Of a DNA stretch of 64,000 nucleotides, positions 1 through 64,000 are shown in pieces. This stretch comes from Deltaproteobacteria bacterium (GTDB lineage: Bacteria > Desulfobacterota > Binatia > Binatales > Binataceae): positions 1 to 64,000 of the forward strand of contig PLDK01000025.1 in NCBI GenBank assembly GCA_003135135.1, read 5' to 3'. Numbering within the stretch: the stretch's first letter is position 1; the number at the start of each line of letters is the position of its first letter. The notes below the pieces were generated by a model. It was given only the letters and a program-made list of their open reading frames with translations, searched no databases and was not told where the DNA came from. A program made the translations under genes and the position numbers.

Positions 1-67
1 GCCGCACGGCTGGGCTTAGCCCTGCACCCAGTATTATGGCCGCCCGCCGTTGGCGGGCGCGGCATGT
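1..67. repeat. Dispersed palindromic repeat, copy A (partial)
   Basis: This stretch, just downstream of the eno stop, holds the phrase CCTGCACCCAGTATTA followed by GGCCGCCCGCCGTTGGCGGG, a GC-rich inverted repeat (CCCGCC...GGCGGG). The same words in the same order occur at 10010-10130 and 11648-11784, and in part at 43789-43846. It is cut by the window edge. It may act as a transcription end for eno, but no T-run follows on the eno strand. Confidence 0.7.
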
Positions 68-133
68 AGGAAGAATCACCTGCGCGGTGGGCGAACTCCA
101 ACGCCATCCAGAATATTTCTCAGCGAGCGCCAC

Positions 134-1522
<1,389 letters not shown>

Positions 1523-1534
1523 TTAGGCGCAATC

Positions 1535-1589
1535 GGTGATGGGGTTCCACCGCCAACCGCTCCCGCTTGAGTGAGCTGATGACTCCTAC
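1535..1589 (+). promoter_or_regulatory. Fluoride riboswitch aptamer (crcB motif)
   Basis: The sequence begins GGTGATGGGGTTCCACC and ends GAGCTGATGACTCCTAC, which matches the crcB-motif consensus. P1 is GGTG with CACC. GGGGTT at 1541-1546 can pair with GACTCC at 1581-1586, and GCTC with GAGC closes the middle stem. It lies upstream of the DUF190-CBS gene and fluC, the fluoride exporter gene this class most often controls. The overlapping terminator indicates an ON switch: fluoride binding holds the aptamer and prevents termination. Confidence 0.94.
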
Positions 1590-1620
1590 TGGTGTTGAAC
1601 ACGGGTAGGGGCTTTTTTTT
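1583..1620 (+). terminator. Riboswitch expression-platform terminator
   Basis: CTCCTAC at 1583-1589, the 3' arm of the aptamer, can instead pair with GTAGGGG at 1605-1611, with a small GTGTT-G-AACAC hairpin inside the loop, followed by eight Ts at 1613-1620. The terminator and the aptamer therefore compete for the same bases. This is the usual architecture of a transcription-terminating riboswitch. Confidence 0.85.
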
Positions 1621-1631
1621 AAAGGGCTCTC

Positions 1632-1690
1632 GCAGGCTGTTGAAGCGCTTGGAATCAAACCGAGTTGCTCCGAGTTTTTCAACACCCTGC
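1632..1690. repeat. 59-bp inverted-repeat element (MITE-like)
   Basis: A 13-base arm, GCAGGCTGTTGAA (1632-1644), is matched by its reverse complement with one mismatch at 1678-1690 (TTCAACACCCTGC). The GCAGGxTGTTGAAAAA type of end is common on IS1182-like and related transposons, so this may be a tiny non-autonomous element or two remnant ends. A CGAGTT word is repeated inside. It lies in the leader between the riboswitch terminator and the start of the DUF190-CBS gene and would form a second strong hairpin in that mRNA. No target-site duplication is evident. Confidence 0.5.
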
Positions 1691-1806
1691 TAGTGAAAGG
1701 TACAGGGTCCTTTTTTGATCGCCAGCATCTTGCAATCTGATACGCTTTCGCAAGAACGGTTTGCAAGGGCGCATCCGCTTTCACAACGCCAGGAGGGCAG
1801 TGATCG

Positions 1807-3111
1807 ATGTTCACCGGAAGGGCTAAGCAGGTCACGATCTATTTCGGCGAGACGGATCAATACCGTCACCAGGCGCTGTACATGGCGATCATCGAGATGC
1901 TTCGGCGCGAGGGGTGTAGCGGCGCGACCGCGATGCGCGGAGTGGCGGGGTTTGGGGCCTCATCGCTGATTCACACGGCGGCGATCCTTCGGCTGTCCTT
2001 CGATCAGCCAATCGTGATCACAGTTGTAGATCGCGCCGAGCGGATCGATCGCGTGCTTGGTCCGATCCGGGAGATGGCTCCGAACGCACTGATCACGGTT
2101 CAAGAGGTGGAAGTCGTTCAATCGGGAGTGCCCTTCAAGGAAGGTTTGCCCGACGTGAAGGTCGGAGAGGTAATGCGCCGTGAAGTCGCCACGGTGCATC
2201 CCGACAGCCCCATCACCCAGGTCGTAGAGCTACTCCTGGACAAGGATTTCAGCGCCGTCCCGGTGGTGGACAATGACGGGAAAGTGGTCGGCATGGTCAG
2301 CGACAACGATCTGCTGACACGAGGCGGGATGAACGTCACGATCAGTCTGAAAAAGGCCACCGATCTGGATTACGTGCGCGAGCTTCACGAATCGCTGGAG
2401 AACGCGAACCGCAAAGTGTCGGAAGTGATGACGCGAGAGGTGGTGACGACCGCTCCCGACATGATTCTCGGACGAGCTGCCAGGCTTATGGTCGAAAAAC
2501 ATCTCAAGCGGCTACCGGTCGTGGATAGCGATGGAAAGTTGGTGGGCATCCTGGGCCGGCTTGATGTTTTGAACACGATCGCGGCGGTCCATCTGTCCGA
2601 GTGGCACCCCGAGGCCCGCAGCGCCGGCCCGGATGCGACGGTCGACGACGTGATGACACGTGAGGTTCCGAGCGTGCACGAATCGGCAACCATCGAGGAA
2701 GTTTTCGAGCTGCTGGTCTCGTCGGCCCACAAGCGGGTTGTGGTTATAGATGACAAGCGGCACGTCGTAGGGATTATCGCGGGCTCCGACTTGATTTCGA
2801 AAGTAAGCCGCGAGAGCTGGCCGGGCGTGATGGAACTCCTGGTCTCCAAGGTCCCGATTGAGAGGATCAGCGGACCGGCCCGCAAACACATTCAGAAGCT
2901 TCGCGCGCGGTTTGCCAGAGAACTGATGACGCGGGACGTGATCACCGTCCGCGAGAAAATGCCGGTTATCAGCGCGCTGGCACTATCCGCGGAAAAGCGC
3001 GTGAAGCGTCTGCCGGTGGTGGACGCCGAAGGCGCGCTGGTTGGAATCGTGGGGCGAACCGAAATGATGCGGGCGCTGCTCGCGCGAAGCGAAGCGGAAA
3101 AGGGGCTGTAG
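1807..3111 (+). CDS. DUF190 (PII-like) protein fused to four CBS domains
   Basis: Residues 1-105 form a DUF190 domain (VTIYFGETDQYRHQALYMAI, GCSGATAMRGVAGFGASSLI), a small PII-like fold. Four CBS domains follow, each opening with a VMTREV-like helix and carrying a PVVD-x-GK-x-VG strand: about 118-172, 198-253, 272-325 and 370-428. CBS pairs usually bind adenine nucleotides and act as sensors. An AGGAGGG ribosome site lies at 1791-1797. The stop is two bases before the fluC start, so the two are co-transcribed behind the fluoride riboswitch. DUF190 genes often sit next to crcB/fluC, which suggests a regulatory or accessory role in fluoride export or stress, but the biochemical function is unknown. 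Confidence 0.9.
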   Translation: MFTGRAKQVTIYFGETDQYRHQALYMAIIEMLRREGCSGATAMRGVAGFGASSLIHTAAILRLSFDQPIVITVVDRAERIDRVLGPIREMAPNALITVQEVEVVQSGVPFKEGLPDVKVGEVMRREVATVHPDSPITQVVELLLDKDFSAVPVVDNDGKVVGMVSDNDLLTRGGMNVTISLKKATDLDYVRELHESLENANRKVSEVMTREVVTTAPDMILGRAARLMVEKHLKRLPVVDSDGKLVGILGRLDVLNTIAAVHLSEWHPEARSAGPDATVDDVMTREVPSVHESATIEEVFELLVSSAHKRVVVIDDKRHVVGIIAGSDLISKVSRESWPGVMELLVSKVPIERISGPARKHIQKLRARFARELMTRDVITVREKMPVISALALSAEKRVKRLPVVDAEGALVGIVGRTEMMRALLARSEAEKGL

Positions 3112-3112
3112 G

Positions 3113-3487
3113 GTGTTGGCGGTTGTTCTGGTTGCGATTGGCGGCGGCATCGGATCGGCGACGCGGTATTTGGCCAGTGGCTGGATTGCCGCTCGTTTTG
3201 GGAGTGCGTTCCCGTACGGAACATTTGCAATCAATGTCACAGCAAGTTTCATCATCGGCTTTTTCCTGGCATTTGCTCAGGAGCGAGTCAGCCTCAATCC
3301 GAATTTGCGCCTTTTCGTCGCGGTCGGTTTCATCGGCGGTTATTCGACGTTCTCGACCTTTGAGTACGAATCGGTTCGCTTGCTTCAAGACGGAGAGATG
3401 CTGCTGGGCGCGGTATATCTTCTCGGCAGTGTGATCACCGGAGGTCTCGCCGCAATCGGGGGAATCGCATTGGGAAGCCGGCTATGA
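3113..3487 (+). CDS. crcB: Fluoride ion channel FluC/CrcB
   Basis: A 124-residue inner-membrane protein with four hydrophobic helices, the standard size for Fluc dual-topology dimeric fluoride channels, which let toxic F- leave the cytoplasm. Signatures are GGGIGSATRY near the N terminus, the GTFAINVTASFIIGF helix with its conserved Asn, and GGYSTFSTFEYE, the Phe-box/Na+ site segment normally written GGxTTFSTF. The start is GTG at 3113, two bases after the previous stop, with AAGGGG upstream. Control by the fluoride riboswitch at 1535 is expected for the whole transcript. Confidence 0.97.
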   Translation: MLAVVLVAIGGGIGSATRYLASGWIAARFGSAFPYGTFAINVTASFIIGFFLAFAQERVSLNPNLRLFVAVGFIGGYSTFSTFEYESVRLLQDGEMLLGAVYLLGSVITGGLAAIGGIALGSRL

Positions 3488-3542
3488 CCCGGCCCCGTCG
3501 CGGTTGAATGATAAGGACGGCTGGTAGGAGTCAGCGAAGACC

Positions 3543-3597
3543 GGTGATGGGGTTCACTAGAACTGCTTTGCTCTGAGCAGGGCTGACGACCCCTACC
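3543..3597 (+). promoter_or_regulatory. Second fluoride-riboswitch-like aptamer, downstream of fluC
   Basis: The segment runs GGTGATGGGGTTCACT...AACTGC...GGGCTGACGACCCCTACC and keeps the crcB-motif layout. GGTG can pair with CACT, CTGCT with AGCAG, and GGGGTT (3549-3554) with GACCCC (3588-3593). The last pairing differs from the first aptamer's but is still complementary, which is covariation-like support. One conserved U in GCTGATG reads C. No gene follows on this strand for about 5 kb. GCAA-capped GGCC stems and CCTA/TAGG (3592-3617) could form a platform hairpin, but no T-run follows. Confidence 0.68.
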
Positions 3598-3651
3598 AAG
3601 GCCGCAAGGCCGATAGGAGTCTCCCATCAGTCGAACGATTTGCGCGTCCCG

Positions 3652-5169
3652 TTACCCGCCGCTGGGAATGGGAGATGCGCGGACGGCGCGCTCGAACGCC
3701 CAGGCACGAATGTGATTGATCTGCTCCTTCATGGTGCGCGCCAGCGGAACCAGCTCACCGGCGGCCAGGAAGAGATCCTGCTCGGTAACCTCATGGTCCT
3801 TCAGCCGCGCCCTGATCAGCGCCGATACGACGGTCTGCTCGATCTCGGCACCGGTCCAGCCCTTCATAAAGTCCGCCAATCGTTCCAGATCAAACTTGCT
3901 CGCATCTATTTCCCGGCGGCCGAGGTGAATCTTCAAGATCTCGATCCGTTCGGCAACCAGCGGCAGGTCAACGAAGAAGACCTCATCGAAACGTCCTTTG
4001 CGAATCATCTCGGCGGGAAGCAGGTCGATCCGGTTTGCGGTGGCGGCGACAAAGAGCCCGCGCGCCTTCTCCTGCATCCAGGTCAGAAAGAAGGCGAAGA
4101 TCCTGCCCTGCTCGCCGCCCGGATCCCCCGAGGTAATCCCCATCTCAATCTCGTCGAACCAAACCACCGCGGGCGCCATATCCTCGAGCGTCTTGCAGGC
4201 CTGGACGAATGCTCCCTCGGGCTCCCCATGCCTGCCGGAGAAGACCTCGATCATGTCGATTCGATAGAGAGGAAGCTCGAAGTGCGAGGAGATGGCTTTG
4301 ATGCAAAGGCTCTTGCCGCAGCCCGGGATGCCCATGACGAGAACGCCCTTGGGGACGATGTCAGTGCTCAGGCTCTCGCGGAGTTGAAACAGTTTACGAC
4401 GCTCTAGCAACCACTGCTTGAGCTTCTCCAGGCCGCCGACCTCGCCGATGCTCGTGCTGTCGGCAATAAACTCGATGACGCCGCCGCGGTTGACGAGCAG
4501 CCGCTTTTCCTCGAGCAGGGCCGGTAACGACTCGGGGCCGAGGGTTGGACTCACAGCCAGAGCACGGCGCACCGCGTGGCGCGCCTCCTGGAGCGTGACT
4601 CCCTGCAGGGCGCGCGCGAGCTGGTAGAGGGTTTCCTCGCTCACGTCGGGCGCCGAGAGTCGCCGAGCCTCGATGCGCAAAAGCTCGACCAGCTCGATGA
4701 GATCAGGCGGCCGCAGCTCGAGATACACAATGTCCCGCTCGATCTCCTCAGGAACGAATCGCACCGGTGAACTGATGACTATGAACTTCCGTTGATCGAG
4801 ACAGCTTTCGTACAGGTCTCGAAGACGGCGCCTGACCTCCGGAGATTCGCGCAGCGGCTCGTGAAAGTCCTTGAGATGGAAGATGGCGGCGTCCTTGTGG
4901 GCGGCGATGAAGTCCAGAGCTTCGCGAGGATCGAGAGTGCCGGCCTGAGCTACTGCGTCATCGCGAAGCAATCCCTGGGTGAGGCTCCAGGTCCAAACGG
5001 GCACCGGTGTGGACGCGTACAGCGCTCGGCCGACCTCGCGCAGCAGCCTTCCGATTCGCTGCTCTTCGGCGGAGCGGATATAGGTGAGCGGTCGTCCTGA
5101 CTGGAAGATCTCGCGCAGCGTCTTTGCCGCGCGGCTCTCAACAGGCTGAGGTTTTGCAGAATCCTTCAT
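3652..5169 (-). CDS. Ycf46-like AAA+ ATPase
   Basis: A 505-residue AAA+ ATPase. The N-terminal half (to about 250) resembles the Ycf46 family, with a degenerate nucleotide-binding-like region (KFIVISSPVRFVPEEIERDI). The C-terminal AAA module has Walker A GIPGCGKS (about 280-287), Walker B VVWFDEIE (about 335-342), sensor-1 AATANR and an arginine-finger region MIRKGRFDEVFF. The lid helical domain follows (GWTGAEIEQTVVSALIRAR). Ycf46 proteins occur in chloroplast genomes, cyanobacteria and many other bacteria and are linked to CO2 or photosynthesis regulation in cyanobacteria; the role here is unknown. It appears to be a single-gene unit. Its 3' end faces the orphan aptamer region. Confidence 0.85.
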   Translation of the reverse strand: MKDSAKPQPVESRAAKTLREIFQSGRPLTYIRSAEEQRIGRLLREVGRALYASTPVPVWTWSLTQGLLRDDAVAQAGTLDPREALDFIAAHKDAAIFHLKDFHEPLRESPEVRRRLRDLYESCLDQRKFIVISSPVRFVPEEIERDIVYLELRPPDLIELVELLRIEARRLSAPDVSEETLYQLARALQGVTLQEARHAVRRALAVSPTLGPESLPALLEEKRLLVNRGGVIEFIADSTSIGEVGGLEKLKQWLLERRKLFQLRESLSTDIVPKGVLVMGIPGCGKSLCIKAISSHFELPLYRIDMIEVFSGRHGEPEGAFVQACKTLEDMAPAVVWFDEIEMGITSGDPGGEQGRIFAFFLTWMQEKARGLFVAATANRIDLLPAEMIRKGRFDEVFFVDLPLVAERIEILKIHLGRREIDASKFDLERLADFMKGWTGAEIEQTVVSALIRARLKDHEVTEQDLFLAAGELVPLARTMKEQINHIRAWAFERAVRASPIPSGG

Positions 5170-5403
5170 AGAAAAATCGCGAGAGTTGTGAGCCTGCGCT
5201 CGACTCCTTCGGCACCCTCAGATGTCCCGGTTCAGATCATAGCGGTCGCGAGTCCACCGGTCACGCGCCGGGACGGGGGCCACGCGGCGGACCCACCAGC
5301 GCATCGAATGAATCCAAATTAACACATGCCGGTTAAAAGCGAGCATGGCCATCGGCGTGATTGCATTCTTAATCCCGTGCCTCGCGCACCGCGTCGAGCA
5401 GCC

Positions 5404-6198
5404 TCAATCCGCCGGCGAGACCCGCAGCGTCAGCACGTGAGGCCCGCGGAAATAGCGGTCAAACTCGCCGCCGACGTAGTTCCAATTGTCATTGGGATTA
5501 AACCACGCGTCCATCGTTGGCATGAACGGCGCGAGCAACAGATTCAAAACTCCCAGATCGGGCCGCATATCGAGGCGGACGAGATCTCCCGGGTATAGAG
5601 GCCAATGCTCCGATCGATCCGGAAGCGAAGTCTCGACGCTGAAGATCGCAGGTCCTGGCACGCATGCGAACGCATGGAATCTGACTTCACGGATCCCATG
5701 CCTAAGACTCGCGACCACCATCATAAGTTCGGACGCGCCGGCGAAAGAATCGGCTGGGACCTCGAGCTGGGACTTGCGCACTTTTATCTTTCCCGCTGTA
5801 TAGCTCGCACACGAGGCAACGCCGGATTTGGCATTCAGCGTGTCGACCATATGAAGCGTGCCGTCGGCGTTGAAAAACGAGTGCTGGTAAGAATCGAGTC
5901 TGGGTATGGAGTCCGGGTTTCCTACGTATAGCCGTTCGCTTTCATTATCGTGTTCGCCGTCCAGGTATCTGGTCTCGCCCTTAACCTCTTCGGTTGAGCT
6001 TTCATGCAAGACCATGAAACGCGTAGATCCGATCGTCTGCTTCCCGTCAGGACTCAAGACCTTCAACTCGAGCGTGCCGAAATCGAAGGCGCCGCTGGAA
6101 TTCGGCCCGGATGCGACCGGGTTCCCCCAAATCGCCGCGTTGGCGGCCAGCGCGAACACGACCAGCAGCGTCGTTTTCAAAATCCGGCTCCAGGGCAA
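5404..6198 (-). CDS. Secreted protein of unknown function
   Basis: The 264-residue product opens with a signal peptide (basic RILK then a hydrophobic LLVVFALAANAAIW stretch) and has no further membrane helix. I recognise no catalytic motif. A middle region contains two cysteines (SCASY near 140 and FACVP near 182) that could pair in the periplasm. The gene follows the glycosyltransferase stop by 15 bases, so it is the third gene of the phosphoesterase-glycosyltransferase operon and may serve the same envelope or lipid process. That role is inferred only from position. Confidence 0.7.
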   Translation of the reverse strand: MPWSRILKTTLLVVFALAANAAIWGNPVASGPNSSGAFDFGTLELKVLSPDGKQTIGSTRFMVLHESSTEEVKGETRYLDGEHDNESERLYVGNPDSIPRLDSYQHSFFNADGTLHMVDTLNAKSGVASCASYTAGKIKVRKSQLEVPADSFAGASELMMVVASLRHGIREVRFHAFACVPGPAIFSVETSLPDRSEHWPLYPGDLVRLDMRPDLGVLNLLLAPFMPTMDAWFNPNDNWNYVGGEFDRYFRGPHVLTLRVSPAD

Positions 6199-6213
6199 TG
6201 GCAGAACTGCTGA

Positions 6214-7470
6214 TCAGGCACTCCGGTGGACTTCCGGTGCGAATCGGGCCGCAGTCGGAGTGCGCGCGAATCCCGAGTTTGCGGCTCGATGGTGAGAAAT
6301 CAGGGCCGCCAGAATTTCGGGGACTTCAAACACCGCACGGTTGTCGAGGGCTTGTACGCTGGCGCGGAGGCGGAGGAACTGCTCGCGATCCAGCATCGTC
6401 GAAACCGCAAGGGCGATCTGCCGCAAGGAAGGCAACACTATTCCGAGCTGATTTTGCGCGATCCAATCGGTGTTGAAGCGCTCCTGCACCATCGTCCAGG
6501 CGTTGCGCTCGACTATCACCGGGAGACCCATAACGAGCGCTTCGCTGATGCAACCCGGACCCGGCTTGCCGATGAAAAAATCAGCCAGCTGCATGAAGTA
6601 CGGAATTTCTGATGTGAAGCCTACACAATGAAAGGGATAGGACAGCTTCATGCTTTCGATATGCTCGCGCAGCTTGTCATTGTGACCGCATACGAAAATA
6701 AGCTGGGTCTTCAGCCGGGCGGCTTCGATTCTTCTCACGATAGCTGCCATCTGGCTCGAGCCGTAGCTGCCAAACATCACGATGCCCGTCGGCAATTCGG
6801 GATCGAGCCCCAGCCGGATTCGCTCGGCTTCGCGGCTTAGCTCCATCTGGCTATAGAACTCGGGACGCACGATCATTCCCGAGGTGCGAAACACGCGCGC
6901 GCGGTCATGTCCCATAGCTATCGCTTGCCTGGCCGCGGTAGCAGTGCCGCAAACCAGGTACTGCTTTTGCCGCTCGATCCAGAAGTGCGGCGGACAGTCG
7001 GCCAGGTCGGTAAGTATCGTGACCATGGGAGTTTCCGACCGTGCCCGCATCGCGTCGGCTTGTCGCAGGCCTTCCAAAATCGCGTGATTGAAATTGGGGA
7101 TCATCGAGACCACAAGGTCGGGCTGCGAGCGCTGCCAATGGCGCGCCAGCAGCTTGATCATTGTCGGCTCGATTTGCCGAATCACCATCTGCATTATCCG
7201 CAGCATCGGGCCGGTGCCGATGGTAAGACCGTATTTGAGCTGCGAATTGTAGAAGTCTTCCACGCGAACGCCGGTGAGGCGCCGGATCACGTCGGCCGGT
7301 TCGAGCAGGTCGCGCAGGTTGATTGGATTGATTTGCCACGAACGATGCTGCTGTTCAGCCGCCGATATCAGTGCTCTTGCCGAAGCGCGGTGTCCGCCAC
7401 CCGCGTCGAAGTAGATCAGATCGATTTGTGCATCCGGGTAATTCGTCGATTCAGGACGATAAGTTGTCAC
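6214..7470 (-). CDS. MGDG-synthase/MurG-type glycosyltransferase (GT28-like)
   Basis: About 418 residues. The N-terminal MGDG-synthase domain has LIYFDAGGGHRASARAL near residue 20, then LVVSMIPNFNHAI. The C-terminal GT-B domain has GIVMFGSYGSS and the donor-binding stretch FFIGKPGPGCISEALVMGLP. Family members add hexoses to diacylglycerol or act like MurG on lipid-linked sugars at the inner membrane. I set the start at GTG 7470, which overlaps the phosphoesterase stop as GTGA; the longer open frame upstream is only the neighbour read in another frame. Tight coupling to a PlcP-like enzyme, which could supply diacylglycerol, suggests glucosyl- or galactosyl-diacylglycerol synthesis. Sugar and acceptor are unknown. 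Confidence 0.85.
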   Translation of the reverse strand: MTTYRPESTNYPDAQIDLIYFDAGGGHRASARALISAAEQQHRSWQINPINLRDLLEPADVIRRLTGVRVEDFYNSQLKYGLTIGTGPMLRIMQMVIRQIEPTMIKLLARHWQRSQPDLVVSMIPNFNHAILEGLRQADAMRARSETPMVTILTDLADCPPHFWIERQKQYLVCGTATAARQAIAMGHDRARVFRTSGMIVRPEFYSQMELSREAERIRLGLDPELPTGIVMFGSYGSSQMAAIVRRIEAARLKTQLIFVCGHNDKLREHIESMKLSYPFHCVGFTSEIPYFMQLADFFIGKPGPGCISEALVMGLPVIVERNAWTMVQERFNTDWIAQNQLGIVLPSLRQIALAVSTMLDREQFLRLRASVQALDNRAVFEVPEILAALISHHRAANSGFARTPTAARFAPEVHRSA

Positions 7471-8261
7471 GACACCACCCCATCCGACATCGGTTCGAAA
7501 ACCGAAATGTTCTGGTGTGAACCACTCCAACGGATGACCTGCAGCGTCCCGTCCTGCTCTTCCACCACCGCCGTCCGGTTCTGCACCCAATCACCATCGT
7601 TCACATACAAGATGGTTCCGATCAGCCGATGATCCGAGCGATGAATATGTCCGCAGATCACGCCGTCGGCTTTGTGGTCGCGCGCGGCTGCAAGGACCGC
7701 TCGATCCCGGAAGTCAGTGAGAAACTCGACGGCCTTGCGGGCGGGGTAACGGAAATAGTCGGAAAACGAGCGGCCTTCATCCCCTTCCTGTCCGGACTGA
7801 CGATGGTACCAGTCATGGATCCGCTGGGCTCGCGCGTACGCGTAGGATCCGATGATCGGGAGCAGGCGGTTTGGATTGAGCGAGCCGTCGAATTGATGCC
7901 CATGGGTCACGAGCATCCTGGCGCCGTCGGCGGTGGTGTGGATTAAAGAACTCGTGGAAGGGATCGGGCCAAAAAGTTCTTCAACGAGGCTGACCCTGAA
8001 CTCGTCGTGATTTCCCGGGAGGAATACCACGTTGGCGCCACGCCGGCGCCAGTGGACGATCTCATTCACCAGCTCCTGTTGAACCGGACTCCAGTGCCAC
8101 GCAGGTCCCCAGTTCCATCCGTCTACTATGTCGCCAACGAGGTAAAGGGTCTCCGAAACGTGATGGCGCAGAAAATCGAGTAACGAGCCGGCCTTGGATG
8201 CACGGGTTCCGAGATGGACATCGGAGATCCAGATCGCTCGGTAATATCCGGGTTGAACCAT
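7467..8261 (-). CDS. PlcP/LpxH-family metallophosphoesterase
   Basis: A 264-residue binuclear metallophosphoesterase with every metal motif: SDVHLG (13-18), GDIVDGW (43-49), GNHDE (83-87), THGHQFDG (119-126) and GHIHRSD (about 209). The string YLVGDIVDGW, the FLRHH helix before it, ADGVICGHIH and the GDWVQNRTAV end resemble PlcP (Sinorhizobium SMc00171 type), a phospholipase C that removes phospho-head groups from membrane lipids to give diacylglycerol. The same superfamily includes LpxH (UDP-2,3-diacylglucosamine hydrolase), and automatic annotation usually says LpxH. Its partner gene, a diacylglycerol-type glycosyltransferase, favours PlcP. A strong GGAGGAGGAG ribosome site precedes the start. 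No clear Pho box is seen upstream. Confidence 0.85.
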   Translation of the reverse strand: MVQPGYYRAIWISDVHLGTRASKAGSLLDFLRHHVSETLYLVGDIVDGWNWGPAWHWSPVQQELVNEIVHWRRRGANVVFLPGNHDEFRVSLVEELFGPIPSTSSLIHTTADGARMLVTHGHQFDGSLNPNRLLPIIGSYAYARAQRIHDWYHRQSGQEGDEGRSFSDYFRYPARKAVEFLTDFRDRAVLAAARDHKADGVICGHIHRSDHRLIGTILYVNDGDWVQNRTAVVEEQDGTLQVIRWSGSHQNISVFEPMSDGVVS

Positions 8262-8762
8262 GGCCTACTCCTCCTCCCCATTTTGCCTCGATTGACGGCA
8301 ACACGAGCGTCCCTTCCGCCTGCAACCTGCGACCCGCCGATCAACCTTCACCGATCGATCCGACATTTCGTGTCAGGACTTTACCTTCTGGTATGCAATC
8401 AGATCGGAACTTCGATAACTACACAATTAGTGAACTGCGGCTGACGAGTGAGATAGGAAAGAATGATAAGTGTATTAGCAAGTTGCTACTCGCATATTAA
8501 CGGACGGCTACATTCAGGATTAGCTATTTGATGCCGCGCGGCTTGCTCCCGGAAAAACCTGAGCATCGAGCGCGGGAATGTGAGGCGATGGACTTCGCCG
8601 GAATGCTCGTAGATGTCGAAGCGGCGCCGCCAGCTACGCAAGTCGGCTTTACTGCGATATAATCGCGCACAGCCTGGGACCAACGCGCGCCAACTGACGC
8701 GGCGCTGACGATTACCGATACCGAGATTTGGGCAGCCGTACAGACTGGGAGACGACTGATTA
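8262..8762. other. Divergent intergenic region, no gene seen
   Basis: This 501-base gap separates the leftward phosphoesterase operon from the rightward CoA transferase. The centre (about 8400-8520) is clearly AT-richer than the flanks and probably holds both promoters. TATAAT at 8658-8663 is a candidate -10 box for the CoA transferase, about 100 bases before its ATG, with no convincing -35. Short open frames here lack recognisable motifs. Confidence 0.6.
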
Positions 8763-10019
8763 ATGCCGAACAAGCCGCAAATGCTGGAAGGCTACCGGGT
8801 TCTGGACTTCACGCAGTTCGTGGCGGGGCCGACCTGCACGCGAATCCTCGCCGAGATGGGCGCTGAAGTAATCAAGGTCGAACTCGCGCCGGCTGGAGAT
8901 CGCATCCGCGCCGACGGGCTCAAGTCGCGCGCGCCGGAATTCAAGAACTCGAGCCATAGCACCTACTATCTGCAGCACAACCACTCAAAGCTAAGCTTTG
9001 CGATCGATCTCAAAAAACCCGGAGCGCGAGAGATCGTGATGTCGATGATTCCGCAGATCGACGTGGTAGTTGAAAATTTCGCGCCGCGAGTGATCGACCG
9101 GCTGGGATTTGCCTACAAGGACATCAAGGCAGTCAATCCGAAAATCATCATGTGCTCGATTTCGATGGCGGGGCAGACCGGACCGCTGTCGGTCAAGGCC
9201 GGCTACGATTTTATCGGCCAGGCATATGCGGGGATTACCGACGGAATCGGGCAGGCCGATGGGCCGCCCGCGCTGACGACGATGGCGATCGGCGACGTTT
9301 CAACCGGCGTCGCCGCGGCGATGGCGGTCGGCTTCGCGCTGTTGCATCGCGAGCGCACGGGAGAAGGCCAGTATCTCGACGCGTCGCTGCTGGATACCTA
9401 CTTCCACATGCACGAGAAGACCGTGCCGATCGTGTCGCTGCGCGGCGACAAGTTTCGTCCGACGCGAACCGGTTCGATCCATCCCGATGGCGGCACCACC
9501 GGCATTTTTCATTTCCGTGGCGACCAATACATTCTGATTACATCGACGCCGCATCAATGGCCGCAGCTGGTGCGGGCGCTCGGGATGCCTGAATTGGCGG
9601 CCGACCCGCGCTTCAAGGATCCTCGCGGGCGGCGCGACAACAAGGAACAACTGAGAGACGTGATCGAGAAGTGGCTCACACGCTTTTCGACCCGTGACGA
9701 CGCGATCGCCGCGCTGGATGCTGAACGCGTGCCGTGCGCTCCGGTGCTGACGGTCAACGAAGCCGTAAAGCATCCGCATCTCAACGAGCGCAAGACGGTT
9801 CGCTGGGTCAAGGATCCGATTCTGGGCACGGTCGCGATTCCGGGTGTGCCGGTGAAGTTTTCGGCATGGCCGGACCGGACCGAAGTCCGTTCTTCGAGAC
9901 TGGGTGAGGACAACGAGCGCATACTGCGCGAACTGCTCAAGATGCCGGCGGAGCGGATTGCCAAGCTCTACGCCGAAGGAATCCTGGTCCGCGATCCGAC
10001 GCTCGAAAGGCAGGGGTGA
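8763..10019 (+). CDS. CaiB/BaiF family III CoA transferase
   Basis: The 418-residue product is a class III acyl-CoA transferase, which moves CoA between carboxylic acids through an aspartyl-acyl intermediate. Typical features are VLDFTQFVAGPTCTRILAEM at the N terminus, GAEVIKVE, SKLSFAIDLKKP, the GYDFIGQAYAGI region, and IGDVSTGVAAAMA around residue 180, which holds the expected catalytic Asp. RTGEGQYLDASLLD and a C-terminal GVPVKFS follow. GGGAGA precedes the ATG. The substrate cannot be read from sequence (formyl, carnitine, bile-acid, succinyl and other types look alike). The stop codon lies inside a dispersed palindromic repeat (10010-10130), so the last residues RQG are encoded by repeat-like DNA. 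Confidence 0.93.
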   Translation: MPNKPQMLEGYRVLDFTQFVAGPTCTRILAEMGAEVIKVELAPAGDRIRADGLKSRAPEFKNSSHSTYYLQHNHSKLSFAIDLKKPGAREIVMSMIPQIDVVVENFAPRVIDRLGFAYKDIKAVNPKIIMCSISMAGQTGPLSVKAGYDFIGQAYAGITDGIGQADGPPALTTMAIGDVSTGVAAAMAVGFALLHRERTGEGQYLDASLLDTYFHMHEKTVPIVSLRGDKFRPTRTGSIHPDGGTTGIFHFRGDQYILITSTPHQWPQLVRALGMPELAADPRFKDPRGRRDNKEQLRDVIEKWLTRFSTRDDAIAALDAERVPCAPVLTVNEAVKHPHLNERKTVRWVKDPILGTVAIPGVPVKFSAWPDRTEVRSSRLGEDNERILRELLKMPAERIAKLYAEGILVRDPTLERQG

Positions 10020-10130
10020 CCCCTGCACCCAACGTTAAGGCCGCCCGCCATTGGCGGGCGCGGCCCCTGCCAACGGCTTAATACTGCGCTGCCGTCGCCA
10101 CGGCCGGGAGTGACCCGTGCACCTTAGCGT
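10010..10130. repeat. Dispersed palindromic repeat, copy B
   Basis: The unit starts with GCAGGGGTGACCCCTGCACCC, whose core CAGGGGT-G-ACCCCTG is a perfect inverted repeat, then a CCCGCC/GGCGGG hairpin, GCCCCTGCCAACGGCTTAAT and a decayed second GAGTGACCCGTGCACC. It closely follows the order of copy C (11648-11784). The TGA in the first palindrome is the stop of the CoA-transferase gene. The palindromes may act as a transcription end or a nuclease-stable 3' end. Confidence 0.8.
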
Positions 10131-10152
10131 GCAGGCATGTCGGTCAGCACCG

Positions 10153-10194
10153 CGCATTCGAGCGGCGGCGTAAGGATAGCCGCGCCGCGCTGGA
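10153..10194 (+). repeat. Duplicated 42-bp fragment of the pabC-like gene
   Basis: These 42 bases match 11091-11132 with a single mismatch. At 11091 the sequence is coding, on the opposite strand, for the ILTPPLECGLL segment of the PabC-like enzyme. Here it is not in a gene, so it is a displaced copy. Together with the copy at 10872-10906 it brackets the glycosidase-like ORF. Confidence 0.9.
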
Positions 10195-10410
10195 AAGCCC
10201 CTTGCACTCAAAACCGGGCTCGCGCTTCGTATTTGCAAAACGCCCCGTACCGGTGTTAGTCCGATTCAGGATTGAAAATGGAAATTCCGGATGAATCAAG
10301 TTCAGAGACTTATCCGGGTGAACGGCGCGTAGCTGCTATCGCGTGATAGAGCGCCTCTGGACCGATGCGGCGTTGAGCAGGACGACATTCGTGAAAGGAC
10401 CGTACTCGCC

Positions 10411-10800
10411 ATGACAGCGCCCGCGAGCGCATACACGCCATCGCCAGAGTGGAGCGCGTTTCGCGACTACCCCGGCAATCCGCTCATCGAACCGCACTGG
10501 CCCGAGTGGATCATCGCGGACCCCACGGTGCTTCCCCCGGAGTTGACGCCGGACGGGCGCTGGCACCTCTTCGCGAACGGGCTTAGGGGGATCGACCACT
10601 TCACGAGCGCGGACGGCTTCGCATGGACGCAGGTGGATCCTGAGCCGATCATCGGGCCGGAAGGGAGCGGGTGGAAGCGCGCGTTCGTCTATCAGCTCGA
10701 CGTCGCGCGCAGCGGCCGAGAGCTACGCATCTACTACAACGCCCGGAGCGGCTGGTTCCTCGGCGCCGAGAGGATCGGCGTGGCGATCGCGTCGACGTAG
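10411..10800 (+). CDS. Short glycoside-hydrolase-like protein (GH43/32/117 propeller type), probably truncated
   Basis: The 129-residue product starts MTAPASAYTPSPEW and contains NPLIEP, ADPTVLPPE (an Asp in the position of a propeller catalytic base), WHLFANG, HFTSADGFAW and a last strand LRIYYNARSG. These are typical of the first two blades of five-bladed glycosidases (GH43/GH32/GH117/GH130 group), which usually need about 280-320 residues. No signal peptide is seen. The frame ends soon after the second blade, so it is probably a fragment. It lies between copies of sequence from both neighbouring genes, which fits an inserted or rearranged segment. Whether it is expressed is unclear; the ribosome site (AAAGGA) is 13 bases upstream. 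Confidence 0.55.
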   Translation: MTAPASAYTPSPEWSAFRDYPGNPLIEPHWPEWIIADPTVLPPELTPDGRWHLFANGLRGIDHFTSADGFAWTQVDPEPIIGPEGSGWKRAFVYQLDVARSGRELRIYYNARSGWFLGAERIGVAIAST

Positions 10801-10871
10801 TGCCGCTGCCCGGTCGCAGTCCGAAGCCGCGATCGGACCGCATCGCGGCGGTCGGGGCTATGCGCAACGAG

Positions 10872-10906
10872 TCCTGGTCCGGGATCCGACGCGCGAAAGC
10901 AAGGGG
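10872..10906 (+). repeat. Duplicated 3' end of the CoA-transferase gene
   Basis: TCCTGGTCCGGGATCCGACG and the next 15 bases match 9982-10016, the codons for the last residues (LVRDPTLERQG) of the CoA transferase, at about 31 of 35 positions. The copy here is not attached to a transferase gene. It lies just before the 3' end of the PabC-like gene. Confidence 0.82.
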
Positions 10907-10941
10907 GCGTAGCTCAGAAGAATCGCGGGCGTAGGTGGGAG

Positions 10942-11610
10942 CTATAGGCGGACTTCGATGAGGCCGCGGACGGAATTGCCGAGAAAAATTCGATCGGCCG
11001 ACCTTAAGTCCGCCACTGTCAACACGCATTCACGCGTGGGAATCACCTGACTATCGAGCATCCATCTTCGCAGCGTGCCGTCCAGCAGCCCGCATTCCAG
11101 CGGCGGCGTAAGGATAGCCGCGCCGCGCTGGATAAACACGTTGGTGCGCGCGCCTTCGGTAACTTCGGCGCGTTGGTTGACGAATATGACATCGAAGCAT
11201 CCCGTTCGAGCCGACCAGGTCCTAAGCTCGGCGTCGTACAAGGCGCGGCGCGTCGTCTTATGGCGCAGGATAAGGTCCGCACTCGAAACCGCGATGGTGG
11301 AAATCACCGCGCGTGGGATAGGTTCCTTGTGCGTAGGTAGTTCGATTGGGGCGGCGGATACCGATAGCGTGCCGTCCGGCGCCAGCATCAATTGAATTTT
11401 CCAGAATGGCTGGATGGACAGGTTCTCAGTTTTTTCAATTTCTTCGGTGCATCCTCGCAGAGCGCGGGTGACCTCGCCCAAGTCGCAGCGAAAGCCCATC
11501 GAGGCCGACGACGCCGACAGGCGCCGCAGATGGTATTGCAGGAGCAGATAGCCGGACGACCGCGTCCAGAGGATGCTTTCAATCAGGCTGAATTCCACGT
11601 CCGTGGTCAC
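10942..11610 (-). CDS. pabC: Aminodeoxychorismate lyase-like class IV aminotransferase (PabC)
   Basis: A 222-residue fold-type IV PLP enzyme. The PLP lysine is expected in LRHKTTRRALYD, followed by EVTEGARTNVFI, the CGLLDGTLRR substrate loop and GNSVRGLIEV at the end. PabC releases pyruvate from 4-amino-4-deoxychorismate to give p-aminobenzoate for folate. The length is slightly short for the family (about 270), mainly at the N terminus, where LIESILWTRSSGYLLLQYHL gives the usual first strand and helix. It lies downstream of the PabA-PabB fusion on the same strand, separated by the 137-base repeat copy C, which supports PabC over a branched-chain or D-amino-acid aminotransferase. Confidence 0.88.
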   Translation of the reverse strand: MTTDVEFSLIESILWTRSSGYLLLQYHLRRLSASSASMGFRCDLGEVTRALRGCTEEIEKTENLSIQPFWKIQLMLAPDGTLSVSAAPIELPTHKEPIPRAVISTIAVSSADLILRHKTTRRALYDAELRTWSARTGCFDVIFVNQRAEVTEGARTNVFIQRGAAILTPPLECGLLDGTLRRWMLDSQVIPTRECVLTVADLRSADRIFLGNSVRGLIEVRL

Positions 11611-11647
11611 GTCCTTATCGGCGGGGGGAGAACTTAATTGTATGCGA

Positions 11648-11784
11648 AACCCACCGTGGGTTGCAGGGGTGACCCCTGCACCCAGTGTTAAGGCCGCCCG
11701 CCGTTGGCGGGCGCGACCCCTGCCAATGGCTTAATACTGCGCTGCCGTCGCTACGGGCAGGGGCGACCCCTGCACCCAGTATTA
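11648..11784. repeat. Dispersed palindromic repeat, copy C (most complete)
   Basis: The unit opens with AACCCACCGTGGGTT, a perfect inverted repeat, then GCAGGGGTGACCCCTGCACC, the CCCGCCGTTGGCGGG hairpin, GACCCCTGCCAATGGCTTAA and a second CAGGGGCGACCCCTGCACCC ending AGTATTA. It sits between pabAB and pabC and may uncouple or stabilise their transcript. Copies with the same order of words lie at 1-67, 10010-10130 and 43789-43846. Confidence 0.85.
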
Positions 11785-11807
11785 AAACAAAGATGCAAAG
11801 GTCGGTT

Positions 11808-13925
11808 TCACTCGGAGGTCATCGCGATTGCGCGCAGCGGCGCCTGAGCCTTCAGCATCGCCTCCTCGAGCTCGCGCGCGGGTTGCGAGCCGATCACGAC
11901 GGCGCCGCCGACGCCGATCGAAATCGCGCCGTCGGCGACAACGATGGTGCGTATAACAACTGAGAAATCCGCCGCGCCGGAAATCGAAAGGAAGCCCAGA
12001 GCGCCGGAATAAATTCCCCGCGCATTGTTCTCGAGGCGATCGATGATCTCCATGGTGCGAAGTTTCGGCGCGCCGGTCATGGAACCGCCCGGAAACGCGG
12101 CCCTCAAGCAATCGATCGCGGTCACTCCCGGCCGCAGGCATCCGCGCACCGTGCTCACCAACTGATGAACGGTGGCGTAGCTCTCGACTTCCATCAGGCG
12201 GGGCACCTCGACCGTGCCGATCTTGCAGACGCGGCCCAGATCGTTGCGGATCAGGTCCACGATCATGAGGTTCTCGGCGCGCTCCTTTTCACTGGATTGC
12301 AGTTCCCGGCGCATCCGATCGTCGTCGGCGGGGGTCGGCCCGCGCGGCGCAGTGCCCTTTATCGGCCGCGATTCGACATTACCGGCGCAATCGATTTTGA
12401 CAAAGCGCTCGGGCGACGCGCTCAGGATGGACAGACCCGGAAAACTGAGCAAGGCCGCATACGGCGCGGGGTTGATCGCGCGCAGAACGTTGTAAGTGGC
12501 CAGCGGCTCGATTCGCGCCTGCGGAAATATCTTATTGGTCAGGCAGATTTCGTAGGATTCGCCGTGGCGCAACTCGTGCAGGCATCGTTCGATCAGCTTC
12601 AGGTACTCCGGCGGCGAATGCTGATAGCGCGTCGGGATCGCGATCTCCGGGCGGGCGGGCGCGGGCGCGGCAGGCCCGGCTGCAACGCGGCGCAGATGCG
12701 CCTCGATCGCGTCGAACCATCGCTCGCTTTCATCGGCGCTATCTCCGGCGGGCGCCAGGCAGACCAGATAGGTGACGGCGGCCAGGTGATCGATTGCGAT
12801 CAGCCGGTCGGCGAATAGGAAGTAAGCATCCGGAGTAGCCGACTTGTAGGCAAAGCCGGCGCCGCATTCACGCTTCAGTTCATAGCCAAGGTAACCTACA
12901 AAACCGCAGGTAAAATCAAAGGGCAAATCGGCAGGAGCAATGCGCACCTGCTCGATAAATTCCCGCAGGTACTCAAACACACTCTGCTCGATCGGGCGGG
13001 CGCCTGATGAATCGGCGACGGTAAGTGTACCACTGTGAGTATCGTATAGGACTCTGAAACTGTAAGGACCAGAACCATCGCCCATGAAGGAGAAGCGCGA
13101 CAGGCCGGGAACTACCAGGCTGCTATCGAGCCAGAATGCGCTTGGCGAACGGCCATAGGATGCGGCATAGACGGCTTGCGCGTCGGGACAGATGTCGAGA
13201 CGTCGCGATCGCAGCTGAAACTTCGGATGGCGATCGGCAGTCGGCTCGGCGGCTGGTTGGAGGGAGCGCTTTGCAGGCGGAAGAGACGGCTGGGGACGGC
13301 GATTGCGGGTCTGTATGAAGGAATGGGACAGGTCGCGAAAATTCGCCAATATCCAATGGCCATGGTCGCTGCAGATCGATTCGGGATGAAATTGAATGCC
13401 CCAGATCGGCCGATCCTCGTGGCGGAGGCCCATGACCACGCCGTCGGCGGTCCATGCGATTGCCGTCAAGGGGGCAGGGATAGGAGGCACGACGCATAGC
13501 GAATGATAGCGAACGGCGGAAAAGGGGGAAGGCACGCCCGCGAACAGAGGATCGCCATGATGATAGACTTGGGTGACCCGGCCGTGCATCGGCTCCGGCG
13601 CAAGCGCGACGGTGGCGCCAAAGGCATCGCCGATTCCCTGATGACCAATGCAGACGCCGAGGATCGGCACCGGGGCGAACAGGATCGCGTCGCGGGAGAC
13701 GCCAAAGTCGCGGTGGTTTTGAGGGTGTCCGGGACCGGGCGAAATAACGATGTTGTCGAAGCGGTAATTTTTGAGATCATCCCAGGCAAGCTGATCATTT
13801 TTTATGACGATGGGTTCATTCCCGTTAACCTGCGCGATGAGCTGAAACAGGTTGAACGTGAAAGAGTCGTAATTGTCGATCAGAAGAGTTTGAATCATCT
13901 CGCGCCGCGCTGATCCAACGGTCAT
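11808..13925 (-). CDS. pabAB: Fused aminodeoxychorismate synthase PabA-PabB
   Basis: The 705-residue product joins a glutamine amidotransferase (about 10-210) to a chorismate-binding synthase (about 240-700). The amidotransferase has LLIDNYDSFTFNL, ISPGPGHP, the nucleophile in LGVCIGHQ and the catalytic His in IQFHPES. The synthase part has PIKGTAPRG, where Lys rather than Ala marks PabB (aminodeoxychorismate) over TrpE (anthranilate), then LIRNDLGRV, FPGGSMTGAPK and YSGALGFLS. It makes 4-amino-4-deoxychorismate from chorismate and glutamine. AAGGTGGG lies just before the chosen ATG; a second ATG nine codons in would also leave both domains intact. PabC follows downstream. Confidence 0.95.
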   Translation of the reverse strand: MTVGSARREMIQTLLIDNYDSFTFNLFQLIAQVNGNEPIVIKNDQLAWDDLKNYRFDNIVISPGPGHPQNHRDFGVSRDAILFAPVPILGVCIGHQGIGDAFGATVALAPEPMHGRVTQVYHHGDPLFAGVPSPFSAVRYHSLCVVPPIPAPLTAIAWTADGVVMGLRHEDRPIWGIQFHPESICSDHGHWILANFRDLSHSFIQTRNRRPQPSLPPAKRSLQPAAEPTADRHPKFQLRSRRLDICPDAQAVYAASYGRSPSAFWLDSSLVVPGLSRFSFMGDGSGPYSFRVLYDTHSGTLTVADSSGARPIEQSVFEYLREFIEQVRIAPADLPFDFTCGFVGYLGYELKRECGAGFAYKSATPDAYFLFADRLIAIDHLAAVTYLVCLAPAGDSADESERWFDAIEAHLRRVAAGPAAPAPARPEIAIPTRYQHSPPEYLKLIERCLHELRHGESYEICLTNKIFPQARIEPLATYNVLRAINPAPYAALLSFPGLSILSASPERFVKIDCAGNVESRPIKGTAPRGPTPADDDRMRRELQSSEKERAENLMIVDLIRNDLGRVCKIGTVEVPRLMEVESYATVHQLVSTVRGCLRPGVTAIDCLRAAFPGGSMTGAPKLRTMEIIDRLENNARGIYSGALGFLSISGAADFSVVIRTIVVADGAISIGVGGAVVIGSQPARELEEAMLKAQAPLRAIAMTSE

Positions 13926-14190
13926 CGTCCCACCTTACAGGGACGCCTGCCAGCAATCCGCTCCCACCGAAAGTGAAAGCATCGATCGCGAAGCGGCGAG
14001 AGGCAAGGCATCGATCGGCGTTGTGGACGGCGGCTGGGGCTGATATCTGCGGACTGAACCGGGTTGCGGCTTGCCGAGAGGAGCTATTCGGTCTACAAGG
14101 ATCAGAGAGGCAAAGGGGAATCGCAGGTTCTTGCTTTTTGGCTAACGTCGGTCAGGAAACAATCTAGCGCTTGGCTTTCAGGAGGAAGAC

Positions 14191-14697
14191 ATGAAACCAG
14201 GACTCCGCATCGCGGTTGCTGTTACCAGTATGCTTTTCTTGAGTTGTTGGTCATTGACGGCGCACGCCGAGGATGGCAAGTACACCGTCAAGACGGGCTA
14301 TCTGACTTGTCACGAAGCGTCGGGATGGGGATTTGTGTTCGGATCTTCGCGCGAACTCAAATGCTCATACTCGTCCAATGGCGGAAGAGTCGAATACTAC
14401 AACGGAAGCGTCTCGAAGTTCGGCGCAGATATCGGCTACCTCAAATCGTCGGTGATCTTGTGGGCGGTCGCCGCGACGACCAAGGATCTCAAGCCCGGGG
14501 CGCTGGAGGGGCACTACGGCGGTGTGACCGCGAGCGTCACGCTCGGTGCAGGTGCGGGCGCAAACGTCCTGGTCGGAGGCTTCGATCAATCGATCGCGCT
14601 TCAGCCGGTATCAATCGAAGGGCAGAACGGAGTGAACGTCGCGGCTGGACTCGCGGAGATCACGCTCAAGTACCGCGGCGAGAAAGAACCGCGCTGA
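14191..14697 (+). CDS. Secreted DUF992 protein
   Basis: The 168-residue product has a cleavable signal peptide (AHAED junction near residue 27) and a DUF992 domain: TGYLTCHEASGWGFVFGSSR, CSYSS, FGADIGY, then GALEGHYGGVTASVTLGAGAGAN and ALQPVSIEGQNGVNVAAG. DUF992 proteins are periplasmic or outer-membrane-associated and of unknown function. Two cysteines in the N-terminal part are conserved in the family and probably pair. An AGGAGG ribosome site is five bases before the ATG. The gene stands alone and ends in a strong hairpin. Confidence 0.9.
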   Translation: MKPGLRIAVAVTSMLFLSCWSLTAHAEDGKYTVKTGYLTCHEASGWGFVFGSSRELKCSYSSNGGRVEYYNGSVSKFGADIGYLKSSVILWAVAATTKDLKPGALEGHYGGVTASVTLGAGAGANVLVGGFDQSIALQPVSIEGQNGVNVAAGLAEITLKYRGEKEPR

Positions 14698-14725
14698 ATA
14701 ATTCCGCCAACACACGCGACATCAA

Positions 14726-14754
14726 TCGGGGCGCCGGCGAAATCCGGCGCCCGA
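14726..14754 (+). terminator. Hairpin terminator after the DUF992 gene
   Basis: TCGGGGCGCCGG and CCGGCGCCCGA form an 11-bp stem with one bulged G around a CGAAAT loop, 30 bases after the stop. The following sequence (TTATCG) has only a weak T-run, so termination may be partial. Confidence 0.65.
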
Positions 14755-14818
14755 TTATCGCGCGCTCGATACTGGGTCAGGTCTGCAACAGCTATTGGAC
14801 CGTTCGCGTCGGCTGTGC

Positions 14819-15223
14819 TTAGCGTTTCTTAGCCGCGACTACGTGACCGCGCCCATCACGCGCTTCATTTCCTTTGAAGTTGGCAACCTTATCGGGACGC
14901 TTTGACGGCTCAGGTTTTTCACCAACCCTTGGGGTTGGGCCTTTATAGCCGCGCTGAGGATCGTAGCTGTTATTTACGTAGCCCTGGAAGTTGCCAGGGC
15001 CATGATACCACGGGCCAGCGCCAATGAACACACCACCCGTAAACCATTCCGGGCCGTAGTAGCCCCAGGGAGCACAAGTATAAGGAGAGTAGTCATAGTA
15101 ACCGTAAGGGCATTCAGGGGGAGTTCCAATGTTGATGGTGACCTGAGCCTCCATTTTGGGAGCAGTCACTGCGAAGCAGACTCCAACCACAGCAAATATT
15201 GCAAGATATTTGAATCGGTTCAT
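14819..15223 (-). CDS. Small secreted Tyr/Gly/Pro-rich protein
   Basis: The 134-residue product has a signal peptide (IFAVVGVCFAVTAPKMEAQ) and a mature region rich in Tyr, Gly, Pro and Trp: PPECPYGYYDYSPYTCAPWG, YYGPEWFTGGVFIGAGPWYHG. Two cysteines flank the YGYYDYSPY segment. The C-terminal tail is charged and rich in Lys/Arg. Similar short exported proteins occur in Acidobacteriota and other soil bacteria with no known role. The composition suggests an envelope or surface structural protein; this is inference. Confidence 0.75.
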   Translation of the reverse strand: MNRFKYLAIFAVVGVCFAVTAPKMEAQVTINIGTPPECPYGYYDYSPYTCAPWGYYGPEWFTGGVFIGAGPWYHGPGNFQGYVNNSYDPQRGYKGPTPRVGEKPEPSKRPDKVANFKGNEARDGRGHVVAAKKR

Positions 15224-15447
15224 AAATTATCCTCAGTTATCGTAAGTGCCGTCGTCTGCCTATCTGTACCTTATTCACTGTATGGAACCCATACGGTGTA
15301 AGCACGCAATCATCGTACCGTATTCCGAGGCAGCAGGGCAAAGGCAACAATGGCTCCCGGCATCGACACTCGGCGCCACGTCTGCGCGTCTTGGAGCCAG
15401 CCAGACCAGGCATTTCGTTCTTTTGATTCGGCGGCGGCGGGGGAGTG

Positions 15448-15479
15448 ACGGGCGCGCGCCCCATCGGACGCGCGCCCGT
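15448..15479 (-). terminator. Hairpin terminator after the phosphoesterase
   Basis: ACGGGCGCGCG and CGCGCGCCCGT form a perfect 11-bp stem with a 10-base loop, 20 bases beyond the phosphoesterase stop on its strand. There is no strong T-run, so it may depend on Rho or protect the 3' end. Confidence 0.65.
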
Positions 15480-15498
15480 TGTCGATGGGTCCGAAGAC

Positions 15499-17154
15499 CT
15501 AGAAAGAATGAAGCGGCTCTCCGGTGGACGGATCCAGCAAGAGCGGGGGGGTCCACTGGGGATGCTCGAAGTCCAACATCGAGTCGATCGAGTTGGAGAT
15601 CGCGTCGAAGGAGCCCTGGATCCGTTGTCCGCCGAGCCAGTTATCCTCGATGAAGCGGATGGCAGAGACCTGGGCGGTCAGCGTGTGATCGACGAAGTTG
15701 GGCCGCGAGAACGGCGAGATCACCAGGAACGGCAGGCGCGGCCCGTAGCCGCAGCGGCCTTGCGCATGAGTGAGCGCGGGATTGACGCCCGGCAGGGCGG
15801 CGTCTCCGGTGCCGCACTTCCCTGCACCGGTCAACGCGTCGGCGCTGCTCGCTGACTGGTTGAGAATGGGCGACATCACGTGATCGTACCACCCGTCCGA
15901 ATCGTCCCACGAGATCACTACCGCGGTGGAACTCCATTGGGGCGACTGCTGGAGTGCGTTGAGCACCGTCACGAGAAAGGCCTGCTCGTCAAGCGGGTCG
16001 GAGTAGCCCGGATGACCCTCCTGGAAGCCGGGCGGCTTGATGAAGCTGACCGCAGGCAGGTTGTTCGCCGCAAGCGCGGCGAAGAAGTCGTCGGTGTCGT
16101 ACTGATGATTGGACGTGGTGTCGGCGCTGGTACCGTAAAGGCTCGGCGCAACGTTGGGACGCGCATGAGTCAGGTTCTGCGTGCTCTTGTAGTACTGGAA
16201 CGCTGCATGATGCGGGATGTAGTCGACTTTCGTTTCGCCGGTGACGGCCGAGGTCGTGGTGCGGCTGCAGCCCGTGGTTCCATTGGGATTGGTCAGAGAC
16301 AGATTGAATCCACCGTGGAACCATCCCCAGCTGATGCCCGCGGCGTTGAGCAGATCACCGATGTTCTTCCCGGTCATAGCGACCGGGTTGCTCGACGTGG
16401 AGCACACATCGCCCGTCGGGTCGGAGTCGCTGATCAGGGTGTACGAGCCGTCGGTGTTCGGCCCGACCAGCAGCTGGTCGGCGACCCCGCTGCTGGGGTT
16501 TTTGGCCACGGCGCCGTTGGTCTGTCCGGAAACGAGGTTGATCGCCCCGGGCGACGATGGGCCGAACGTCGTGTCGTAGGAATTGTCACTCATGGCAAAG
16601 CGTTGCGCGTAGTTCCACAGCGCGGTGACGGTGTTGCCGTCGTAGTAGCCCATCGTGAGGCCATCGGTCGTATATTCCGCCGGCGGTGGACCAGCCACGC
16701 CGACATCGAACGGGAACAGATCCATCAGGCCCGAGTCAGCCGCGGCCTGTTCGGGGCCGTAGTCGTGGTTCTGGTCCGAGGTCGCGGCTTGGCTCCGATC
16801 GAGGCGAAACGGATTGAGCGCCGCGCCCGGGCCACCACCGGTGTTGGAGGTGGAGTTGTTGAGGGAGTTCAGGAAGTTCGGGTTGTTTGTCAGCAGCGCG
16901 CCGCTGAGTCCATTGACGTTCGGCGTCCAGGGCTTCGCCTGGAACGGTGGCTCACCCGCTGGGTTGGCTGCGACCGGATAGGTGCCGAAGTAATGATCGA
17001 AGGAAATATTTTCCGGGTAGATCACTACCAGGTGCTTGATGGGCGTGGCGGTGGGCGGCCCTTGGGGCGGAGGGCCGAAGGCAGCCCCCGAACCCTGCTG
17101 GATAAGCAGGCCCACGAGGCCCATTGCAACGGACCGCACGATTTTTTTTCGCAT
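15499..17154 (-). CDS. Secreted phosphoesterase (acid phosphatase/phospholipase C family)
   Basis: The 551-residue product has a signal peptide and the phosphoesterase domain (PF04185) shared by bacterial non-specific phospholipases C and acid phosphatases. Motifs: HLVVIYPENISFDHYFGTYP at the N terminus (metal/nucleophile region, with NISFDHY in place of the common NRSFDHY), NHDYGPEQ, MGYYD, YDTTFGPSSPGAINLVSG, SFIKPPG, VVISWDDSDGWYDHV and GYGPRLPFLVISPFSR. It would hydrolyse phosphate or phospholipid esters outside the cytoplasm. It appears monocistronic with a hairpin terminator. Substrate is not decided by sequence; Pho regulation is plausible, but no Pho box was found. Confidence 0.92.
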   Translation of the reverse strand: MRKKIVRSVAMGLVGLLIQQGSGAAFGPPPQGPPTATPIKHLVVIYPENISFDHYFGTYPVAANPAGEPPFQAKPWTPNVNGLSGALLTNNPNFLNSLNNSTSNTGGGPGAALNPFRLDRSQAATSDQNHDYGPEQAAADSGLMDLFPFDVGVAGPPPAEYTTDGLTMGYYDGNTVTALWNYAQRFAMSDNSYDTTFGPSSPGAINLVSGQTNGAVAKNPSSGVADQLLVGPNTDGSYTLISDSDPTGDVCSTSSNPVAMTGKNIGDLLNAAGISWGWFHGGFNLSLTNPNGTTGCSRTTTSAVTGETKVDYIPHHAAFQYYKSTQNLTHARPNVAPSLYGTSADTTSNHQYDTDDFFAALAANNLPAVSFIKPPGFQEGHPGYSDPLDEQAFLVTVLNALQQSPQWSSTAVVISWDDSDGWYDHVMSPILNQSASSADALTGAGKCGTGDAALPGVNPALTHAQGRCGYGPRLPFLVISPFSRPNFVDHTLTAQVSAIRFIEDNWLGGQRIQGSFDAISNSIDSMLDFEHPQWTPPLLLDPSTGEPLHSF

Positions 17155-17638
17155 TCTCTTGTTCCTCCTCGTTCGATTGATGCGGCCGATACGAATTTCG
17201 GCAGCGTCAGGAGGATAGAGAATGTTGATTACCCGGTGATTAGAATGAAATTAATTCCCGCGAGTTTCACGTGAAGCCGCGATTAAGCTTCCGAGATCGG
17301 GAAATCGCGCAGTCATTAACACTTGGCGATCCGAAGCTTTCATCCGACGCCACTTCGTACCAGGCTTTTGCGCGGCTGCACACGCCAAGCGCCGCCGAGT
17401 CACCGGGCCCGCGTTTCCGTGTTTCGGGCTCACGCATCGCAAAGCAAGAATATAGTTCGCGAGATTGGCTGAGCCGTGGCCAAACGTCCCGTTTGGTTAT
17501 GTCAGTAACTATGATCGACGACCCAAAGATACATTCGCTGGCTAGTACTGATATGGTAACAGTAGAAAAGTAGGTGCGGAAAATCACTATCGCACGAACA
17601 GCAAGAAAGGCTTCGATGAGGAATCAGGAGTAATCACT
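17155..17638. other. Divergent intergenic region with an inverted repeat
   Basis: This 484-base gap lies between the divergent phosphoesterase and lipoprotein genes and is AT-richer than its surroundings. A clean inverted repeat, CCAAACG-TCC-CGTTTGG, lies at 17480-17496 and could be an operator or a small terminator. No protein-coding frame with motifs is seen. Confidence 0.6.
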
Positions 17639-17908
17639 ATGAAAAGGCAGCTAGGCAGTGCGGCGGCGTTGATTGGAATCGCATTCCTGCTCGGTACCGC
17701 GGTCGTCGGATGCGAAAAGGATACTACGACGACAGTCCCCGTAGCCGGCGAACAAGGACCACCAGGAGCACCGGGCGCTCCCGGCGCAGCCGCTCCGGCG
17801 CAGGGCTCCGAGAAAAACTCGCAGTCATCGACCACGACTACGACCGATCAGAATCCGGGTGGCTCTACCACGACCACCGACAAAAGCTCGAGTCAAAAGA
17901 CAAACTAA
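17639..17908 (+). CDS. Small collagen-like lipoprotein
   Basis: The 89-residue product has a lipoprotein signal (AVVGC, lipidated Cys at 25), then a short collagen-like Gly-x-y run (GEQGPPGAPGAPG, about 39-51), and a tail of Ser/Thr/Gln repeats (STTTTTDQNPGG, STTTTDKSSSQ). It should be anchored to a membrane and mostly disordered. The repeats could vary in length between strains. Function is unknown; surface adhesion or spacer roles are typical of bacterial collagen-like proteins. It is followed by a hairpin. Confidence 0.8.
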   Translation: MKRQLGSAAALIGIAFLLGTAVVGCEKDTTTTVPVAGEQGPPGAPGAPGAAAPAQGSEKNSQSSTTTTTDQNPGGSTTTTDKSSSQKTN

Positions 17909-17926
17909 TCGCCTCGGAACAATCGG

Positions 17927-17950
17927 GGGCGGCTCGGTATCGGGCCGCCC
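17927..17950 (+). terminator. Hairpin after the collagen-like lipoprotein
   Basis: GGGCGGC and GCCGCCC pair around a 10-base loop 18 bases after the stop codon, followed by TCATCTTG with scattered Ts. It is a plausible weak intrinsic terminator. Confidence 0.6.
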
Positions 17951-18076
17951 TCATCTTGCCCGCCTGTTCGAGTAATTCACGCTGTCACTCAAGCGCCGTT
18001 TGCGTGCGATACGACCGGCGTTGTAATGAATCAGTTAGATTTGCCCGCACGGATTGCGCATATAAGGAGAATCGTA

Positions 18077-19483
18077 ATGCCCGGATACACCATGACTATC
18101 GACGGCCAGTCGGTGAAGGGATCGAAATCCACCGGCGTGATCAATCCCGCCACCGGAAAAGTCTTCGCCGAGGTTCCCGATTGCACCAAGGCCGAACTCG
18201 ATCAGGCGATGTCCGCCGCGCAGCGTGCGTTTCCCGCCTGGAGCCGCGACATCAACGCGCGGCGCAAAGTCCTCCAGGAATGCGCGGCCGCATTGCAACA
18301 ACCGCCCGAAGGGCTGGCACGGACTCTAACCAAGGAGCAGGGCAAGCCGCTGGACAAGGCGGGGCAGGAAATCATGGGCACCTCGATGTGGTGCGCATAC
18401 ACGTCGATGCTCGATTTGCCCAGCGAGGTACTTCAGGACACGCCGCAGGGCAAAATCGAAGTAAAGCGCAAACCGCTCGGCGTCGTCGCCGCGATCACGC
18501 CGTGGAATTACCCGCTGATGCTCGGGATGTGGAAGATCGCGCCGGCCTTGCTCGCCGGCAACACCGTCGTGCTGAAGCCCTCGCCGTTCACGCCGATCAC
18601 CACGCTGATGCTTGGCGAGATCCTGCGCGACATAGTTCCGCCCGGAGTCCTCAACGTGGTATCGGGCGGTGACGAGCTCGGTGCGTGGATGACCAGTCAT
18701 CCGGCGCCGAGAAAGATCTCATTCACCGGCTCGGTTGAGACCGGCAAGAAGGTTGCGGCGGCAGCCGCGCCGGATCTGAAGCGGATTACGCTCGAGCTCG
18801 GCGGCAACGATGCCGCGATCATTTTGTCGGACGTGGATCCGGCGGTGGTGGCGCCGAAGATTTTCTGGGGCGCGTTCGAGAACTCCGGGCAGATCTGCAG
18901 CGCGATCAAGCGGGTGTACGTTCCGGAAAAGATGTACGCCGCGTTGCTCGAAAACCTTGGCGAGCTCGCGCGCGGCGTCAAGGTGGGAGACGGACTCGAG
19001 GCCGGAACCCAGCTCGGTCCAATCAACAACAAGCCCCAATTCGAGCGAGTGACCGAGCTAGTCGAGGACGCCAAGAAGCACGGCGCGAAGATTGTCTCCG
19101 GCGGCGCGCGCGTGGGCAAGGAAGGTTACTTCTTCGCCCCCACGATCGTCGGAAATATTTCCGATGGCGTGCGGCTCGTCGATGAAGAACAGTTCGGCCC
19201 CGCGCTTCCGGTCATTCCCTACAAGGATGTCGATGATGCGGTCCGCCGTGCGAACGCGACCCACTTCGGGCTGAGCGGTTCCGTGTGGTCCAACGATTCG
19301 GCACGCGGCGCAGAGGTGGCATCGCAACTGGAGTGCGGTTCGGCCTGGGTCAATCAGCATATTGCGATCGCACCGAATCTTCCGTTCGGCGGAGCCAAGT
19401 GGTCCGGGATTGGGGTGGAGAACGGCCCTTGGGGTCTGCTCGGCTTTACGGAAATCCAGGTGGTCAACTCGGTCAAGCTGTGA
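18077..19483 (+). CDS. NAD(P)-dependent aldehyde dehydrogenase
   Basis: The 468-residue product is an aldehyde dehydrogenase oxidising an aldehyde to the acid. It has the Rossmann region with TPWNYPLMLGMWKIAPALLA, KPSPFTP, SFTGSVETGK, the general-base Glu in LELGGND and the catalytic Cys in NSGQICSAIKR, plus LPFGGAKWSG at the C terminus. I set the start at ATG 18077, preceded by AAGGAG, rather than an in-frame ATG 17 codons upstream. The active-site context is seen in broad-substrate and semialdehyde-type ALDHs, so the substrate is open. An aldolase and a sugar kinase follow, which suggests a sugar-acid or aldehyde pathway. Confidence 0.93.
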   Translation: MPGYTMTIDGQSVKGSKSTGVINPATGKVFAEVPDCTKAELDQAMSAAQRAFPAWSRDINARRKVLQECAAALQQPPEGLARTLTKEQGKPLDKAGQEIMGTSMWCAYTSMLDLPSEVLQDTPQGKIEVKRKPLGVVAAITPWNYPLMLGMWKIAPALLAGNTVVLKPSPFTPITTLMLGEILRDIVPPGVLNVVSGGDELGAWMTSHPAPRKISFTGSVETGKKVAAAAAPDLKRITLELGGNDAAIILSDVDPAVVAPKIFWGAFENSGQICSAIKRVYVPEKMYAALLENLGELARGVKVGDGLEAGTQLGPINNKPQFERVTELVEDAKKHGAKIVSGGARVGKEGYFFAPTIVGNISDGVRLVDEEQFGPALPVIPYKDVDDAVRRANATHFGLSGSVWSNDSARGAEVASQLECGSAWVNQHIAIAPNLPFGGAKWSGIGVENGPWGLLGFTEIQVVNSVKL

Positions 19484-19505
19484 GGCGCGCGCATCGAAGA
19501 CATCT

Positions 19506-19561
19506 TATAATGTGGTAACAGCTGTCACCTCGGGGTACCGTGAAATTCGAGCGATACCCCG
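19506..19561 (+). promoter_or_regulatory. Candidate promoter and leader hairpin before the class II aldolase
   Basis: TATAAT at 19506-19511 is a perfect -10 match with no clear -35. Downstream, CGGGGTA (19531-19537) pairs with TACCCCG (19555-19561), and a run of nine Gs follows immediately. The hairpin and G-run lie in the mRNA leader, 22 bases before the aldolase ATG, and could affect ribosome access. The promoter call rests on the -10 box alone. Confidence 0.35.
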
Positions 19562-19583
19562 GGGGGGGCGGCGTTTTTCTGAA

Positions 19584-20315
19584 ATGGGACACTACGACGA
19601 ATACAAGCGGCGAGTCCTGCGCATCACCCAGCGGCTGTCCGCCGACGGTTACTTCGGATCGAAGTCCGGCAGCGCGGGCAACGTCTCGATGCTCGTCGAG
19701 GACGAGGACGCCGTCGTCATCACGCCGACGCACCTTCAATACAACCTGATGACGATCGAGGACATCTGCGTCGTGGACTTCGACCTCGCGCGAATCGAGG
19801 GCGAGCGCAAACCATCGATCGAAACTCCGATGCACGTAGCGACGTACAAAATGCGCGCCGACGTCAGCGCCGTCATTCATACCCATCAGATGTTCGCGAG
19901 CGCGATCAGCGTGCTGAATCAGCCGATCCCGCCGCTGTTCGACGAAGTCACGCTGGCGATAGGCAAGAGCGTCGAGGTCGTGCCGTACGCCCTGTCAGGC
20001 TCGCGCGAACTGCACGACAATGTCGCGCGCAAGCTCGCCAATCGATGCCATTGCTACATAATTCAGAACCACGGCGCGCTTTGCATCGGTACCGATCTCG
20101 ACGAGGCTTTCACTCTTGTAGAGTTGCTCGAGAAGTCCGCCACGATCTACATGCAAGCGCTGGCGACCGGCAAGCCGGTGACCGTTCTCCCTGACAAGAC
20201 CGTCGCGCAGCTTCACTCCGCGGTGATCGCGCGCCAGGATCGCGAAATCGCGCGCAAGGAAGCACACCACATCGCGCGGATGAAAGTCGCCCCCGAGGCG
20301 GAACCGAGCCACTGA
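19584..20315 (+). CDS. Class II aldolase/adducin family protein
   Basis: The 243-residue product is a zinc-dependent class II aldolase or epimerase of the fuculose-phosphate aldolase type. It shows SAGNVSML (phosphate-binding GN-S motif), ITPTHLQYNLM, ETPMHVATY, the metal-binding HTHQMFASA, and a third His in IIQNHGALCIGTDLDEAF. I chose ATG 19584, where similarity begins; the frame stays open further upstream without homology. The stop overlaps the PfkB start (TGATG). With a kinase next door it probably splits a phosphorylated sugar or sugar acid into two short fragments; the actual substrate is unknown. Confidence 0.9.
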   Translation: MGHYDEYKRRVLRITQRLSADGYFGSKSGSAGNVSMLVEDEDAVVITPTHLQYNLMTIEDICVVDFDLARIEGERKPSIETPMHVATYKMRADVSAVIHTHQMFASAISVLNQPIPPLFDEVTLAIGKSVEVVPYALSGSRELHDNVARKLANRCHCYIIQNHGALCIGTDLDEAFTLVELLEKSATIYMQALATGKPVTVLPDKTVAQLHSAVIARQDREIARKEAHHIARMKVAPEAEPSH

Positions 20316-21280
20316 TGAGCGGCCCGGCGGTTACGCTCGGCGCACACGTCCTCGACATCCTCGGCCGCTACGTTACTCATATCCCCGAAGGGCAAGGCAG
20401 CGTGTTGCTCGACGAGATCCGGCTCGCACCGGCTGGGTCTGCAGCGGGCACAGCAGTTGGCCTGGCGAAATTGGGACTCGCGGTTGCGACGGTGGGCGCC
20501 GTCGGCGACGATGCCCTGGGAGACGTACTTATCCGCGCGTTGAACAGCTTCGGCGTCGACACCAGCCAGGTTATTCGCAAGCCCGGCATCCAGACCTCAG
20601 CCAGTATCCTGCCGATCAGGCCGAACGGAGACCGGCCTGCGCTTCATGTGATCGGAGCCAACGCCGTCTATTCGATCGACGACGTACCCTGGCCGTTGAT
20701 CGAGCGCGCGGCGCATCTGCATCTCGGCGGCAGCGATTCGATGCGCGGACTGGGGCGCGATGGAGCCGCGCAGATACTCCGGCGCGCACGCGACAGCGGC
20801 GCCACCACCAGCATGGACATCCTGAGCGAAGGCTCACCCAAGCTCCTCGCGATCCTGAAGCCCTGTCTGCCGTTCGTTGATTGGTTCATGCCCAACGCCG
20901 ATCAAGCTTGCAAGCTCACGCAATCACAGGCACCCGACGAGGCAGCCCGGCAGCTGCTCGACCTCGGCGTGCGCGGAGTTGTGCTCACGATGGGCGGCGC
21001 TGGCAGCCTTCTAACGACTGCGCGCGAGAAGGTTCATCTGGCGGCGCACGATATTGCGGTAGTTGACACGTCAGGATGCGGCGACGCGTATTGCGCCGGC
21101 TTCATTCGCGCGATCCGGCTGGGTTGGCCGCCGTCGGAATGCATGAAGCTCGGCAATGCCGCGGCAGCGATGGTGGCGCAAGGCCTGGGCTCGGACGCCG
21201 GCATCCGCGATTTGGACGATACCGTCCGCTTCATGCGCGGAACTCCCTTGCGTCCCAGCCGACGGTCTTGCAGAAATTGA
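20315..21280 (+). CDS. PfkB-family carbohydrate kinase
   Basis: The 321-residue product is a ribokinase-like sugar kinase. The N-terminal signature ([29 protein letters not shown]) and the C-terminal one ([15 protein letters not shown], which holds the catalytic Asp of the DTxGxGD motif) are both present. It has LHLGGSDSM and [10 protein letters not shown] between. It phosphorylates a sugar, nucleoside or sugar-like alcohol with ATP. Translational coupling to the aldolase (TGATG) suggests they act in sequence on the same substrate. The substrate cannot be told from the sequence. Confidence 0.92.
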
Positions 21281-21332
21281 GAAGCAGACGACCGGCCTGA
21301 CTTTATCCGGGGAACAAGACGGGGAACCAAAG

Positions 21333-22208
21333 ATGGATCGAGCGGACGACGCAGGGGTCAAGCGGCCTGCATTGCAAACTCAACTCTCGCGCCGCGCATT
21401 CGTGGTGGGAAGTCTCGCGGCCGGCTTCGCGCTGGCGGTGATGCCGGTGTCGGCCGACACGATTACGACCGATAGCAACGGATTGGTTGCCGGTGAGGTC
21501 AAGATTCCGGTCGAAGGCGGCGAGATTCCTGCGTATCGCGCGATGCCGGCGAGCGGAGGGCCTTTTCCGACCGTGCTGGTGGTTCACGAGATTTTTGGCG
21601 TCCACGAACATATCAAGGACATCTGTCGGCGTCTGGCCAAACTGGGCTACTTTGCGGTGGCGCCGTTGCTCTATGCGCGCGAAGGCGACGTCGCGAGCAT
21701 GAGTGACGTTCAGCAGATCATCGCGAAGGTCATCGCCAAAGTGCCCGACAAACAGGTTGCCTCCGATCTCGACGCGACCGTGGCATGGGCGAAAAGCACG
21801 GGTAAGGCTGATACCGCGAAACTCGGCATCACCGGGTTCTGCTGGGGCGGCCGGCAGGTCTGGCTCTATGCCGCACACAACCGCTCTCTGAAAGCCGGGG
21901 TCGCGTGGTATGGGCCGCTGCAGCCCGCGGCGGCTGCCATCAGGCCGAAGAATCCGATCGATTTGGTGGATCAGATCAACGCGCCGATTCTCGGCCTCTA
22001 CGGCGGCGCCGACATGGGAATCCCGGTTGCGCAGATCGAGCAGATGCGCGCCGCGCTAAAGGCGGCGGGCAAGCCGTCAGAAATCGTGATCTATCCCGAT
22101 ACCCCGCACGGCTTTAACGCCGACTATCGTCCAAGCTACAGGCCGGAAGCCGCGAAAGATGGATGGAAGCGGATGCAGGCCTGGTTCAAGGAACACGGCG
22201 TAGGCTGA
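21333..22208 (+). CDS. Tat-exported dienelactone hydrolase-like protein
   Basis: The 291-residue product starts with a twin-arginine signal ([20 protein letters not shown]) and continues with a dienelactone-hydrolase alpha/beta domain. The catalytic triad is visible: Cys in GFCWGGRQ, Asp in LYGGADMG, His in [22 protein letters not shown] is the oxyanion-side signature. I chose ATG 21333; the open frame further upstream overlaps the kinase. Such enzymes hydrolyse lactones or esters such as 4-carboxymethylenebut-2-en-4-olide. Periplasmic location through Tat sets it apart from cytoplasmic catechol-pathway enzymes. Confidence 0.9.
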
Positions 22209-22243
22209 AATGTATATTTGCGAGTGACTATTGGAGCGGGTAA

Positions 22244-23968
22244 TCAGTTCGGATATGGATAGCCATTCGCAAGCGCCCTAGCCAGCGACGCATCATAGCC
22301 ATATATGTCATCGAAAAAGCGGACTTCGCCATCCGGCTCAACTACTGCAGTACTATAGAGAATTAGTACCGGAATAGGCTTGTCGAGATTCACCTGTACG
22401 GTGGTATCGCCGTTCATCGTGGCGCGAATTTTGTCCACCGTCCATTCGGGCTTGTCGCGCAGCACCCACGCCGCCAGAGCGACCGGATCTTCGACCCGGA
22501 TGCATCCGTGACTGAAATCGCGGCGGGAACGCGCGAACAGTTCCTGCTCCGGCGTGCCGTGCATATACACGTTGTATTGATTGGGGAACATGAACTTGAC
22601 CAGGCCGAGCGCATTCTTGGGTCCGGGTAGCTGCCGAATACTCAGTGCGCCGGAACGAAGTCCGCTTATGACCTCGCCCGTCGCCGGAGACGACGGAACA
22701 ACGTTGCCGCTTTCATCTACTACTTCGAATCCATGATCGGCCAGATAATCGGGATCGCGGCGCGTCTTTGGGACCAGCTCCGCGCGCTGGATCGACGGCG
22801 GAACAAGCCAATAGGGGCGGAAGATTACATACCGCATGTCATTCGCGAACACGGGCGTCTGCGTACGCATCGCCCTGCCGACGACTACTTTCATCGTCAG
22901 GTAGTTGGCAGCTTGACGGCGCATCGTATGCAGCCGGAATTCGGGAATGTTGACGATGATTGGCGGCTCGGGGAAGTCCGGCGGTATCCAGCGATATCGT
23001 TCCAGCGTGAGTTGGAGCTGTTGCACGCGGGTTTTGAGCGGCACGTTCAATTGGGTCACCGTGCCCTTACCCAACACACCGTCGGTATCGAGGCCATGGC
23101 GACGCTGGAAATGTTTCACGGCGCCGACGACGGCGCCGTTGTAAACGGTCGAGTTAGCGGGCACGTCGGCATTGGATGGAAGGTCGCCGAGTTGACGCAA
23201 TCGCGCGACCAGCTGAGCCATCGACGCAAAGGAATGTCCGGGGTGCACGCTCTTTCGCGGTATAGGTATGAGCGGAGCATCACCCGCGCTCGCCATCTTC
23301 GAGTAGCTGACGAGCGCATCTTCGGCTCGCCGATAACCATCATAATTCGGTTCGACTATCGCGATGATCGCGGGGATGTCCGACGCCGGAAGCACCTCGG
23401 TTCTCAGCAATTCGGCCAAGTCATACCGTTTGGGTCCGACGACCGTGCCGAACTTGAAGTGTTGAGGGTTGACCCTTCCAGCATGCAGGGCGGAAATGTA
23501 GCGCATCGCGGAGACCGTCAGCGCCAAATCGATATGCGCAAGGTCGGTATCGGATGCCTTGGGAGCCGGCGGTTGGAGCCGGGCCAGTCGCGCGCCCCAT
23601 CGCGATGCGTCGTAGTCCTCGGGGTTGAGGCCCTTCGAGGAAGCATTCTGAAAGAGCAGTATCATCGAGCGGGCTTGAGGGCTGGCGTTGCCGTTTTGGA
23701 TCCAGGCGATCGAATTGCTGCGCGAGTCGTAGAATTTTCTTACGTCGTCGCGATAGTCGGTGAAATTGGGCCAGCGCAAATCGGCAAGCGCGCCGGCGGC
23801 GATCAGAGCGCCGAGATCGCCGGGGCCTTGAGTCGCGGCGCTGGCAGCTTGCGCCACGTTGGGGGTCGGAGTCGCCGCGGGAGAGCCGGCGGCGAAGGCC
23901 GTGCTGGTCGCGGCGCCGCAGCACAGGGCTGCGATCAATCCCGCCAACATTGATTTGTGAATCTTCAT
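22244..23968 (-). CDS. YcbB-type L,D-transpeptidase
   Basis: The 574-residue exported protein has a signal peptide (LAGLIAALCCGAATSTAFA), a scaffold region, a peptidoglycan-binding domain (VGAVKHFQRRHGLDTDGVLG, about 280-300) and a YkuD/YcbB catalytic domain. The catalytic region contains PFVF-like and YVIFRPYWLVP segments, MHGTPEQELF, and SHGCIRVEDP with the nucleophilic Cys. It forms 3-3 cross-links in peptidoglycan or attaches proteins to it. Length and order match YcbB/LdtD. It diverges from the acyl-CoA carboxylase gene. Upstream 23969-24142 should hold both promoters. Confidence 0.93.
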   Translation of the reverse strand: MKIHKSMLAGLIAALCCGAATSTAFAAGSPAATPTPNVAQAASAATQGPGDLGALIAAGALADLRWPNFTDYRDDVRKFYDSRSNSIAWIQNGNASPQARSMILLFQNASSKGLNPEDYDASRWGARLARLQPPAPKASDTDLAHIDLALTVSAMRYISALHAGRVNPQHFKFGTVVGPKRYDLAELLRTEVLPASDIPAIIAIVEPNYDGYRRAEDALVSYSKMASAGDAPLIPIPRKSVHPGHSFASMAQLVARLRQLGDLPSNADVPANSTVYNGAVVGAVKHFQRRHGLDTDGVLGKGTVTQLNVPLKTRVQQLQLTLERYRWIPPDFPEPPIIVNIPEFRLHTMRRQAANYLTMKVVVGRAMRTQTPVFANDMRYVIFRPYWLVPPSIQRAELVPKTRRDPDYLADHGFEVVDESGNVVPSSPATGEVISGLRSGALSIRQLPGPKNALGLVKFMFPNQYNVYMHGTPEQELFARSRRDFSHGCIRVEDPVALAAWVLRDKPEWTVDKIRATMNGDTTVQVNLDKPIPVLILYSTAVVEPDGEVRFFDDIYGYDASLARALANGYPYPN

Positions 23969-24142
23969 GCCTGCGTGCCGCTCGCGATGACACAGTACAT
24001 AGGTTGCGCGCCGATTCGCCGCAAGAGCACGGCGCTGAACCTGTCAATCGGATGCGGGGCGCTTTCGCGCGGCGGGGTCATCATGCTTTAGATACAAATT
24101 AAGGCGAAGGATCGAGGTGACTTAAATAGAGACGGGAGAAAT

Positions 24143-27100
24143 ATGACTCCGAACAGTCTTCTGATCGCCAACCGTGGTGAGATCGCAATTCGCATCATCC
24201 GTGCGGCCGCCGAGATGGGCATCCGCACCGTGACCGTTTTCCCGGACGACGATTCCACGTCGCTGCACACGCGCAAGGCCGACGAGGCCCGTCGTCTAAG
24301 CGGTGCGGGCGCGGCCGCGTACCTCGACGGCGAACAGATTATCGCGGTCGCCAAAGAGACGGGCTGCGATGCGATCCATCCCGGCTACGGCTTTCTCAGC
24401 GAGAACGCCGGCTTTGCGCGGCGTTGCGCCAGCGAGGGCATCACGTTCGTGGGACCGCGAGCCGAGATACTCGAACTCTTCGGCGACAAGCTGCAGGCGC
24501 GGCGGCTGGCCGAGCGATGCGGCGTGCCGATTCTGCGCGGCAGCTCGGGGCCGACGAGCCTCGATGAAGCGCGACACTTTTTTTCGTCGTTGGGCGAGGG
24601 CGCGTCGATGATGATCAAAGCGGTGGCAGGCGGCGGCGGCCGCGGCATGCGCGCCGTCTCGCACATCGAGGAAATCGAGAAAGCATACCAACGCTGTCAG
24701 TCCGAGGCGCGCGCATCGTTCGGCAACGGCGACGTGTACGTCGAGCAGTTGATGCCGCGCGCGCGTCATATAGAAGTGCAGATCATCGGGGATGGATCGG
24801 GCAACGTCAGCCATCTCTGGGAGCGCGAGTGCAGCATCCAGCGCCGCAATCAGAAGATCGTGGAGATAGCGCCGAGCCCGGGACTAGCGCCGGCGCTGCG
24901 CGATCGGCTGACAGCGGCCGCGGTGCGGATGGCCAGGGAGGTGCGTTACGACAACCTCGGCACGTTCGAGTTTCTGGTCAATGGCGACGCATCCGCGAAG
25001 AACGGCGAGGCGGACTTTGCGTTCATCGAGGCCAACCCGCGGCTCCAGGTCGAGCACACTGTCACGGAGGAGGTGACGGGCATCGATCTCGTCAAGCTGC
25101 AGATTCAACTGGCGGCAGGCCGCTCGCTCGCGGAGCTCGGGATGCAACAAGCGGACATTCCCAAACCGCGCGGGTTCGCGATGCAGGTGCGAATCAACAT
25201 GGAATCGATGCGCGCCGATGGCAGCGCGAAACCGGCGGGTGGAACGATCACCGCGTTCGAGGCGCCGTCGGGACCGCGCGTGCGGACCGATTCGTTCGCC
25301 TATGCGGGATATACGACAAGCCCGAACTTCGATTCGCTGCTCGCCAAACTCATTGCGCACTCGCACTCGGCGGACTTCGCCGACGTGGTGGCGAAAACAT
25401 ATCGCGCGCTATGCGAATTCAGAATCGAGGGCGTGCCGACCAACATTGGATTCCTGCAGAGCCTGCTGCAGCATCCCGAGTTCATCGCGAATCGTGTGTA
25501 CACGCGCTTCGTCGAGGACAATATCGCGGCACTGGTCGGCGGCGCGCAATCCGGGCATCAGCGGCTGTTCTTCGAGCATTCAGCGCCGGCTCCCGCAGCG
25601 GGCGCCGGGCATGCCGGCGCACGGCGCGCAGGAGCAAAGATCGACGCGAGCGATCCGCTGGCGGTGCTGCATCATGGCAAATCCGGCAATCAACCGCCGT
25701 CGCCATCGGCGGCTTCCACCACCGCCGTGACACCGCAATCGCACGACATCAGGGGGCCTGAGAACACGGTCGCGATCGAGGCGCCGATGCAGGGCACGAT
25801 CGTTTCCGTCGATGTCAGCGAAGGCGACCGGGTACATCGCGGCCAGCAACTATTCATCATGGAAGCGATGAAAATGGAGCACGTCATCGGGGCAGACAAG
25901 AGCGGGATCGTGCGGCGCATCACGGTGGCCAAGGGCGACGCAATCTTCGAAGGGCATCCACTGGCCTTTATCGAGGAGGCCGAGGTCGAAACGGCGCATC
26001 GCGACGCGGCCGAAGACGTGGACCTGGATCGCGTGCGTCCCGATCTCGCGGAAGTGATCGAGCGTCATGCGCTGGGACTCGACGCCGCGCGGCCCGACGC
26101 GGTTGCGCGCCGCCGCAAGACCGGGCAGCGCACCACTCGCGAAAATATCGACGACCTGTGCGACCCGGGCACCTTCGTCGAGTACGGTCCACTGGTGATC
26201 GCGGCGCAGCGGCGCCGCCGCACGATCGAGGACCTGATCAAGAACACGCCGGCTGACGGAATGGTCGCCGGAATCGGACGCGTCAACGGCGACCTGTTCG
26301 AGGAATCCAAAGCGCAATGCATCCTCATGTCGTACGATTACACCGTGCTCGCCGGCACGCAGGGGGCACAGAACCATCGCAAGAAAGACCGGATGTTCGA
26401 AATCGCGCAGAAGTCGCGCCTGCCGGTGGTGTTCTTCACCGAGGGCGGCGGCGGGCGTCCGGGCGATACCGACGGGCTTGGCGTGGCAGGACTCGACTGC
26501 CTGGCGTTCAACTACTGGGGAAAGTTGAGCGGTCTGGTGCCGCTGGTAGGTATCAACTCGGGCAGGTGCTTCGCCGGCAATGCGGCATTGCTCGGATGCT
26601 GCGATGTAGTAATAGCCACCAAGGGATCTAACATCGGGATGGGCGGGCCTGCGATGATCGAAGGCGGCGGACTGGGTATTTTTCGACCGGAAGAAGTAGG
26701 ACCGATGGACGTGCAAGTGGCTAATGGCGTGGTAGACATTCCGGTCGCCGACGAGGCCGAAGCAGTACTAGTGGCCAAGAAGTACCTATCCTACTTCCAG
26801 GGAGAGGTTCGCGGCTGGGAATGCGCCGACCAGCGTTTGTTGCGCACGATCATCCCCGAGAACCGGCTTCGCGTCTACGATGTCCGATCGGTCATCGAGA
26901 CTCTGGCCGATACCGGATCGGTGCTCGAGATACGCCGGCAGTTCGGCCCCGGGATGGTGACGGCGTTGATCAGGATCGAAGGGCGTCCGGTCGGACTGAT
27001 CGCCAACAACCCGGTTTATCTCGCGGGCGCAATCGACAGCAACGGCGCCGACAAGGCCGCGCGGTTCATGCAGCTTTGCGACGCGTTCGACATTCCGCTG

Positions 27101-27589
27101 GTGTTCCTGTGCGATACTCCCGGCATCATGGTTGGTCCGGAGGTCGAGAAGACGGCGCTGGTGCGGCATGCGGCGAGGATGTTCGTGACCGGCGCAAACA
27201 TCAGCGTGCCGTTTTTTACGATCGTGCTGCGCAAGGGTTACGGACTGGGCGCGCAGGCGATGGCGGGCGGCAGCTTCAAGGCGCCATTTTTCACGGTCGC
27301 GTGGCCGACGGGAGAGTTCGGCGGCATGGGTCTGGAGGGAGCGGTGAAGCTCGGCTATCGCAACGAGCTCGCCGCGGTCGAGGAGCCCGGGAAGCGCAAA
27401 GAACTGTTCGACGAAATGGTGGAGCGGATGTATCGTCACGGGAAAGCGGTGAACACCGCGACGCACTTCGAGATCGACGACGTCATCGATCCGCTCGACT
27501 CGCGCAGATGGATCGCCGCGGGTCTGCGCGCGACGCCGCCAAACGCGCCGCGCACCGGCAAGAAGCGGCCCAACGTCGATACCTGGTGA
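24143..27589 (+). CDS. Single-chain biotin-dependent acyl-CoA carboxylase
   Basis: At 1148 residues this protein holds every part of a biotin carboxylase. The BC domain (about 1-450) opens LLIANRGEIAIRIIRAAAEM and has the ATP-grasp loop AVAGGGGRGMRAV and FIEANPRLQVEHTVTEE. The BCCP domain (about 540-615) has the biotin lysine K577 in EAMKMEH. The carboxyltransferase (about 640-1148) carries FTEGGGGRPGD, SNIGMGGPAMIEGGGLG and VFLCDTPGIMVGPEVE. It fixes CO2 onto an acyl-CoA. Fused chains of this size are known as long-chain or multidomain acyl-CoA carboxylases, so acetyl-, propionyl- or longer acyl-CoA is possible. GGGAGA precedes the ATG. Confidence 0.94.
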   Translation: MTPNSLLIANRGEIAIRIIRAAAEMGIRTVTVFPDDDSTSLHTRKADEARRLSGAGAAAYLDGEQIIAVAKETGCDAIHPGYGFLSENAGFARRCASEGITFVGPRAEILELFGDKLQARRLAERCGVPILRGSSGPTSLDEARHFFSSLGEGASMMIKAVAGGGGRGMRAVSHIEEIEKAYQRCQSEARASFGNGDVYVEQLMPRARHIEVQIIGDGSGNVSHLWERECSIQRRNQKIVEIAPSPGLAPALRDRLTAAAVRMAREVRYDNLGTFEFLVNGDASAKNGEADFAFIEANPRLQVEHTVTEEVTGIDLVKLQIQLAAGRSLAELGMQQADIPKPRGFAMQVRINMESMRADGSAKPAGGTITAFEAPSGPRVRTDSFAYAGYTTSPNFDSLLAKLIAHSHSADFADVVAKTYRALCEFRIEGVPTNIGFLQSLLQHPEFIANRVYTRFVEDNIAALVGGAQSGHQRLFFEHSAPAPAAGAGHAGARRAGAKIDASDPLAVLHHGKSGNQPPSPSAASTTAVTPQSHDIRGPENTVAIEAPMQGTIVSVDVSEGDRVHRGQQLFIMEAMKMEHVIGADKSGIVRRITVAKGDAIFEGHPLAFIEEAEVETAHRDAAEDVDLDRVRPDLAEVIERHALGLDAARPDAVARRRKTGQRTTRENIDDLCDPGTFVEYGPLVIAAQRRRRTIEDLIKNTPADGMVAGIGRVNGDLFEESKAQCILMSYDYTVLAGTQGAQNHRKKDRMFEIAQKSRLPVVFFTEGGGGRPGDTDGLGVAGLDCLAFNYWGKLSGLVPLVGINSGRCFAGNAALLGCCDVVIATKGSNIGMGGPAMIEGGGLGIFRPEEVGPMDVQVANGVVDIPVADEAEAVLVAKKYLSYFQGEVRGWECADQRLLRTIIPENRLRVYDVRSVIETLADTGSVLEIRRQFGPGMVTALIRIEGRPVGLIANNPVYLAGAIDSNGADKAARFMQLCDAFDIPLVFLCDTPGIMVGPEVEKTALVRHAARMFVTGANISVPFFTIVLRKGYGLGAQAMAGGSFKAPFFTVAWPTGEFGGMGLEGAVKLGYRNELAAVEEPGKRKELFDEMVERMYRHGKAVNTATHFEIDDVIDPLDSRRWIAAGLRATPPNAPRTGKKRPNVDTW

Positions 27590-27733
27590 CAGGCGCCGCG
27601 CCGCATATGGGTATGATGCTTGCGCGATCGCGATCGATGTTAAATCATCGGGACATGAGCGTGACCGAAGCGGAATCAAAGGCGGCGGCGCAGCGCCCGG
27701 CTGCGCTGCGCCGCCGCACGACCGAACTGGCGC

Positions 27734-29893
27734 GTGCGGGAGGATAAGCTCATCCCCACGATCGCCGCCGGCGAGGTCCCCAAGTCGCGCTCGCTCGCAG
27801 GTGCATTCGGCGCGTTCGTGGTCTATCAGGCGCTGTCAATTCTCTTCTATGGGCGGGGGATGATTTTCCGATTGGCCGAGGTTCATGCGGGCAATCGGCG
27901 CGACCCGCAAATCTTCATCTGGTGTTTTCAATGGTGGCCGCAGGCGATTGCGCAGCGCCTCGACGCGTTCCATCCGCGGATCATCTGGGCGCCCGAGGGC
28001 GTTGATCTTGCGTGGGTCACCAGCGTGCCGCTGCCGAGCCTGATTGCCGCTCCATTGACGGCGCGCTATGGCGCGGTGGTCTCCTACAACCTCGCGACTC
28101 TGCTGATGCCGGCGCTGGCGGCGCTGGCTGCGTTCCTGCTCGTTCGGCGGATCGCAGGCTCGACGTGGCCCGCGATGCTCGGCGGGTACCTGTTCGGCTT
28201 CTCGCCATACATGATCGGCCATCAATCCGCAGGCCACCTGAATTTGATCGCGGCATTTCTGGCGCCGGTGATCGTTTATCTCGCGCTGCTAAGGTTGGAT
28301 GGAAAAATCGCGCGGCCGTGGTTCGTGATCGCACTCGCGATGGCGCTCGCATGCCAGTTCCTGATCAGTCTGGAAATTTTTGCGACGATCGTGATGTTCA
28401 GCGCAGCCGCGCTAATCGTCGCATGGCTCACGATTCCCGCGATGTCCGCGCGCATCCGCGACCTCGCGATACTTTCCGCGATGGCGCTCGCCGCGTCGAT
28501 CGTCGTGCTGGCGCCTTATTTGTATCGGGTCGTCGTCGCCAGCGGCCTTTCATCGCATCCACTCTGGAACACAACTCCGTTCGGCACCGATTTGCTCGAG
28601 ATGTTCATCCCAACGAGCACTCTGATGTTGGGGCATCTGCCGCCGCTCCACGCGATTTCGAGCCACTACGCGCACAACGTAGTCGAGAACGGCGCATACA
28701 TAGGCATCCCGCTTGTCATCATTGTGGTGTTGTTCCTCAAATCGCGATGGAAGCGGCCCGAGGCGCGCTTTGCGGCGATCATGCTCGCGATGCTTTATGT
28801 CGCATCGTATGGCGCGCGGCTTCACGTTGCGGGCTATGTGTTGTTCGGGATGCCGTGGAAGCTTCTGACGCGCGCGCCGCTGATCAACAGCGCCTTTCCG
28901 GATCGCTTTACGATGTATATCTTTCTGATCGTTGCCCCGATCGCGGCGCTCTGGATCGCGGAGCTTCGCGCGAGCACCGCCGCAAAAGCCGCGATCGTCG
29001 CCGCGGTCGTGCTGTTCATGCTTCCCGATCTGAACGCCGGGCGATTTGTGTATGAGCTCGACACGCCCGACTTCGTCAGGTCCGGCGCCTACCGCAACTA
29101 TCTCACCCAGGGCGAGACAATCCTCGCGCTGCCGTTCGGCGAGATGGGCAGCGCGATGTACTGGCAGGCAGCGGCGAAGATGAATTTCGGAATCGCTGAA
29201 GGACACTTCGGGCCGACGCCGACGTCGTTTCTTGCGTGGCCGATCGTCGGCGCTTTTCTCGACGGCGGCGAAATTCCCGATGCGCCCGCGCAACTCAACG
29301 CCTTCATGGCGACGCACGGCGTGACCGCGGTCGTCTTTCGGCAGCAGGATCCGTCGGCGGCACAGTGGCGCGCGATGCTCGAGTCGGGCGGAGCCAAACT
29401 TCAGGCGATCGACGACGTGGTGCTCGCGCGTCCCGACCCCGCCACGCTTGAGCGACTGCGCGGCGCGAGCGCCGTCGAGATGGAATGCCGGCTCGATAAC
29501 GCTCGATTCGCGGCGCTGCTCGATGCGGCGGATCGATATCTCGCGGGCGGCCGGCCCTCCGCTGACCTTTCTCCTTTTCGGGCGCAACAACTGGGACTGC
29601 TGCCGCCCGGATGGGTGCGCAATGACGACGGCGCGTATTCGTCGGAAGGTCTGTGGCTGGCGCTGTGGAACAAAGGCCGCGTCAGCGTCGGCGTGCGAGC
29701 CTCGTACGCATGCGTTCAGCGACTGGTCGCGGGTTATGGCGCGGGAGCCGCACAGACGTATTTTCCATATCCGCGCCCGCTCGAGTCTCACCCGAGAGGC
29801 GACCTCTTCCAGCGTAAACTCGTGATGGTCTTTACGCGCGAGGCGCTCGCGCATGCCGCCGCCGGCGCCCGCGTTGGCTTGCGATCGCCGTAA
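27734..29893 (+). CDS. Large multispanning membrane protein, glycosyltransferase-C-like
   Basis: The 719-residue product has about ten hydrophobic helices in residues 30-430 and a soluble C-terminal part of about 270 residues. The layout (many helices, lumenal tail) resembles GT-C-type glycosyltransferases or YfhO-like proteins, which use lipid-linked sugars outside the membrane. I see no diagnostic motif, so enzyme activity is inference. An early loop with WAPEGVDLAW and HNVVENGAYIG further in may be of use in searches. The start is unclear: GTG 27734 overlaps a strong GGGAGGA site at 27738, and no ATG fits after that site. A micro-frame (27655-27747) ends there. Confidence 0.7.
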   Translation: MREDKLIPTIAAGEVPKSRSLAGAFGAFVVYQALSILFYGRGMIFRLAEVHAGNRRDPQIFIWCFQWWPQAIAQRLDAFHPRIIWAPEGVDLAWVTSVPLPSLIAAPLTARYGAVVSYNLATLLMPALAALAAFLLVRRIAGSTWPAMLGGYLFGFSPYMIGHQSAGHLNLIAAFLAPVIVYLALLRLDGKIARPWFVIALAMALACQFLISLEIFATIVMFSAAALIVAWLTIPAMSARIRDLAILSAMALAASIVVLAPYLYRVVVASGLSSHPLWNTTPFGTDLLEMFIPTSTLMLGHLPPLHAISSHYAHNVVENGAYIGIPLVIIVVLFLKSRWKRPEARFAAIMLAMLYVASYGARLHVAGYVLFGMPWKLLTRAPLINSAFPDRFTMYIFLIVAPIAALWIAELRASTAAKAAIVAAVVLFMLPDLNAGRFVYELDTPDFVRSGAYRNYLTQGETILALPFGEMGSAMYWQAAAKMNFGIAEGHFGPTPTSFLAWPIVGAFLDGGEIPDAPAQLNAFMATHGVTAVVFRQQDPSAAQWRAMLESGGAKLQAIDDVVLARPDPATLERLRGASAVEMECRLDNARFAALLDAADRYLAGGRPSADLSPFRAQQLGLLPPGWVRNDDGAYSSEGLWLALWNKGRVSVGVRASYACVQRLVAGYGAGAAQTYFPYPRPLESHPRGDLFQRKLVMVFTREALAHAAAGARVGLRSP

Positions 29894-29997
29894 GCCACGC
29901 GCCGCGGGGATACCCGCGTATGCCAATCGCGTGTTTAGGTTCCTGACGGCACGCTCGCGATTTTTGCATTTCAAGCGAGGTGCACTAAGCTGAAAAG

Positions 29998-30360
29998 ATG
30001 AACCGAATATCGACTCTGTTGATCGCAGTTGCGCTTCCAGTCGCTTTCGCTGCTCCAGCGATCGCGCAGGAAGGAAATACGCTGGGCACCGTCGTCAACG
30101 GAAATACCACGACCACATTCAAGGCCGCCGACACTCGCGATATCGACACGCGAAAGCTCAAGACCTGGAACGCTTTCGCGGCCGAGCATCAGAAGGTCGC
30201 AAGCGAGCTCGCCCACAATCCCGCGCTGATCAATGACGACGCTTATGCGAAGAAGCATAAGCAGCTCGGCGCGTTCTTCGCGGCAAATCCGGATATTCGC
30301 CAGGCAATGGCGGCGAATCCCGGCAACTACGTTGCGATTCCGCCGCGTCCCGGCGAATAG
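29998..30360 (+). CDS. Small secreted protein of unknown function
   Basis: The 120-residue product has a signal peptide ending AIAQ near residue 24. The mature part is alpha-helical and charged (NAFAAEHQKVASELAHNP, KKHKQLGAFFAANPDIRQAM) and ends in NYVAIPPRPGE. The repeated pattern of helix-ANP suggests a small helical repeat domain. A long open frame on the other strand overlaps it but lacks coherent motifs. I do not know its function. Confidence 0.75.
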   Translation: MNRISTLLIAVALPVAFAAPAIAQEGNTLGTVVNGNTTTTFKAADTRDIDTRKLKTWNAFAAEHQKVASELAHNPALINDDAYAKKHKQLGAFFAANPDIRQAMAANPGNYVAIPPRPGE

Positions 30361-30561
30361 CCGCGCGCGCTGCGCAGTCTGAATCGATCGGCCAGCCTGA
30401 GGCTGCCGCTTGGCGCATCCCCCCGAAATTTCGCGACCAGGTGGCTGCCCGGGAATCGATCGCCTCGGGTGAGTGCCACCCGTTTCCCGCCAAACGATTT
30501 CCCGCCTTCTCAGCCATGAACTCTTCCAGTCCACATTACGAGCGACTGGATCAGCGATGTA

Positions 30562-30950
30562 CCGGTATGGAGTTCGCAACCGAGGCGTAATACTGATCCT
30601 GCTCGGCATCCTGGCCTACGGCCTGGCACTGCCTGGAATGAGCCTGCAGGGAATAAAATTCGACGCCCACACCCTCTTATTCGGCCGCCAAACTTCTTCT
30701 TGATAGGACTCTATCCGATACCGGCGAACTGGCTGTTCGAAAGAAACCTGCATTTTATCTCGCGGTTGGAAGTACCTATTGGCGATGGAGGGTTTCCAGA
30801 AGGGGTTCTTGCCCTATGAGGAGGCCGTGCTTTCGCTCGCGTGGATTGTGCCGCGCGTCTCGTTGCCCGTCAGTCAGAGCGCCAAAATCCCGATCGCCCC
30901 GATTGTGATCATCGTATTGATGACGGCGGTTCTCCAGCGCGCCGGCCATC
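30562..30950 (+). pseudogene. Degenerate glycosyltransferase remnants (GT2-like then GT87-like tails)
   Basis: In this gene-free gap two broken stretches look like C-terminal membrane parts of glycosyltransferases. About 30562-30700 encodes a hydrophobic helix followed by GIKFDAHTLLFG, like the tail of DPM-type GT2 enzymes, then a stop; after a frame shift the frame resumes with FFLIGLY. About 30779-30950 encodes QKGFLPYEEAVLSLAWIVP and a second helix ending LMTAVLQRAG, like the end of a GT87 protein. No intact gene remains. The intact GT87 gene lies immediately downstream on the other strand. Call by motif resemblance only. Confidence 0.4.
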
Positions 30951-31001
30951 GCGAGACCGTCCCATTGGTCCCGCCGGGCCCGGCGCCGTCGTCCTGACAG
31001 T

Positions 31002-32306
31002 TCAGCTCAATGCCTGGCGCGGCTGCGTGCTTGAATCGGTGGCGAACCAATACGCGGCAATGTATCCCATCAACAGGGTGAAGAAGCCGGTTTCCAGCAT
31101 GGGAGAAGGCCGGGAAGGAAGCGCGAGCTCGAATTCGTTTACCGGCGTCATCAGTCGGTAGGCGATTGCCACCGACACGGAAGCCAGGAGATAGCTTCCG
31201 GCGGCCATCCAGAGTGCGCGGCGGCTGGCCCGATGCTGGCTCGCGGCTACAACAATTTGCACGAACGGAACGACCAACAGCACCAGGTAGTGATGGTATG
31301 CGATTGGCGACAGCAACACCGACGCCGCGATCCACAATGAATAGATTCGGTAGTCGGTGTCGCGCCGGCCGGCTCCGGCCAGCGTCGCATGGATGGTCGC
31401 GCCCAGGATGATCGCGTCCACCGCGGCAATCGCGGCGAGCCGGAGCCAGTCGGCTGCAACGCCCGATGCCGAACCGAACAGGGCCCAGAACATTCTCGAA
31501 ACGAACGGCGCCGCGGAAATCGCGAACGGCGTGAGCATCCGGCCGCGGCTCACCTGGAATGCGGCGCCGCCGAAGAAGCTTAAACACTGCGCCAGTCCGA
31601 GCATCGCGATCGCAATCGATGCGCCGGCGATGGTTCCGGCGATCGCAAATTTCAACGCCTTCCATTCTCGCCGCACCGCAAAATACCCGAGCAGCAGAAA
31701 TGGAAACGCGCGCAGCAACCCCGCAAATGCAACGATCAGACCGGCCGCGCCCTCGCGCTCGTCCTCCATCGCCCGCATCGCCAGCACCATCAACGCCAGC
31801 ACGATCACCTGCGACTGGGCCCATAAAAAATTCCAGTCCACCGGATAGAACGCGACAATCAGCGCGCCAAGCAGCCACGCGGTACTCGCATCCAGACCCG
31901 GTCTGCGGACCAGCAACAAGTAGATCGCAATTGCCAGCGCCGCCAGGCTCACTGAGGTCCAGATCCAGAATGCGATGGCCGGCGGGAGTCGCGTCAGCGG
32001 TTCGAAGCAGAGCAGAAAGGCGGGAGTCTCGGAAGCGTGAATATGCGGTCCGGTTTCGACCCCCAGCCGGTTTCCGATCGTGGTGAGATCCGCCGTGTAA
32101 GGATCGATTCCCAGGCGCAACGCCAGAGCGGAATCGTAGTAGTTCACGAAATCCAGCCGATCCGCCAGCGGCGGCAGGTTGGTGAATGCGCGAATGAACT
32201 TCGATAGTGCGGCGAGCCAGACGAGCGCCACCATCACCGGCCGGCGCAGCGTCGCCGCGATTCGATCGCCATTCACGTGCGCATACAAGCACTGCGCGCC
32301 ACCCAA
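31002..32306 (-). CDS. GT87 (DUF2029) family membrane glycosyltransferase
   Basis: The 434-residue protein has about ten membrane helices and the GT87 layout, with an early lumenal loop (DFVNYYDSALALRLGIDPY, expected to hold the catalytic Asp), SQSQ-like AQSQVIVLALMVLAMRAMED, and LLRAFPFLLLGYF. GT87 enzymes such as mycobacterial PimE-type proteins move mannose from a polyprenol phosphate onto glycans or lipids. The exact start is uncertain; V11 or M25 would also keep the first helix. It lies just downstream of ppk1 on the same strand, 105 bases apart. Confidence 0.85.
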   Translation of the reverse strand: MGGAQCLYAHVNGDRIAATLRRPVMVALVWLAALSKFIRAFTNLPPLADRLDFVNYYDSALALRLGIDPYTADLTTIGNRLGVETGPHIHASETPAFLLCFEPLTRLPPAIAFWIWTSVSLAALAIAIYLLLVRRPGLDASTAWLLGALIVAFYPVDWNFLWAQSQVIVLALMVLAMRAMEDEREGAAGLIVAFAGLLRAFPFLLLGYFAVRREWKALKFAIAGTIAGASIAIAMLGLAQCLSFFGGAAFQVSRGRMLTPFAISAAPFVSRMFWALFGSASGVAADWLRLAAIAAVDAIILGATIHATLAGAGRRDTDYRIYSLWIAASVLLSPIAYHHYLVLLVVPFVQIVVAASQHRASRRALWMAAGSYLLASVSVAIAYRLMTPVNEFELALPSRPSPMLETGFFTLLMGYIAAYWFATDSSTQPRQALS

Positions 32307-32411
32307 TACCAGTGCGCGCTCAGATCGTCGTCCTACTGGCCGGTTCCTCGATCACCTTGGTTTCGAACTTGCCGATTTTCCCGATCTCGCTTCGGAGCGC
32401 GGCGATCGCAG

Positions 32412-34715
<2,304 letters not shown>

Positions 34716-34872
34716 CCTGCCCCAAGCATTCTAGCCGCCCGCGCGGTCTATTGCCTATCCCGGCCTCCGGCGAGAAATATGCGAGTATTTCCGCGGTGTT
34801 ATACGATGTTGATTTATTATCGACGGGTCGATTGTGCGATTCTTCTGACTGGTTTTTCATCCCGGTGCCAGC

Positions 34873-36060
34873 ATGAATGATTATTTGTATGAAGTCGCAC
34901 GCCGGCTCGTCGCGTTCGACACGGTCAGCGCAAAAAGCGATCTCGACGCGATGGAATACATCGCAGCCGAGCTCGGAACGCGGGGATTCAAAACCGCGCT
35001 TCAACCGTTCGAGTTGTTCGGAGTCTCGCAGGCCAACCTGGTCGCATGGGTTGGGGCGCCGCGCGCCGACGGCCTGATAATTTCAGGACACGTGGACATC
35101 GTCCCCTACGACGGACAGCCAGGATGGGAGCGGGAGCCGCTCAAACTCGAACCCGCGGGGGAGCGGATTTACGGCCGCGGCACCACCGACATGAAAGGAT
35201 TCATCGCGCAATGCCTCGACGCGGCGCGCACCCTCGATTCAGCCAGGCTCAAACGCCCCTTGGTATTCGTGTTCACCGCGAGCGAGGAGGTCGGTTGTCT
35301 CGGTGCGCATAGCGTCGCGCCGGCGCTCAAACAAATTTTAGGCGACACTCCCGTCCCGCGGCTGGCGTGGATCGGCGAGCCAACCTCGTACGCAGTGTGT
35401 CACGCGCACAAGAGCATCGTTGCATTCGAGGTAAGCGTCCGCGGCATCGGAGGCCATAGCGGCGCACCGGCGATGGGCGTCAACGCGATTGCCGTGATGG
35501 CGCGCGTGATCGACACGATCGGCCGTTTTCAGCAGGAGCTCGCGGCGCGCCAGAGTGCTGAATATTCGGCGATTTTTCCCGACGCGCCGTACGACGTGCT
35601 GAATTTTGGAACGGTGCAGGGCGGAATCGCACTCAACATGATCGCCGAGCAATGCAAGCTGCGCATCAGCTATCGCACGCTGCCCAACGCCGATCCGCTC
35701 GACGTTTACCGGGAGATCGGGCGCCGGCTCGACGCGCTCGACGGCCACGACTATGCAGGCCGCGAGCATCGCGCGAAAATTGAAATCGGCCTTTTGAACG
35801 TCGTGCCGAGTCTCGACTCGCCGCGCGGGACGGCTCTGGAAGCCGCGCTGTTCGACGCAACCGGCGCCAATAGCTCCGGTGGCGCGCTCTACGCCACCGA
35901 CGGCGGATGGTTCACCGGCTCGGGTATCACCTCGCTCATCTGTGGGCCCGGCGATCTCGATCAGGCGCATCAGCCCAACGAGCACATCCGCCGCGACGCC
36001 TTCGAACGCGGCCCGGCGATGATTCACAAGGTGATCGAACGCCTGTGCTGCGCCGCGTGA
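34873..36060 (+). CDS. argE: Acetylornithine deacetylase-like M20 peptidase (ArgE type)
   Basis: The 395-residue product is an M20 zinc hydrolase. Metal ligands are visible in ISGHVDIVP, YGRGTTDMKG, TASEEVGCLGA and WIGEPTSYAV, with the C-terminal His in AHQPNEHI. The dimerisation domain begins near GGHSGAPAMGVNA. ArgE removes acetyl from N2-acetylornithine in arginine synthesis; related enzymes take other N-acyl amino acids or dipeptides. No arg genes are adjacent, so the ArgE assignment comes from overall resemblance and length. Confidence 0.85.
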   Translation: MNDYLYEVARRLVAFDTVSAKSDLDAMEYIAAELGTRGFKTALQPFELFGVSQANLVAWVGAPRADGLIISGHVDIVPYDGQPGWEREPLKLEPAGERIYGRGTTDMKGFIAQCLDAARTLDSARLKRPLVFVFTASEEVGCLGAHSVAPALKQILGDTPVPRLAWIGEPTSYAVCHAHKSIVAFEVSVRGIGGHSGAPAMGVNAIAVMARVIDTIGRFQQELAARQSAEYSAIFPDAPYDVLNFGTVQGGIALNMIAEQCKLRISYRTLPNADPLDVYREIGRRLDALDGHDYAGREHRAKIEIGLLNVVPSLDSPRGTALEAALFDATGANSSGGALYATDGGWFTGSGITSLICGPGDLDQAHQPNEHIRRDAFERGPAMIHKVIERLCCAA

Positions 36061-36061
36061 T

Positions 36062-36799
36062 TTACTGAACTGAAATAGGTATTCGAACTTCGAACGACGA
36101 TTCGATCGCGACGCCGTTGTGCACCGCGGGGAAGAATTTCCACTGCTTGAGCGCGTCGAGGATCACCTGGTTGAGGCGCGGACTCGAGGTGGGCTTTTCC
36201 AGCGTGACCTCGCTGACGCCGTCGAACGACACTTTGAAGCGCGCGACCGCTTCGGTCTGGATCGCATCCTCGCGCAGATCGTCGGGTATCACCGGCGTCG
36301 GCGCGTAAATCGCCCGCGCACCCACCGTATCGGTGCCGATTCCGCCGCCCGATCCTTCGCCCGTTTCCCCTTCGCCGCTCGCCCCGCTCTCCGTTGCGGT
36401 TGCGGCGCCCGGAGCTCCCTCGACTCCCGGGGCTTCGGTCGATTTTGCGGTGCCGTACTCGGAGCGAATCACCGGCGCCAAAGGCGCAACCTTCTTCACG
36501 TGAGCCGCCGGATGGGATTTGACGATCGGTTCGGTCTTTGGATGGGGAATCGCCGGCGCCGCCGGATGAACCGCGCCGCCGTTGCCCTGCAGCCCGCCAA
36601 CTAACGGCGGTATCTCGACCAGCCGCGCCTCGATCGGCGTGAACTCCTCGCGCGGCGCCTTCGTGCGCATCAGGATGAGCGAAAATCCGCTCAGCAGGAT
36701 CGCCCAGATCGCGATCGCGGCCGGGATGACCCACAGCAGGCGCCGCGCCGGCTCGTCCAACTCCGGCCGTCGAATCGCGATGCGGACTGCATCGATCAT
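36062..36799 (-). CDS. tonB: Energy transducer TonB-like protein
   Basis: The 245-residue protein has one N-terminal membrane helix (about 21-45), a long Pro/Gly/Lys-rich periplasmic spacer (55-160) and a TonB C-terminal domain ending near SSPRLNQVILDALKQWKFFP. TonB links proton-motive force from ExbB/ExbD to outer-membrane receptors. The start is one codon from the ExbD stop on the same strand and it is the last gene of the receptor-exbB-exbD-tonB operon, so a dedicated role for that receptor is likely. Confidence 0.92.
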   Translation of the reverse strand: MIDAVRIAIRRPELDEPARRLLWVIPAAIAIWAILLSGFSLILMRTKAPREEFTPIEARLVEIPPLVGGLQGNGGAVHPAAPAIPHPKTEPIVKSHPAAHVKKVAPLAPVIRSEYGTAKSTEAPGVEGAPGAATATESGASGEGETGEGSGGGIGTDTVGARAIYAPTPVIPDDLREDAIQTEAVARFKVSFDGVSEVTLEKPTSSPRLNQVILDALKQWKFFPAVHNGVAIESSFEVRIPISVQ

Positions 36800-36801
36800 G
36801 G

Positions 36802-37200
36802 TTAATGCTTCACGGCAATCAGAAATTTCTCGACGCCCGCGCGCCGCGCCTGAATCATCGCCTGCACTACCGTCCCCTCCGGCGCATCGCTGTCCGCGTT
36901 AACCACCAAGCCCACGTCACTCGTTTTGAGCAGCGGTTTGAGCACGAACGCCAGTTGCTCGAGCGTGGTCGGTGTCTTGTCGATGAAAATGTGACTGTCG
37001 CGCGTAACGCTGAGCGTGATCGGTTCGCGATGCTGCAGCGATTCGGCTTCGCCCTTGGGCAGATTGACCGCGATCGAGTTGAGACTCTGCATCGACAGCG
37101 ACGCCAGCATGAAAGTCACCAGCAGAAAGAACATCACGTCGATCATCGGGATGATCTCGATTCGCCCGTGACGAAAATTGCGCGCTCTTCGCAGTTTCAT
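36802..37200 (-). CDS. exbD: Biopolymer transporter ExbD
   Basis: The 132-residue product has the ExbD/TolR layout: a short cytoplasmic N terminus with basic residues, one membrane helix preceded by the conserved Asp (EIIPMIDVMFFLLVTFMLAS, Asp of MIDV), and a periplasmic domain. I set the start at ATG 37200, where homology starts; the frame continues upstream over exbB without meaning. It forms the proton-driven motor with ExbB and TonB. Confidence 0.93.
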   Translation of the reverse strand: MKLRRARNFRHGRIEIIPMIDVMFFLLVTFMLASLSMQSLNSIAVNLPKGEAESLQHREPITLSVTRDSHIFIDKTPTTLEQLAFVLKPLLKTSDVGLVVNADSDAPEGTVVQAMIQARRAGVEKFLIAVKH

Positions 37201-37225
37201 CGCATCTGCGCCGCCCTGCGCGCGA

Positions 37226-37900
37226 TCATCGCGCCACCGCCGCCGAGCGTGAGGCAACCACGGACTCGCTGCCGCCTTCCTGGTCGAGCCGTATGTGATC
37301 GACCAGCCGCGAGCCCAGCCGCTCCATCGTATCGAGCGCCTGCGATTGCATCCGGGAAAAGAGGTTGAATGCGAACAGCGCAAGCACCGCGATCAGCAGA
37401 CCAAGCGCCGTGGCGATCAGCGCCTGCGCCACTCCGGCTGTCACTTGCGTCGGCGCGACCAGGGTTGACGCTCCAATCACGTTGAACGATTGCATCATGC
37501 CCGTGATGGTGCCGAGCAGACCGAGCAGCGGCGCCGCGGTCACGATCGTCTCGAGCACCCAGAGTCCGCGTGCGAGCGTCTTTTCGATCCGGCCGGCCTC
37601 ATCGCCGGCTCTGGATTCGACCCACCAGGCGGGCTTGTTGCGATTGTCGGCGATCACTTGAAGGAAGCGTCCGTAGGCGTTGCGCGGCCCGAGTACGCCC
37701 AACTCCTTCTCGAGTTCGACCCACGAAAATCCGAACGTCTCGACCAGTTCCGCGAGCGCCGCCGGCAGCCGCAGGCATCGCGCATAGAGCACGGCCCGGT
37801 CGATGATAATCGCGATTGCGAGAACGCCAAGCGCCAGCAGCGGATAGACCATCGCGCCGCCGAACTTGATCGCGTTCCACGCTACAAATAATTCCTGCAT
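37226..37900 (-). CDS. exbB: MotA/TolQ/ExbB proton channel protein
   Basis: The 224-residue product has three membrane helices typical of ExbB: the first at about 15-38 and two in the GLWVLETIVTAAPLLGLLGT to ALIATALGLLIAVLALF region, which carries the family signature. It makes the stator complex that uses proton flow to energise TonB. Its stop is 25 bases from the exbD start. Confidence 0.94.
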   Translation of the reverse strand: MQELFVAWNAIKFGGAMVYPLLALGVLAIAIIIDRAVLYARCLRLPAALAELVETFGFSWVELEKELGVLGPRNAYGRFLQVIADNRNKPAWWVESRAGDEAGRIEKTLARGLWVLETIVTAAPLLGLLGTITGMMQSFNVIGASTLVAPTQVTAGVAQALIATALGLLIAVLALFAFNLFSRMQSQALDTMERLGSRLVDHIRLDQEGGSESVVASRSAAVAR

Positions 37901-37946
37901 TAATCAGTTCTCCTCACGATCTGACGCCCGGCACCCGAGTTGCGTT

Positions 37947-40352
37947 TCATGGCGCCTGCACGCTGGCTGGTTTTGTGAATGGAAGCTCCCATTTTATCCC
38001 GCCGTACAACGCTCGGCGAGGGCCGTATTGATCGGCGAATACGCCGATACCGGTGCCATTTCGAACCAGGTAAGTGCGATCGGCGAGATTCACGATCGCG
38101 GTGCGAAATTCGAGCACGCCTCGATTGTTGGGCAGTGGTACGCGCTTGGTGATGCCCGCATCGACCTGGATATAGAACGGCAGGTTGCCGGTATTCGCGA
38201 ATCCGCTTCTGAGTCCGCTTCCGTAAATCCCGTCGATGCTGAACGCGAATCCGCGCCAATTGTAAACGGCGCCGGCGGAATTGGTGAACGTCTGGTCGTG
38301 ATCCAGAAAGATATAATGACTGCTGATGTACTTCAGTTCGTCGGGTGCGAAGTTGAATTGCCCCGATTCCACCTGCGTGCCCTGCGCGACGCTATAGGCG
38401 AAGTTATTGTAGGCGTAAAAATTTTCGTGAGTGTACGAACCCGTGAACTCGACTCCCCAAACGCGCCCCTTTGCGTAGTTGAATGTTTCGAAGATCAGCG
38501 CCGGCCCGAACTGTCCCTCGTCGATAAGGTCGGCGGCCTTCTTGTAATAGGAATCGATGCCGACGTTCAGTCCGGGAATGATCTCTTGCGTAGCTCCCAC
38601 ATCAAACAAATGGTCGCGCTCCACGGTCGGAGTGCCGTTGCCCTTCGAAGCAGGCGCCCCTGTAGTGCCTTCGAGCTGCTTGATATCGCTGACCGACACC
38701 AGTTCGGTCTCGGGAGGCGTCATCTGACGGGCATAGCCGGCGTGCAGCGTCGTGCCCTTGAACGGAGTGTACACCAGCGCAACGCGGGGACTGGCCTGGT
38801 CCGCTCGCACCAAGCCGTCGTACAGGTCGAAGCGCACTCCATAATTGAACGTCAGTTGTTTTGTCAGCTTCCATTCGTCCTGGATGTAGCCGCTGTAAAT
38901 CCAGGTCTGCAGCGCGAGATCGCCGACGATCGAAAAGGGAATAGGTGACGATTGCACGCCACCAACTGCCGGGAATACCGATTCGTGATTGTCGATCTCG
39001 GCGCGCTCGGCGTCGAAATACCCGCCGAGCCGAAAAGTGTGATCGGTCACTCCGTGATAAGCCGTGTCGATCTGAAAACCGTTGCCCCAGTCGCTGCGAA
39101 AAACTTTCGCCGCGGCGCCGTTGTAGATCAGGTCGCCGGTGTGGTCCGGATTGAAAGTGACTGTCGAGTAACGGCTGAACGGCGCGATCTGGTAATCGAA
39201 ATCCTCTCCGACGGTGCCCTGCAGCGCCAGCACGTTGAAGTAGTTTTGCTCGGACTGGTTGTCGCGGACCTTCGCCGACGGATAGACCGGCACGTCTTCC
39301 AGCTTGAACAACTGCGGCTGATCGGGGTTCGCGGGAATCTGAAAGTGGTTGACCGCGGTCCCCGAGATCAAGCTCAGCCGCATCGTGGAATTTATAAAAT
39401 ACGAGAAGTATCCGAAGCCCGCGCCCTGGTTGCTCGTATCGTGAATCGCCGTGGGCCCGGACGTCGGCGGCTCGACTCCGCGATCGGTGCCGAGATATTG
39501 CCCCATCACGAAGTAGCTGAAGTTGCCCTTCGATCCGCCGTACTCGAAGCTCGGCTGCGTGGTACCGCGCTGCCCGCCGTAGAAATCAACGTCGGCCAGG
39601 TTGTCGAGCAGCCCGTCTTTGGTCTTGATATCGATGATTCCTGCCGTTCGCAGGCCGAACTGCGCCGGCAGCACACCCGTCAGCAGGCTGATCGATTGGG
39701 CAAAGCGCGGACTCAGCACCTGTCCGAAACCGGTGATACCTTCGGGAAGCTGGACGCCGTTGACCCGGTACTGAAGATTGGCGTGGTCTCCGCGCACGTG
39801 GATCTGTCCATACGAATCCTGCGCGACGCCCGGCGCCTGCAGTATCACCTGGTTCAGCGGCGTATTCGCGCCCTGGGGCAATTGCTGGATCGCTTGATCG
39901 CTGAACGTGTATTTGCTGCCGCCCGTGTCCGGCGACAAAGAGTTGCGCGCCTTGTCCAGCCGCGTCGCCGCGACCGCGAGGCTGACCGATTTCTCCGCTT
40001 CCATCGCGAGCACCAATGGCGCGGCGCCCTTCGTCGAGACTGTCACGATCGCTGTCGCCGTCTTGAATCCATTCCTGGTCGCCACGACCGCATAGGTGCC
40101 GCGCCCGACCGCGATAAACGAGAATTCACCCGCGTCGTTGCTCGAAGAACGAGCCACGGCCCGCCCGTTGGAGGCCTGCAGCCGAAGCGCCGCTTGCTTG
40201 ATCGGTCTGCCGAGAGCGTCCTTCACCACGCCCGTGATTCGATATTTCGTAGTCGTCGAAGTCTTCACATTCGCCGCTATCGCGGCCGTGCAAACAGTCA
40301 GTTGAATCAGAATCCCGGCAAGCGAGATCCTCAAAAACAAATTTTTTCGCAT
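37947..40352 (-). CDS. TonB-dependent outer-membrane receptor with N-terminal carboxypeptidase-regulatory-like domain
   Basis: The 801-residue protein has a signal peptide (ISLAGILIQLTVCTAAIAA), a CarboxypepD_reg-like beta-sandwich (about 38-118: ITGVVKDALGRPI, GEFSFIAVGRGTYAVVATRNGF), a plug domain (about 130-260; QLPQGANTPLNQVILQAPGV, VRGDHANLQYRVNGV), and a beta-barrel with a typical receptor architecture. It probably transports a scarce nutrient or metal complex. There is no cobalamin riboswitch or heme motif upstream. exbB, exbD and tonB follow on the same strand and a His/Cys-rich protein lies upstream, so a metal or metallophore is a fair guess; sugar or peptide ligands are not excluded. 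Confidence 0.93.
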   Translation of the reverse strand: MRKNLFLRISLAGILIQLTVCTAAIAANVKTSTTTKYRITGVVKDALGRPIKQAALRLQASNGRAVARSSSNDAGEFSFIAVGRGTYAVVATRNGFKTATAIVTVSTKGAAPLVLAMEAEKSVSLAVAATRLDKARNSLSPDTGGSKYTFSDQAIQQLPQGANTPLNQVILQAPGVAQDSYGQIHVRGDHANLQYRVNGVQLPEGITGFGQVLSPRFAQSISLLTGVLPAQFGLRTAGIIDIKTKDGLLDNLADVDFYGGQRGTTQPSFEYGGSKGNFSYFVMGQYLGTDRGVEPPTSGPTAIHDTSNQGAGFGYFSYFINSTMRLSLISGTAVNHFQIPANPDQPQLFKLEDVPVYPSAKVRDNQSEQNYFNVLALQGTVGEDFDYQIAPFSRYSTVTFNPDHTGDLIYNGAAAKVFRSDWGNGFQIDTAYHGVTDHTFRLGGYFDAERAEIDNHESVFPAVGGVQSSPIPFSIVGDLALQTWIYSGYIQDEWKLTKQLTFNYGVRFDLYDGLVRADQASPRVALVYTPFKGTTLHAGYARQMTPPETELVSVSDIKQLEGTTGAPASKGNGTPTVERDHLFDVGATQEIIPGLNVGIDSYYKKAADLIDEGQFGPALIFETFNYAKGRVWGVEFTGSYTHENFYAYNNFAYSVAQGTQVESGQFNFAPDELKYISSHYIFLDHDQTFTNSAGAVYNWRGFAFSIDGIYGSGLRSGFANTGNLPFYIQVDAGITKRVPLPNNRGVLEFRTAIVNLADRTYLVRNGTGIGVFADQYGPRRALYGGIKWELPFTKPASVQAP

Positions 40353-40383
40353 CGCAAGCTCCCGTACCGTTCAAGGTTTCCCC

Positions 40384-40400
40384 CGCGCCTTCGGGGCGCG
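40384..40400 (-). other. GC-rich tetraloop hairpin upstream of the receptor gene
   Basis: CGCGCC and GGCGCG form a short stem around a TTCGG loop, between the DUF2946-like gene and the receptor. It could partly terminate or set the ratio of the two messages. No T-run follows. Confidence 0.4.
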
Positions 40401-40461
40401 AGTGGCGCCGCGCGAACCGATCGCGCGCGCCAGAACAATTCGGATGTGTCGAAAAGGGGGC

Positions 40462-40797
40462 TTAGAGCGATACGGGCGGCGCGCGCACGCGCGCGGCCGA
40501 GAGGACCGGCGACTCGGATCGGATCGGCGCGGCGATGAATATCGTCCCGGCTATCGCCGGTCCGCGCGCGACGCTAGGCGCCGCTGCGACCGAGCCCGGC
40601 GAATGCAACGCGAGCTGACAAATGGGGCAGAACCCCGGGTCGGCGCTGAACTCGGCGACCGCAACCCCGTTGCGCGAAGCCGCGCCCTCATGAAAATGAG
40701 CCGCGCCAATCGCCTGCGACACGAGTATCAGCGCCGCGCCGAAGATCGCGATCGCGCGCGCCCCCACTCTGCCGGATTTGTGAAACCTTGATAGCAT
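40462..40797 (-). CDS. DUF2946-like metal-associated protein
   Basis: The 111-residue product has an N-terminal membrane or signal helix (about 13-32) followed by AAHFHEG and GFCPICQLALHSPG, a His-x-His plus Cys-x-x-Cys arrangement that recalls DUF2946 proteins. Such proteins are often encoded just upstream of TonB-dependent copper or other metal receptors. The rest is Ala/Pro-rich. It is oriented with the receptor and lies 109 bases upstream of it. Metal binding is inferred, not shown. Confidence 0.6.
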   Translation of the reverse strand: MLSRFHKSGRVGARAIAIFGAALILVSQAIGAAHFHEGAASRNGVAVAEFSADPGFCPICQLALHSPGSVAAAPSVARGPAIAGTIFIAAPIRSESPVLSAARVRAPPVSL

Positions 40798-40904
40798 CAG
40801 ATTTTGCCCGGCACGGATGACCGCCGCCGGACTCTATTTCGGATCAAGCGTGCCGTCTGACAACCTGATATGTCAAGCGCCCCCCGCTAATCTCGTGGTT
40901 CCCC

Positions 40905-40932
40905 TTGATACTCAGTTCCGTCACATTATCAT
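40905..40932 (+). promoter_or_regulatory. Candidate promoter for the MBL hydrolase gene
   Basis: TTGATA (40905-40910) and TATCAT (40927-40932) are separated by 16 bases and lie 110 bases before the hydrolase ATG in an AT-richer spot. Both boxes fit sigma-70 consensus at four of six or better. Confidence 0.45.
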
Positions 40933-41041
40933 TCGGCGCCAAGAGCGAATCGTTGGCGAAGAAAATGCCTCGCCTGGACATTCCATGTTTGGCGAATCTC
41001 CAGAAATCCGGCTAAGTTAACCGCGAGACGGGAGGATCGGT

Positions 41042-41893
41042 ATGAACCAGTTCAAAATCGGTGACGTCAAGATAACCCGGATCATCGAAAGCGAGGCGCC
41101 ATGGCCGGGCACCTTCATCTTGCCCAACGCCACCGGCGAGAATGTCCTGAAAGAAGCCGACTGGCTCTATCCCACCTTCTCCGACGAAAAGGGCAAGCTC
41201 CGAATGAGCATCCACGCGCTGGTGGTCGAATCGCAGGGCAAGCGGATCATCGTCGATACCTGCATCGGCAACGAGAAGGTTCGTTCGAACCCGGCGTGGA
41301 GCAATCTGAAGCTGCCGTTTCTGAGCGACCTGGGAAAAGCGGGTCACACGCGCGACCAGATCGACCGCGTCATCTGCACGCATCTGCACGTGGACCATGT
41401 CGGGTGGAACACGATGCTCAAGGACGGCAAGTGGGTGCCGACGTTCCCCAACGCCCGCTACCTGATAGGCGGCACCGAGTGGGATTACTGGTCGACGTTC
41501 GACCTCAAGGACATGCGCGATCCGGTCGAGGATTCGGTGCGTCCGATTGTTGACATTGGGATGGCCGATCTGATCGACTCGAACTTTCGCGTCACCGACG
41601 AAGTATGGCTCGAGCCGACGCCCGGCCACACTCCCGGACATCACAGCGTGCGGATTTCGTCGCAAGGGGAGGAAGCCGTGATCACCGGCGACCTGATGCA
41701 TCATCCGATTCAATGCCGATATCCCGAATGGGACGACGGATTCGATTCCGACGGCGCGATGGCGAAGAAGACCCGGCGCGCATTCTGCGAGAAGTACGCC
41801 GACACCAACGTCGTCGTTTTCGGGACGCATTTTGCCACGCCATCGGCTGGAAAAATCGTGAAGAAGGGCGACTCGTTCAGATTCACGGCCTAA
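41042..41893 (+). CDS. MBL-fold metallo-hydrolase
   Basis: The 283-residue product has the metallo-beta-lactamase fold signature HLHVDHVGW (about 118-126), a further His in PTPGHTPGHHS, an Asp in ITGDLMHHP, and a C-terminal His in VFGTHFA. It has no signal peptide, so it is cytoplasmic. The pattern fits quorum-quenching-lactonase-like and related MBL hydrolases; the substrate is unknown. The OPT transporter starts seven bases after its stop, so the two are likely co-transcribed. Confidence 0.9.
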   Translation: MNQFKIGDVKITRIIESEAPWPGTFILPNATGENVLKEADWLYPTFSDEKGKLRMSIHALVVESQGKRIIVDTCIGNEKVRSNPAWSNLKLPFLSDLGKAGHTRDQIDRVICTHLHVDHVGWNTMLKDGKWVPTFPNARYLIGGTEWDYWSTFDLKDMRDPVEDSVRPIVDIGMADLIDSNFRVTDEVWLEPTPGHTPGHHSVRISSQGEEAVITGDLMHHPIQCRYPEWDDGFDSDGAMAKKTRRAFCEKYADTNVVVFGTHFATPSAGKIVKKGDSFRFTA

Positions 41894-41900
41894 GCCAGGC

Positions 41901-43709
41901 GTGCAGGGCGACGATTCAATTCCAAATCCAGAGCCGTCCCGCGTGACCGCGGCGCCGCGCGAGCTGACGGGTCGCGGTATCGCGCTCGGCATCGCGCTGG
42001 CGCTGATCCTCGGTGCGGCAAACGCCTATCTCGGCCTGTACGCGGGCTTGACCGTATCCGCGAGCATCCCGGCCGCCGTCATCTCGATGGCAATTCTGCG
42101 GATTCTCGGCGGCTCGACGATCCTCGAGAACAACGTGGTGCAAACGATCGCATCGGCGGGCGAGGCGGTCGCCGCCGGCGCGATCTTCACGTTTCCGGCG
42201 CTGGTCATTCTGGGCGGCGTCAGGACACTGCCGTACGTCGAGGTGACGGCACTGTGCGTCGTTGGCGCGACGATGGGCGCACTGATGGTTGTCTTCCTGC
42301 GCCGCGCGTACATCGTCGAGGAGCGGCTGCCGTTTCCCGAAGGCGTCGCGTGCGCGCAGGTGCTTCGCGCCGGTGATGCACAGGCAAATGTTCGCCCGCT
42401 CGTAATCGGGAGTCTCATCTCGGCGGCTCTTAAAGCGCTTCAGGACATCGCCGGAATTATTCCCGGCGCGGTCTCGGGCGCGCGATGGGCCGGCAGCGCG
42501 GCGGTGGCCGGGTCGCTCGATATTTCGGCGGCGCTGCTCGGCGTCGGCTACATAATAGGAATCAGGATCGCAGCGCTGGTATTCGCCGGCGGAGCATTCG
42601 CGTGGCTGGTCGCGATTCCCCTGCTCACGGCGTTTCATCCCGGATACCCAACGGGCGACGCCGCCACGACCGCGTCGCAACTGTGGAGCAGCCAGGTGCG
42701 CTATCTCGGGGTCGGCGCGATGCTCACCGGCGGAGTCGTGACGCTATGGCGATTGCGCACCCGCATCGCATCGGCGATCGCAGACAGCATTCGCATCGTG
42801 CGCTCGACGCAGCCAGCCGTCGCGACGGCCCGCGAGGATACCGATCTTTCGGCGCGCGCAGTGCTGACCTCGGTGGCGCTTTGCGTTCCGGTAATCTTCG
42901 CCATCTGCCTGTGGCTGAGTGGGCAAGTCGCGCTCAGCGTGGCGCTGGCAGTTATCCTGACGATGATCTGTTTTTTCGCGACGGCGATCGCCGGCTATCT
43001 GACCGGAATAGTCGGCGCGTCGAACAATCCGGTCTCGGGCGTCACGGTGATTGTATTGCTCGCCGTGGCGCTGTTTCTCAAATTGGCCGGCGTGTCACAA
43101 AGCGTCGGACCGCAACTGGCGATTCTTGCGGGCGCGATCGTGTGCACGGCGGCTGCGATGGCGGGTGATTCCATGCACGACCTCGCGACCGGTTATCACG
43201 TCGGCGCGACGCCGCGCTCGCTCGAAATTGGCGTGCTGGTCGGCGCGATCGCCGCGTCATTCCTGATGGCGCCGATTCTGAACCTGCTGATCGCCGGCTA
43301 CGGAATAGCGGGCACTACGACCGCGCGAGCCGGCGCGCTTGCCGCTCCGCAAGCGTTTCTGATGGCGAAAGTGACGCAGGGAGTTTTTCACGGCGGATTG
43401 CCGCTGGGAACGATAGCAGCGGGCGCCGCACTCGCGGCGATGCTCGGATTGGGCGATCGCTACCTGGAACGGCGAGGATCGAAGTGGCGCACGCCGATCA
43501 TGCCCGCCGCGATCGGTCTTTATCTTCCGCTGGGACTCAGCGTAACGATTTTTATCGGCGCACTCGCACACTCGCTTTTTGGATCCGAAGATGCGGCCGA
43601 GAACGGGCCCGGCATTCTGCTCGCGGCCGGTCTCGTGGCGGGCGAGGCGCTGATGGGCGTTGCGAGCGGCGCGATGGTCACGGCGGGAGTCAGGCTGCCG
43701 ATTTTCTGA
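41901..43709 (+). CDS. OPT-family oligopeptide/metal-chelate transporter
   Basis: The 602-residue protein has about 14-16 membrane helices and the OPT family layout: LGAANAYLGLYAGLTVSASI, LENNVVQTIASAGEAVAAG, LPFPEGVACAQVL, then GVSQSVGPQL and AMAGDSMHDLATGYHVGATPR. OPT proteins import small peptides or metal-nicotianamine-like complexes using protons. The start is GTG at 41901. The MBL hydrolase upstream could act on the imported compound; this is inference. Confidence 0.93.
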   Translation: MQGDDSIPNPEPSRVTAAPRELTGRGIALGIALALILGAANAYLGLYAGLTVSASIPAAVISMAILRILGGSTILENNVVQTIASAGEAVAAGAIFTFPALVILGGVRTLPYVEVTALCVVGATMGALMVVFLRRAYIVEERLPFPEGVACAQVLRAGDAQANVRPLVIGSLISAALKALQDIAGIIPGAVSGARWAGSAAVAGSLDISAALLGVGYIIGIRIAALVFAGGAFAWLVAIPLLTAFHPGYPTGDAATTASQLWSSQVRYLGVGAMLTGGVVTLWRLRTRIASAIADSIRIVRSTQPAVATAREDTDLSARAVLTSVALCVPVIFAICLWLSGQVALSVALAVILTMICFFATAIAGYLTGIVGASNNPVSGVTVIVLLAVALFLKLAGVSQSVGPQLAILAGAIVCTAAAMAGDSMHDLATGYHVGATPRSLEIGVLVGAIAASFLMAPILNLLIAGYGIAGTTTARAGALAAPQAFLMAKVTQGVFHGGLPLGTIAAGAALAAMLGLGDRYLERRGSKWRTPIMPAAIGLYLPLGLSVTIFIGALAHSLFGSEDAAENGPGILLAAGLVAGEALMGVASGAMVTAGVRLPIF

Positions 43710-43788
43710 TCTGACAGGAGACCTGCATGCGACAGGTCGTCGGTTCTTTACGAAAGATTACAAAGGGTAAATCACTTTATTAAATGTT

Positions 43789-43846
43789 AAACCCGCCGTG
43801 GGTTTCACACTTCCCTTGGCAGGGGTGACCCCTGCACCCAATGTTA
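43789..43846. repeat. Dispersed palindromic repeat, copy D (short)
   Basis: AAACCC-GCCGT-GGGTTT (43789-43805) and the CAGGGGTGACCCCTG palindrome (43820-43834) with CACCCAATGTTA occur in the same order as in copy C. It lies in the gap between the OPT gene and sixA, whose 3' ends face each other, and could end both transcripts. Confidence 0.75.
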
Positions 43847-43928
43847 GGACGAGGATGCGGGACTTCGTCCCTGTTAGAACTTGTCAGGTGGGAGAGGCGG
43901 ACAGCTGCAACGCGACCGGTAGGGGACG

Positions 43929-44429
43929 CTATTTGCGCATCTGGCGCAATTGCCGATGGGTCAGCATCCAGCGCAGCTCGCCGCCGCCGCGTTCGAAGCG
44001 CGGGGGCAGGTCAATCGCGATACATCCCCCGGTCTTCAACCTCAGATGAGTGACGTCGGCTGCGCCGGCCAGCAGAATCGACGCGATGGCGCTCAGCTGC
44101 GGCTCGTGTCCGACGATCATCACCTCGCCATGCTTTGCAAATGCGCGCAGGGCGGTCACCGCGTCGGCGGCTGCCACACCGGTGGCGAGTGCGGGCAGCA
44201 CCTGCGGCGGCGGAGTATTTTCGTAGGCGGCCGAGACGATCTCGGCGGTTTCCGCGGCGCGCGCGAGCGGACTGGTCAGAATCGCATCAAACTTCAGACC
44301 CATCGCGCGCAGACCCGCGGCGGCTCCGCGCATTTTTTCCTTGGAACGTTCCGTGAGCTTGCGCGCGCCGTCGTCGCCGCTCGATGCGGCCTCTTCGGCG
44401 GTCGCGTGACGCAGAATATAGAGCATCAT
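43929..44429 (-). CDS. sixA: Phosphohistidine phosphatase SixA
   Basis: The 166-residue product is a histidine-phosphatase superfamily member with LYILRHATAEE (catalytic His 8), LTSPLARAAETAEIV and the second His in IVGHEPQ. SixA removes phosphate from phosphohistidine on signalling or PTS-type proteins. It is the last gene of a minus-strand run with a CHAD protein, two thymidylate-kinase-like proteins and a Ppx-type HD domain, and starts five bases after the CHAD stop. SixA next to CHAD is a recurrent arrangement. Confidence 0.93.
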   Translation of the reverse strand: MMLYILRHATAEEAASSGDDGARKLTERSKEKMRGAAAGLRAMGLKFDAILTSPLARAAETAEIVSAAYENTPPPQVLPALATGVAAADAVTALRAFAKHGEVMIVGHEPQLSAIASILLAGAADVTHLRLKTGGCIAIDLPPRFERGGGELRWMLTHRQLRQMRK

Positions 44430-44434
44430 TAGAT

Positions 44435-45532
44435 TTATTCCGTGGGGATTGCTTCCGTGGCGAATTGCGAGTTCATCGAATTGTGATTGGACTGCGGTGC
44501 GTCTTCCAGCTCACGGCGCGCGATTTGCGACCGATTCGGCAGATCAGATCCGCTTGCATCCGCAGCCGGAGCGGGCGCGCTCACCGGCATCAGCGCCAAT
44601 CTACCGGCGCGTCGAATTTCCTCGAGCGTATCGCGAATCGCGTCGGAGCGCTCGAACCGACGCCACGCTCTGATGCATCGCCGGCGCAGTTTACCTTCGC
44701 GGCTATCCAACGACTGAATCAACGCGCCGGCCGCGAGCATGGTCCTGGGCGGCGCGGCGGATGTCTCGGCATACGACAACAGCCAGGCGGATGCCACCGT
44801 GACGTCGTGATAAAGCCCGAGCAGTTCCTGGAGCGCCTCGAGCCGCGCCAGGGTCTTCTTATGGCGCTTGCCGCCCATCGGCGCGACCATCTCTAGCTCG
44901 TAGCGCAGCCGCTTGATCCGAACGCGGAGCTTGTGGAAAACCAGCACCGGGGCGTCACGGCCAAGTTTTTTGCCAAGACGTGCCGCACCGTGCGTAGCCG
45001 GCCTGATCAATTGGGCGGCGACGCCGCCGAGCATCCGGCCCGCGCCGATTTTCTTGATCGCCGGCCGCGACAATTTCGCGATCAAGTTCCGATAGCGCTT
45101 CGATGCGAGCAGCTCATAGAGCCTGGCGTGCTCGGACTTGCGCCGTTGGTCGAGCGCCGCGACCATCGGAGCGGCCGCGGCTCTCAGATCGGGATCGATT
45201 TTGGCGGCGCGAGCGCCGATCACCGCCGCCGTCACGTCACATTCGCGGACGGCGCCGGCCTGAGCGCCGATCCACGGAATGTCGCGCCGGTAGAGCTTGA
45301 GCTGCGCGGCGTAGATGACGTTGGAGAACAATTCGATCGACGCGCGCAGGCGCCGCGCCGAGACGCGAAGTTGATGCAGCGGCTCCTCATCGCCGGACTC
45401 GGCCGCGTTCTGATGCCATAACAGCGATTCAGCGCCGAACGCGATCGCTTTGCGCGCGGCGTCGGCGACGGTTTCGCCGGGGGAGAGCGTCAGCCTGCGC
45501 GGCGGCGCATCGGAGCGCGAGGCTTCCACCAC
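44435..45532 (-). CDS. CHAD-domain (polyphosphate-binding) protein
   Basis: About 365 residues, alpha-helical, rich in His and Arg/Lys. The CHAD signature is clear: EPLHQLRVSARRLRASIELF, LVFHKLRVRIKRLRYELEM, and TLARLEALQELLGLYHDVTV. The conserved basic residues line a pocket that binds inorganic polyphosphate. I set the start at GTG 45532, four bases after the upstream stop; the longer frame is the neighbour read out of frame. A Gly/Ser/Pro-rich tail follows. CHAD proteins target polyphosphate granules; here it could bring the adjacent kinase-like proteins to polyphosphate. Confidence 0.9.
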   Translation of the reverse strand: MVEASRSDAPPRRLTLSPGETVADAARKAIAFGAESLLWHQNAAESGDEEPLHQLRVSARRLRASIELFSNVIYAAQLKLYRRDIPWIGAQAGAVRECDVTAAVIGARAAKIDPDLRAAAAPMVAALDQRRKSEHARLYELLASKRYRNLIAKLSRPAIKKIGAGRMLGGVAAQLIRPATHGAARLGKKLGRDAPVLVFHKLRVRIKRLRYELEMVAPMGGKRHKKTLARLEALQELLGLYHDVTVASAWLLSYAETSAAPPRTMLAAGALIQSLDSREGKLRRRCIRAWRRFERSDAIRDTLEEIRRAGRLALMPVSAPAPAADASGSDLPNRSQIARRELEDAPQSNHNSMNSQFATEAIPTE

Positions 45533-45536
45533 GGTG

Positions 45537-46295
45537 CTATTCCTTGCGCGTCGATGCGCGGCTGTCAGCCAAATCGCGACGCGACTTGTCGTTGGCGCCC
45601 GACAAATATTCAGCGATGTGTTTTCTAAGCTCGCCCTGCAGCTCCTCGATCGGAAGACGCGCATCGACCGAGATGAAACCGAACTCACCGGACAAGCGCC
45701 GGTACTCGTCTATCAGGCGGCCCTGGTAGCGCTCGAACGAATCGAACAAGTCGATGCCGAGCGCGAGATGCATCCCGGATTCCCAGTAGTCCATCCCCTT
45801 GCCCATGATCACGCGGGGGATGAGAGATTCGACGTCGATGTCGAGGTAGAGGACCAGGTCGGGCACCAGCGCCATCCCGAACACCTCGCGCGTCCATTTT
45901 GGATCGGCGCCCATCACGGAGTTGCGGGCGAACGCGGTGTACATGTAGCGATCGGCGATCACGATAAAGCCCGCCTGCAACGCCGGCAGGATTTCGTGCT
46001 CGAGACGATCGGCAAAATCCGCGGCGTAGAGCAGCGAGAAGGTCGTGACCGTCAGCCGATGGCCGGCCTTGGCCTCGTTGATGGTCTCGGAGAGCAGCGG
46101 AGAGCGCGTCCATCCGGTGTTGCTGACGGCGTAGCCTTCGAGTTCGAGCCACGGCCGGAGCAGTTCAATCTGCGCGGAGCGGCCGACGCCGTCGGTTCCT
46201 TCGATCGCGATCAAGTGGCCGGGCAGCCGCTTTTTCGCGAGGTACGGCAGGCCGTGGCCGTACCAACTCTTAGCGCGACTGGGATGTGACGCCAT
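45537..46295 (-). CDS. Thymidylate-kinase-like P-loop protein with altered Walker A (second copy)
   Basis: The 252-residue product is a dTMP-kinase-like NTPase, but its P-loop reads EGTDGVGRSAQ: the invariant Lys is Arg (residue 39) and the following Thr is Ala. The DRYMYTAFARNSVMG (thymidylate-kinase DRYxxS/T) and LVLYLDIDVE strands are kept. I set the start at ATG 46295, which overlaps the upstream gene by 26 bases. The change would be expected to weaken ATP phosphoryl transfer, unless Arg is used instead. Sequence similarity to the upstream protein across the P-loop, DRY and substrate regions shows they are paralogues. Confidence 0.85.
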   Translation of the reverse strand: MASHPSRAKSWYGHGLPYLAKKRLPGHLIAIEGTDGVGRSAQIELLRPWLELEGYAVSNTGWTRSPLLSETINEAKAGHRLTVTTFSLLYAADFADRLEHEILPALQAGFIVIADRYMYTAFARNSVMGADPKWTREVFGMALVPDLVLYLDIDVESLIPRVIMGKGMDYWESGMHLALGIDLFDSFERYQGRLIDEYRRLSGEFGFISVDARLPIEELQGELRKHIAEYLSGANDKSRRDLADSRASTRKE

Positions 46296-47136
46296 TTTTT
46301 CCGTTCGCTCGATTGCGGTCGTAGTTGCGAAGAATTTCCTGGACCATCGTGCGTATGACTCTCTGTTGATCGGGGATCTCGGCGGTCGCGTCAATCGGAC
46401 GCATCCCGAACTCGAGCGTCAGTTGATCGTAAATTTCGAGCACGCGGCTCTGAAACATGCGGAAGCTCTCGACCGGATCGGTCGAGAGGCCGACATCCAT
46501 CCCGGCCTCGTGGTACTTGAGCTTGGCGCGGCCCGCCAGCAGCCGCTCGAGCGAAACGTCGATCGGCACGCGAAAGTAGAGCGTCAAATCGGGGCGCAGC
46601 GCCGGGCTGTAAACCGCGCGGACCCACTCGGGATGGACGCCGCGCGCCACGTCGCGCGCAAAGGCGGTGTACACGTAGCGATCGGCGAGCACGATCATGC
46701 CGGCCTTCAGCGGGGGAAGGATCTGATAGGTCAGCCGATCGGCGAAATCGACCGCGTGCAGCAGCGAAAAAGTGGTCGGCGTCAGCAGATTTTTTTTCTT
46801 GCCGCGTTGCATCGAACGCCGCACCAGCCGCGACGAATTCCACTCCGTGAAATGCACCGGGTAGCCGCGCGACCGCAGCCATCGCTCGAGCAGCAGCAGT
46901 TGCGTCGATTTGCCCGAGCCGTCGATTCCCTCGACGCAGATCAATCGTCCGCGATACGGATGCGGCGTTTCGAGCAGGGTCTTGGGCGCGGCCCCGGCCG
47001 CAGGCTTACGTCCGGTTGAGGACTGACCAGCGTCGCCGTTGGTGGAAGGTACCGCGGCAAGCAGCTCTGGCGCTGCAGGATCACCTGGCGATCCAGTAGT
47101 CTCGATAACAGGTCGGTCCTTCTCTGGCATGTCCAT
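46270..47136 (-). CDS. Thymidylate-kinase-like P-loop protein (first copy)
   Basis: The 288-residue product has an intact P-loop GIDGSGKSTQ (70-79), DRYVYTAFARDVARG and DLTLYFRVPIDVSLERLLAGR. A Pro/Ala-rich extension of about 60 residues precedes the kinase core, so the true start may lie further in. Genuine thymidylate kinases are near 210 residues and phosphorylate dTMP; the presence of two copies in a CHAD/SixA/HD cluster makes a nucleotide-polyphosphate or other phosphotransfer role possible. The stated start overlaps the HD ORF by 196 bases. Confidence 0.85.
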   Translation of the reverse strand: MDMPEKDRPVIETTGSPGDPAAPELLAAVPSTNGDAGQSSTGRKPAAGAAPKTLLETPHPYRGRLICVEGIDGSGKSTQLLLLERWLRSRGYPVHFTEWNSSRLVRRSMQRGKKKNLLTPTTFSLLHAVDFADRLTYQILPPLKAGMIVLADRYVYTAFARDVARGVHPEWVRAVYSPALRPDLTLYFRVPIDVSLERLLAGRAKLKYHEAGMDVGLSTDPVESFRMFQSRVLEIYDQLTLEFGMRPIDATAEIPDQQRVIRTMVQEILRNYDRNRANGKNGVTSQSR

Positions 47137-47480
47137 AGCTCGAGGTCGGCCTTCTCGCGCTTCGAATCGATTCCAACGATTAAACGGCCCGGTGAGTATC
47201 TGACCTCGATATTTTTAACCACACCGAAGTGGCTTCGGTCCAGCGCGTCCGCGACCCGCAAAATCGCGGCGAGGCCTCTGATCACACGGCGCTTGGCGGG
47301 GCTAAGCGGCTTCAAATCCGGCGAATCGAGCTTGGGGGCTTGCTTGCGATGCCCGCGAGCCGCCTGTGCGATGACCTCGATTTCGTCAGCGTCGAAGCCG
47401 AACAGCTCCGCATTCTTAATCAGGTAGTAAGAATGGCGATTGTGCCGGTCATGATCAATCGCGTGGCCGATATCGTGCAA
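46941..47480 (-). pseudogene. Ppx/GppA-type HD domain gene, N-terminally truncated
   Basis: The frame encodes LHDIGHAIDHDRHNRHSYY, RGHRKQAP and AAILRVADALDRSHF, the C-terminal HD domain of the Ppx/GppA exopolyphosphatase family. Upstream in the same frame, residues resembling the start of the HD domain (YSTFGVHRQVARLALKLFD) can be read back to an in-frame TGA near 47628, but no ATG or GTG is available; the first TTG is at 47480. The ASKHA-type Ppx catalytic half is missing, and the divergent MFS gene occupies the space. Its last 65 codons overlap the downstream kinase frame. It is either a stand-alone HD domain or a decaying ppx. Confidence 0.6.
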
Positions 47481-47670
47481 TAACGCCCCGAATTCAAGCA
47501 GTTCCCGCGAGGACCTCGGCAGCCCCAGAACCAGCGCCGTCGCGTCGAACAGCTTGAGCGCAAGCCGCGCGACCTGGCGATGAACGCCGAATGTCGAGTA
47601 TGTTTTCGCTGTATCATCGCAAATCCATCAGGTTTAATCTGAGCCGGACACGCCGCACGGACGTATTTGC

Positions 47671-49272
47671 TTGGCAGCCGCAGTCTCATCCGCGATTGGA
47701 ACCGACTATCCCGAGTACGGGTCCTCCAGCCACAAGTGGCTGATCGCGCTGGCCGTGATGCTGGGGACGACGCTCGAGGTCCTCGACACGTCGATCGTCA
47801 ACGTCGCGCTGCCGCATATGCAAGGCAGCTTCTCGGCGAGCGTGGACGAGATCGCGTGGGTGCTCACCAGTTACCTGGTCGCCAACGGGATCATGATTCC
47901 CATGACGGGATGGATCTCGTCGCGCTTCGGCCGCAAGCGCTACTTCATGATGTCCGTCGCCGTGTTCGTCGCCGCCTCGGGCCTGTGCGGCGCCGCTCAA
48001 TCTCTCGATCAGATGGTCATCTTTCGATTGATACAGGGTGCGGCGGGCGCGGCGATGGTCCCGTCGTCGCAGGCGATCCTGATGGAGACATTCCCGCCCA
48101 ACGAACAGCAACTCGCGATGGCGACGTGGGGGATGGGCCTGATGGTCGCGCCGATCATGGGTCCGACGCTCGGCGGATGGATCACCGACAATTGGAACTG
48201 GCGCTGGAATTTTTATATCAACCTGCCGATTGGAGCCGCCGCGTTCCTGATGGTTTGGACGTTCGTTCACGACCCCCCGTATTTGCGGACCCGCGTCAAG
48301 GGCACCAAGACCGACTACACCGGGATCATCCTGCTCGTCGTCGGGCTCGGCCTGGGGCAGCTCGTGCTCGATCGCGGCCAGCGCGCCGATTGGTTCAGTT
48401 CACCGTGGGTCGTTTGGGGTACAATTTTTTCCGCGATCTGCCTGGTGGGACTCACGATCAACGAATTGCGCACCACCGAACCGATTCTGGATCTTTCAAT
48501 CCTTGGGATTCCCGTTTTCTCGATCTCCGTGATGCTGATGGTCGCGATGAGCTTCGCGCTATTCGGCACCGGACTGTTGAATCCCATTTTTCTGCAGGAG
48601 CTGATGGGTTACAGCGCGTGGAAGGCGGGTCTGGTGCTCGCGCCACGAGGACTCGGCACGATGGCGGCGATGCTGATCGTCGGACAGCTTGGGCGCTACC
48701 GCTACGATACGCGTCCGTTGATCGGCGTTGGCTTCGCCATAATGGCTATCGCCTTGTGGACGATGGCGGGATGGGACACTCAAGTCAGCATGTGGGCGGT
48801 AACATGGCCCAGCCTCGTCATGGGAGTCGGGCTGGGCATGATTTTCCCTACGCTGTCCGCCACTACGCTTTCGTGCGTCAGCCGCGAGCGCGTCGGTTAC
48901 GCCGCGAGCCTCTACAACATGATGCGCAACACCGGCGCTGCGATCGGCATCTCATACATGACGACCGTGCTCGTGGATCATGAGCAGACGCATCAGTCTT
49001 ATCTGGTCGAGCACTTCACCGCCTTCGACGCGTGGAAAATGAGCGCGGCGGCGCGCCTCACTCCCGGCGCGCGCAGCTTTGACTATATGCCGCAAATACT
49101 CACTGGCCAGAAGCAGGGACTTGGCATGGTGTACGGGATGATCCAGCGCCAGGCAATGATGCTGTCGTTCAATGACATCTACCGCACATTGGCTATTGCA
49201 GTGATGTTGTTGATTCCGACCTTCCTGCTGCTGCGCCGCGCCCGACCCAGCAGCGCTATGAGCGCCCACTAG
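47671..49272 (+). CDS. EmrB/QacA-family MFS drug exporter (DHA2)
   Basis: The 533-residue product has about 14 membrane helices and DHA2 signatures: VLDTSIVNVALPHMQGSF (motif D1), SSRFGRKRYF (motif A), RLIQGAAGAAMVPSSQ (motif B), MVAPIMGPTLGGW (motif C). It would expel hydrophobic compounds using protons, in a tripartite system with EmrA-like and outer-membrane partners elsewhere. TTG at 47671 is the likely start. Its stop shares the CTAG tetramer with the macrodomain gene on the other strand. Confidence 0.93.
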   Translation: MAAAVSSAIGTDYPEYGSSSHKWLIALAVMLGTTLEVLDTSIVNVALPHMQGSFSASVDEIAWVLTSYLVANGIMIPMTGWISSRFGRKRYFMMSVAVFVAASGLCGAAQSLDQMVIFRLIQGAAGAAMVPSSQAILMETFPPNEQQLAMATWGMGLMVAPIMGPTLGGWITDNWNWRWNFYINLPIGAAAFLMVWTFVHDPPYLRTRVKGTKTDYTGIILLVVGLGLGQLVLDRGQRADWFSSPWVVWGTIFSAICLVGLTINELRTTEPILDLSILGIPVFSISVMLMVAMSFALFGTGLLNPIFLQELMGYSAWKAGLVLAPRGLGTMAAMLIVGQLGRYRYDTRPLIGVGFAIMAIALWTMAGWDTQVSMWAVTWPSLVMGVGLGMIFPTLSATTLSCVSRERVGYAASLYNMMRNTGAAIGISYMTTVLVDHEQTHQSYLVEHFTAFDAWKMSAAARLTPGARSFDYMPQILTGQKQGLGMVYGMIQRQAMMLSFNDIYRTLAIAVMLLIPTFLLLRRARPSSAMSAH

Positions 49273-49793
49273 TCCTTCATCTCCGCAAGCACTTGCTCGA
49301 AGACTTCCAGCGAGGGGCGATCGAACAGCACAAATTCCACACGCTCGAGCGTCGTCGAACCGCCCAGATGCGCACGCACTTCCTCAAGCATCACCTGCGC
49401 GCATCGCTCGATTGGAAACCCCGCGATGCCGGTGCCGATCGCCGGAAATGCAATCGACTTGAGCGAATTCTCATTGGCGCGCATCAGCGAGTTGCGCGTC
49501 GCCGCGCGTAGATTCGCCTGCGACGTCGATTCTCCCAGCCGCATGCTCGCCGCGTGAATTACGTGCCGCGCACGCAGCCGTCCCGCGCCCGTAATCGCCG
49601 CCTCGCCCAGTGCAATCGGCCCAATCCGGTCGCATTCCTGCGCAATCTCCGGGCCGCCCTTGACGCGAATCGCGCCCGCGACGCCGCCGCCCAGCATCAG
49701 GTCGTTGTTCGCGGCATTCACAATCGCATCAACATCCGCGTCCGTGAGGTCGCCCTGACACAGCCCGATCTTTGCGCGCCAATCCTTGCTCAT
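49269..49793 (-). CDS. Macrodomain (ADP-ribose-binding) protein
   Basis: The 174-residue product is a macrodomain with CQGDLTDADVDAIVNAANND, LGGGVAGAIRVKGG, HVIHAAS and FPAIGTGIAGFP. These proteins bind or hydrolyse ADP-ribose or O-acetyl-ADP-ribose. The start is set at ATG 49793, where homology begins. It faces the MFS gene and shares stop-codon bases with it. Confidence 0.93.
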   Translation of the reverse strand: MSKDWRAKIGLCQGDLTDADVDAIVNAANNDLMLGGGVAGAIRVKGGPEIAQECDRIGPIALGEAAITGAGRLRARHVIHAASMRLGESTSQANLRAATRNSLMRANENSLKSIAFPAIGTGIAGFPIERCAQVMLEEVRAHLGGSTTLERVEFVLFDRPSLEVFEQVLAEMKD

Positions 49794-49875
49794 CGTCACC
49801 TCGTACGCGGTGATGTGCGAAAGTCTCGCGTTGATTCTGTTATTATCGCGCCAATCGGGAATAACCCGAAACGGC

Positions 49876-51456
49876 GTGCTCACCGTGTGGATCAGCGAAA
49901 ACACTGCTCGGCTGCGATTGGTCGCGCAGATTGCGGCGGCGCTCGTCGCGCTCGCGGGATGCGGCCACTATCGCACCGATCGTTCGCCCGGGACGATCCA
50001 GGTCGATATCGAAACCTCGCCGGCCTCGACCGACCCGCGCTTTGCGACCGACGCGACCTCGTCGCGTATCAACGAACTTATTTTCGATTCGCTGGTAAAG
50101 ACCGATCGCAACGGCCAGTTTGTCGGCCATCTCGCCGACCGCATCGAGCGTCCCTCGCCAACGGAAATTGTCTTTCATCTTAAGCACGGGGTGCGCTTTA
50201 GCGACGGCCGCGAACTGACGGCGCGCGACATAATATTCACTTACGATTCGATTCGCGCGCCCGAGTCGATGTCGGCGAAACGGGCTGGCCTCGAAGAGTT
50301 GAAGTCAATCGACGCGCCCGACGATTACACCGTCGTCATGACCACCGCGCATCCCTACGCGCCCGCCCTTGAGTTGGCGACGGAGGGTATCGTGCCCGCA
50401 GGCACTCCGCTGCCCTCGAAAGGAACCGCAGCCGCGCCCGTCGGCAGCGGCCCGTTTCAGATGGTTGGTTACGCGCGCGATGAAGCCGCGTGGCTGGAGC
50501 GCAATCCCTATTCTTCCTATCCGCCAGGCGCACCACGATCGATCCTGCTCAAGATCGTTCCCGACCCTACCGTGCGCGCGCTCGAACTGGCAGAGGGCGT
50601 TTGCGATTTCTCGGGAAACAATATCGAGTACGACGTGTTGCCGTGGCTCGGATCGCACCGGTTTCTGGAGGTCAGCAGAACTCCCGGTACTACCTACAAG
50701 TACCTGTCCTTCAACTTTCGTGATCCCCGGCTGCGCGATTTACGCGTGCGTCGCGCAATTGCCTATGCGATCGACCGCAACACAATAGTCAATACCATAT
50801 TGCGTGGTACCGGGCGGGTAGCTACTGGCATGCTCTCACCCGAGAATTGGGCATACGAGGGCAACGTCACTACCTATTCCTACGATCTATCAAAAGCGCG
50901 TCAACTGCTGGATCAGGCCGGCTATGCGGCCGGAAGCAACGGGATGCGCGGGCTCCGATTCGAATACAAGACAACTCCGGAAGGCGCGCGCCTGGGCGAG
51001 GTGTTTCAGGCGATGCTTCAGCGAGTGGGTATCGAGCTGACAATCCGGACGCTCGACTTCGCCACCTATTATGCGGACATCCAGGCCGGAAGTTTCAACC
51101 TGACCTCGCTGCAATGGGTCGGAATCAACGACCCGAATAGCTATTACATGGTATTTGATTCGCAGAAGACGCCACCTCACGGACAGAATCGGGGTTACTA
51201 TTCGAACCCTGCGATGGATCGCCTGGTCGAATCGGGAATGAGCACTGTCGATCCGGCGGCGAGGAAGAAAATATACGGACAGGTGCAGCAACTCGCCGCC
51301 GAGGAACTGCCGTACGTTTCGCTGTGGTGGGTGGACAATGTGGCCGTGATGAATCGGCGGCTGGTTGGCTTCGATGCGTATCCCAATGGCAGCTTCCGTT
51401 CACTCGCGGCGGTAACGCTCAGTGGCCCCGGCGGCGGCGGAGAACCGTCGGATTGA
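49876..51456 (+). CDS. Peptide/nickel ABC transporter substrate-binding lipoprotein (family 5)
   Basis: The 526-residue product has a lipoprotein signal (VAQIAAALVALAGC) and an SBP family 5 fold: ASTDPRFATDATSSRINELI near the N terminus, LADRIERPSPTEIVFHLKHG, VRFSDGRELTARDIIFTYD, RDLRVRRAIAYAIDRNTIV and a C-terminal EELPYVSLWWVD. Such proteins capture peptides, nickel or opines in the periplasm. GTG 49876 (or 49885) is the likely start; the frame upstream overlaps the macrodomain promoter region. The permease genes follow, so it is the binding component of this transporter. Confidence 0.92.
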   Translation: MLTVWISENTARLRLVAQIAAALVALAGCGHYRTDRSPGTIQVDIETSPASTDPRFATDATSSRINELIFDSLVKTDRNGQFVGHLADRIERPSPTEIVFHLKHGVRFSDGRELTARDIIFTYDSIRAPESMSAKRAGLEELKSIDAPDDYTVVMTTAHPYAPALELATEGIVPAGTPLPSKGTAAAPVGSGPFQMVGYARDEAAWLERNPYSSYPPGAPRSILLKIVPDPTVRALELAEGVCDFSGNNIEYDVLPWLGSHRFLEVSRTPGTTYKYLSFNFRDPRLRDLRVRRAIAYAIDRNTIVNTILRGTGRVATGMLSPENWAYEGNVTTYSYDLSKARQLLDQAGYAAGSNGMRGLRFEYKTTPEGARLGEVFQAMLQRVGIELTIRTLDFATYYADIQAGSFNLTSLQWVGINDPNSYYMVFDSQKTPPHGQNRGYYSNPAMDRLVESGMSTVDPAARKKIYGQVQQLAAEELPYVSLWWVDNVAVMNRRLVGFDAYPNGSFRSLAAVTLSGPGGGGEPSD

Positions 51457-51460
51457 TCCA

Positions 51461-52381
51461 GTGATAAACTACCTGGTCCGGCGCTTGCTCGCGCTCGTGC
51501 CCGTCACGCTCGGCGTGGCGACGCTGACGTTCGCGATTATCCATCTGGTGCCCGGCGATCCGGTGGTTGCGATGCTTGGCGAGACCGCTGCGCCCGCCGA
51601 CATTGTTGGGATGCGCCATCAGCTGGGCCTCGACCGTCCGCTGCTGGTGCAGTACGCGGCATATCTCGGCGGACTCGCCGTCGGCGATCTGGGTGAATCG
51701 ATTTCATATCGCAAGCCGGTCTCGCGTCTCGTCGCCGAACGCTTCCCGGCCACAATCGAGCTCGCTGCGGCGGGGATGCTGGTCGCCCTGCTGTTGGCAT
51801 TCCCGCTGGGAATAATCGCGGGGTCGAATCCGGGCGGCGCCGGCGATCTGGGCGCGATGGGATTTGCAATTGTCGGCATTTCGATTCCGCACATCTACCT
51901 CGGCCCGTTGCTCATGATTTTGTTTTCACTGGACCTGCGCTGGTTGCCGCTCACCGGCCGCGGGGGTCTTTTGCATCTGGTTCTGCCCGCTGTGACGCTC
52001 GGCACCGCGCTTGCCGCGATCCTTGCGCGGATGTTGCGCCAGAGCCTGATTCGCGTGCGCGAGAGCGACTATATGCGCACCGCGCTCAGCAAGGGGTTGA
52101 GCGCGCGTGCCGCCCTTGTTCGCCACGGCCTTAAGAACGCGCTCACATCCGTCGTGACCATCATCGGACTCCAGATGGGCGGGCTGCTGAGCGGCACGCT
52201 CATCACCGAAATAATTTTTTCGTGGCCGGGTATCGGCCGCCTGCTGATTAGCGCGATAGGGGCGCGCGATTATCCGGTGGTCGAGGGATGCGTACTCACG
52301 TTCGCGATGACTTACGTCATCGTGAACATGGCGACCGATTTCATTTATGCGATCGTGGACCCGCGAGTGAGAATCTCATGA
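51461..52381 (+). CDS. ABC transporter permease, DppB/OppB type
   Basis: The 306-residue membrane protein has the usual six helices and the permease loop LLVQYAAYLGGLAVGDLGES, EAA-like RTALSKGLSARAALVRHGLK (ATPase contact) and a C-terminal TDFIYAIVDPRVRIS. I set the start at GTG 51461, four bases after the binding-protein stop. It ends in an ATGA overlap with the next permease. Confidence 0.93.
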   Translation: MINYLVRRLLALVPVTLGVATLTFAIIHLVPGDPVVAMLGETAAPADIVGMRHQLGLDRPLLVQYAAYLGGLAVGDLGESISYRKPVSRLVAERFPATIELAAAGMLVALLLAFPLGIIAGSNPGGAGDLGAMGFAIVGISIPHIYLGPLLMILFSLDLRWLPLTGRGGLLHLVLPAVTLGTALAAILARMLRQSLIRVRESDYMRTALSKGLSARAALVRHGLKNALTSVVTIIGLQMGGLLSGTLITEIIFSWPGIGRLLISAIGARDYPVVEGCVLTFAMTYVIVNMATDFIYAIVDPRVRIS

Positions 52382-53190
52382 TCGTGCGAGTCCGCAATCC
52401 GTCACTGGCTATTGGAGTGACTATCGTTGCCGCGATCGCCGTCGCTGCGATCCTGGGCCCGATGCTGCTGCGCGCCGATCCTTTGTCGATCGATCTTGCC
52501 AGCACGCTCGCCGGGCCCAGCCGCGCGCATCCGTTTGGTTGCGACGCGCTCGGCCGTGACGTGCTCGCCCGGGTCCTCTCTGGCGCGCGGCTTTCGCTCT
52601 CGATTTCCACCGTCGTCGTTGCGATCTCGCTCGTCGTTGGCAGCCTGATTGGCGCAACCGCCGCGCTGTCGGGCGGTCGAATCGACAACCTGATAATGCG
52701 CGGCGTGGATATCGTCCTCGCCTTTCCGGGAATCCTGCTTGCGATCGCGCTGGCGGCGATCCTCGGACCGGGTCTGATCGATCTTGCGATCGCGCTAACT
52801 GCGATGGGATGGACCGGCTACGCGCGCATCGTGCGCGGCGAAGTGCTGACCTTGCGCGAGCGCGACTACGTTCTGGCCGCCGAGAGCCTGGGCGCCAGTC
52901 GGTCGCGCCTGCTGATGCGCCATCTGATCCCCGGCGTCGTTGGACCGCTTGCCGTGCAGGCGACATTCGGAATCGGAGGAATTATCGGCGCCGAAGCCGC
53001 GCTTTCATTTCTGGGCCTGGGCGCGCTGCCACCCACGCCCAGCTGGGGCAACATGCTCGACGCCGGCCGCGCGTTCCTGCTCGTCGCCCCGCATCTTACG
53101 ACTGCGCCCGGACTCGCGATCGGGCTTTCGATTCTCGGCTTCAACCTGCTCGGTGATGGGATTGCGCAGAAAGCGGGACATCGCGCCTAA
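52378..53190 (+). CDS. ABC transporter permease, DppC/OppC type
   Basis: The 270-residue membrane protein has HPFGCDALGRDVLARVLSGA near the N terminus, the typical DppC entrance, and the EAA loop YVLAAESLGASRSRLLMRHL. ATG 52378 overlaps the previous stop as ATGA. No DppD/DppF ATPase follows: the next gene is a phosphotransferase-like protein, so the ATPases must be encoded elsewhere. Confidence 0.93.
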   Translation: MIVRVRNPSLAIGVTIVAAIAVAAILGPMLLRADPLSIDLASTLAGPSRAHPFGCDALGRDVLARVLSGARLSLSISTVVVAISLVVGSLIGATAALSGGRIDNLIMRGVDIVLAFPGILLAIALAAILGPGLIDLAIALTAMGWTGYARIVRGEVLTLRERDYVLAAESLGASRSRLLMRHLIPGVVGPLAVQATFGIGGIIGAEAALSFLGLGALPPTPSWGNMLDAGRAFLLVAPHLTTAPGLAIGLSILGFNLLGDGIAQKAGHRA

Positions 53191-53272
53191 CGGTCGAGCG
53201 GGTCAGTCGCTCGGTATGCGCAGCGGGGAAATATCGTGATACTCATTACTGGTTCGGGAGTGAGTGCGCGCC

Positions 53273-54292
53273 ATGGAGAAAATGGAACCCGGCGAAATGG
53301 TTCGGCGGCTGACCGGCTTCATCCGCAGCGAGGGCCGTTTCGACAGCGTTACGATCGAGAATCTTCGCAAGATGCCTGGCGGCGCGTCGCGCGAGATCTG
53401 GTCGTTCGAATGCGCGATGGAGCGCGGCGGAGAAACGAGTCGGCGCGCGATGGTGCTGCGGCGCGATCCCGGCGCCCACAATATCTCCACCAATCGCCGT
53501 CACGAGTTCATGGTGATCCGGGCCGCCTTCGAAGAACGCATCCCGGTTCCCGAGGTGTTCTGGGTTTCGGAAGACCCGGCCGTTCTCGGTTCCGCATTTT
53601 TCATCATGGAGCGCATCGATGGCGAAACTCTGGCGCGTCGCCTGCTCCGCGACGACACTTACGCCCGCGCGCGCGAAGTGATGCCCGCGCAACTCGCTGA
53701 AATTCTCGCAAAGATTCATCGAATCGATCCCGTCAAGCACAAGCTCGACTTCCTGGAGGAGCCGGGCGACAACGCGGCGCTGACCGAGGTCAGACGCTAC
53801 CAGGAAAACTTTCGAGTCCTGGCGCTCGAGCCGCATCCCGCATTCGAATTGGCATTCCGATGGCTCCTGAAGCGCGTTCCAAAAATGGCGCGCAAGACGC
53901 TCGTGCATGGCGACTATCGAATCGGCAATGTTGTCTTTGGTCCCGAAGGCGTGCGATCGATCCTCGATTGGGAGTTGGCGCATCTCGGCGATCCCATGGA
54001 GGATGTCGGCTGGATGTGCGTGCGGGCGTGGCGCTTCGGCAATGATCAGAAGCCGGTCGGAGGGCTCGGCTCCCGCGAGGATTTCTTCCACGCCTACGAA
54101 AAAGCCAGTGGCGCCGCCGTAGATCCCGAAGCGGCTCGATTCTGGGAGGTCTTCGGCAATCTGCGTTGGGGCATAATCACCATCGGTCAGGCCCGCACCC
54201 ATATCGACGGATTCCTGAAAAGCGTCGAACTGGCCAGTATCGGACGGCGGACTGCCGAGACTGAGCTCGAACTGTTGAATCTGATCGAATAG
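53273..54292 (+). CDS. APH/ACAD10-like phosphotransferase family protein
   Basis: The 339-residue product is a choline-kinase/aminoglycoside-phosphotransferase fold protein (PF01636). The catalytic segment LVHGDYRIGNVVF (HGD base and N) and LDWELAHLGDPMEDVGWMC (metal-binding D) are clear, with ASREIWSFEC and RRHEF in the N-lobe. It resembles the ACAD10/phosphotransferase-family proteins found near acyl-CoA or terpene degradation genes, not resistance enzymes. A GTG nine bases upstream is possible. It is followed by a DUF6285 and a DUF7064 gene, a set also found elsewhere next to each other. Confidence 0.9.
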   Translation: MEKMEPGEMVRRLTGFIRSEGRFDSVTIENLRKMPGGASREIWSFECAMERGGETSRRAMVLRRDPGAHNISTNRRHEFMVIRAAFEERIPVPEVFWVSEDPAVLGSAFFIMERIDGETLARRLLRDDTYARAREVMPAQLAEILAKIHRIDPVKHKLDFLEEPGDNAALTEVRRYQENFRVLALEPHPAFELAFRWLLKRVPKMARKTLVHGDYRIGNVVFGPEGVRSILDWELAHLGDPMEDVGWMCVRAWRFGNDQKPVGGLGSREDFFHAYEKASGAAVDPEAARFWEVFGNLRWGIITIGQARTHIDGFLKSVELASIGRRTAETELELLNLIE

Positions 54293-54356
54293 CAACATGG
54301 TAATTCGCGTTGATGGCCGTCTCACCAATTAGTCAAACGTAATGTGAGTAATCAAT

Positions 54357-54791
54357 ATGCAGGACCGCCCGACTTCAGTTGAATTGCTCGAAGCGGCCGC
54401 CGATTTTGTCGATCGCGAACTCGTTCCGGCAACCGAAGGCGCGCGCCAGTTCCAGGCGCGAGTGGTTGCCAACGTGATGCGAATCGTCGCACGCGAAATA
54501 AAAATGGAAGATCCGCTGGTTCGAAGCGAGGTGAAGGCGCTTGCGCGGCTGCTCGGGCACGATGCGCCGCATCTGCACAGCCTCGACGATCTGCGCGCGG
54601 CCGCTGCCGGTATGGGCGAAGAGCTGACCGCGAAGATTCGTGCGGGCGAGGCGGACGACGGCGGCTGGCGCGGGGAAGTACTTGCGGTCGTGCGGCAGAG
54701 CGTCGAGGACAAACTGCGTATCGCGAATCCGCGCTACCTCGAGAGCGACCTCGCCATTCGCAACGCCGCAAAACCGCAAAAGGAGATCTGA
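54357..54791 (+). CDS. DUF6285 protein
   Basis: The 144-residue product is alpha-helical without signal peptide or metal motifs. DRELVPATEGARQFQARVVAN, MRIVAREIK and LRIANPRYLES match the DUF6285 pattern. These small proteins regularly follow phosphotransferase-family and acyl-CoA-dehydrogenase genes and have no known function; a chaperone or subunit role for the kinase is a guess. The next gene starts three bases after the stop. Confidence 0.82.
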   Translation: MQDRPTSVELLEAAADFVDRELVPATEGARQFQARVVANVMRIVAREIKMEDPLVRSEVKALARLLGHDAPHLHSLDDLRAAAAGMGEELTAKIRAGEADDGGWRGEVLAVVRQSVEDKLRIANPRYLESDLAIRNAAKPQKEI

Positions 54792-54794
54792 CTA

Positions 54795-55814
54795 ATGCCT
54801 GAGATCAAAGTGGTATTACTTGAACAAGACGACCTGATGCATCCAAACACCGGCGAGTCTAATTTCAACGAAAGTGCATACTATAATTTCTTCGATCGCG
54901 GTCAGCGCCTCGGCGGTTTCATCAGACTAGGTAATCGCGCGAACGAAGGTTACGCCGAAATGACGGTGTGCCTGTACCTTCCGGACGGAACCGTCGGCTT
55001 CATGTTTCAGCGGCCCGGGATCAAGGACAACAACGCTCACGACGCCGGCGGTGCAAGGTTCGAAGTCGTCAAACCGTTCGAACGCCATCGCGTTAGTTAC
55101 AATGGCAAAGTCTGCATGCTGAAGAATCCGCTCGAGATGGCCGATCCAGCCAAGGCGTTCAAAAGTAATCCATACTCGCAAGCGGCGCTCGAAATTGACT
55201 ATGTGGCTGTTTCTCCCGGATGGGGCGGCGAAGTGCGCGAAAAAGTTGGAGATCAATGGGTCTCGCCGAAGCCATTCGGCAGCCCCGAAACTCAATTCGC
55301 CAAGGGGCACCTGGAACAGCTTGGCCACGCAACGGGAAAACTGGTGCTGACGACCGACGGTGTTGATCGCGAGTTCAAAATCGACGGGCTTGGCCTGCGC
55401 GATCATAGCTGGGGACCACGCTATTGGCAGGCGCCCAAGTTCTACCGATGGCTCACGATGAACTTCGATGAGGGTCTTGGCGCGATGGCCACAATTACGG
55501 TGAATCGCGACGGCAGCGAACTCCCGGGAGGATTCATTGCGCGAAAGGGCCAACCGATTCTCAGTATCGTGAAGGTCGATATTCAGACCGAATTCATCGG
55601 CGAGCAACAGTTGCACGACAAGATCAGGGTGAACTGTGAGACCGCTGACGGTGGAGCGCCAATAGTCATTACCGGCAAAGTGCTATCGATGATTCCGCTG
55701 CGCAACCGGCGCGCCGGTATAGTCACTCGAATCGCAGAAGGTATGACCGAATGGAACTGGGACGGCAAAATTGGCTATGGACTTTCCGAGTATCTCGATC
55801 AATTTGATGAGTAG
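54795..55814 (+). CDS. DUF7064/7065 (hydroxyneurosporene-synthase-like) protein
   Basis: The 339-residue product has no signal peptide and a beta-rich fold. GLGLRDHSWGPRYWQAPKFY (about 201-220) with WLTMNFDEG is a hallmark of DUF7064/7065, related to CrtC-type hydratases. The domain may act as a hydratase or a lipid- or terpenoid-binding protein. It is coupled to the DUF6285 gene (three bases apart). Together with the kinase-like protein it suggests a pathway on a hydrophobic alcohol or acid. Confidence 0.78.
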   Translation: MPEIKVVLLEQDDLMHPNTGESNFNESAYYNFFDRGQRLGGFIRLGNRANEGYAEMTVCLYLPDGTVGFMFQRPGIKDNNAHDAGGARFEVVKPFERHRVSYNGKVCMLKNPLEMADPAKAFKSNPYSQAALEIDYVAVSPGWGGEVREKVGDQWVSPKPFGSPETQFAKGHLEQLGHATGKLVLTTDGVDREFKIDGLGLRDHSWGPRYWQAPKFYRWLTMNFDEGLGAMATITVNRDGSELPGGFIARKGQPILSIVKVDIQTEFIGEQQLHDKIRVNCETADGGAPIVITGKVLSMIPLRNRRAGIVTRIAEGMTEWNWDGKIGYGLSEYLDQFDE

Positions 55815-55844
55815 GCTGCGCGTCGCTCGCGCAGGGTAACCGGA

Positions 55845-56879
55845 TCATCGTCCAAGTTTCAGCGCGCGCAAACTCTGCGTGTACGGCGGGTACGCGATGC
55901 CGCGTTCGGTGATAATCGCGGTCACCAGCTCGGCCGGGGTGACATCGAACGCGGGGTTGAACGTGCTGACGCCCTTCGGCGCGATCTGCTTGCCGCCGAA
56001 CTCGGTGAGCTCGCGGCCCGAGCGCTCTTCGATCGGGATCGCCGAGCCGTCGGGACAGTCCAGGTCGATCGATGACAGCGGCGCCGCGACGTAAAATGGC
56101 ACGCCGTGGCGCCGGGCCATCACCGCCAGCGGGTAGGTGCCAATTTTGTTTGCGACGTCGCCGTTCGCTGCCGTGCGATCTGTTCCCACCACCACGCAAT
56201 CGATCTTGTTCTGCGCGAGCACCGTCGCCGCCATGTTGTCAGCGATCACGGTCACCGGTATCCGATCTTTGTGGAGTTCCCACGCGGTGAGGCGCGAGCC
56301 CTGCAAAAATGGCCGCGTCTCGTCGGCGAACACCTGGACCTTTTTGCCCGCGTCGCGTGCGGCGCGCACCACTCCGAGCGCCGTCCCATATCCTGCCGTC
56401 GCCAGCGCACCGGCGTTGCAATGCGTCAACACTGTGGCCGGGTTTCCGATGAGTTCGGCGCCGAACCGGCCCAGCGCGCGATTCGCCGCCAGGTCTTCCC
56501 GGTAAATCGCGATCGCCTCCGCGCGCATGCGGCGAAACAATTCTGCCGCGCCGAGTGAAATGCTGTCGTCGAGCGCGCGGCCCATTCGATCCACCGCCCA
56601 CGCCAGATTTACCGCGGTTGGCCGCGTGGCCTTGAGTGCTCTGGCGACCACCTCGAAGCGTTTTCGGGCCTTCGCCCCAGCGGTGCCCTTGATGCCGAGC
56701 GCGACACCCATTGCCGCCGCGACGCCAATTGCGGGTGCGCCGCGAATCACCATCGTGCGGATAGCTCGTGCGACGCCACGGTAGTCGCGGTAGGTTCGAA
56801 TTACCTCGCGCGCGGGAAGCAGGCGCTGATCAATCATACGGACGGTGTCCGCCCGCCATTCAATCGTCATCACGGCCAT
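55845..56879 (-). CDS. mtnA: Methylthioribose-1-phosphate isomerase
   Basis: The 344-residue product matches MtnA, the aldose-ketose isomerase of methionine salvage: TIEWRADTVRMIDQRLLP, VIRGAPAIGVAAAMGVALG, LTHCNAGALATAGYGTALGV (catalytic Cys), VFADETRPFLQGSRLTAWEL, DCVVVGTDRTAANGDVANKI (catalytic Asp), and PAFDVTPAELVTAIITERGI. The same fold includes eIF2B-type proteins, but the full set of motifs points to MtnA. No other mtn gene lies in the window. Confidence 0.95.
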   Translation of the reverse strand: MAVMTIEWRADTVRMIDQRLLPAREVIRTYRDYRGVARAIRTMVIRGAPAIGVAAAMGVALGIKGTAGAKARKRFEVVARALKATRPTAVNLAWAVDRMGRALDDSISLGAAELFRRMRAEAIAIYREDLAANRALGRFGAELIGNPATVLTHCNAGALATAGYGTALGVVRAARDAGKKVQVFADETRPFLQGSRLTAWELHKDRIPVTVIADNMAATVLAQNKIDCVVVGTDRTAANGDVANKIGTYPLAVMARRHGVPFYVAAPLSSIDLDCPDGSAIPIEERSGRELTEFGGKQIAPKGVSTFNPAFDVTPAELVTAIITERGIAYPPYTQSLRALKLGR

Positions 56880-57118
56880 GTAGTCTGACTCTTTTGCACG
56901 CCAATGAGGTTTCGAGAAAAAGCTTATAGCAACCCTGCGTCGCTGTCATTCTTCGCTGCGCGGAGTTTATTCGGAGCGCAATTGGAATACACAATGACGC
57001 TGCGAAACTTCAGATGAATCGGGCAACAGAAAACGGCGCAGCTTATACTTCGCGGCGCCGCTCCACTCGGCTCTGATTGCGCGGTACCGCATTACGGCCG
57101 GTACGCGCGAAGCCTCGG

Positions 57119-57502
57119 TTAGACTCTTTCGTATACTCCGCGTGCCCTTCGCCTTGCAGCTCCCGCATCGATCCATCGCGTGATCGCCGCAAATATTTCA
57201 GACGGCCGCTTCTGCTTGAGTCCCCGCACGTTGCGCACGTCGGCGGCCTTGAACTGCTTGGGAAGCGCCGAAAGCACGTTGCGCCAATTGACCCGGCCGC
57301 GTGCCCCGCCGCTGACCGCTTTCGCTCCACCGCTCCCACGACCGATCAACGATCCCAGCCGCGCTTCCTCTTCTTTGAGTTTACTCAGTAGCGACTCTTT
57401 CAAGCGGATGTCTTTGCGCAGATTCATGAGCAGAGTGCGTGCTTGCCGCTGTACTTGTTGGAATGCCGATGTGGCTCCGCGAGAGGCTTTCTGTCGAGGC
57501 AT
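57119..57502 (-). CDS. Small basic protein with winged-helix-like C-terminal region
   Basis: The 127-residue product is basic. A coiled-coil-like N-terminal half (RTLLMNLRKDIRLKESLLS, KLKEEEARLGSL) is followed by a Gly-rich linker and a C-terminal segment, VNWRNVLSALPKQFKAADVR to SEIFAAITRWIDAGAARRRA and YERV, which has the look of a winged-helix-type module. A good ribosome site, AAAGGAG, and a promoter with 17-base spacing lie upstream. A DNA-binding or nucleoid-associated role is plausible but not shown. Confidence 0.75.
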   Translation of the reverse strand: MPRQKASRGATSAFQQVQRQARTLLMNLRKDIRLKESLLSKLKEEEARLGSLIGRGSGGAKAVSGGARGRVNWRNVLSALPKQFKAADVRNVRGLKQKRPSEIFAAITRWIDAGAARRRARGVYERV

Positions 57503-57547
57503 TTAGTAATCTCCTTTCGGGGAATTGGTCAGTACTAATCAACTTTG

Positions 57548-57576
57548 AATATACACAAGCAAATTTAATCCTACAA
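57548..57576 (-). promoter_or_regulatory. Candidate promoter of the small basic protein
   Basis: On the minus strand TTGTAG (57576-57571) and TATATT (57553-57548) are separated by 17 bases in an AT-rich island. The transcript would start about 35 bases before the gene's ATG. Confidence 0.55.
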
Positions 57577-58520
57577 GTATCAAAGTCATTTTGTCTATTA
57601 TCAACATCAGTCAATTGGATATAGCGCCAGTGTTCTCAATGCCTCTTCTGTTTTAGTCTTTCGGCGCCAATGAAAAGTAAAAACGCCGCACCCGACATGA
57701 TCGGTTTGCCATTGACCAGCGATCTACAAAGACTCGTTGCCGGCCCACGACGCCGTCGGACTACTCCGCGCAGCGCTAAAAGTTATTTGGCAGATAGTCA
57801 GATCGACGCGCCGATATTTCAGTCAGTCGCTGAGACGCCGTTGCCCGCCAACCACGGTTCGCGTTCCGGAAAAGGAACTTGATCTCGTCGCGGTCCGGCC
57901 GAACGTCGCGGACGCTTCGCCGATCAGCTCAGGCGTCTATCGCCGTCGCGATTGCCATCTTCGCTGACTTGCGCGCTAGCCGGTGCGCTTTTCGACTGCA
58001 TCCCCGTGCGGAAAGCCTTGCGACGACACCGTTGAAAACTGAGATCGGGGAACGATGGCCGGCCGGCGCCCTCGTGCGATATAGCGATTTTAAAATCAAT
58101 CAGGAATCATAATGCACACATTATCATCCATAGGCATTCGTTCGATTCGGTAGTCGTAAACGCTATCGGGCAGCGGGCCTTTACGCTATCAAGTTGTTAA
58201 CTGGTTCTCGAACCTGGCAGGCTGACCGCCTAATTTCTGGTCACCGATAGGCGGATTCGGGACGGGTATCGCCCTATGCGCGAGCAGCTAGCGATTGGGG
58301 CAAATCAAGAAATAAAGCTCGGAAATTGGATAGGAAGAGTACCGAGTACTATGTTTGCGATTGGCGCGATGCTATAAGCATTCCGGAATTGGGACTAGAT
58401 GCGCGCCGTAGGTATCGCCCCGCCACTTGGCTGTCTGTACCACCGATCGGGCTTCCGAATGCCTATAGATACAGACGGAGTACGCCGCGGAGCAGCCGGG
58501 TCGCGCGCAAGGAGAGTGTA
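57577..58520. other. Long region without a supported gene
   Basis: About 0.94 kb lies between the small basic protein's promoter and the RRM gene. It is AT-richer than its neighbours in places (57600-57700, 58080-58350). Short open frames appear on the + strand but none has recognisable motifs. It could hold a long regulated leader of the RRM gene, whose ribosome site is AAGGAG, or an unrecognised RNA. I see no tRNA or known riboswitch. Confidence 0.55.
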
Positions 58521-58841
58521 ATGGGCCGCAGACTGTATGTTGGGAATCTGGCTTGGACTGTGACCGACCAGGATCTGCTCGACGTGTTTTCAGAAGCAGG
58601 AAAGGTGGACAGCTCACAAGTCATCATCGACCGCGCCACCAACCGCTCGCGGGGATTCGGCTTCGTCGAGATGGCGACCGATGAGGGAGCCGAAGGTGCA
58701 ATCAAAAAACTGAACGGCCGCGACATCAAGGGCCGGCCGATTCGCGTCAACGAAGCGCAGGCGCGCAGCGGCGGCCCCGGCGGCCCCGGCGGCCCCGGCG
58801 GTGGCGGCGGTGGCGAACGCCGCGGCGGACGCGACCAGTAG
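58521..58841 (+). CDS. RRM RNA-binding protein (glycine-rich tail)
   Basis: The 106-residue product has a single RRM with RNP2 LYVGNL at the start and RNP1 RGFGFVEM (about 43-50), then a Gly/Pro/Arg-rich tail (GGPGGPGGPGGGGG...). This is the cyanobacterial Rbp/plant GRP type. It binds single-stranded RNA and often acts in cold or stress response. ATG 58521 follows AAGGAG by seven bases, so the longer frame upstream is leader. The long gap upstream could carry temperature-dependent control. Confidence 0.93.
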   Translation: MGRRLYVGNLAWTVTDQDLLDVFSEAGKVDSSQVIIDRATNRSRGFGFVEMATDEGAEGAIKKLNGRDIKGRPIRVNEAQARSGGPGGPGGPGGGGGGERRGGRDQ

Positions 58842-58984
58842 TCAGTTCCGGCATTTCGAGATAGCGCGCGATTGTAGTTCGCCGTTTCATCGCGCCGCAC
58901 AATGTACTTACCCCACTTGAGGGGGGCACCCGATTCTCGGGCCGAACCCTTGCGGCTGAACTCTCCTCGGATTGAACCATCACC

Positions 58985-59935
58985 GTGGAACTCATAACGC
59001 TTGAAGCGGATAGCGAGCGCGCCGTGATTGTGCCCGACGCCGGATGCCAATGCCTGGGCTACCGCGCCGGCACGCTCGAGGTCATTGCGGGTCCTGCCAA
59101 TCCCGACGCATGGCGCGAGCATCCCCATCGCGGCGGCATTCCGATTCTCTTTCCGTGGCCAGGCCGCGTAGCCGGCGCATGCTTCACGTTCAAGGGCCGC
59201 GAATATCGGCTGCCGGTGAATGAGCCCGCACGCGGACACGCGATTCATGGTTTCGCGTGCGAACGCGCCTTTCGCGTGACGCGGCGCGGACCGCACTTCG
59301 TCACCGCGATTCTCGACTCGTCGGATTATTCGGATCTCAATTCGATCTGGCCGTGGCCGTTCGTGCTCGAGATAGACTACGAAGTTGGTAATGGACTGAG
59401 ATTGAAGGCCCGCGTTACCAACACGGGCGACTCAGTCATGCCGTTCGGATTCGGCGCGCATCCTTACTTTCACGCCCCTCTCAATCCCAAAGGGCTGCGC
59501 GATGCGATGCTGATTCAGATCGACGCCAACGCTCGATGGCCGCTGGACGCGCGCCTGATACCCACCGGCGCGGCCGAGCCGTTGGCGGGCAAGTACGATC
59601 TTCGCGCGCCGCGTCCGCTTGGAGCTGACACTTACGACGACGCATTCCGCATGGCGCCGATGGCGGAGCGAACAGCGAATAGCGATGGGTCTGCGCCGCG
59701 CGCGCGGCTAATCGATCCGTCGCTGAAAATTGCGCTCGAGATTCGCGCCGATCCCGCATTCGGCGACTTCGTCGTCTATGCTCCCGAAGATAATCCAGTC
59801 GTCGCGCTCGAGCCGTATACCTGCGCGCCCGACGCCTTCAATCTTGCGGCCCGTGCGATCGCGGCGGGGATGCGCGAACTCGCGCCCGGCGATACCTTCG
59901 AGGCCGGCTTCGAGATTCGCCTCAACGCCCCTTGA
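58985..59935 (+). CDS. Aldose 1-epimerase (GalM-like)
   Basis: The 316-residue product has the galactose-mutarotase fold. Strands PFGFGAHPYFHAPL (about 159-172) carry the catalytic His; NEPARGHAIHGFAC near residue 80 supplies the other one. HRGGIPILFPWPGRVAG matches the family N-terminal signature, and the catalytic Glu is expected in the LEPYTCAPDAFN segment. It interconverts alpha and beta anomers of sugars; hexose-6-phosphate epimerases look similar. The start is GTG. Its 3' end overlaps the hydratase gene by 14 bases on the opposite strand. Confidence 0.85.
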   Translation: MELITLEADSERAVIVPDAGCQCLGYRAGTLEVIAGPANPDAWREHPHRGGIPILFPWPGRVAGACFTFKGREYRLPVNEPARGHAIHGFACERAFRVTRRGPHFVTAILDSSDYSDLNSIWPWPFVLEIDYEVGNGLRLKARVTNTGDSVMPFGFGAHPYFHAPLNPKGLRDAMLIQIDANARWPLDARLIPTGAAEPLAGKYDLRAPRPLGADTYDDAFRMAPMAERTANSDGSAPRARLIDPSLKIALEIRADPAFGDFVVYAPEDNPVVALEPYTCAPDAFNLAARAIAAGMRELAPGDTFEAGFEIRLNAP

Positions 59936-60731
59936 AGCGCGGCTCGCGCCGCTGTGCCAGCGCTGCCGCGCCCTCGCGAAAATCTTCGGTGCCGATCAGC
60001 GAGCTCTGCGCCAGCAGCTCGAGCTCTTGAAACGTCATCTTGTCCAGGCCGTGACCTCTGTCGATGATCCGCTTCGCCAGCCCGACCGCGATTGGCGCGT
60101 TGCGCGCCATCTCGCGCGCAAGCTCTTCGGCCGCCGCCAGATGCGTACCTTCGGCGACGACGCGATTCACCAGCCCAATCCGTTCCGCCTCCGACGCCTC
60201 GATCATCCGCGCCGTCATGATCAGCTCCTTCGAGCGTGCATAACCGACCGTCCGCGTAAGCCGTGTGGTGCCGCCCACGTCGGGCACCAGCCCGATCCGC
60301 ACCTCCGGCATCCCAAGCCGCGCGCCCGCCGCCGCCACCCTGGCATCGCACGCGAGCGCCAGTTCGAGCCCGAGTCCGCCGACGAAGCCATGCAGCGCGC
60401 CAATCACCGGCTTCTCGATACTCTCAAGCCGGTTCAGCGAGGCCTGCGACTCCGCCACAAAGCGCCGAAAGCGCTGCATGTCGGGCCCGCCGCTCTGACC
60501 GCCCTGCGCGCCAGTGTCGTTGGCGAGCGAGGTGAAATCGATGCCCGCCGAGAACGCCTGTCCCTCGCCGTAGATGATAATCGCGCGAACCTCGGGACGA
60601 TCGACCTCGTCGATCGCCTCAGGAATCGCGCGGAGCATCGCCTGGTTAATCGCGTTGCGCTTTTCGGGACGGTTGAGCGCGATGTACGCGATCTCACCCT
60701 CGACTCGAATTTTGATTATGCTTTCCGCCAT
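59922..60731 (-). CDS. Enoyl-CoA hydratase/isomerase family protein
   Basis: The 269-residue product is a crotonase-fold protein: NRPEKRNAINQAML, QAFSAGIDFTSLA (oxyanion-hole loop), ALHGFVGGLGLELALACDAR and GMPEVRIGLVPDVGGTTRLT, whose Glu is catalytic in hydratases. Substrates range from short to long enoyl-CoA. GAGGTG lies six bases before ATG 60731, so this start is preferred over an upstream GTG that falls in the ribosome site. Confidence 0.92.
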   Translation of the reverse strand: MAESIIKIRVEGEIAYIALNRPEKRNAINQAMLRAIPEAIDEVDRPEVRAIIIYGEGQAFSAGIDFTSLANDTGAQGGQSGGPDMQRFRRFVAESQASLNRLESIEKPVIGALHGFVGGLGLELALACDARVAAAGARLGMPEVRIGLVPDVGGTTRLTRTVGYARSKELIMTARMIEASEAERIGLVNRVVAEGTHLAAAEELAREMARNAPIAVGLAKRIIDRGHGLDKMTFQELELLAQSSLIGTEDFREGAAALAQRREPRFKGR

Positions 60732-60802
60732 CGCTGACACCTCGATTGCTATTGAACCGCATGTGGCCGCGGCCCGCCAGAAGCGAAACTAGCTTCCCCA
60801 CT

Positions 60803-60854
60803 CCCCCCGGCGCCACTGGAAAGGCCGTGGACCAACTCCGGCCTGGAACGTTGC
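60803..60854. repeat. 52-bp element before the NO reductase gene (copy 1)
   Basis: CCCCCCGGCGCCACTGGAAA and the following 32 bases match 63401-63452 at 50 of 52 positions. Inside, GGCCG (60823-60827) can pair with CGGCC (60839-60843) around an 11-base loop. It lies 228 bases before the qNOR start. The matching copy lies 150 bases before the NnrS-like gene. Confidence 0.9.
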
Positions 60855-61081
60855 ACAGGGAGACAGCCGGGTCTATAGCGGAAGTGGAATCGGAGACTCA
60901 AAACGGAACTCGCGGTTAAGATCGCTGACGAAATCGCACGTCTCAGTGAAACAGCCGAGTGGATGTCCGGGGATCGTGACGCCGTAAGCCTGGTAAAGGA
61001 CGATGCTTCAAATGTCCTACCCAATGGTGCTCAAGATGGGCGCCTCCGCCTCAATCACTAACGAACAAGTGGGGGTCACCC
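60855..61081 (+). other. Leader region of the NO reductase gene
   Basis: Between the 52-bp element and the qNOR start, a plus-strand frame open from about 60890 to TAA at 61059 has codons that read like protein (TELAVKIADEIARLSETAEW), but its only ATG is at 60963, leaving 32 residues. It may be a fragment of a gene or a leader peptide. GGGGG at 61071 serves as the qNOR ribosome site. Confidence 0.4.
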
Positions 61082-63382
61082 ATGGATGAAGTCGAGATCC
61101 TCTCGCCGTGGTGGCGGCGTTCAGTGATTGTTACGATCGTTGCGTGCTTCTGCGTACTCGGATGGCTCACGAAGCTGACCTATTCCGGCGCGCCGCCGAT
61201 TCCCGAACGCGTCGTTGGCCCGGACGGGGCTGTGCTGTTCACCGACCGCGATATCACGGCCGGCCAACAGGTCTTTCTCCGCTACGGCCTGATGGAGAAC
61301 GGCACGCTCTGGGGACACGGCGCGTATATCGGACCCGACTTCTCCGCTGACTATCTGCACACGCTCGCGCTCGACGCTGAAGAGACAGTTGCAGAGCGCC
61401 ACGGCTTCGTCATGCAGGCGGCGCTGCGGCCCAGCCAGCGATTGATCGTCAACGCGGAAGTCGCACAACTACTCAAACAGAATCGCTACGACCCGGCCTC
61501 GAAGACTCTCACCTTCACGGAGACCGAGGCTGCGTCCTTCCAGCGGCAGATTGGCCTATGGACGGAATACTTCAAGGTTCCTGAAAACAATGGCGGCCTT
61601 CCGCACAATTACATCAGGGACTCTGCGCAACTTCGCGAACTGACGTCATTCTTCGCATGGGCGGCGTGGGCCTCGGTCACGGATCGGCCTGGGTGCAACT
61701 ACTCGTACACGAACAATTTCCCCTATGACCCCGCGGCCGGCAACGTACCGACGAGCGGCGCCGTGCTATGGAGCGCACTGAGCTTGATCACGCTGCTCGG
61801 GGCGACCGCCGCGGTGCTGTTCGCGTTCGGGCGGTTCGACTTCCTCGGATGGCGCCGGCGGCGCGGGCATGTGCATCCGAAGATGCTCCCCGGCGTGGCG
61901 ACGCCCAGCCAGCGGGCGACAATCAAATACTTCACCGTCGTCGCACTGCTCTTCCTGGCGCAGGCGCTGGTCGGTGGCGGCACAGCGCATTACCGCGCCA
62001 GCGCCGGCAGCTTTTACGGAATCGATCTCAGCGCGATTCTGCCGAGCCAGATCCTGCGCACGTGGCATCTGCAGCTCGCAATTTTCTGGATCGCCGCATC
62101 GTACGTCGCGGGCGGACTATTCCTGGCGCCAGCGATTGGAGAAAATGAGCCGCGCGCGCAGACCCTGTGGGTAAACGTGCTGTTTGTCGCGCTCGTGCTG
62201 ATCGTCGTTGGCAGCCTGCTTGGCGAATTTGCCGGAGTTCATCAGTGGATGGGGCGGCTGTGGAGCTGGTTCGGTGACCAGGGATGGGAATACCTGGACC
62301 TCGGGCGCGCGTGGCAGATGATGCTCGCGGCCGGTCTGGTGCTGTGGGTCGTGCTCCTGTACCGCGCGATCGCCCCGCGGCTGCGCGGCCACGAATCGAG
62401 CGAACTCTCTGCGCTGTTCATGGCCGCCGCGGTCGCGATCCCGGTCTTTTACGTGCCCGCGTTCTTTTACAACACCGCGTCGAACTTCGCCGTCGTCGAC
62501 CTATGGCGATTCTGGGTCATCCATCTCTGGGTAGAGAACTTTCTCGAGCTGTTCGTGACCTGCGCGGTCGCGATCATCTTCTACCAGCTGGGGATCGTCT
62601 CCACCACAACGGCGTCACGTGTCGTCTATCTTGACGCGCTGCTCTACCTCGGCAGCGGAATCATCGGCACCGGACATCATTGGTACTTCACCGGCCAGGC
62701 GCAGCTCACGATGTCGCTCAGCGCCGTCTTCTCAGCGATGGAGGTCGTGCCGCTCACGCTGCTTACGCTCGACGCGTGGGATTTCGTCGCGCTGACGCGG
62801 GGCCGATGCGATATCTGCGGCAAGGATATTTCCGTGCCGCATCGATGGACGTTTTACTTCCTGATGGCGGTGGGAGTCTGGAATTTCGTCGGCGCTGGCG
62901 TGTTCGGCTTCCTCATCAATATGCCGATCGTGAGCTACTTCGAGGTCGGGACGATGCTCACGCCCAATCATGCGCACGCGGCGTTCATGGGCGTATTCGG
63001 GATGCTTGCGATTGCGCTCATGGTCTTCGCCTTCCGGCAGGTGACGCCCGATGAGCGATGGCATGATACGGAAAAATATATCCGCATCTCGTTCTGGGGG
63101 CTGAACGTCGGGCTGGCGATGATGGTCGTGAGCAATCTTTTCCCGGGCGGCGTTCTCCAGCTCTATGACGTGCTGCAAAACGGATACTGGCACGCGCGTA
63201 GCCCCGCGTTCGGACACAGCCCGCTGATGCACGCGCTTGAATGGGCGCGGCTTCCCGGCGATCTCATCTTCATCGTGGTCGGTGTCGTCCCGCTCGTGAT
63301 CGCCGCACTCAAGACTTTTTTCGGTCTCTACAGAACGCCCGATATAACACGGGAACAGAAGATCGCGGGCGAAGCGGCATGA
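61082..63382 (+). CDS. norB: Quinol-dependent nitric oxide reductase (qNOR)
   Basis: The 766-residue membrane protein reduces 2 NO to N2O with electrons from quinol. It has an N-terminal helix, a long periplasmic domain (about 35-215) without a CxxCH heme-c site, then about 12 helices of the heme-copper oxidase fold. Heme and FeB ligands are in RTWHLQLAIFW, GTGHHWYFTG and TPNHAHAAFMGVFG; VENFLELFVTCAVAI carries conserved Glu residues. The combined length and missing cytochrome c site mark qNOR over cNOR. The 52-bp element lies upstream and an NnrS-like gene downstream, indicating an NO-response locus. Confidence 0.96.
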   Translation: MDEVEILSPWWRRSVIVTIVACFCVLGWLTKLTYSGAPPIPERVVGPDGAVLFTDRDITAGQQVFLRYGLMENGTLWGHGAYIGPDFSADYLHTLALDAEETVAERHGFVMQAALRPSQRLIVNAEVAQLLKQNRYDPASKTLTFTETEAASFQRQIGLWTEYFKVPENNGGLPHNYIRDSAQLRELTSFFAWAAWASVTDRPGCNYSYTNNFPYDPAAGNVPTSGAVLWSALSLITLLGATAAVLFAFGRFDFLGWRRRRGHVHPKMLPGVATPSQRATIKYFTVVALLFLAQALVGGGTAHYRASAGSFYGIDLSAILPSQILRTWHLQLAIFWIAASYVAGGLFLAPAIGENEPRAQTLWVNVLFVALVLIVVGSLLGEFAGVHQWMGRLWSWFGDQGWEYLDLGRAWQMMLAAGLVLWVVLLYRAIAPRLRGHESSELSALFMAAAVAIPVFYVPAFFYNTASNFAVVDLWRFWVIHLWVENFLELFVTCAVAIIFYQLGIVSTTTASRVVYLDALLYLGSGIIGTGHHWYFTGQAQLTMSLSAVFSAMEVVPLTLLTLDAWDFVALTRGRCDICGKDISVPHRWTFYFLMAVGVWNFVGAGVFGFLINMPIVSYFEVGTMLTPNHAHAAFMGVFGMLAIALMVFAFRQVTPDERWHDTEKYIRISFWGLNVGLAMMVVSNLFPGGVLQLYDVLQNGYWHARSPAFGHSPLMHALEWARLPGDLIFIVVGVVPLVIAALKTFFGLYRTPDITREQKIAGEAA

Positions 63383-63400
63383 ACGCCAACTAGTCGCAAA

Positions 63401-63452
63401 CCCCCCGTCGCCACTGGAAAGGCCGTGGACCAACCCCGGCCTGGAACGTTGC
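63401..63452. repeat. 52-bp element before the NnrS-like gene (copy 2)
   Basis: Second copy of the element at 60803-60854, two mismatches in 52. It begins 19 bases after the qNOR stop. It ends at GTTGC, and a GTTTGCAAAC palindrome follows at 63453-63462, which copy 1 lacks. Confidence 0.9.
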
Positions 63453-63601
63453 GTTTGCAAACCGTCCGGCGTCCATGCGAGTAAGAATCAGGATTCAGAC
63501 TGGAAGCCCCGGTTAACAGAAGAAATTCGCTCCCGTCACGCCGGGGAGCAGGTTGGAGATCGAGAGCCAAGTGAAAACGCCAAGCGTGTTCATGTATCAC
63601 T

Positions 63602-64000
63602 GTGCCAGTTGAACGCGCGGCGCTCGAGCCGGCTGGGGCCATCTCGCGTTGGCGGAGCGAACCGTTCCGGCTGTTCTTTCCGCTCGGCGTCCTCTTCGCG
63701 TGGATCGCTGTAGGTCATTGGCTGCTGTACACCACCGGAGTCACTGGTACCTATTCGTGCCGCTTTCACGGCCTGGTGCAGATGCAGGCGTTCATGATGG
63801 CGTTTGCCGTGGGTTTTCTACTCACGGCGCTGCCGCGCCGAACGCAGACCCCGCCAGTTGGGCGAATGGAGATGGTGGCGTTGGTGGCAGCGCTGGTTGT
63901 CACGACAGGCGCCGCGATTATCGACTCGTGGACTTTGGCCGAGATCGCGTACGCAACGCTGTTGGTGCTGGTCATCCAGTTTGCGCTGCGTCGATTTTTG
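63602..64000 (+). CDS. NnrS-like membrane protein (partial, runs off the window)
   Basis: The frame opens at GTG 63602, the first start after an in-frame TGA at 63572, and stays open to the window edge (133 codons). The product begins VPVERAALEPAGAISRWRSE and continues with FRLFFPLGVLFAWIAVGHW, then HGLVQMQAFMMAFAVGFLLT, which recall the start of NnrS (FRxFF helix, HxxxM..GFLLTA). NnrS is a heme/copper membrane protein that protects cells from nitrosative stress and is usually near nitric-oxide reductase genes. This supports the call. No strong ribosome site is seen before the GTG. Confidence 0.8.
   Translation, partial: MPVERAALEPAGAISRWRSEPFRLFFPLGVLFAWIAVGHWLLYTTGVTGTYSCRFHGLVQMQAFMMAFAVGFLLTALPRRTQTPPVGRMEMVALVAALVVTTGAAIIDSWTLAEIAYATLLVLVIQFALRRFL

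Follow-up and report, generated by a model that had tools for sequence, protein, structure and literature searches.

Two fluoride aptamers at one locus

The window analysed here is the initial 64 kb of contig C38 of a draft assembly (source genome G000, 3.73 Mb in 51 contigs). It begins with a fluoride locus in which an aptamer-led operon (aptamer A) ends with fluC and is followed by a second aptamer (B). Several features were delimited by comparison with G006, a genome of the same genus. The features are as follows.

134-1465, minus strand: enolase gene, divergent from aptamer A (Pfam)
1526-1595, plus strand: fluoride aptamer A, leader of the DUF190/CBS-fluC operon, with a hairpin and a run of 8 T 3' of it (RF01734, 56.9 bits)
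1807-3111, plus strand: gene for a 434-aa protein with a DUF190 domain and four CBS stretches (ORF; Pfam PF02641, PF00571; relatives)
3113-3487, plus strand: fluC (crcB) fluoride exporter gene, 124 aa (ORF; Pfam PF02537 CRCB)
3504-3531, plus strand: changed promoter of the putative lost gene, with -35 TTGAAT at 3504-3509, -10 AGGAGT at 3526-3531 and a 16-nt spacer (comparison with G006)
3523-3535, plus strand: 'competing arm' GGTAGG-A-GTCAGC, on the former -10 box, absent in G006 (sequence; G006 comparison; complement count)
3534-3602, core 3543-3597, plus strand: orphan fluoride aptamer B (RF01734, 35.3 bits; 23 of 25 conserved columns kept)
3588-3621, plus strand: former terminator hairpin GACCCCTA..TAGGAGTC, without U-run (-16.2 kcal/mol)
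3638-5232, minus strand: AAA ATPase block, between leader B and the nhaP remnant, with its gene at 3652-5169 (93% identical to G006:C6 8410-10017; Pfam AAA)
5333-5384, plus strand: in-frame remnant of an nhaP-type Na+/H+ exchanger gene, LKASMAIGVIAFLIPCL (LKQSMAIGVIAFLIPFL in G006; 46/52 nt identical)

The original prediction had placed a second crcB-like aptamer after fluC, with no gene downstream on its strand, and had named the lack of a covariance-model match as evidence against it. The second aptamer and the lack of a gene after it are both borne out. A search with cmscan against Rfam matched RF01734 at 3534-3602 (E 4.6e-6), with a score narrowly above the gathering cut-off of 34 bits, and aptamers A and B are the two above-cut-off matches to this family in the source genome (150 of 584 first-look candidates scored). 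The ORF list holds no gene on the same strand 3' of aptamer B: the next gene, at a distance of 50 nt, is the AAA ATPase gene on the opposite strand, convergent with fluC and aptamer B. Between the two, a single plus-strand ORF of 60 aa or more has its start (3640-4407); it is antisense to the AAA gene and was therefore not counted as a gene.

Aptamer B is nearly intact. Among the columns conserved at 85% or more in 58 other RF01734 matches, it departs from the consensus in two, and both departures also occur in other leaders. Judging from these residues it may still bind fluoride, and binding is plausible. Counts over the relatives derive from 80 listed RF01734 matches, of which 61 were carried on (19 weak ones being omitted) and 60 used, one lying off the fetched stretch. 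The column count took in 59 of these (at least 20 bits), and the promoter and T-run counts the 55 with at least 30 bits.

Aptamers after fluC in the relatives

Matches to RF01734 over the cut-off occur in 22 of the 58 genomes searched, the source genome included, and several family genomes carry many. Within the genus, G006 has one match and G001-G005 have none at E ≤ 0.1. The DNA of leader B likewise finds a match in G006, where the leader stands with its gene, and none in the other five. The original prediction had taken absence of the segment from close relatives as a point against it; such absence was found in five genus members, and not in G006.

We then considered 19 distinct fluC places, drawn from aptamer-bearing loci and five chosen loci rather than from the 31 fluC matches listed. 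Six of them have an aptamer at most 250 nt downstream of fluC, and five of these have, 248-292 nt beyond fluC, a gene in the same orientation; the exception is the source genome. Four loci (in G019, G022, G032 and the MAG YP4.bin102) have genes of a Nuo/Hyf-like membrane complex after the aptamer. The fifth, in G023, has nhaP and usp, and its full order is aptamer A, DUF190/CBS gene, fluC, aptamer B, nhaP, usp. None of the five shows a conserved 3'-UTR element after fluC without a downstream gene. Two loci outside the 19 (L059 of G029 and L062 of G030) have an aptamer before a NuoH-like gene, following DUF190, with no fluC at E ≤ 1e-10.

Both kinds of downstream gene have counterparts in the literature. 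Leaders of the crcB type have been described before 'formate hydrogen lyase' genes (PMC2864571), and four of the five other fluC-aptamer loci are like them in having the aptamer before Nuo/Hyf-like genes. The orphan is unlike them, as it is closer to an nhaP leader and the remnant is nhaP. Na+/H+ antiporters are described as the next most common riboswitch-associated class after exporters, tied to pH homeostasis (PMC11139923). RF01734 leaders before antiporter genes are like the orphan in aptamer sequence and fold, and the orphan still shows a recognisable hairpin that overlaps the 3' arm of its aptamer. They differ in that the orphan's gene is gone, its promoter boxes are changed, its U-run is missing and another gene stands before the remnant. 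No orphaned fluoride riboswitch appeared among the literature matches listed, which came mostly from journals without subscription, and the word fluoride was absent from the listed matches on Binatia.

As a separate observation, several family genomes carry fluoride islands. Matches to RF01734 at E ≤ 0.1, some of them below the cut-off, number 12 in G029, 7 in G022, 7 in G023 and 5 in G019 (loci L053 and L056-L061). The island aptamers precede enolase, pyrophosphatase, dynamin-like and metallophosphoesterase genes and a YkoP-SAM synthetase pair, among others. At L056 (9208-17021), L053, L062 and L064, an aptamer stands before an operon of NuoH-, HyfE-, HyfF-, NuoCD-, NuoB- and HyfB-like proteins, whose NCBIfam matches, among those listed, all fall below the cut-offs. 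A complex-I/Hyf-like membrane complex is apparently under fluoride control here. In G018 (L124, 6669-6839), a NuoH-like fragment (residues 216-259) lies 39 nt after fluC, and an aptamer was not found in the locus. This is probably another truncated island, interrupted where the contig ends.

Homology of leader B and of the DNA beyond the AAA gene

The best DNA match of leader B among 41 family genomes is the leader of an nhaP-type gene in G006 (seven first-look candidates were scored per genome, so weaker matches may be missing). Positions 3495-3620 are 83% identical to it over 127 nt (123 bits, E 6.8e-28), with the same spacing of elements. The next-best matches, in G030 (67 bits) and G021 (54 bits), both precede NuoH-like genes. 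On contig C14 of G006 the leader precedes a Na_H_Exchanger gene (nhaP type) and then a Usp gene. It is unlike the orphan in having TTGACT and TAAAGT boxes, a strong hairpin with a T-rich tail, and intact nhaP and usp genes. Neither fluC nor DUF190 was found in the 2.6 kb that separate this leader from the contig end upstream, and it may therefore not be the exact counterpart of leader B.

Beyond the AAA block, the stretch at 5333-5384 matches the interior of the G006 nhaP gene, in the frame, strand and order expected. It is the sole match to G006 nhaP DNA in the source genome at E ≤ 0.01 (E 1.4e-11, 39 of 39 candidates scored), and a search of this genome gave no nhaP relative at E ≤ 1e-40. 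When the plus strand of 3600-6300 was searched for further nhaP or usp remnants, only this stretch stood out (E 1.6e-11); other matches had E 0.92 and a reversed control 0.13. In G006, the sequence immediately following usp has its match on a different contig of the source genome (C37:180654-180819); the locus has therefore been broken up in one of the two lineages. Two other origins of aptamer B, as a copy of aptamer A or as the leader of a Nuo/Hyf-like operon such as those found after fluC in several relatives, were rejected because the G006 nhaP leader is far closer and the remnant is nhaP.

The AAA block is matched in 10 other genomes of the 41, G006 among them. The ten loci around these matches contain no match to the leader or the remnant and no fluoride aptamer at E ≤ 0.05. 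The flanks of the AAA gene in G006 match contigs C46 and C43 of the source genome (40 of 136 candidates scored), and they have no match in the four relatives compared. One of these four (L102) gave one further weak match to window DNA, in a different orientation, at a site that we take to be a CoA-transferase-like gene. The motif CGGTT stands at the block end in G006, at the matching site on contig C46 and at the block end in the window, which suggests illegitimate recombination. The direction in which the block moved we infer by parsimony.

Two further observations concern this block and its surroundings. In G029 (L060, 9436-12990), an enolase-like gene led by an aptamer is followed immediately, and in the same orientation, by a relative of the AAA gene, which lies 2-3 kb from aptamers and within the fluoride island. 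The AAA protein may have a link to fluoride, or this arrangement may be a coincidence; the AAA gene may even be an old neighbour in fluoride islands and not an intruder. Dispersed repeats of 40-100 nt are common to the source genome and G006. In the window they lie at 9-49, 10010-10123 and 11632-11796, and G006 has a copy some 45 nt before its nhaP leader (L047 10619-10655). Such repeats could have aided the rearrangements.

Regulatory elements and origin of the orphan aptamer

We used the four-fold sites of the AAA gene, which differ between the source genome and G006 at 30 of 244 positions, as a yardstick of divergence. Leader B differs from that of G006 at 5 of 55 positions in the aptamer and 4 of 23 in the hairpin, all nine being transitions. 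The divergence of aptamer B is at the level of the yardstick (Fisher p 0.64) and therefore indicates no extra constraint on it, in a comparison of few sites with a leader that is possibly not the exact orthologue. The promoter zone (3505-3542) is changed beyond the yardstick, with 14 of 38 positions differing (p 0.0004): TTGACT in G006 corresponds to TTGAAT in the orphan at the -35 box, and TAAAGT to AGGAGT at the -10 box. The promoter pattern TTGACn-N15-18-TAnnnT occurs in 9 of the 12 leaders before NuoH-like or NhaP genes and in 20 of the 55 leaders overall, and is absent from leader B. As 35 of the 55 also lack it, the case for a damaged promoter depends on how leader B compares with that of G006 and with similar leaders. 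A consensus promoter scan of 1400-5450 found nothing at leader B; it also missed the promoter of leader A, and so counts for little.

In crcB RNAs, predicted terminators are described as overlapping the motif, and binding of the ligand should keep the terminator stem from forming (PMC2864571). The leaders in the relatives most likely work by this mechanism. The original prediction had seen a CCTA/TAGG hairpin without a U-run, and this is borne out, the full stem extending over 3588-3621. Within 60 nt downstream of the hairpin, the orphan has at best 3 T in 8 nt. At least 5 T within 8 nt downstream are found in 9 of the 12 leaders before NuoH-like or NhaP genes and in 37 of the 55 overall. Compared with G006, the orphan terminator has lost its U-run and is 10 kcal/mol weaker (-16.2 against -26.3 kcal/mol). 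Leader A looks intact and its hairpin reaches only -17.7 kcal/mol; stem strength alone is therefore no proof of decay in the orphan, and the missing U-run is the mark. The alignment is compatible either with an 11-nt deletion or with sequence having been lost close to where the AAA block joins, the homology of the block starting at 3638. A consensus terminator scan was silent at leader B, and carries little weight since it missed the terminator of leader A as well. Leader B therefore has neither of two features of a working transcription-type switch, a regulated gene on the same strand and a U-run terminator overlapping the aptamer's 3' arm.

The original prediction had also proposed an upstream arm able to pair with the aptamer's own 3' arm. 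Its coordinates and complementarity are exact (GGTAGG at 3523-3528 and GTCAGC at 3530-3535, against GCTGAC at 3582-3587 and CCTACC at 3592-3597), and the tests for an excess over chance are mixed. The RNAduplex energy between the upstream stretch and the aptamer is equalled by 80.6% of 2000 shuffles and by 57.8% of 4738 window pieces, and a lenient complement score by 61% of 1000 window pieces; both results are unremarkable. A strict count against the inverted aptamer, designed post hoc after the arm had been seen, gave 13 of 14 matches with one 3-nt gap, a level attained by none of 1500 random 14-mers and by one of 120 random 54-nt pieces. In the G006 register, the -10 box TAAAGT lies under the arm, at 3526-3531. 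The arm is thus absent from any transcript started at the former promoter, since these start after the -10 box, and is present only in read-through from fluC. Given the excess of changes in this zone, it is conceivable, as a speculation, that an inverted template switch off the aptamer's 3' arm created it.

We conclude that aptamer B is very probably the relic leader of a lost nhaP gene, severed from a 52-nt remnant by the AAA block. We call it a relic because the source genome has lost the gene and retains only a damaged promoter and terminator. Leader and remnant are homologous to the G006 nhaP locus in order and strand, and a foreign block lies between them. The ancestral order would have been that of G023, with aptamer B acting as a terminator-type switch for nhaP. 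The AAA block would then have come between leader and gene in the opposite orientation, nhaP would have been lost but for 52 nt, with usp no longer at this place, and the promoter and terminator of the leader would have decayed. Any remaining transcription of the orphan would come from read-through of the fluC mRNA. We infer that the block moved in, as opposed to a chain of other rearrangements, and likewise the order of events and the lack of a present function. Some observations count against a relic leader. The near-intact aptamer implies that the loss is recent or that some constraint is left, and the excess of changes in the promoter zone is not predicted by plain drift. The orphan state is seen in one genome only, a draft assembly in which the site lies 3.5 kb from a contig end. 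Finding the remnant as the sole match and the AAA loci empty of leader, remnant and aptamer strengthens remnant and junction, while the stem of leader A and the island of G029 weaken two side arguments.

A live switch at this place is unlikely. The original prediction offered three options, in which the element controls the 3' end of the fluC mRNA, controls transcription antisense to the AAA gene, or is a copy that has decayed. Decay fits best, albeit of the leader of a lost nhaP gene and not of a copy of the fluC leader. Control of the 3' end would mean that read-through carries arm and aptamer, and that fluoride shifts the fold so as to alter 3'-end processing, stability or Rho termination. 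This draws no support beyond the intact aptamer: the hairpin lacks a U-run, a gene follows in the five other fluC-aptamer loci, the aptamer diverges as the neutral yardstick does, two of three pairing tests are unremarkable, and G006 has a -10 box in place of the arm. The rarity of the 13/14 complementarity in the post hoc test, the room that convergent genes leave for a 3'-end element and a remaining stem as stable as that of leader A would suit it, and we still regard it as very unlikely. Similarly improbable is a reading in which the aptamer outlived its gene as a fluoride sensor at the 3' end of the fluC mRNA, opposed by the new upstream arm, itself perhaps the product of an inverted template switch. 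If true, a riboswitch would have been reused downstream of its own resistance gene.

An assembly artefact, in which a chimeric contig joins the fluC leader to an unrelated AAA region, is highly improbable. The assembly is a draft, the site is near the contig start and the join is seen in no other of the 41 genomes; however, a single false join would not leave an nhaP remnant on the far side of the AAA block with the expected order and strand, and the altered promoter and terminator also speak against it. Scarcely credible, finally, is an antisense switch, with an own promoter driving a fluoride-controlled transcript into the AAA gene and lowering its expression: orientation, the 50-nt distance and the promoter pattern carried by 9 of the 12 leaders of NuoH-like or NhaP genes agree with it, but it is disfavoured because the -35 and -10 boxes are changed relative to G006, and the promoter scan, weak as it is, found none there.

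The orphan aptamer is real, and its cause is very probably a mostly ordinary one: a riboswitch has become a fossil, and the flanking DNA records how. It illustrates one way in which a riboswitch can be orphaned, with an aptamer that still scores above the family cut-off after its gene has disappeared and its promoter and terminator have been impaired. When genome scans turn up aptamers that lack a downstream gene, these can be fossils of this kind, and they can be recognised directly if a remnant of the gene persists on the far side of an intervening one.
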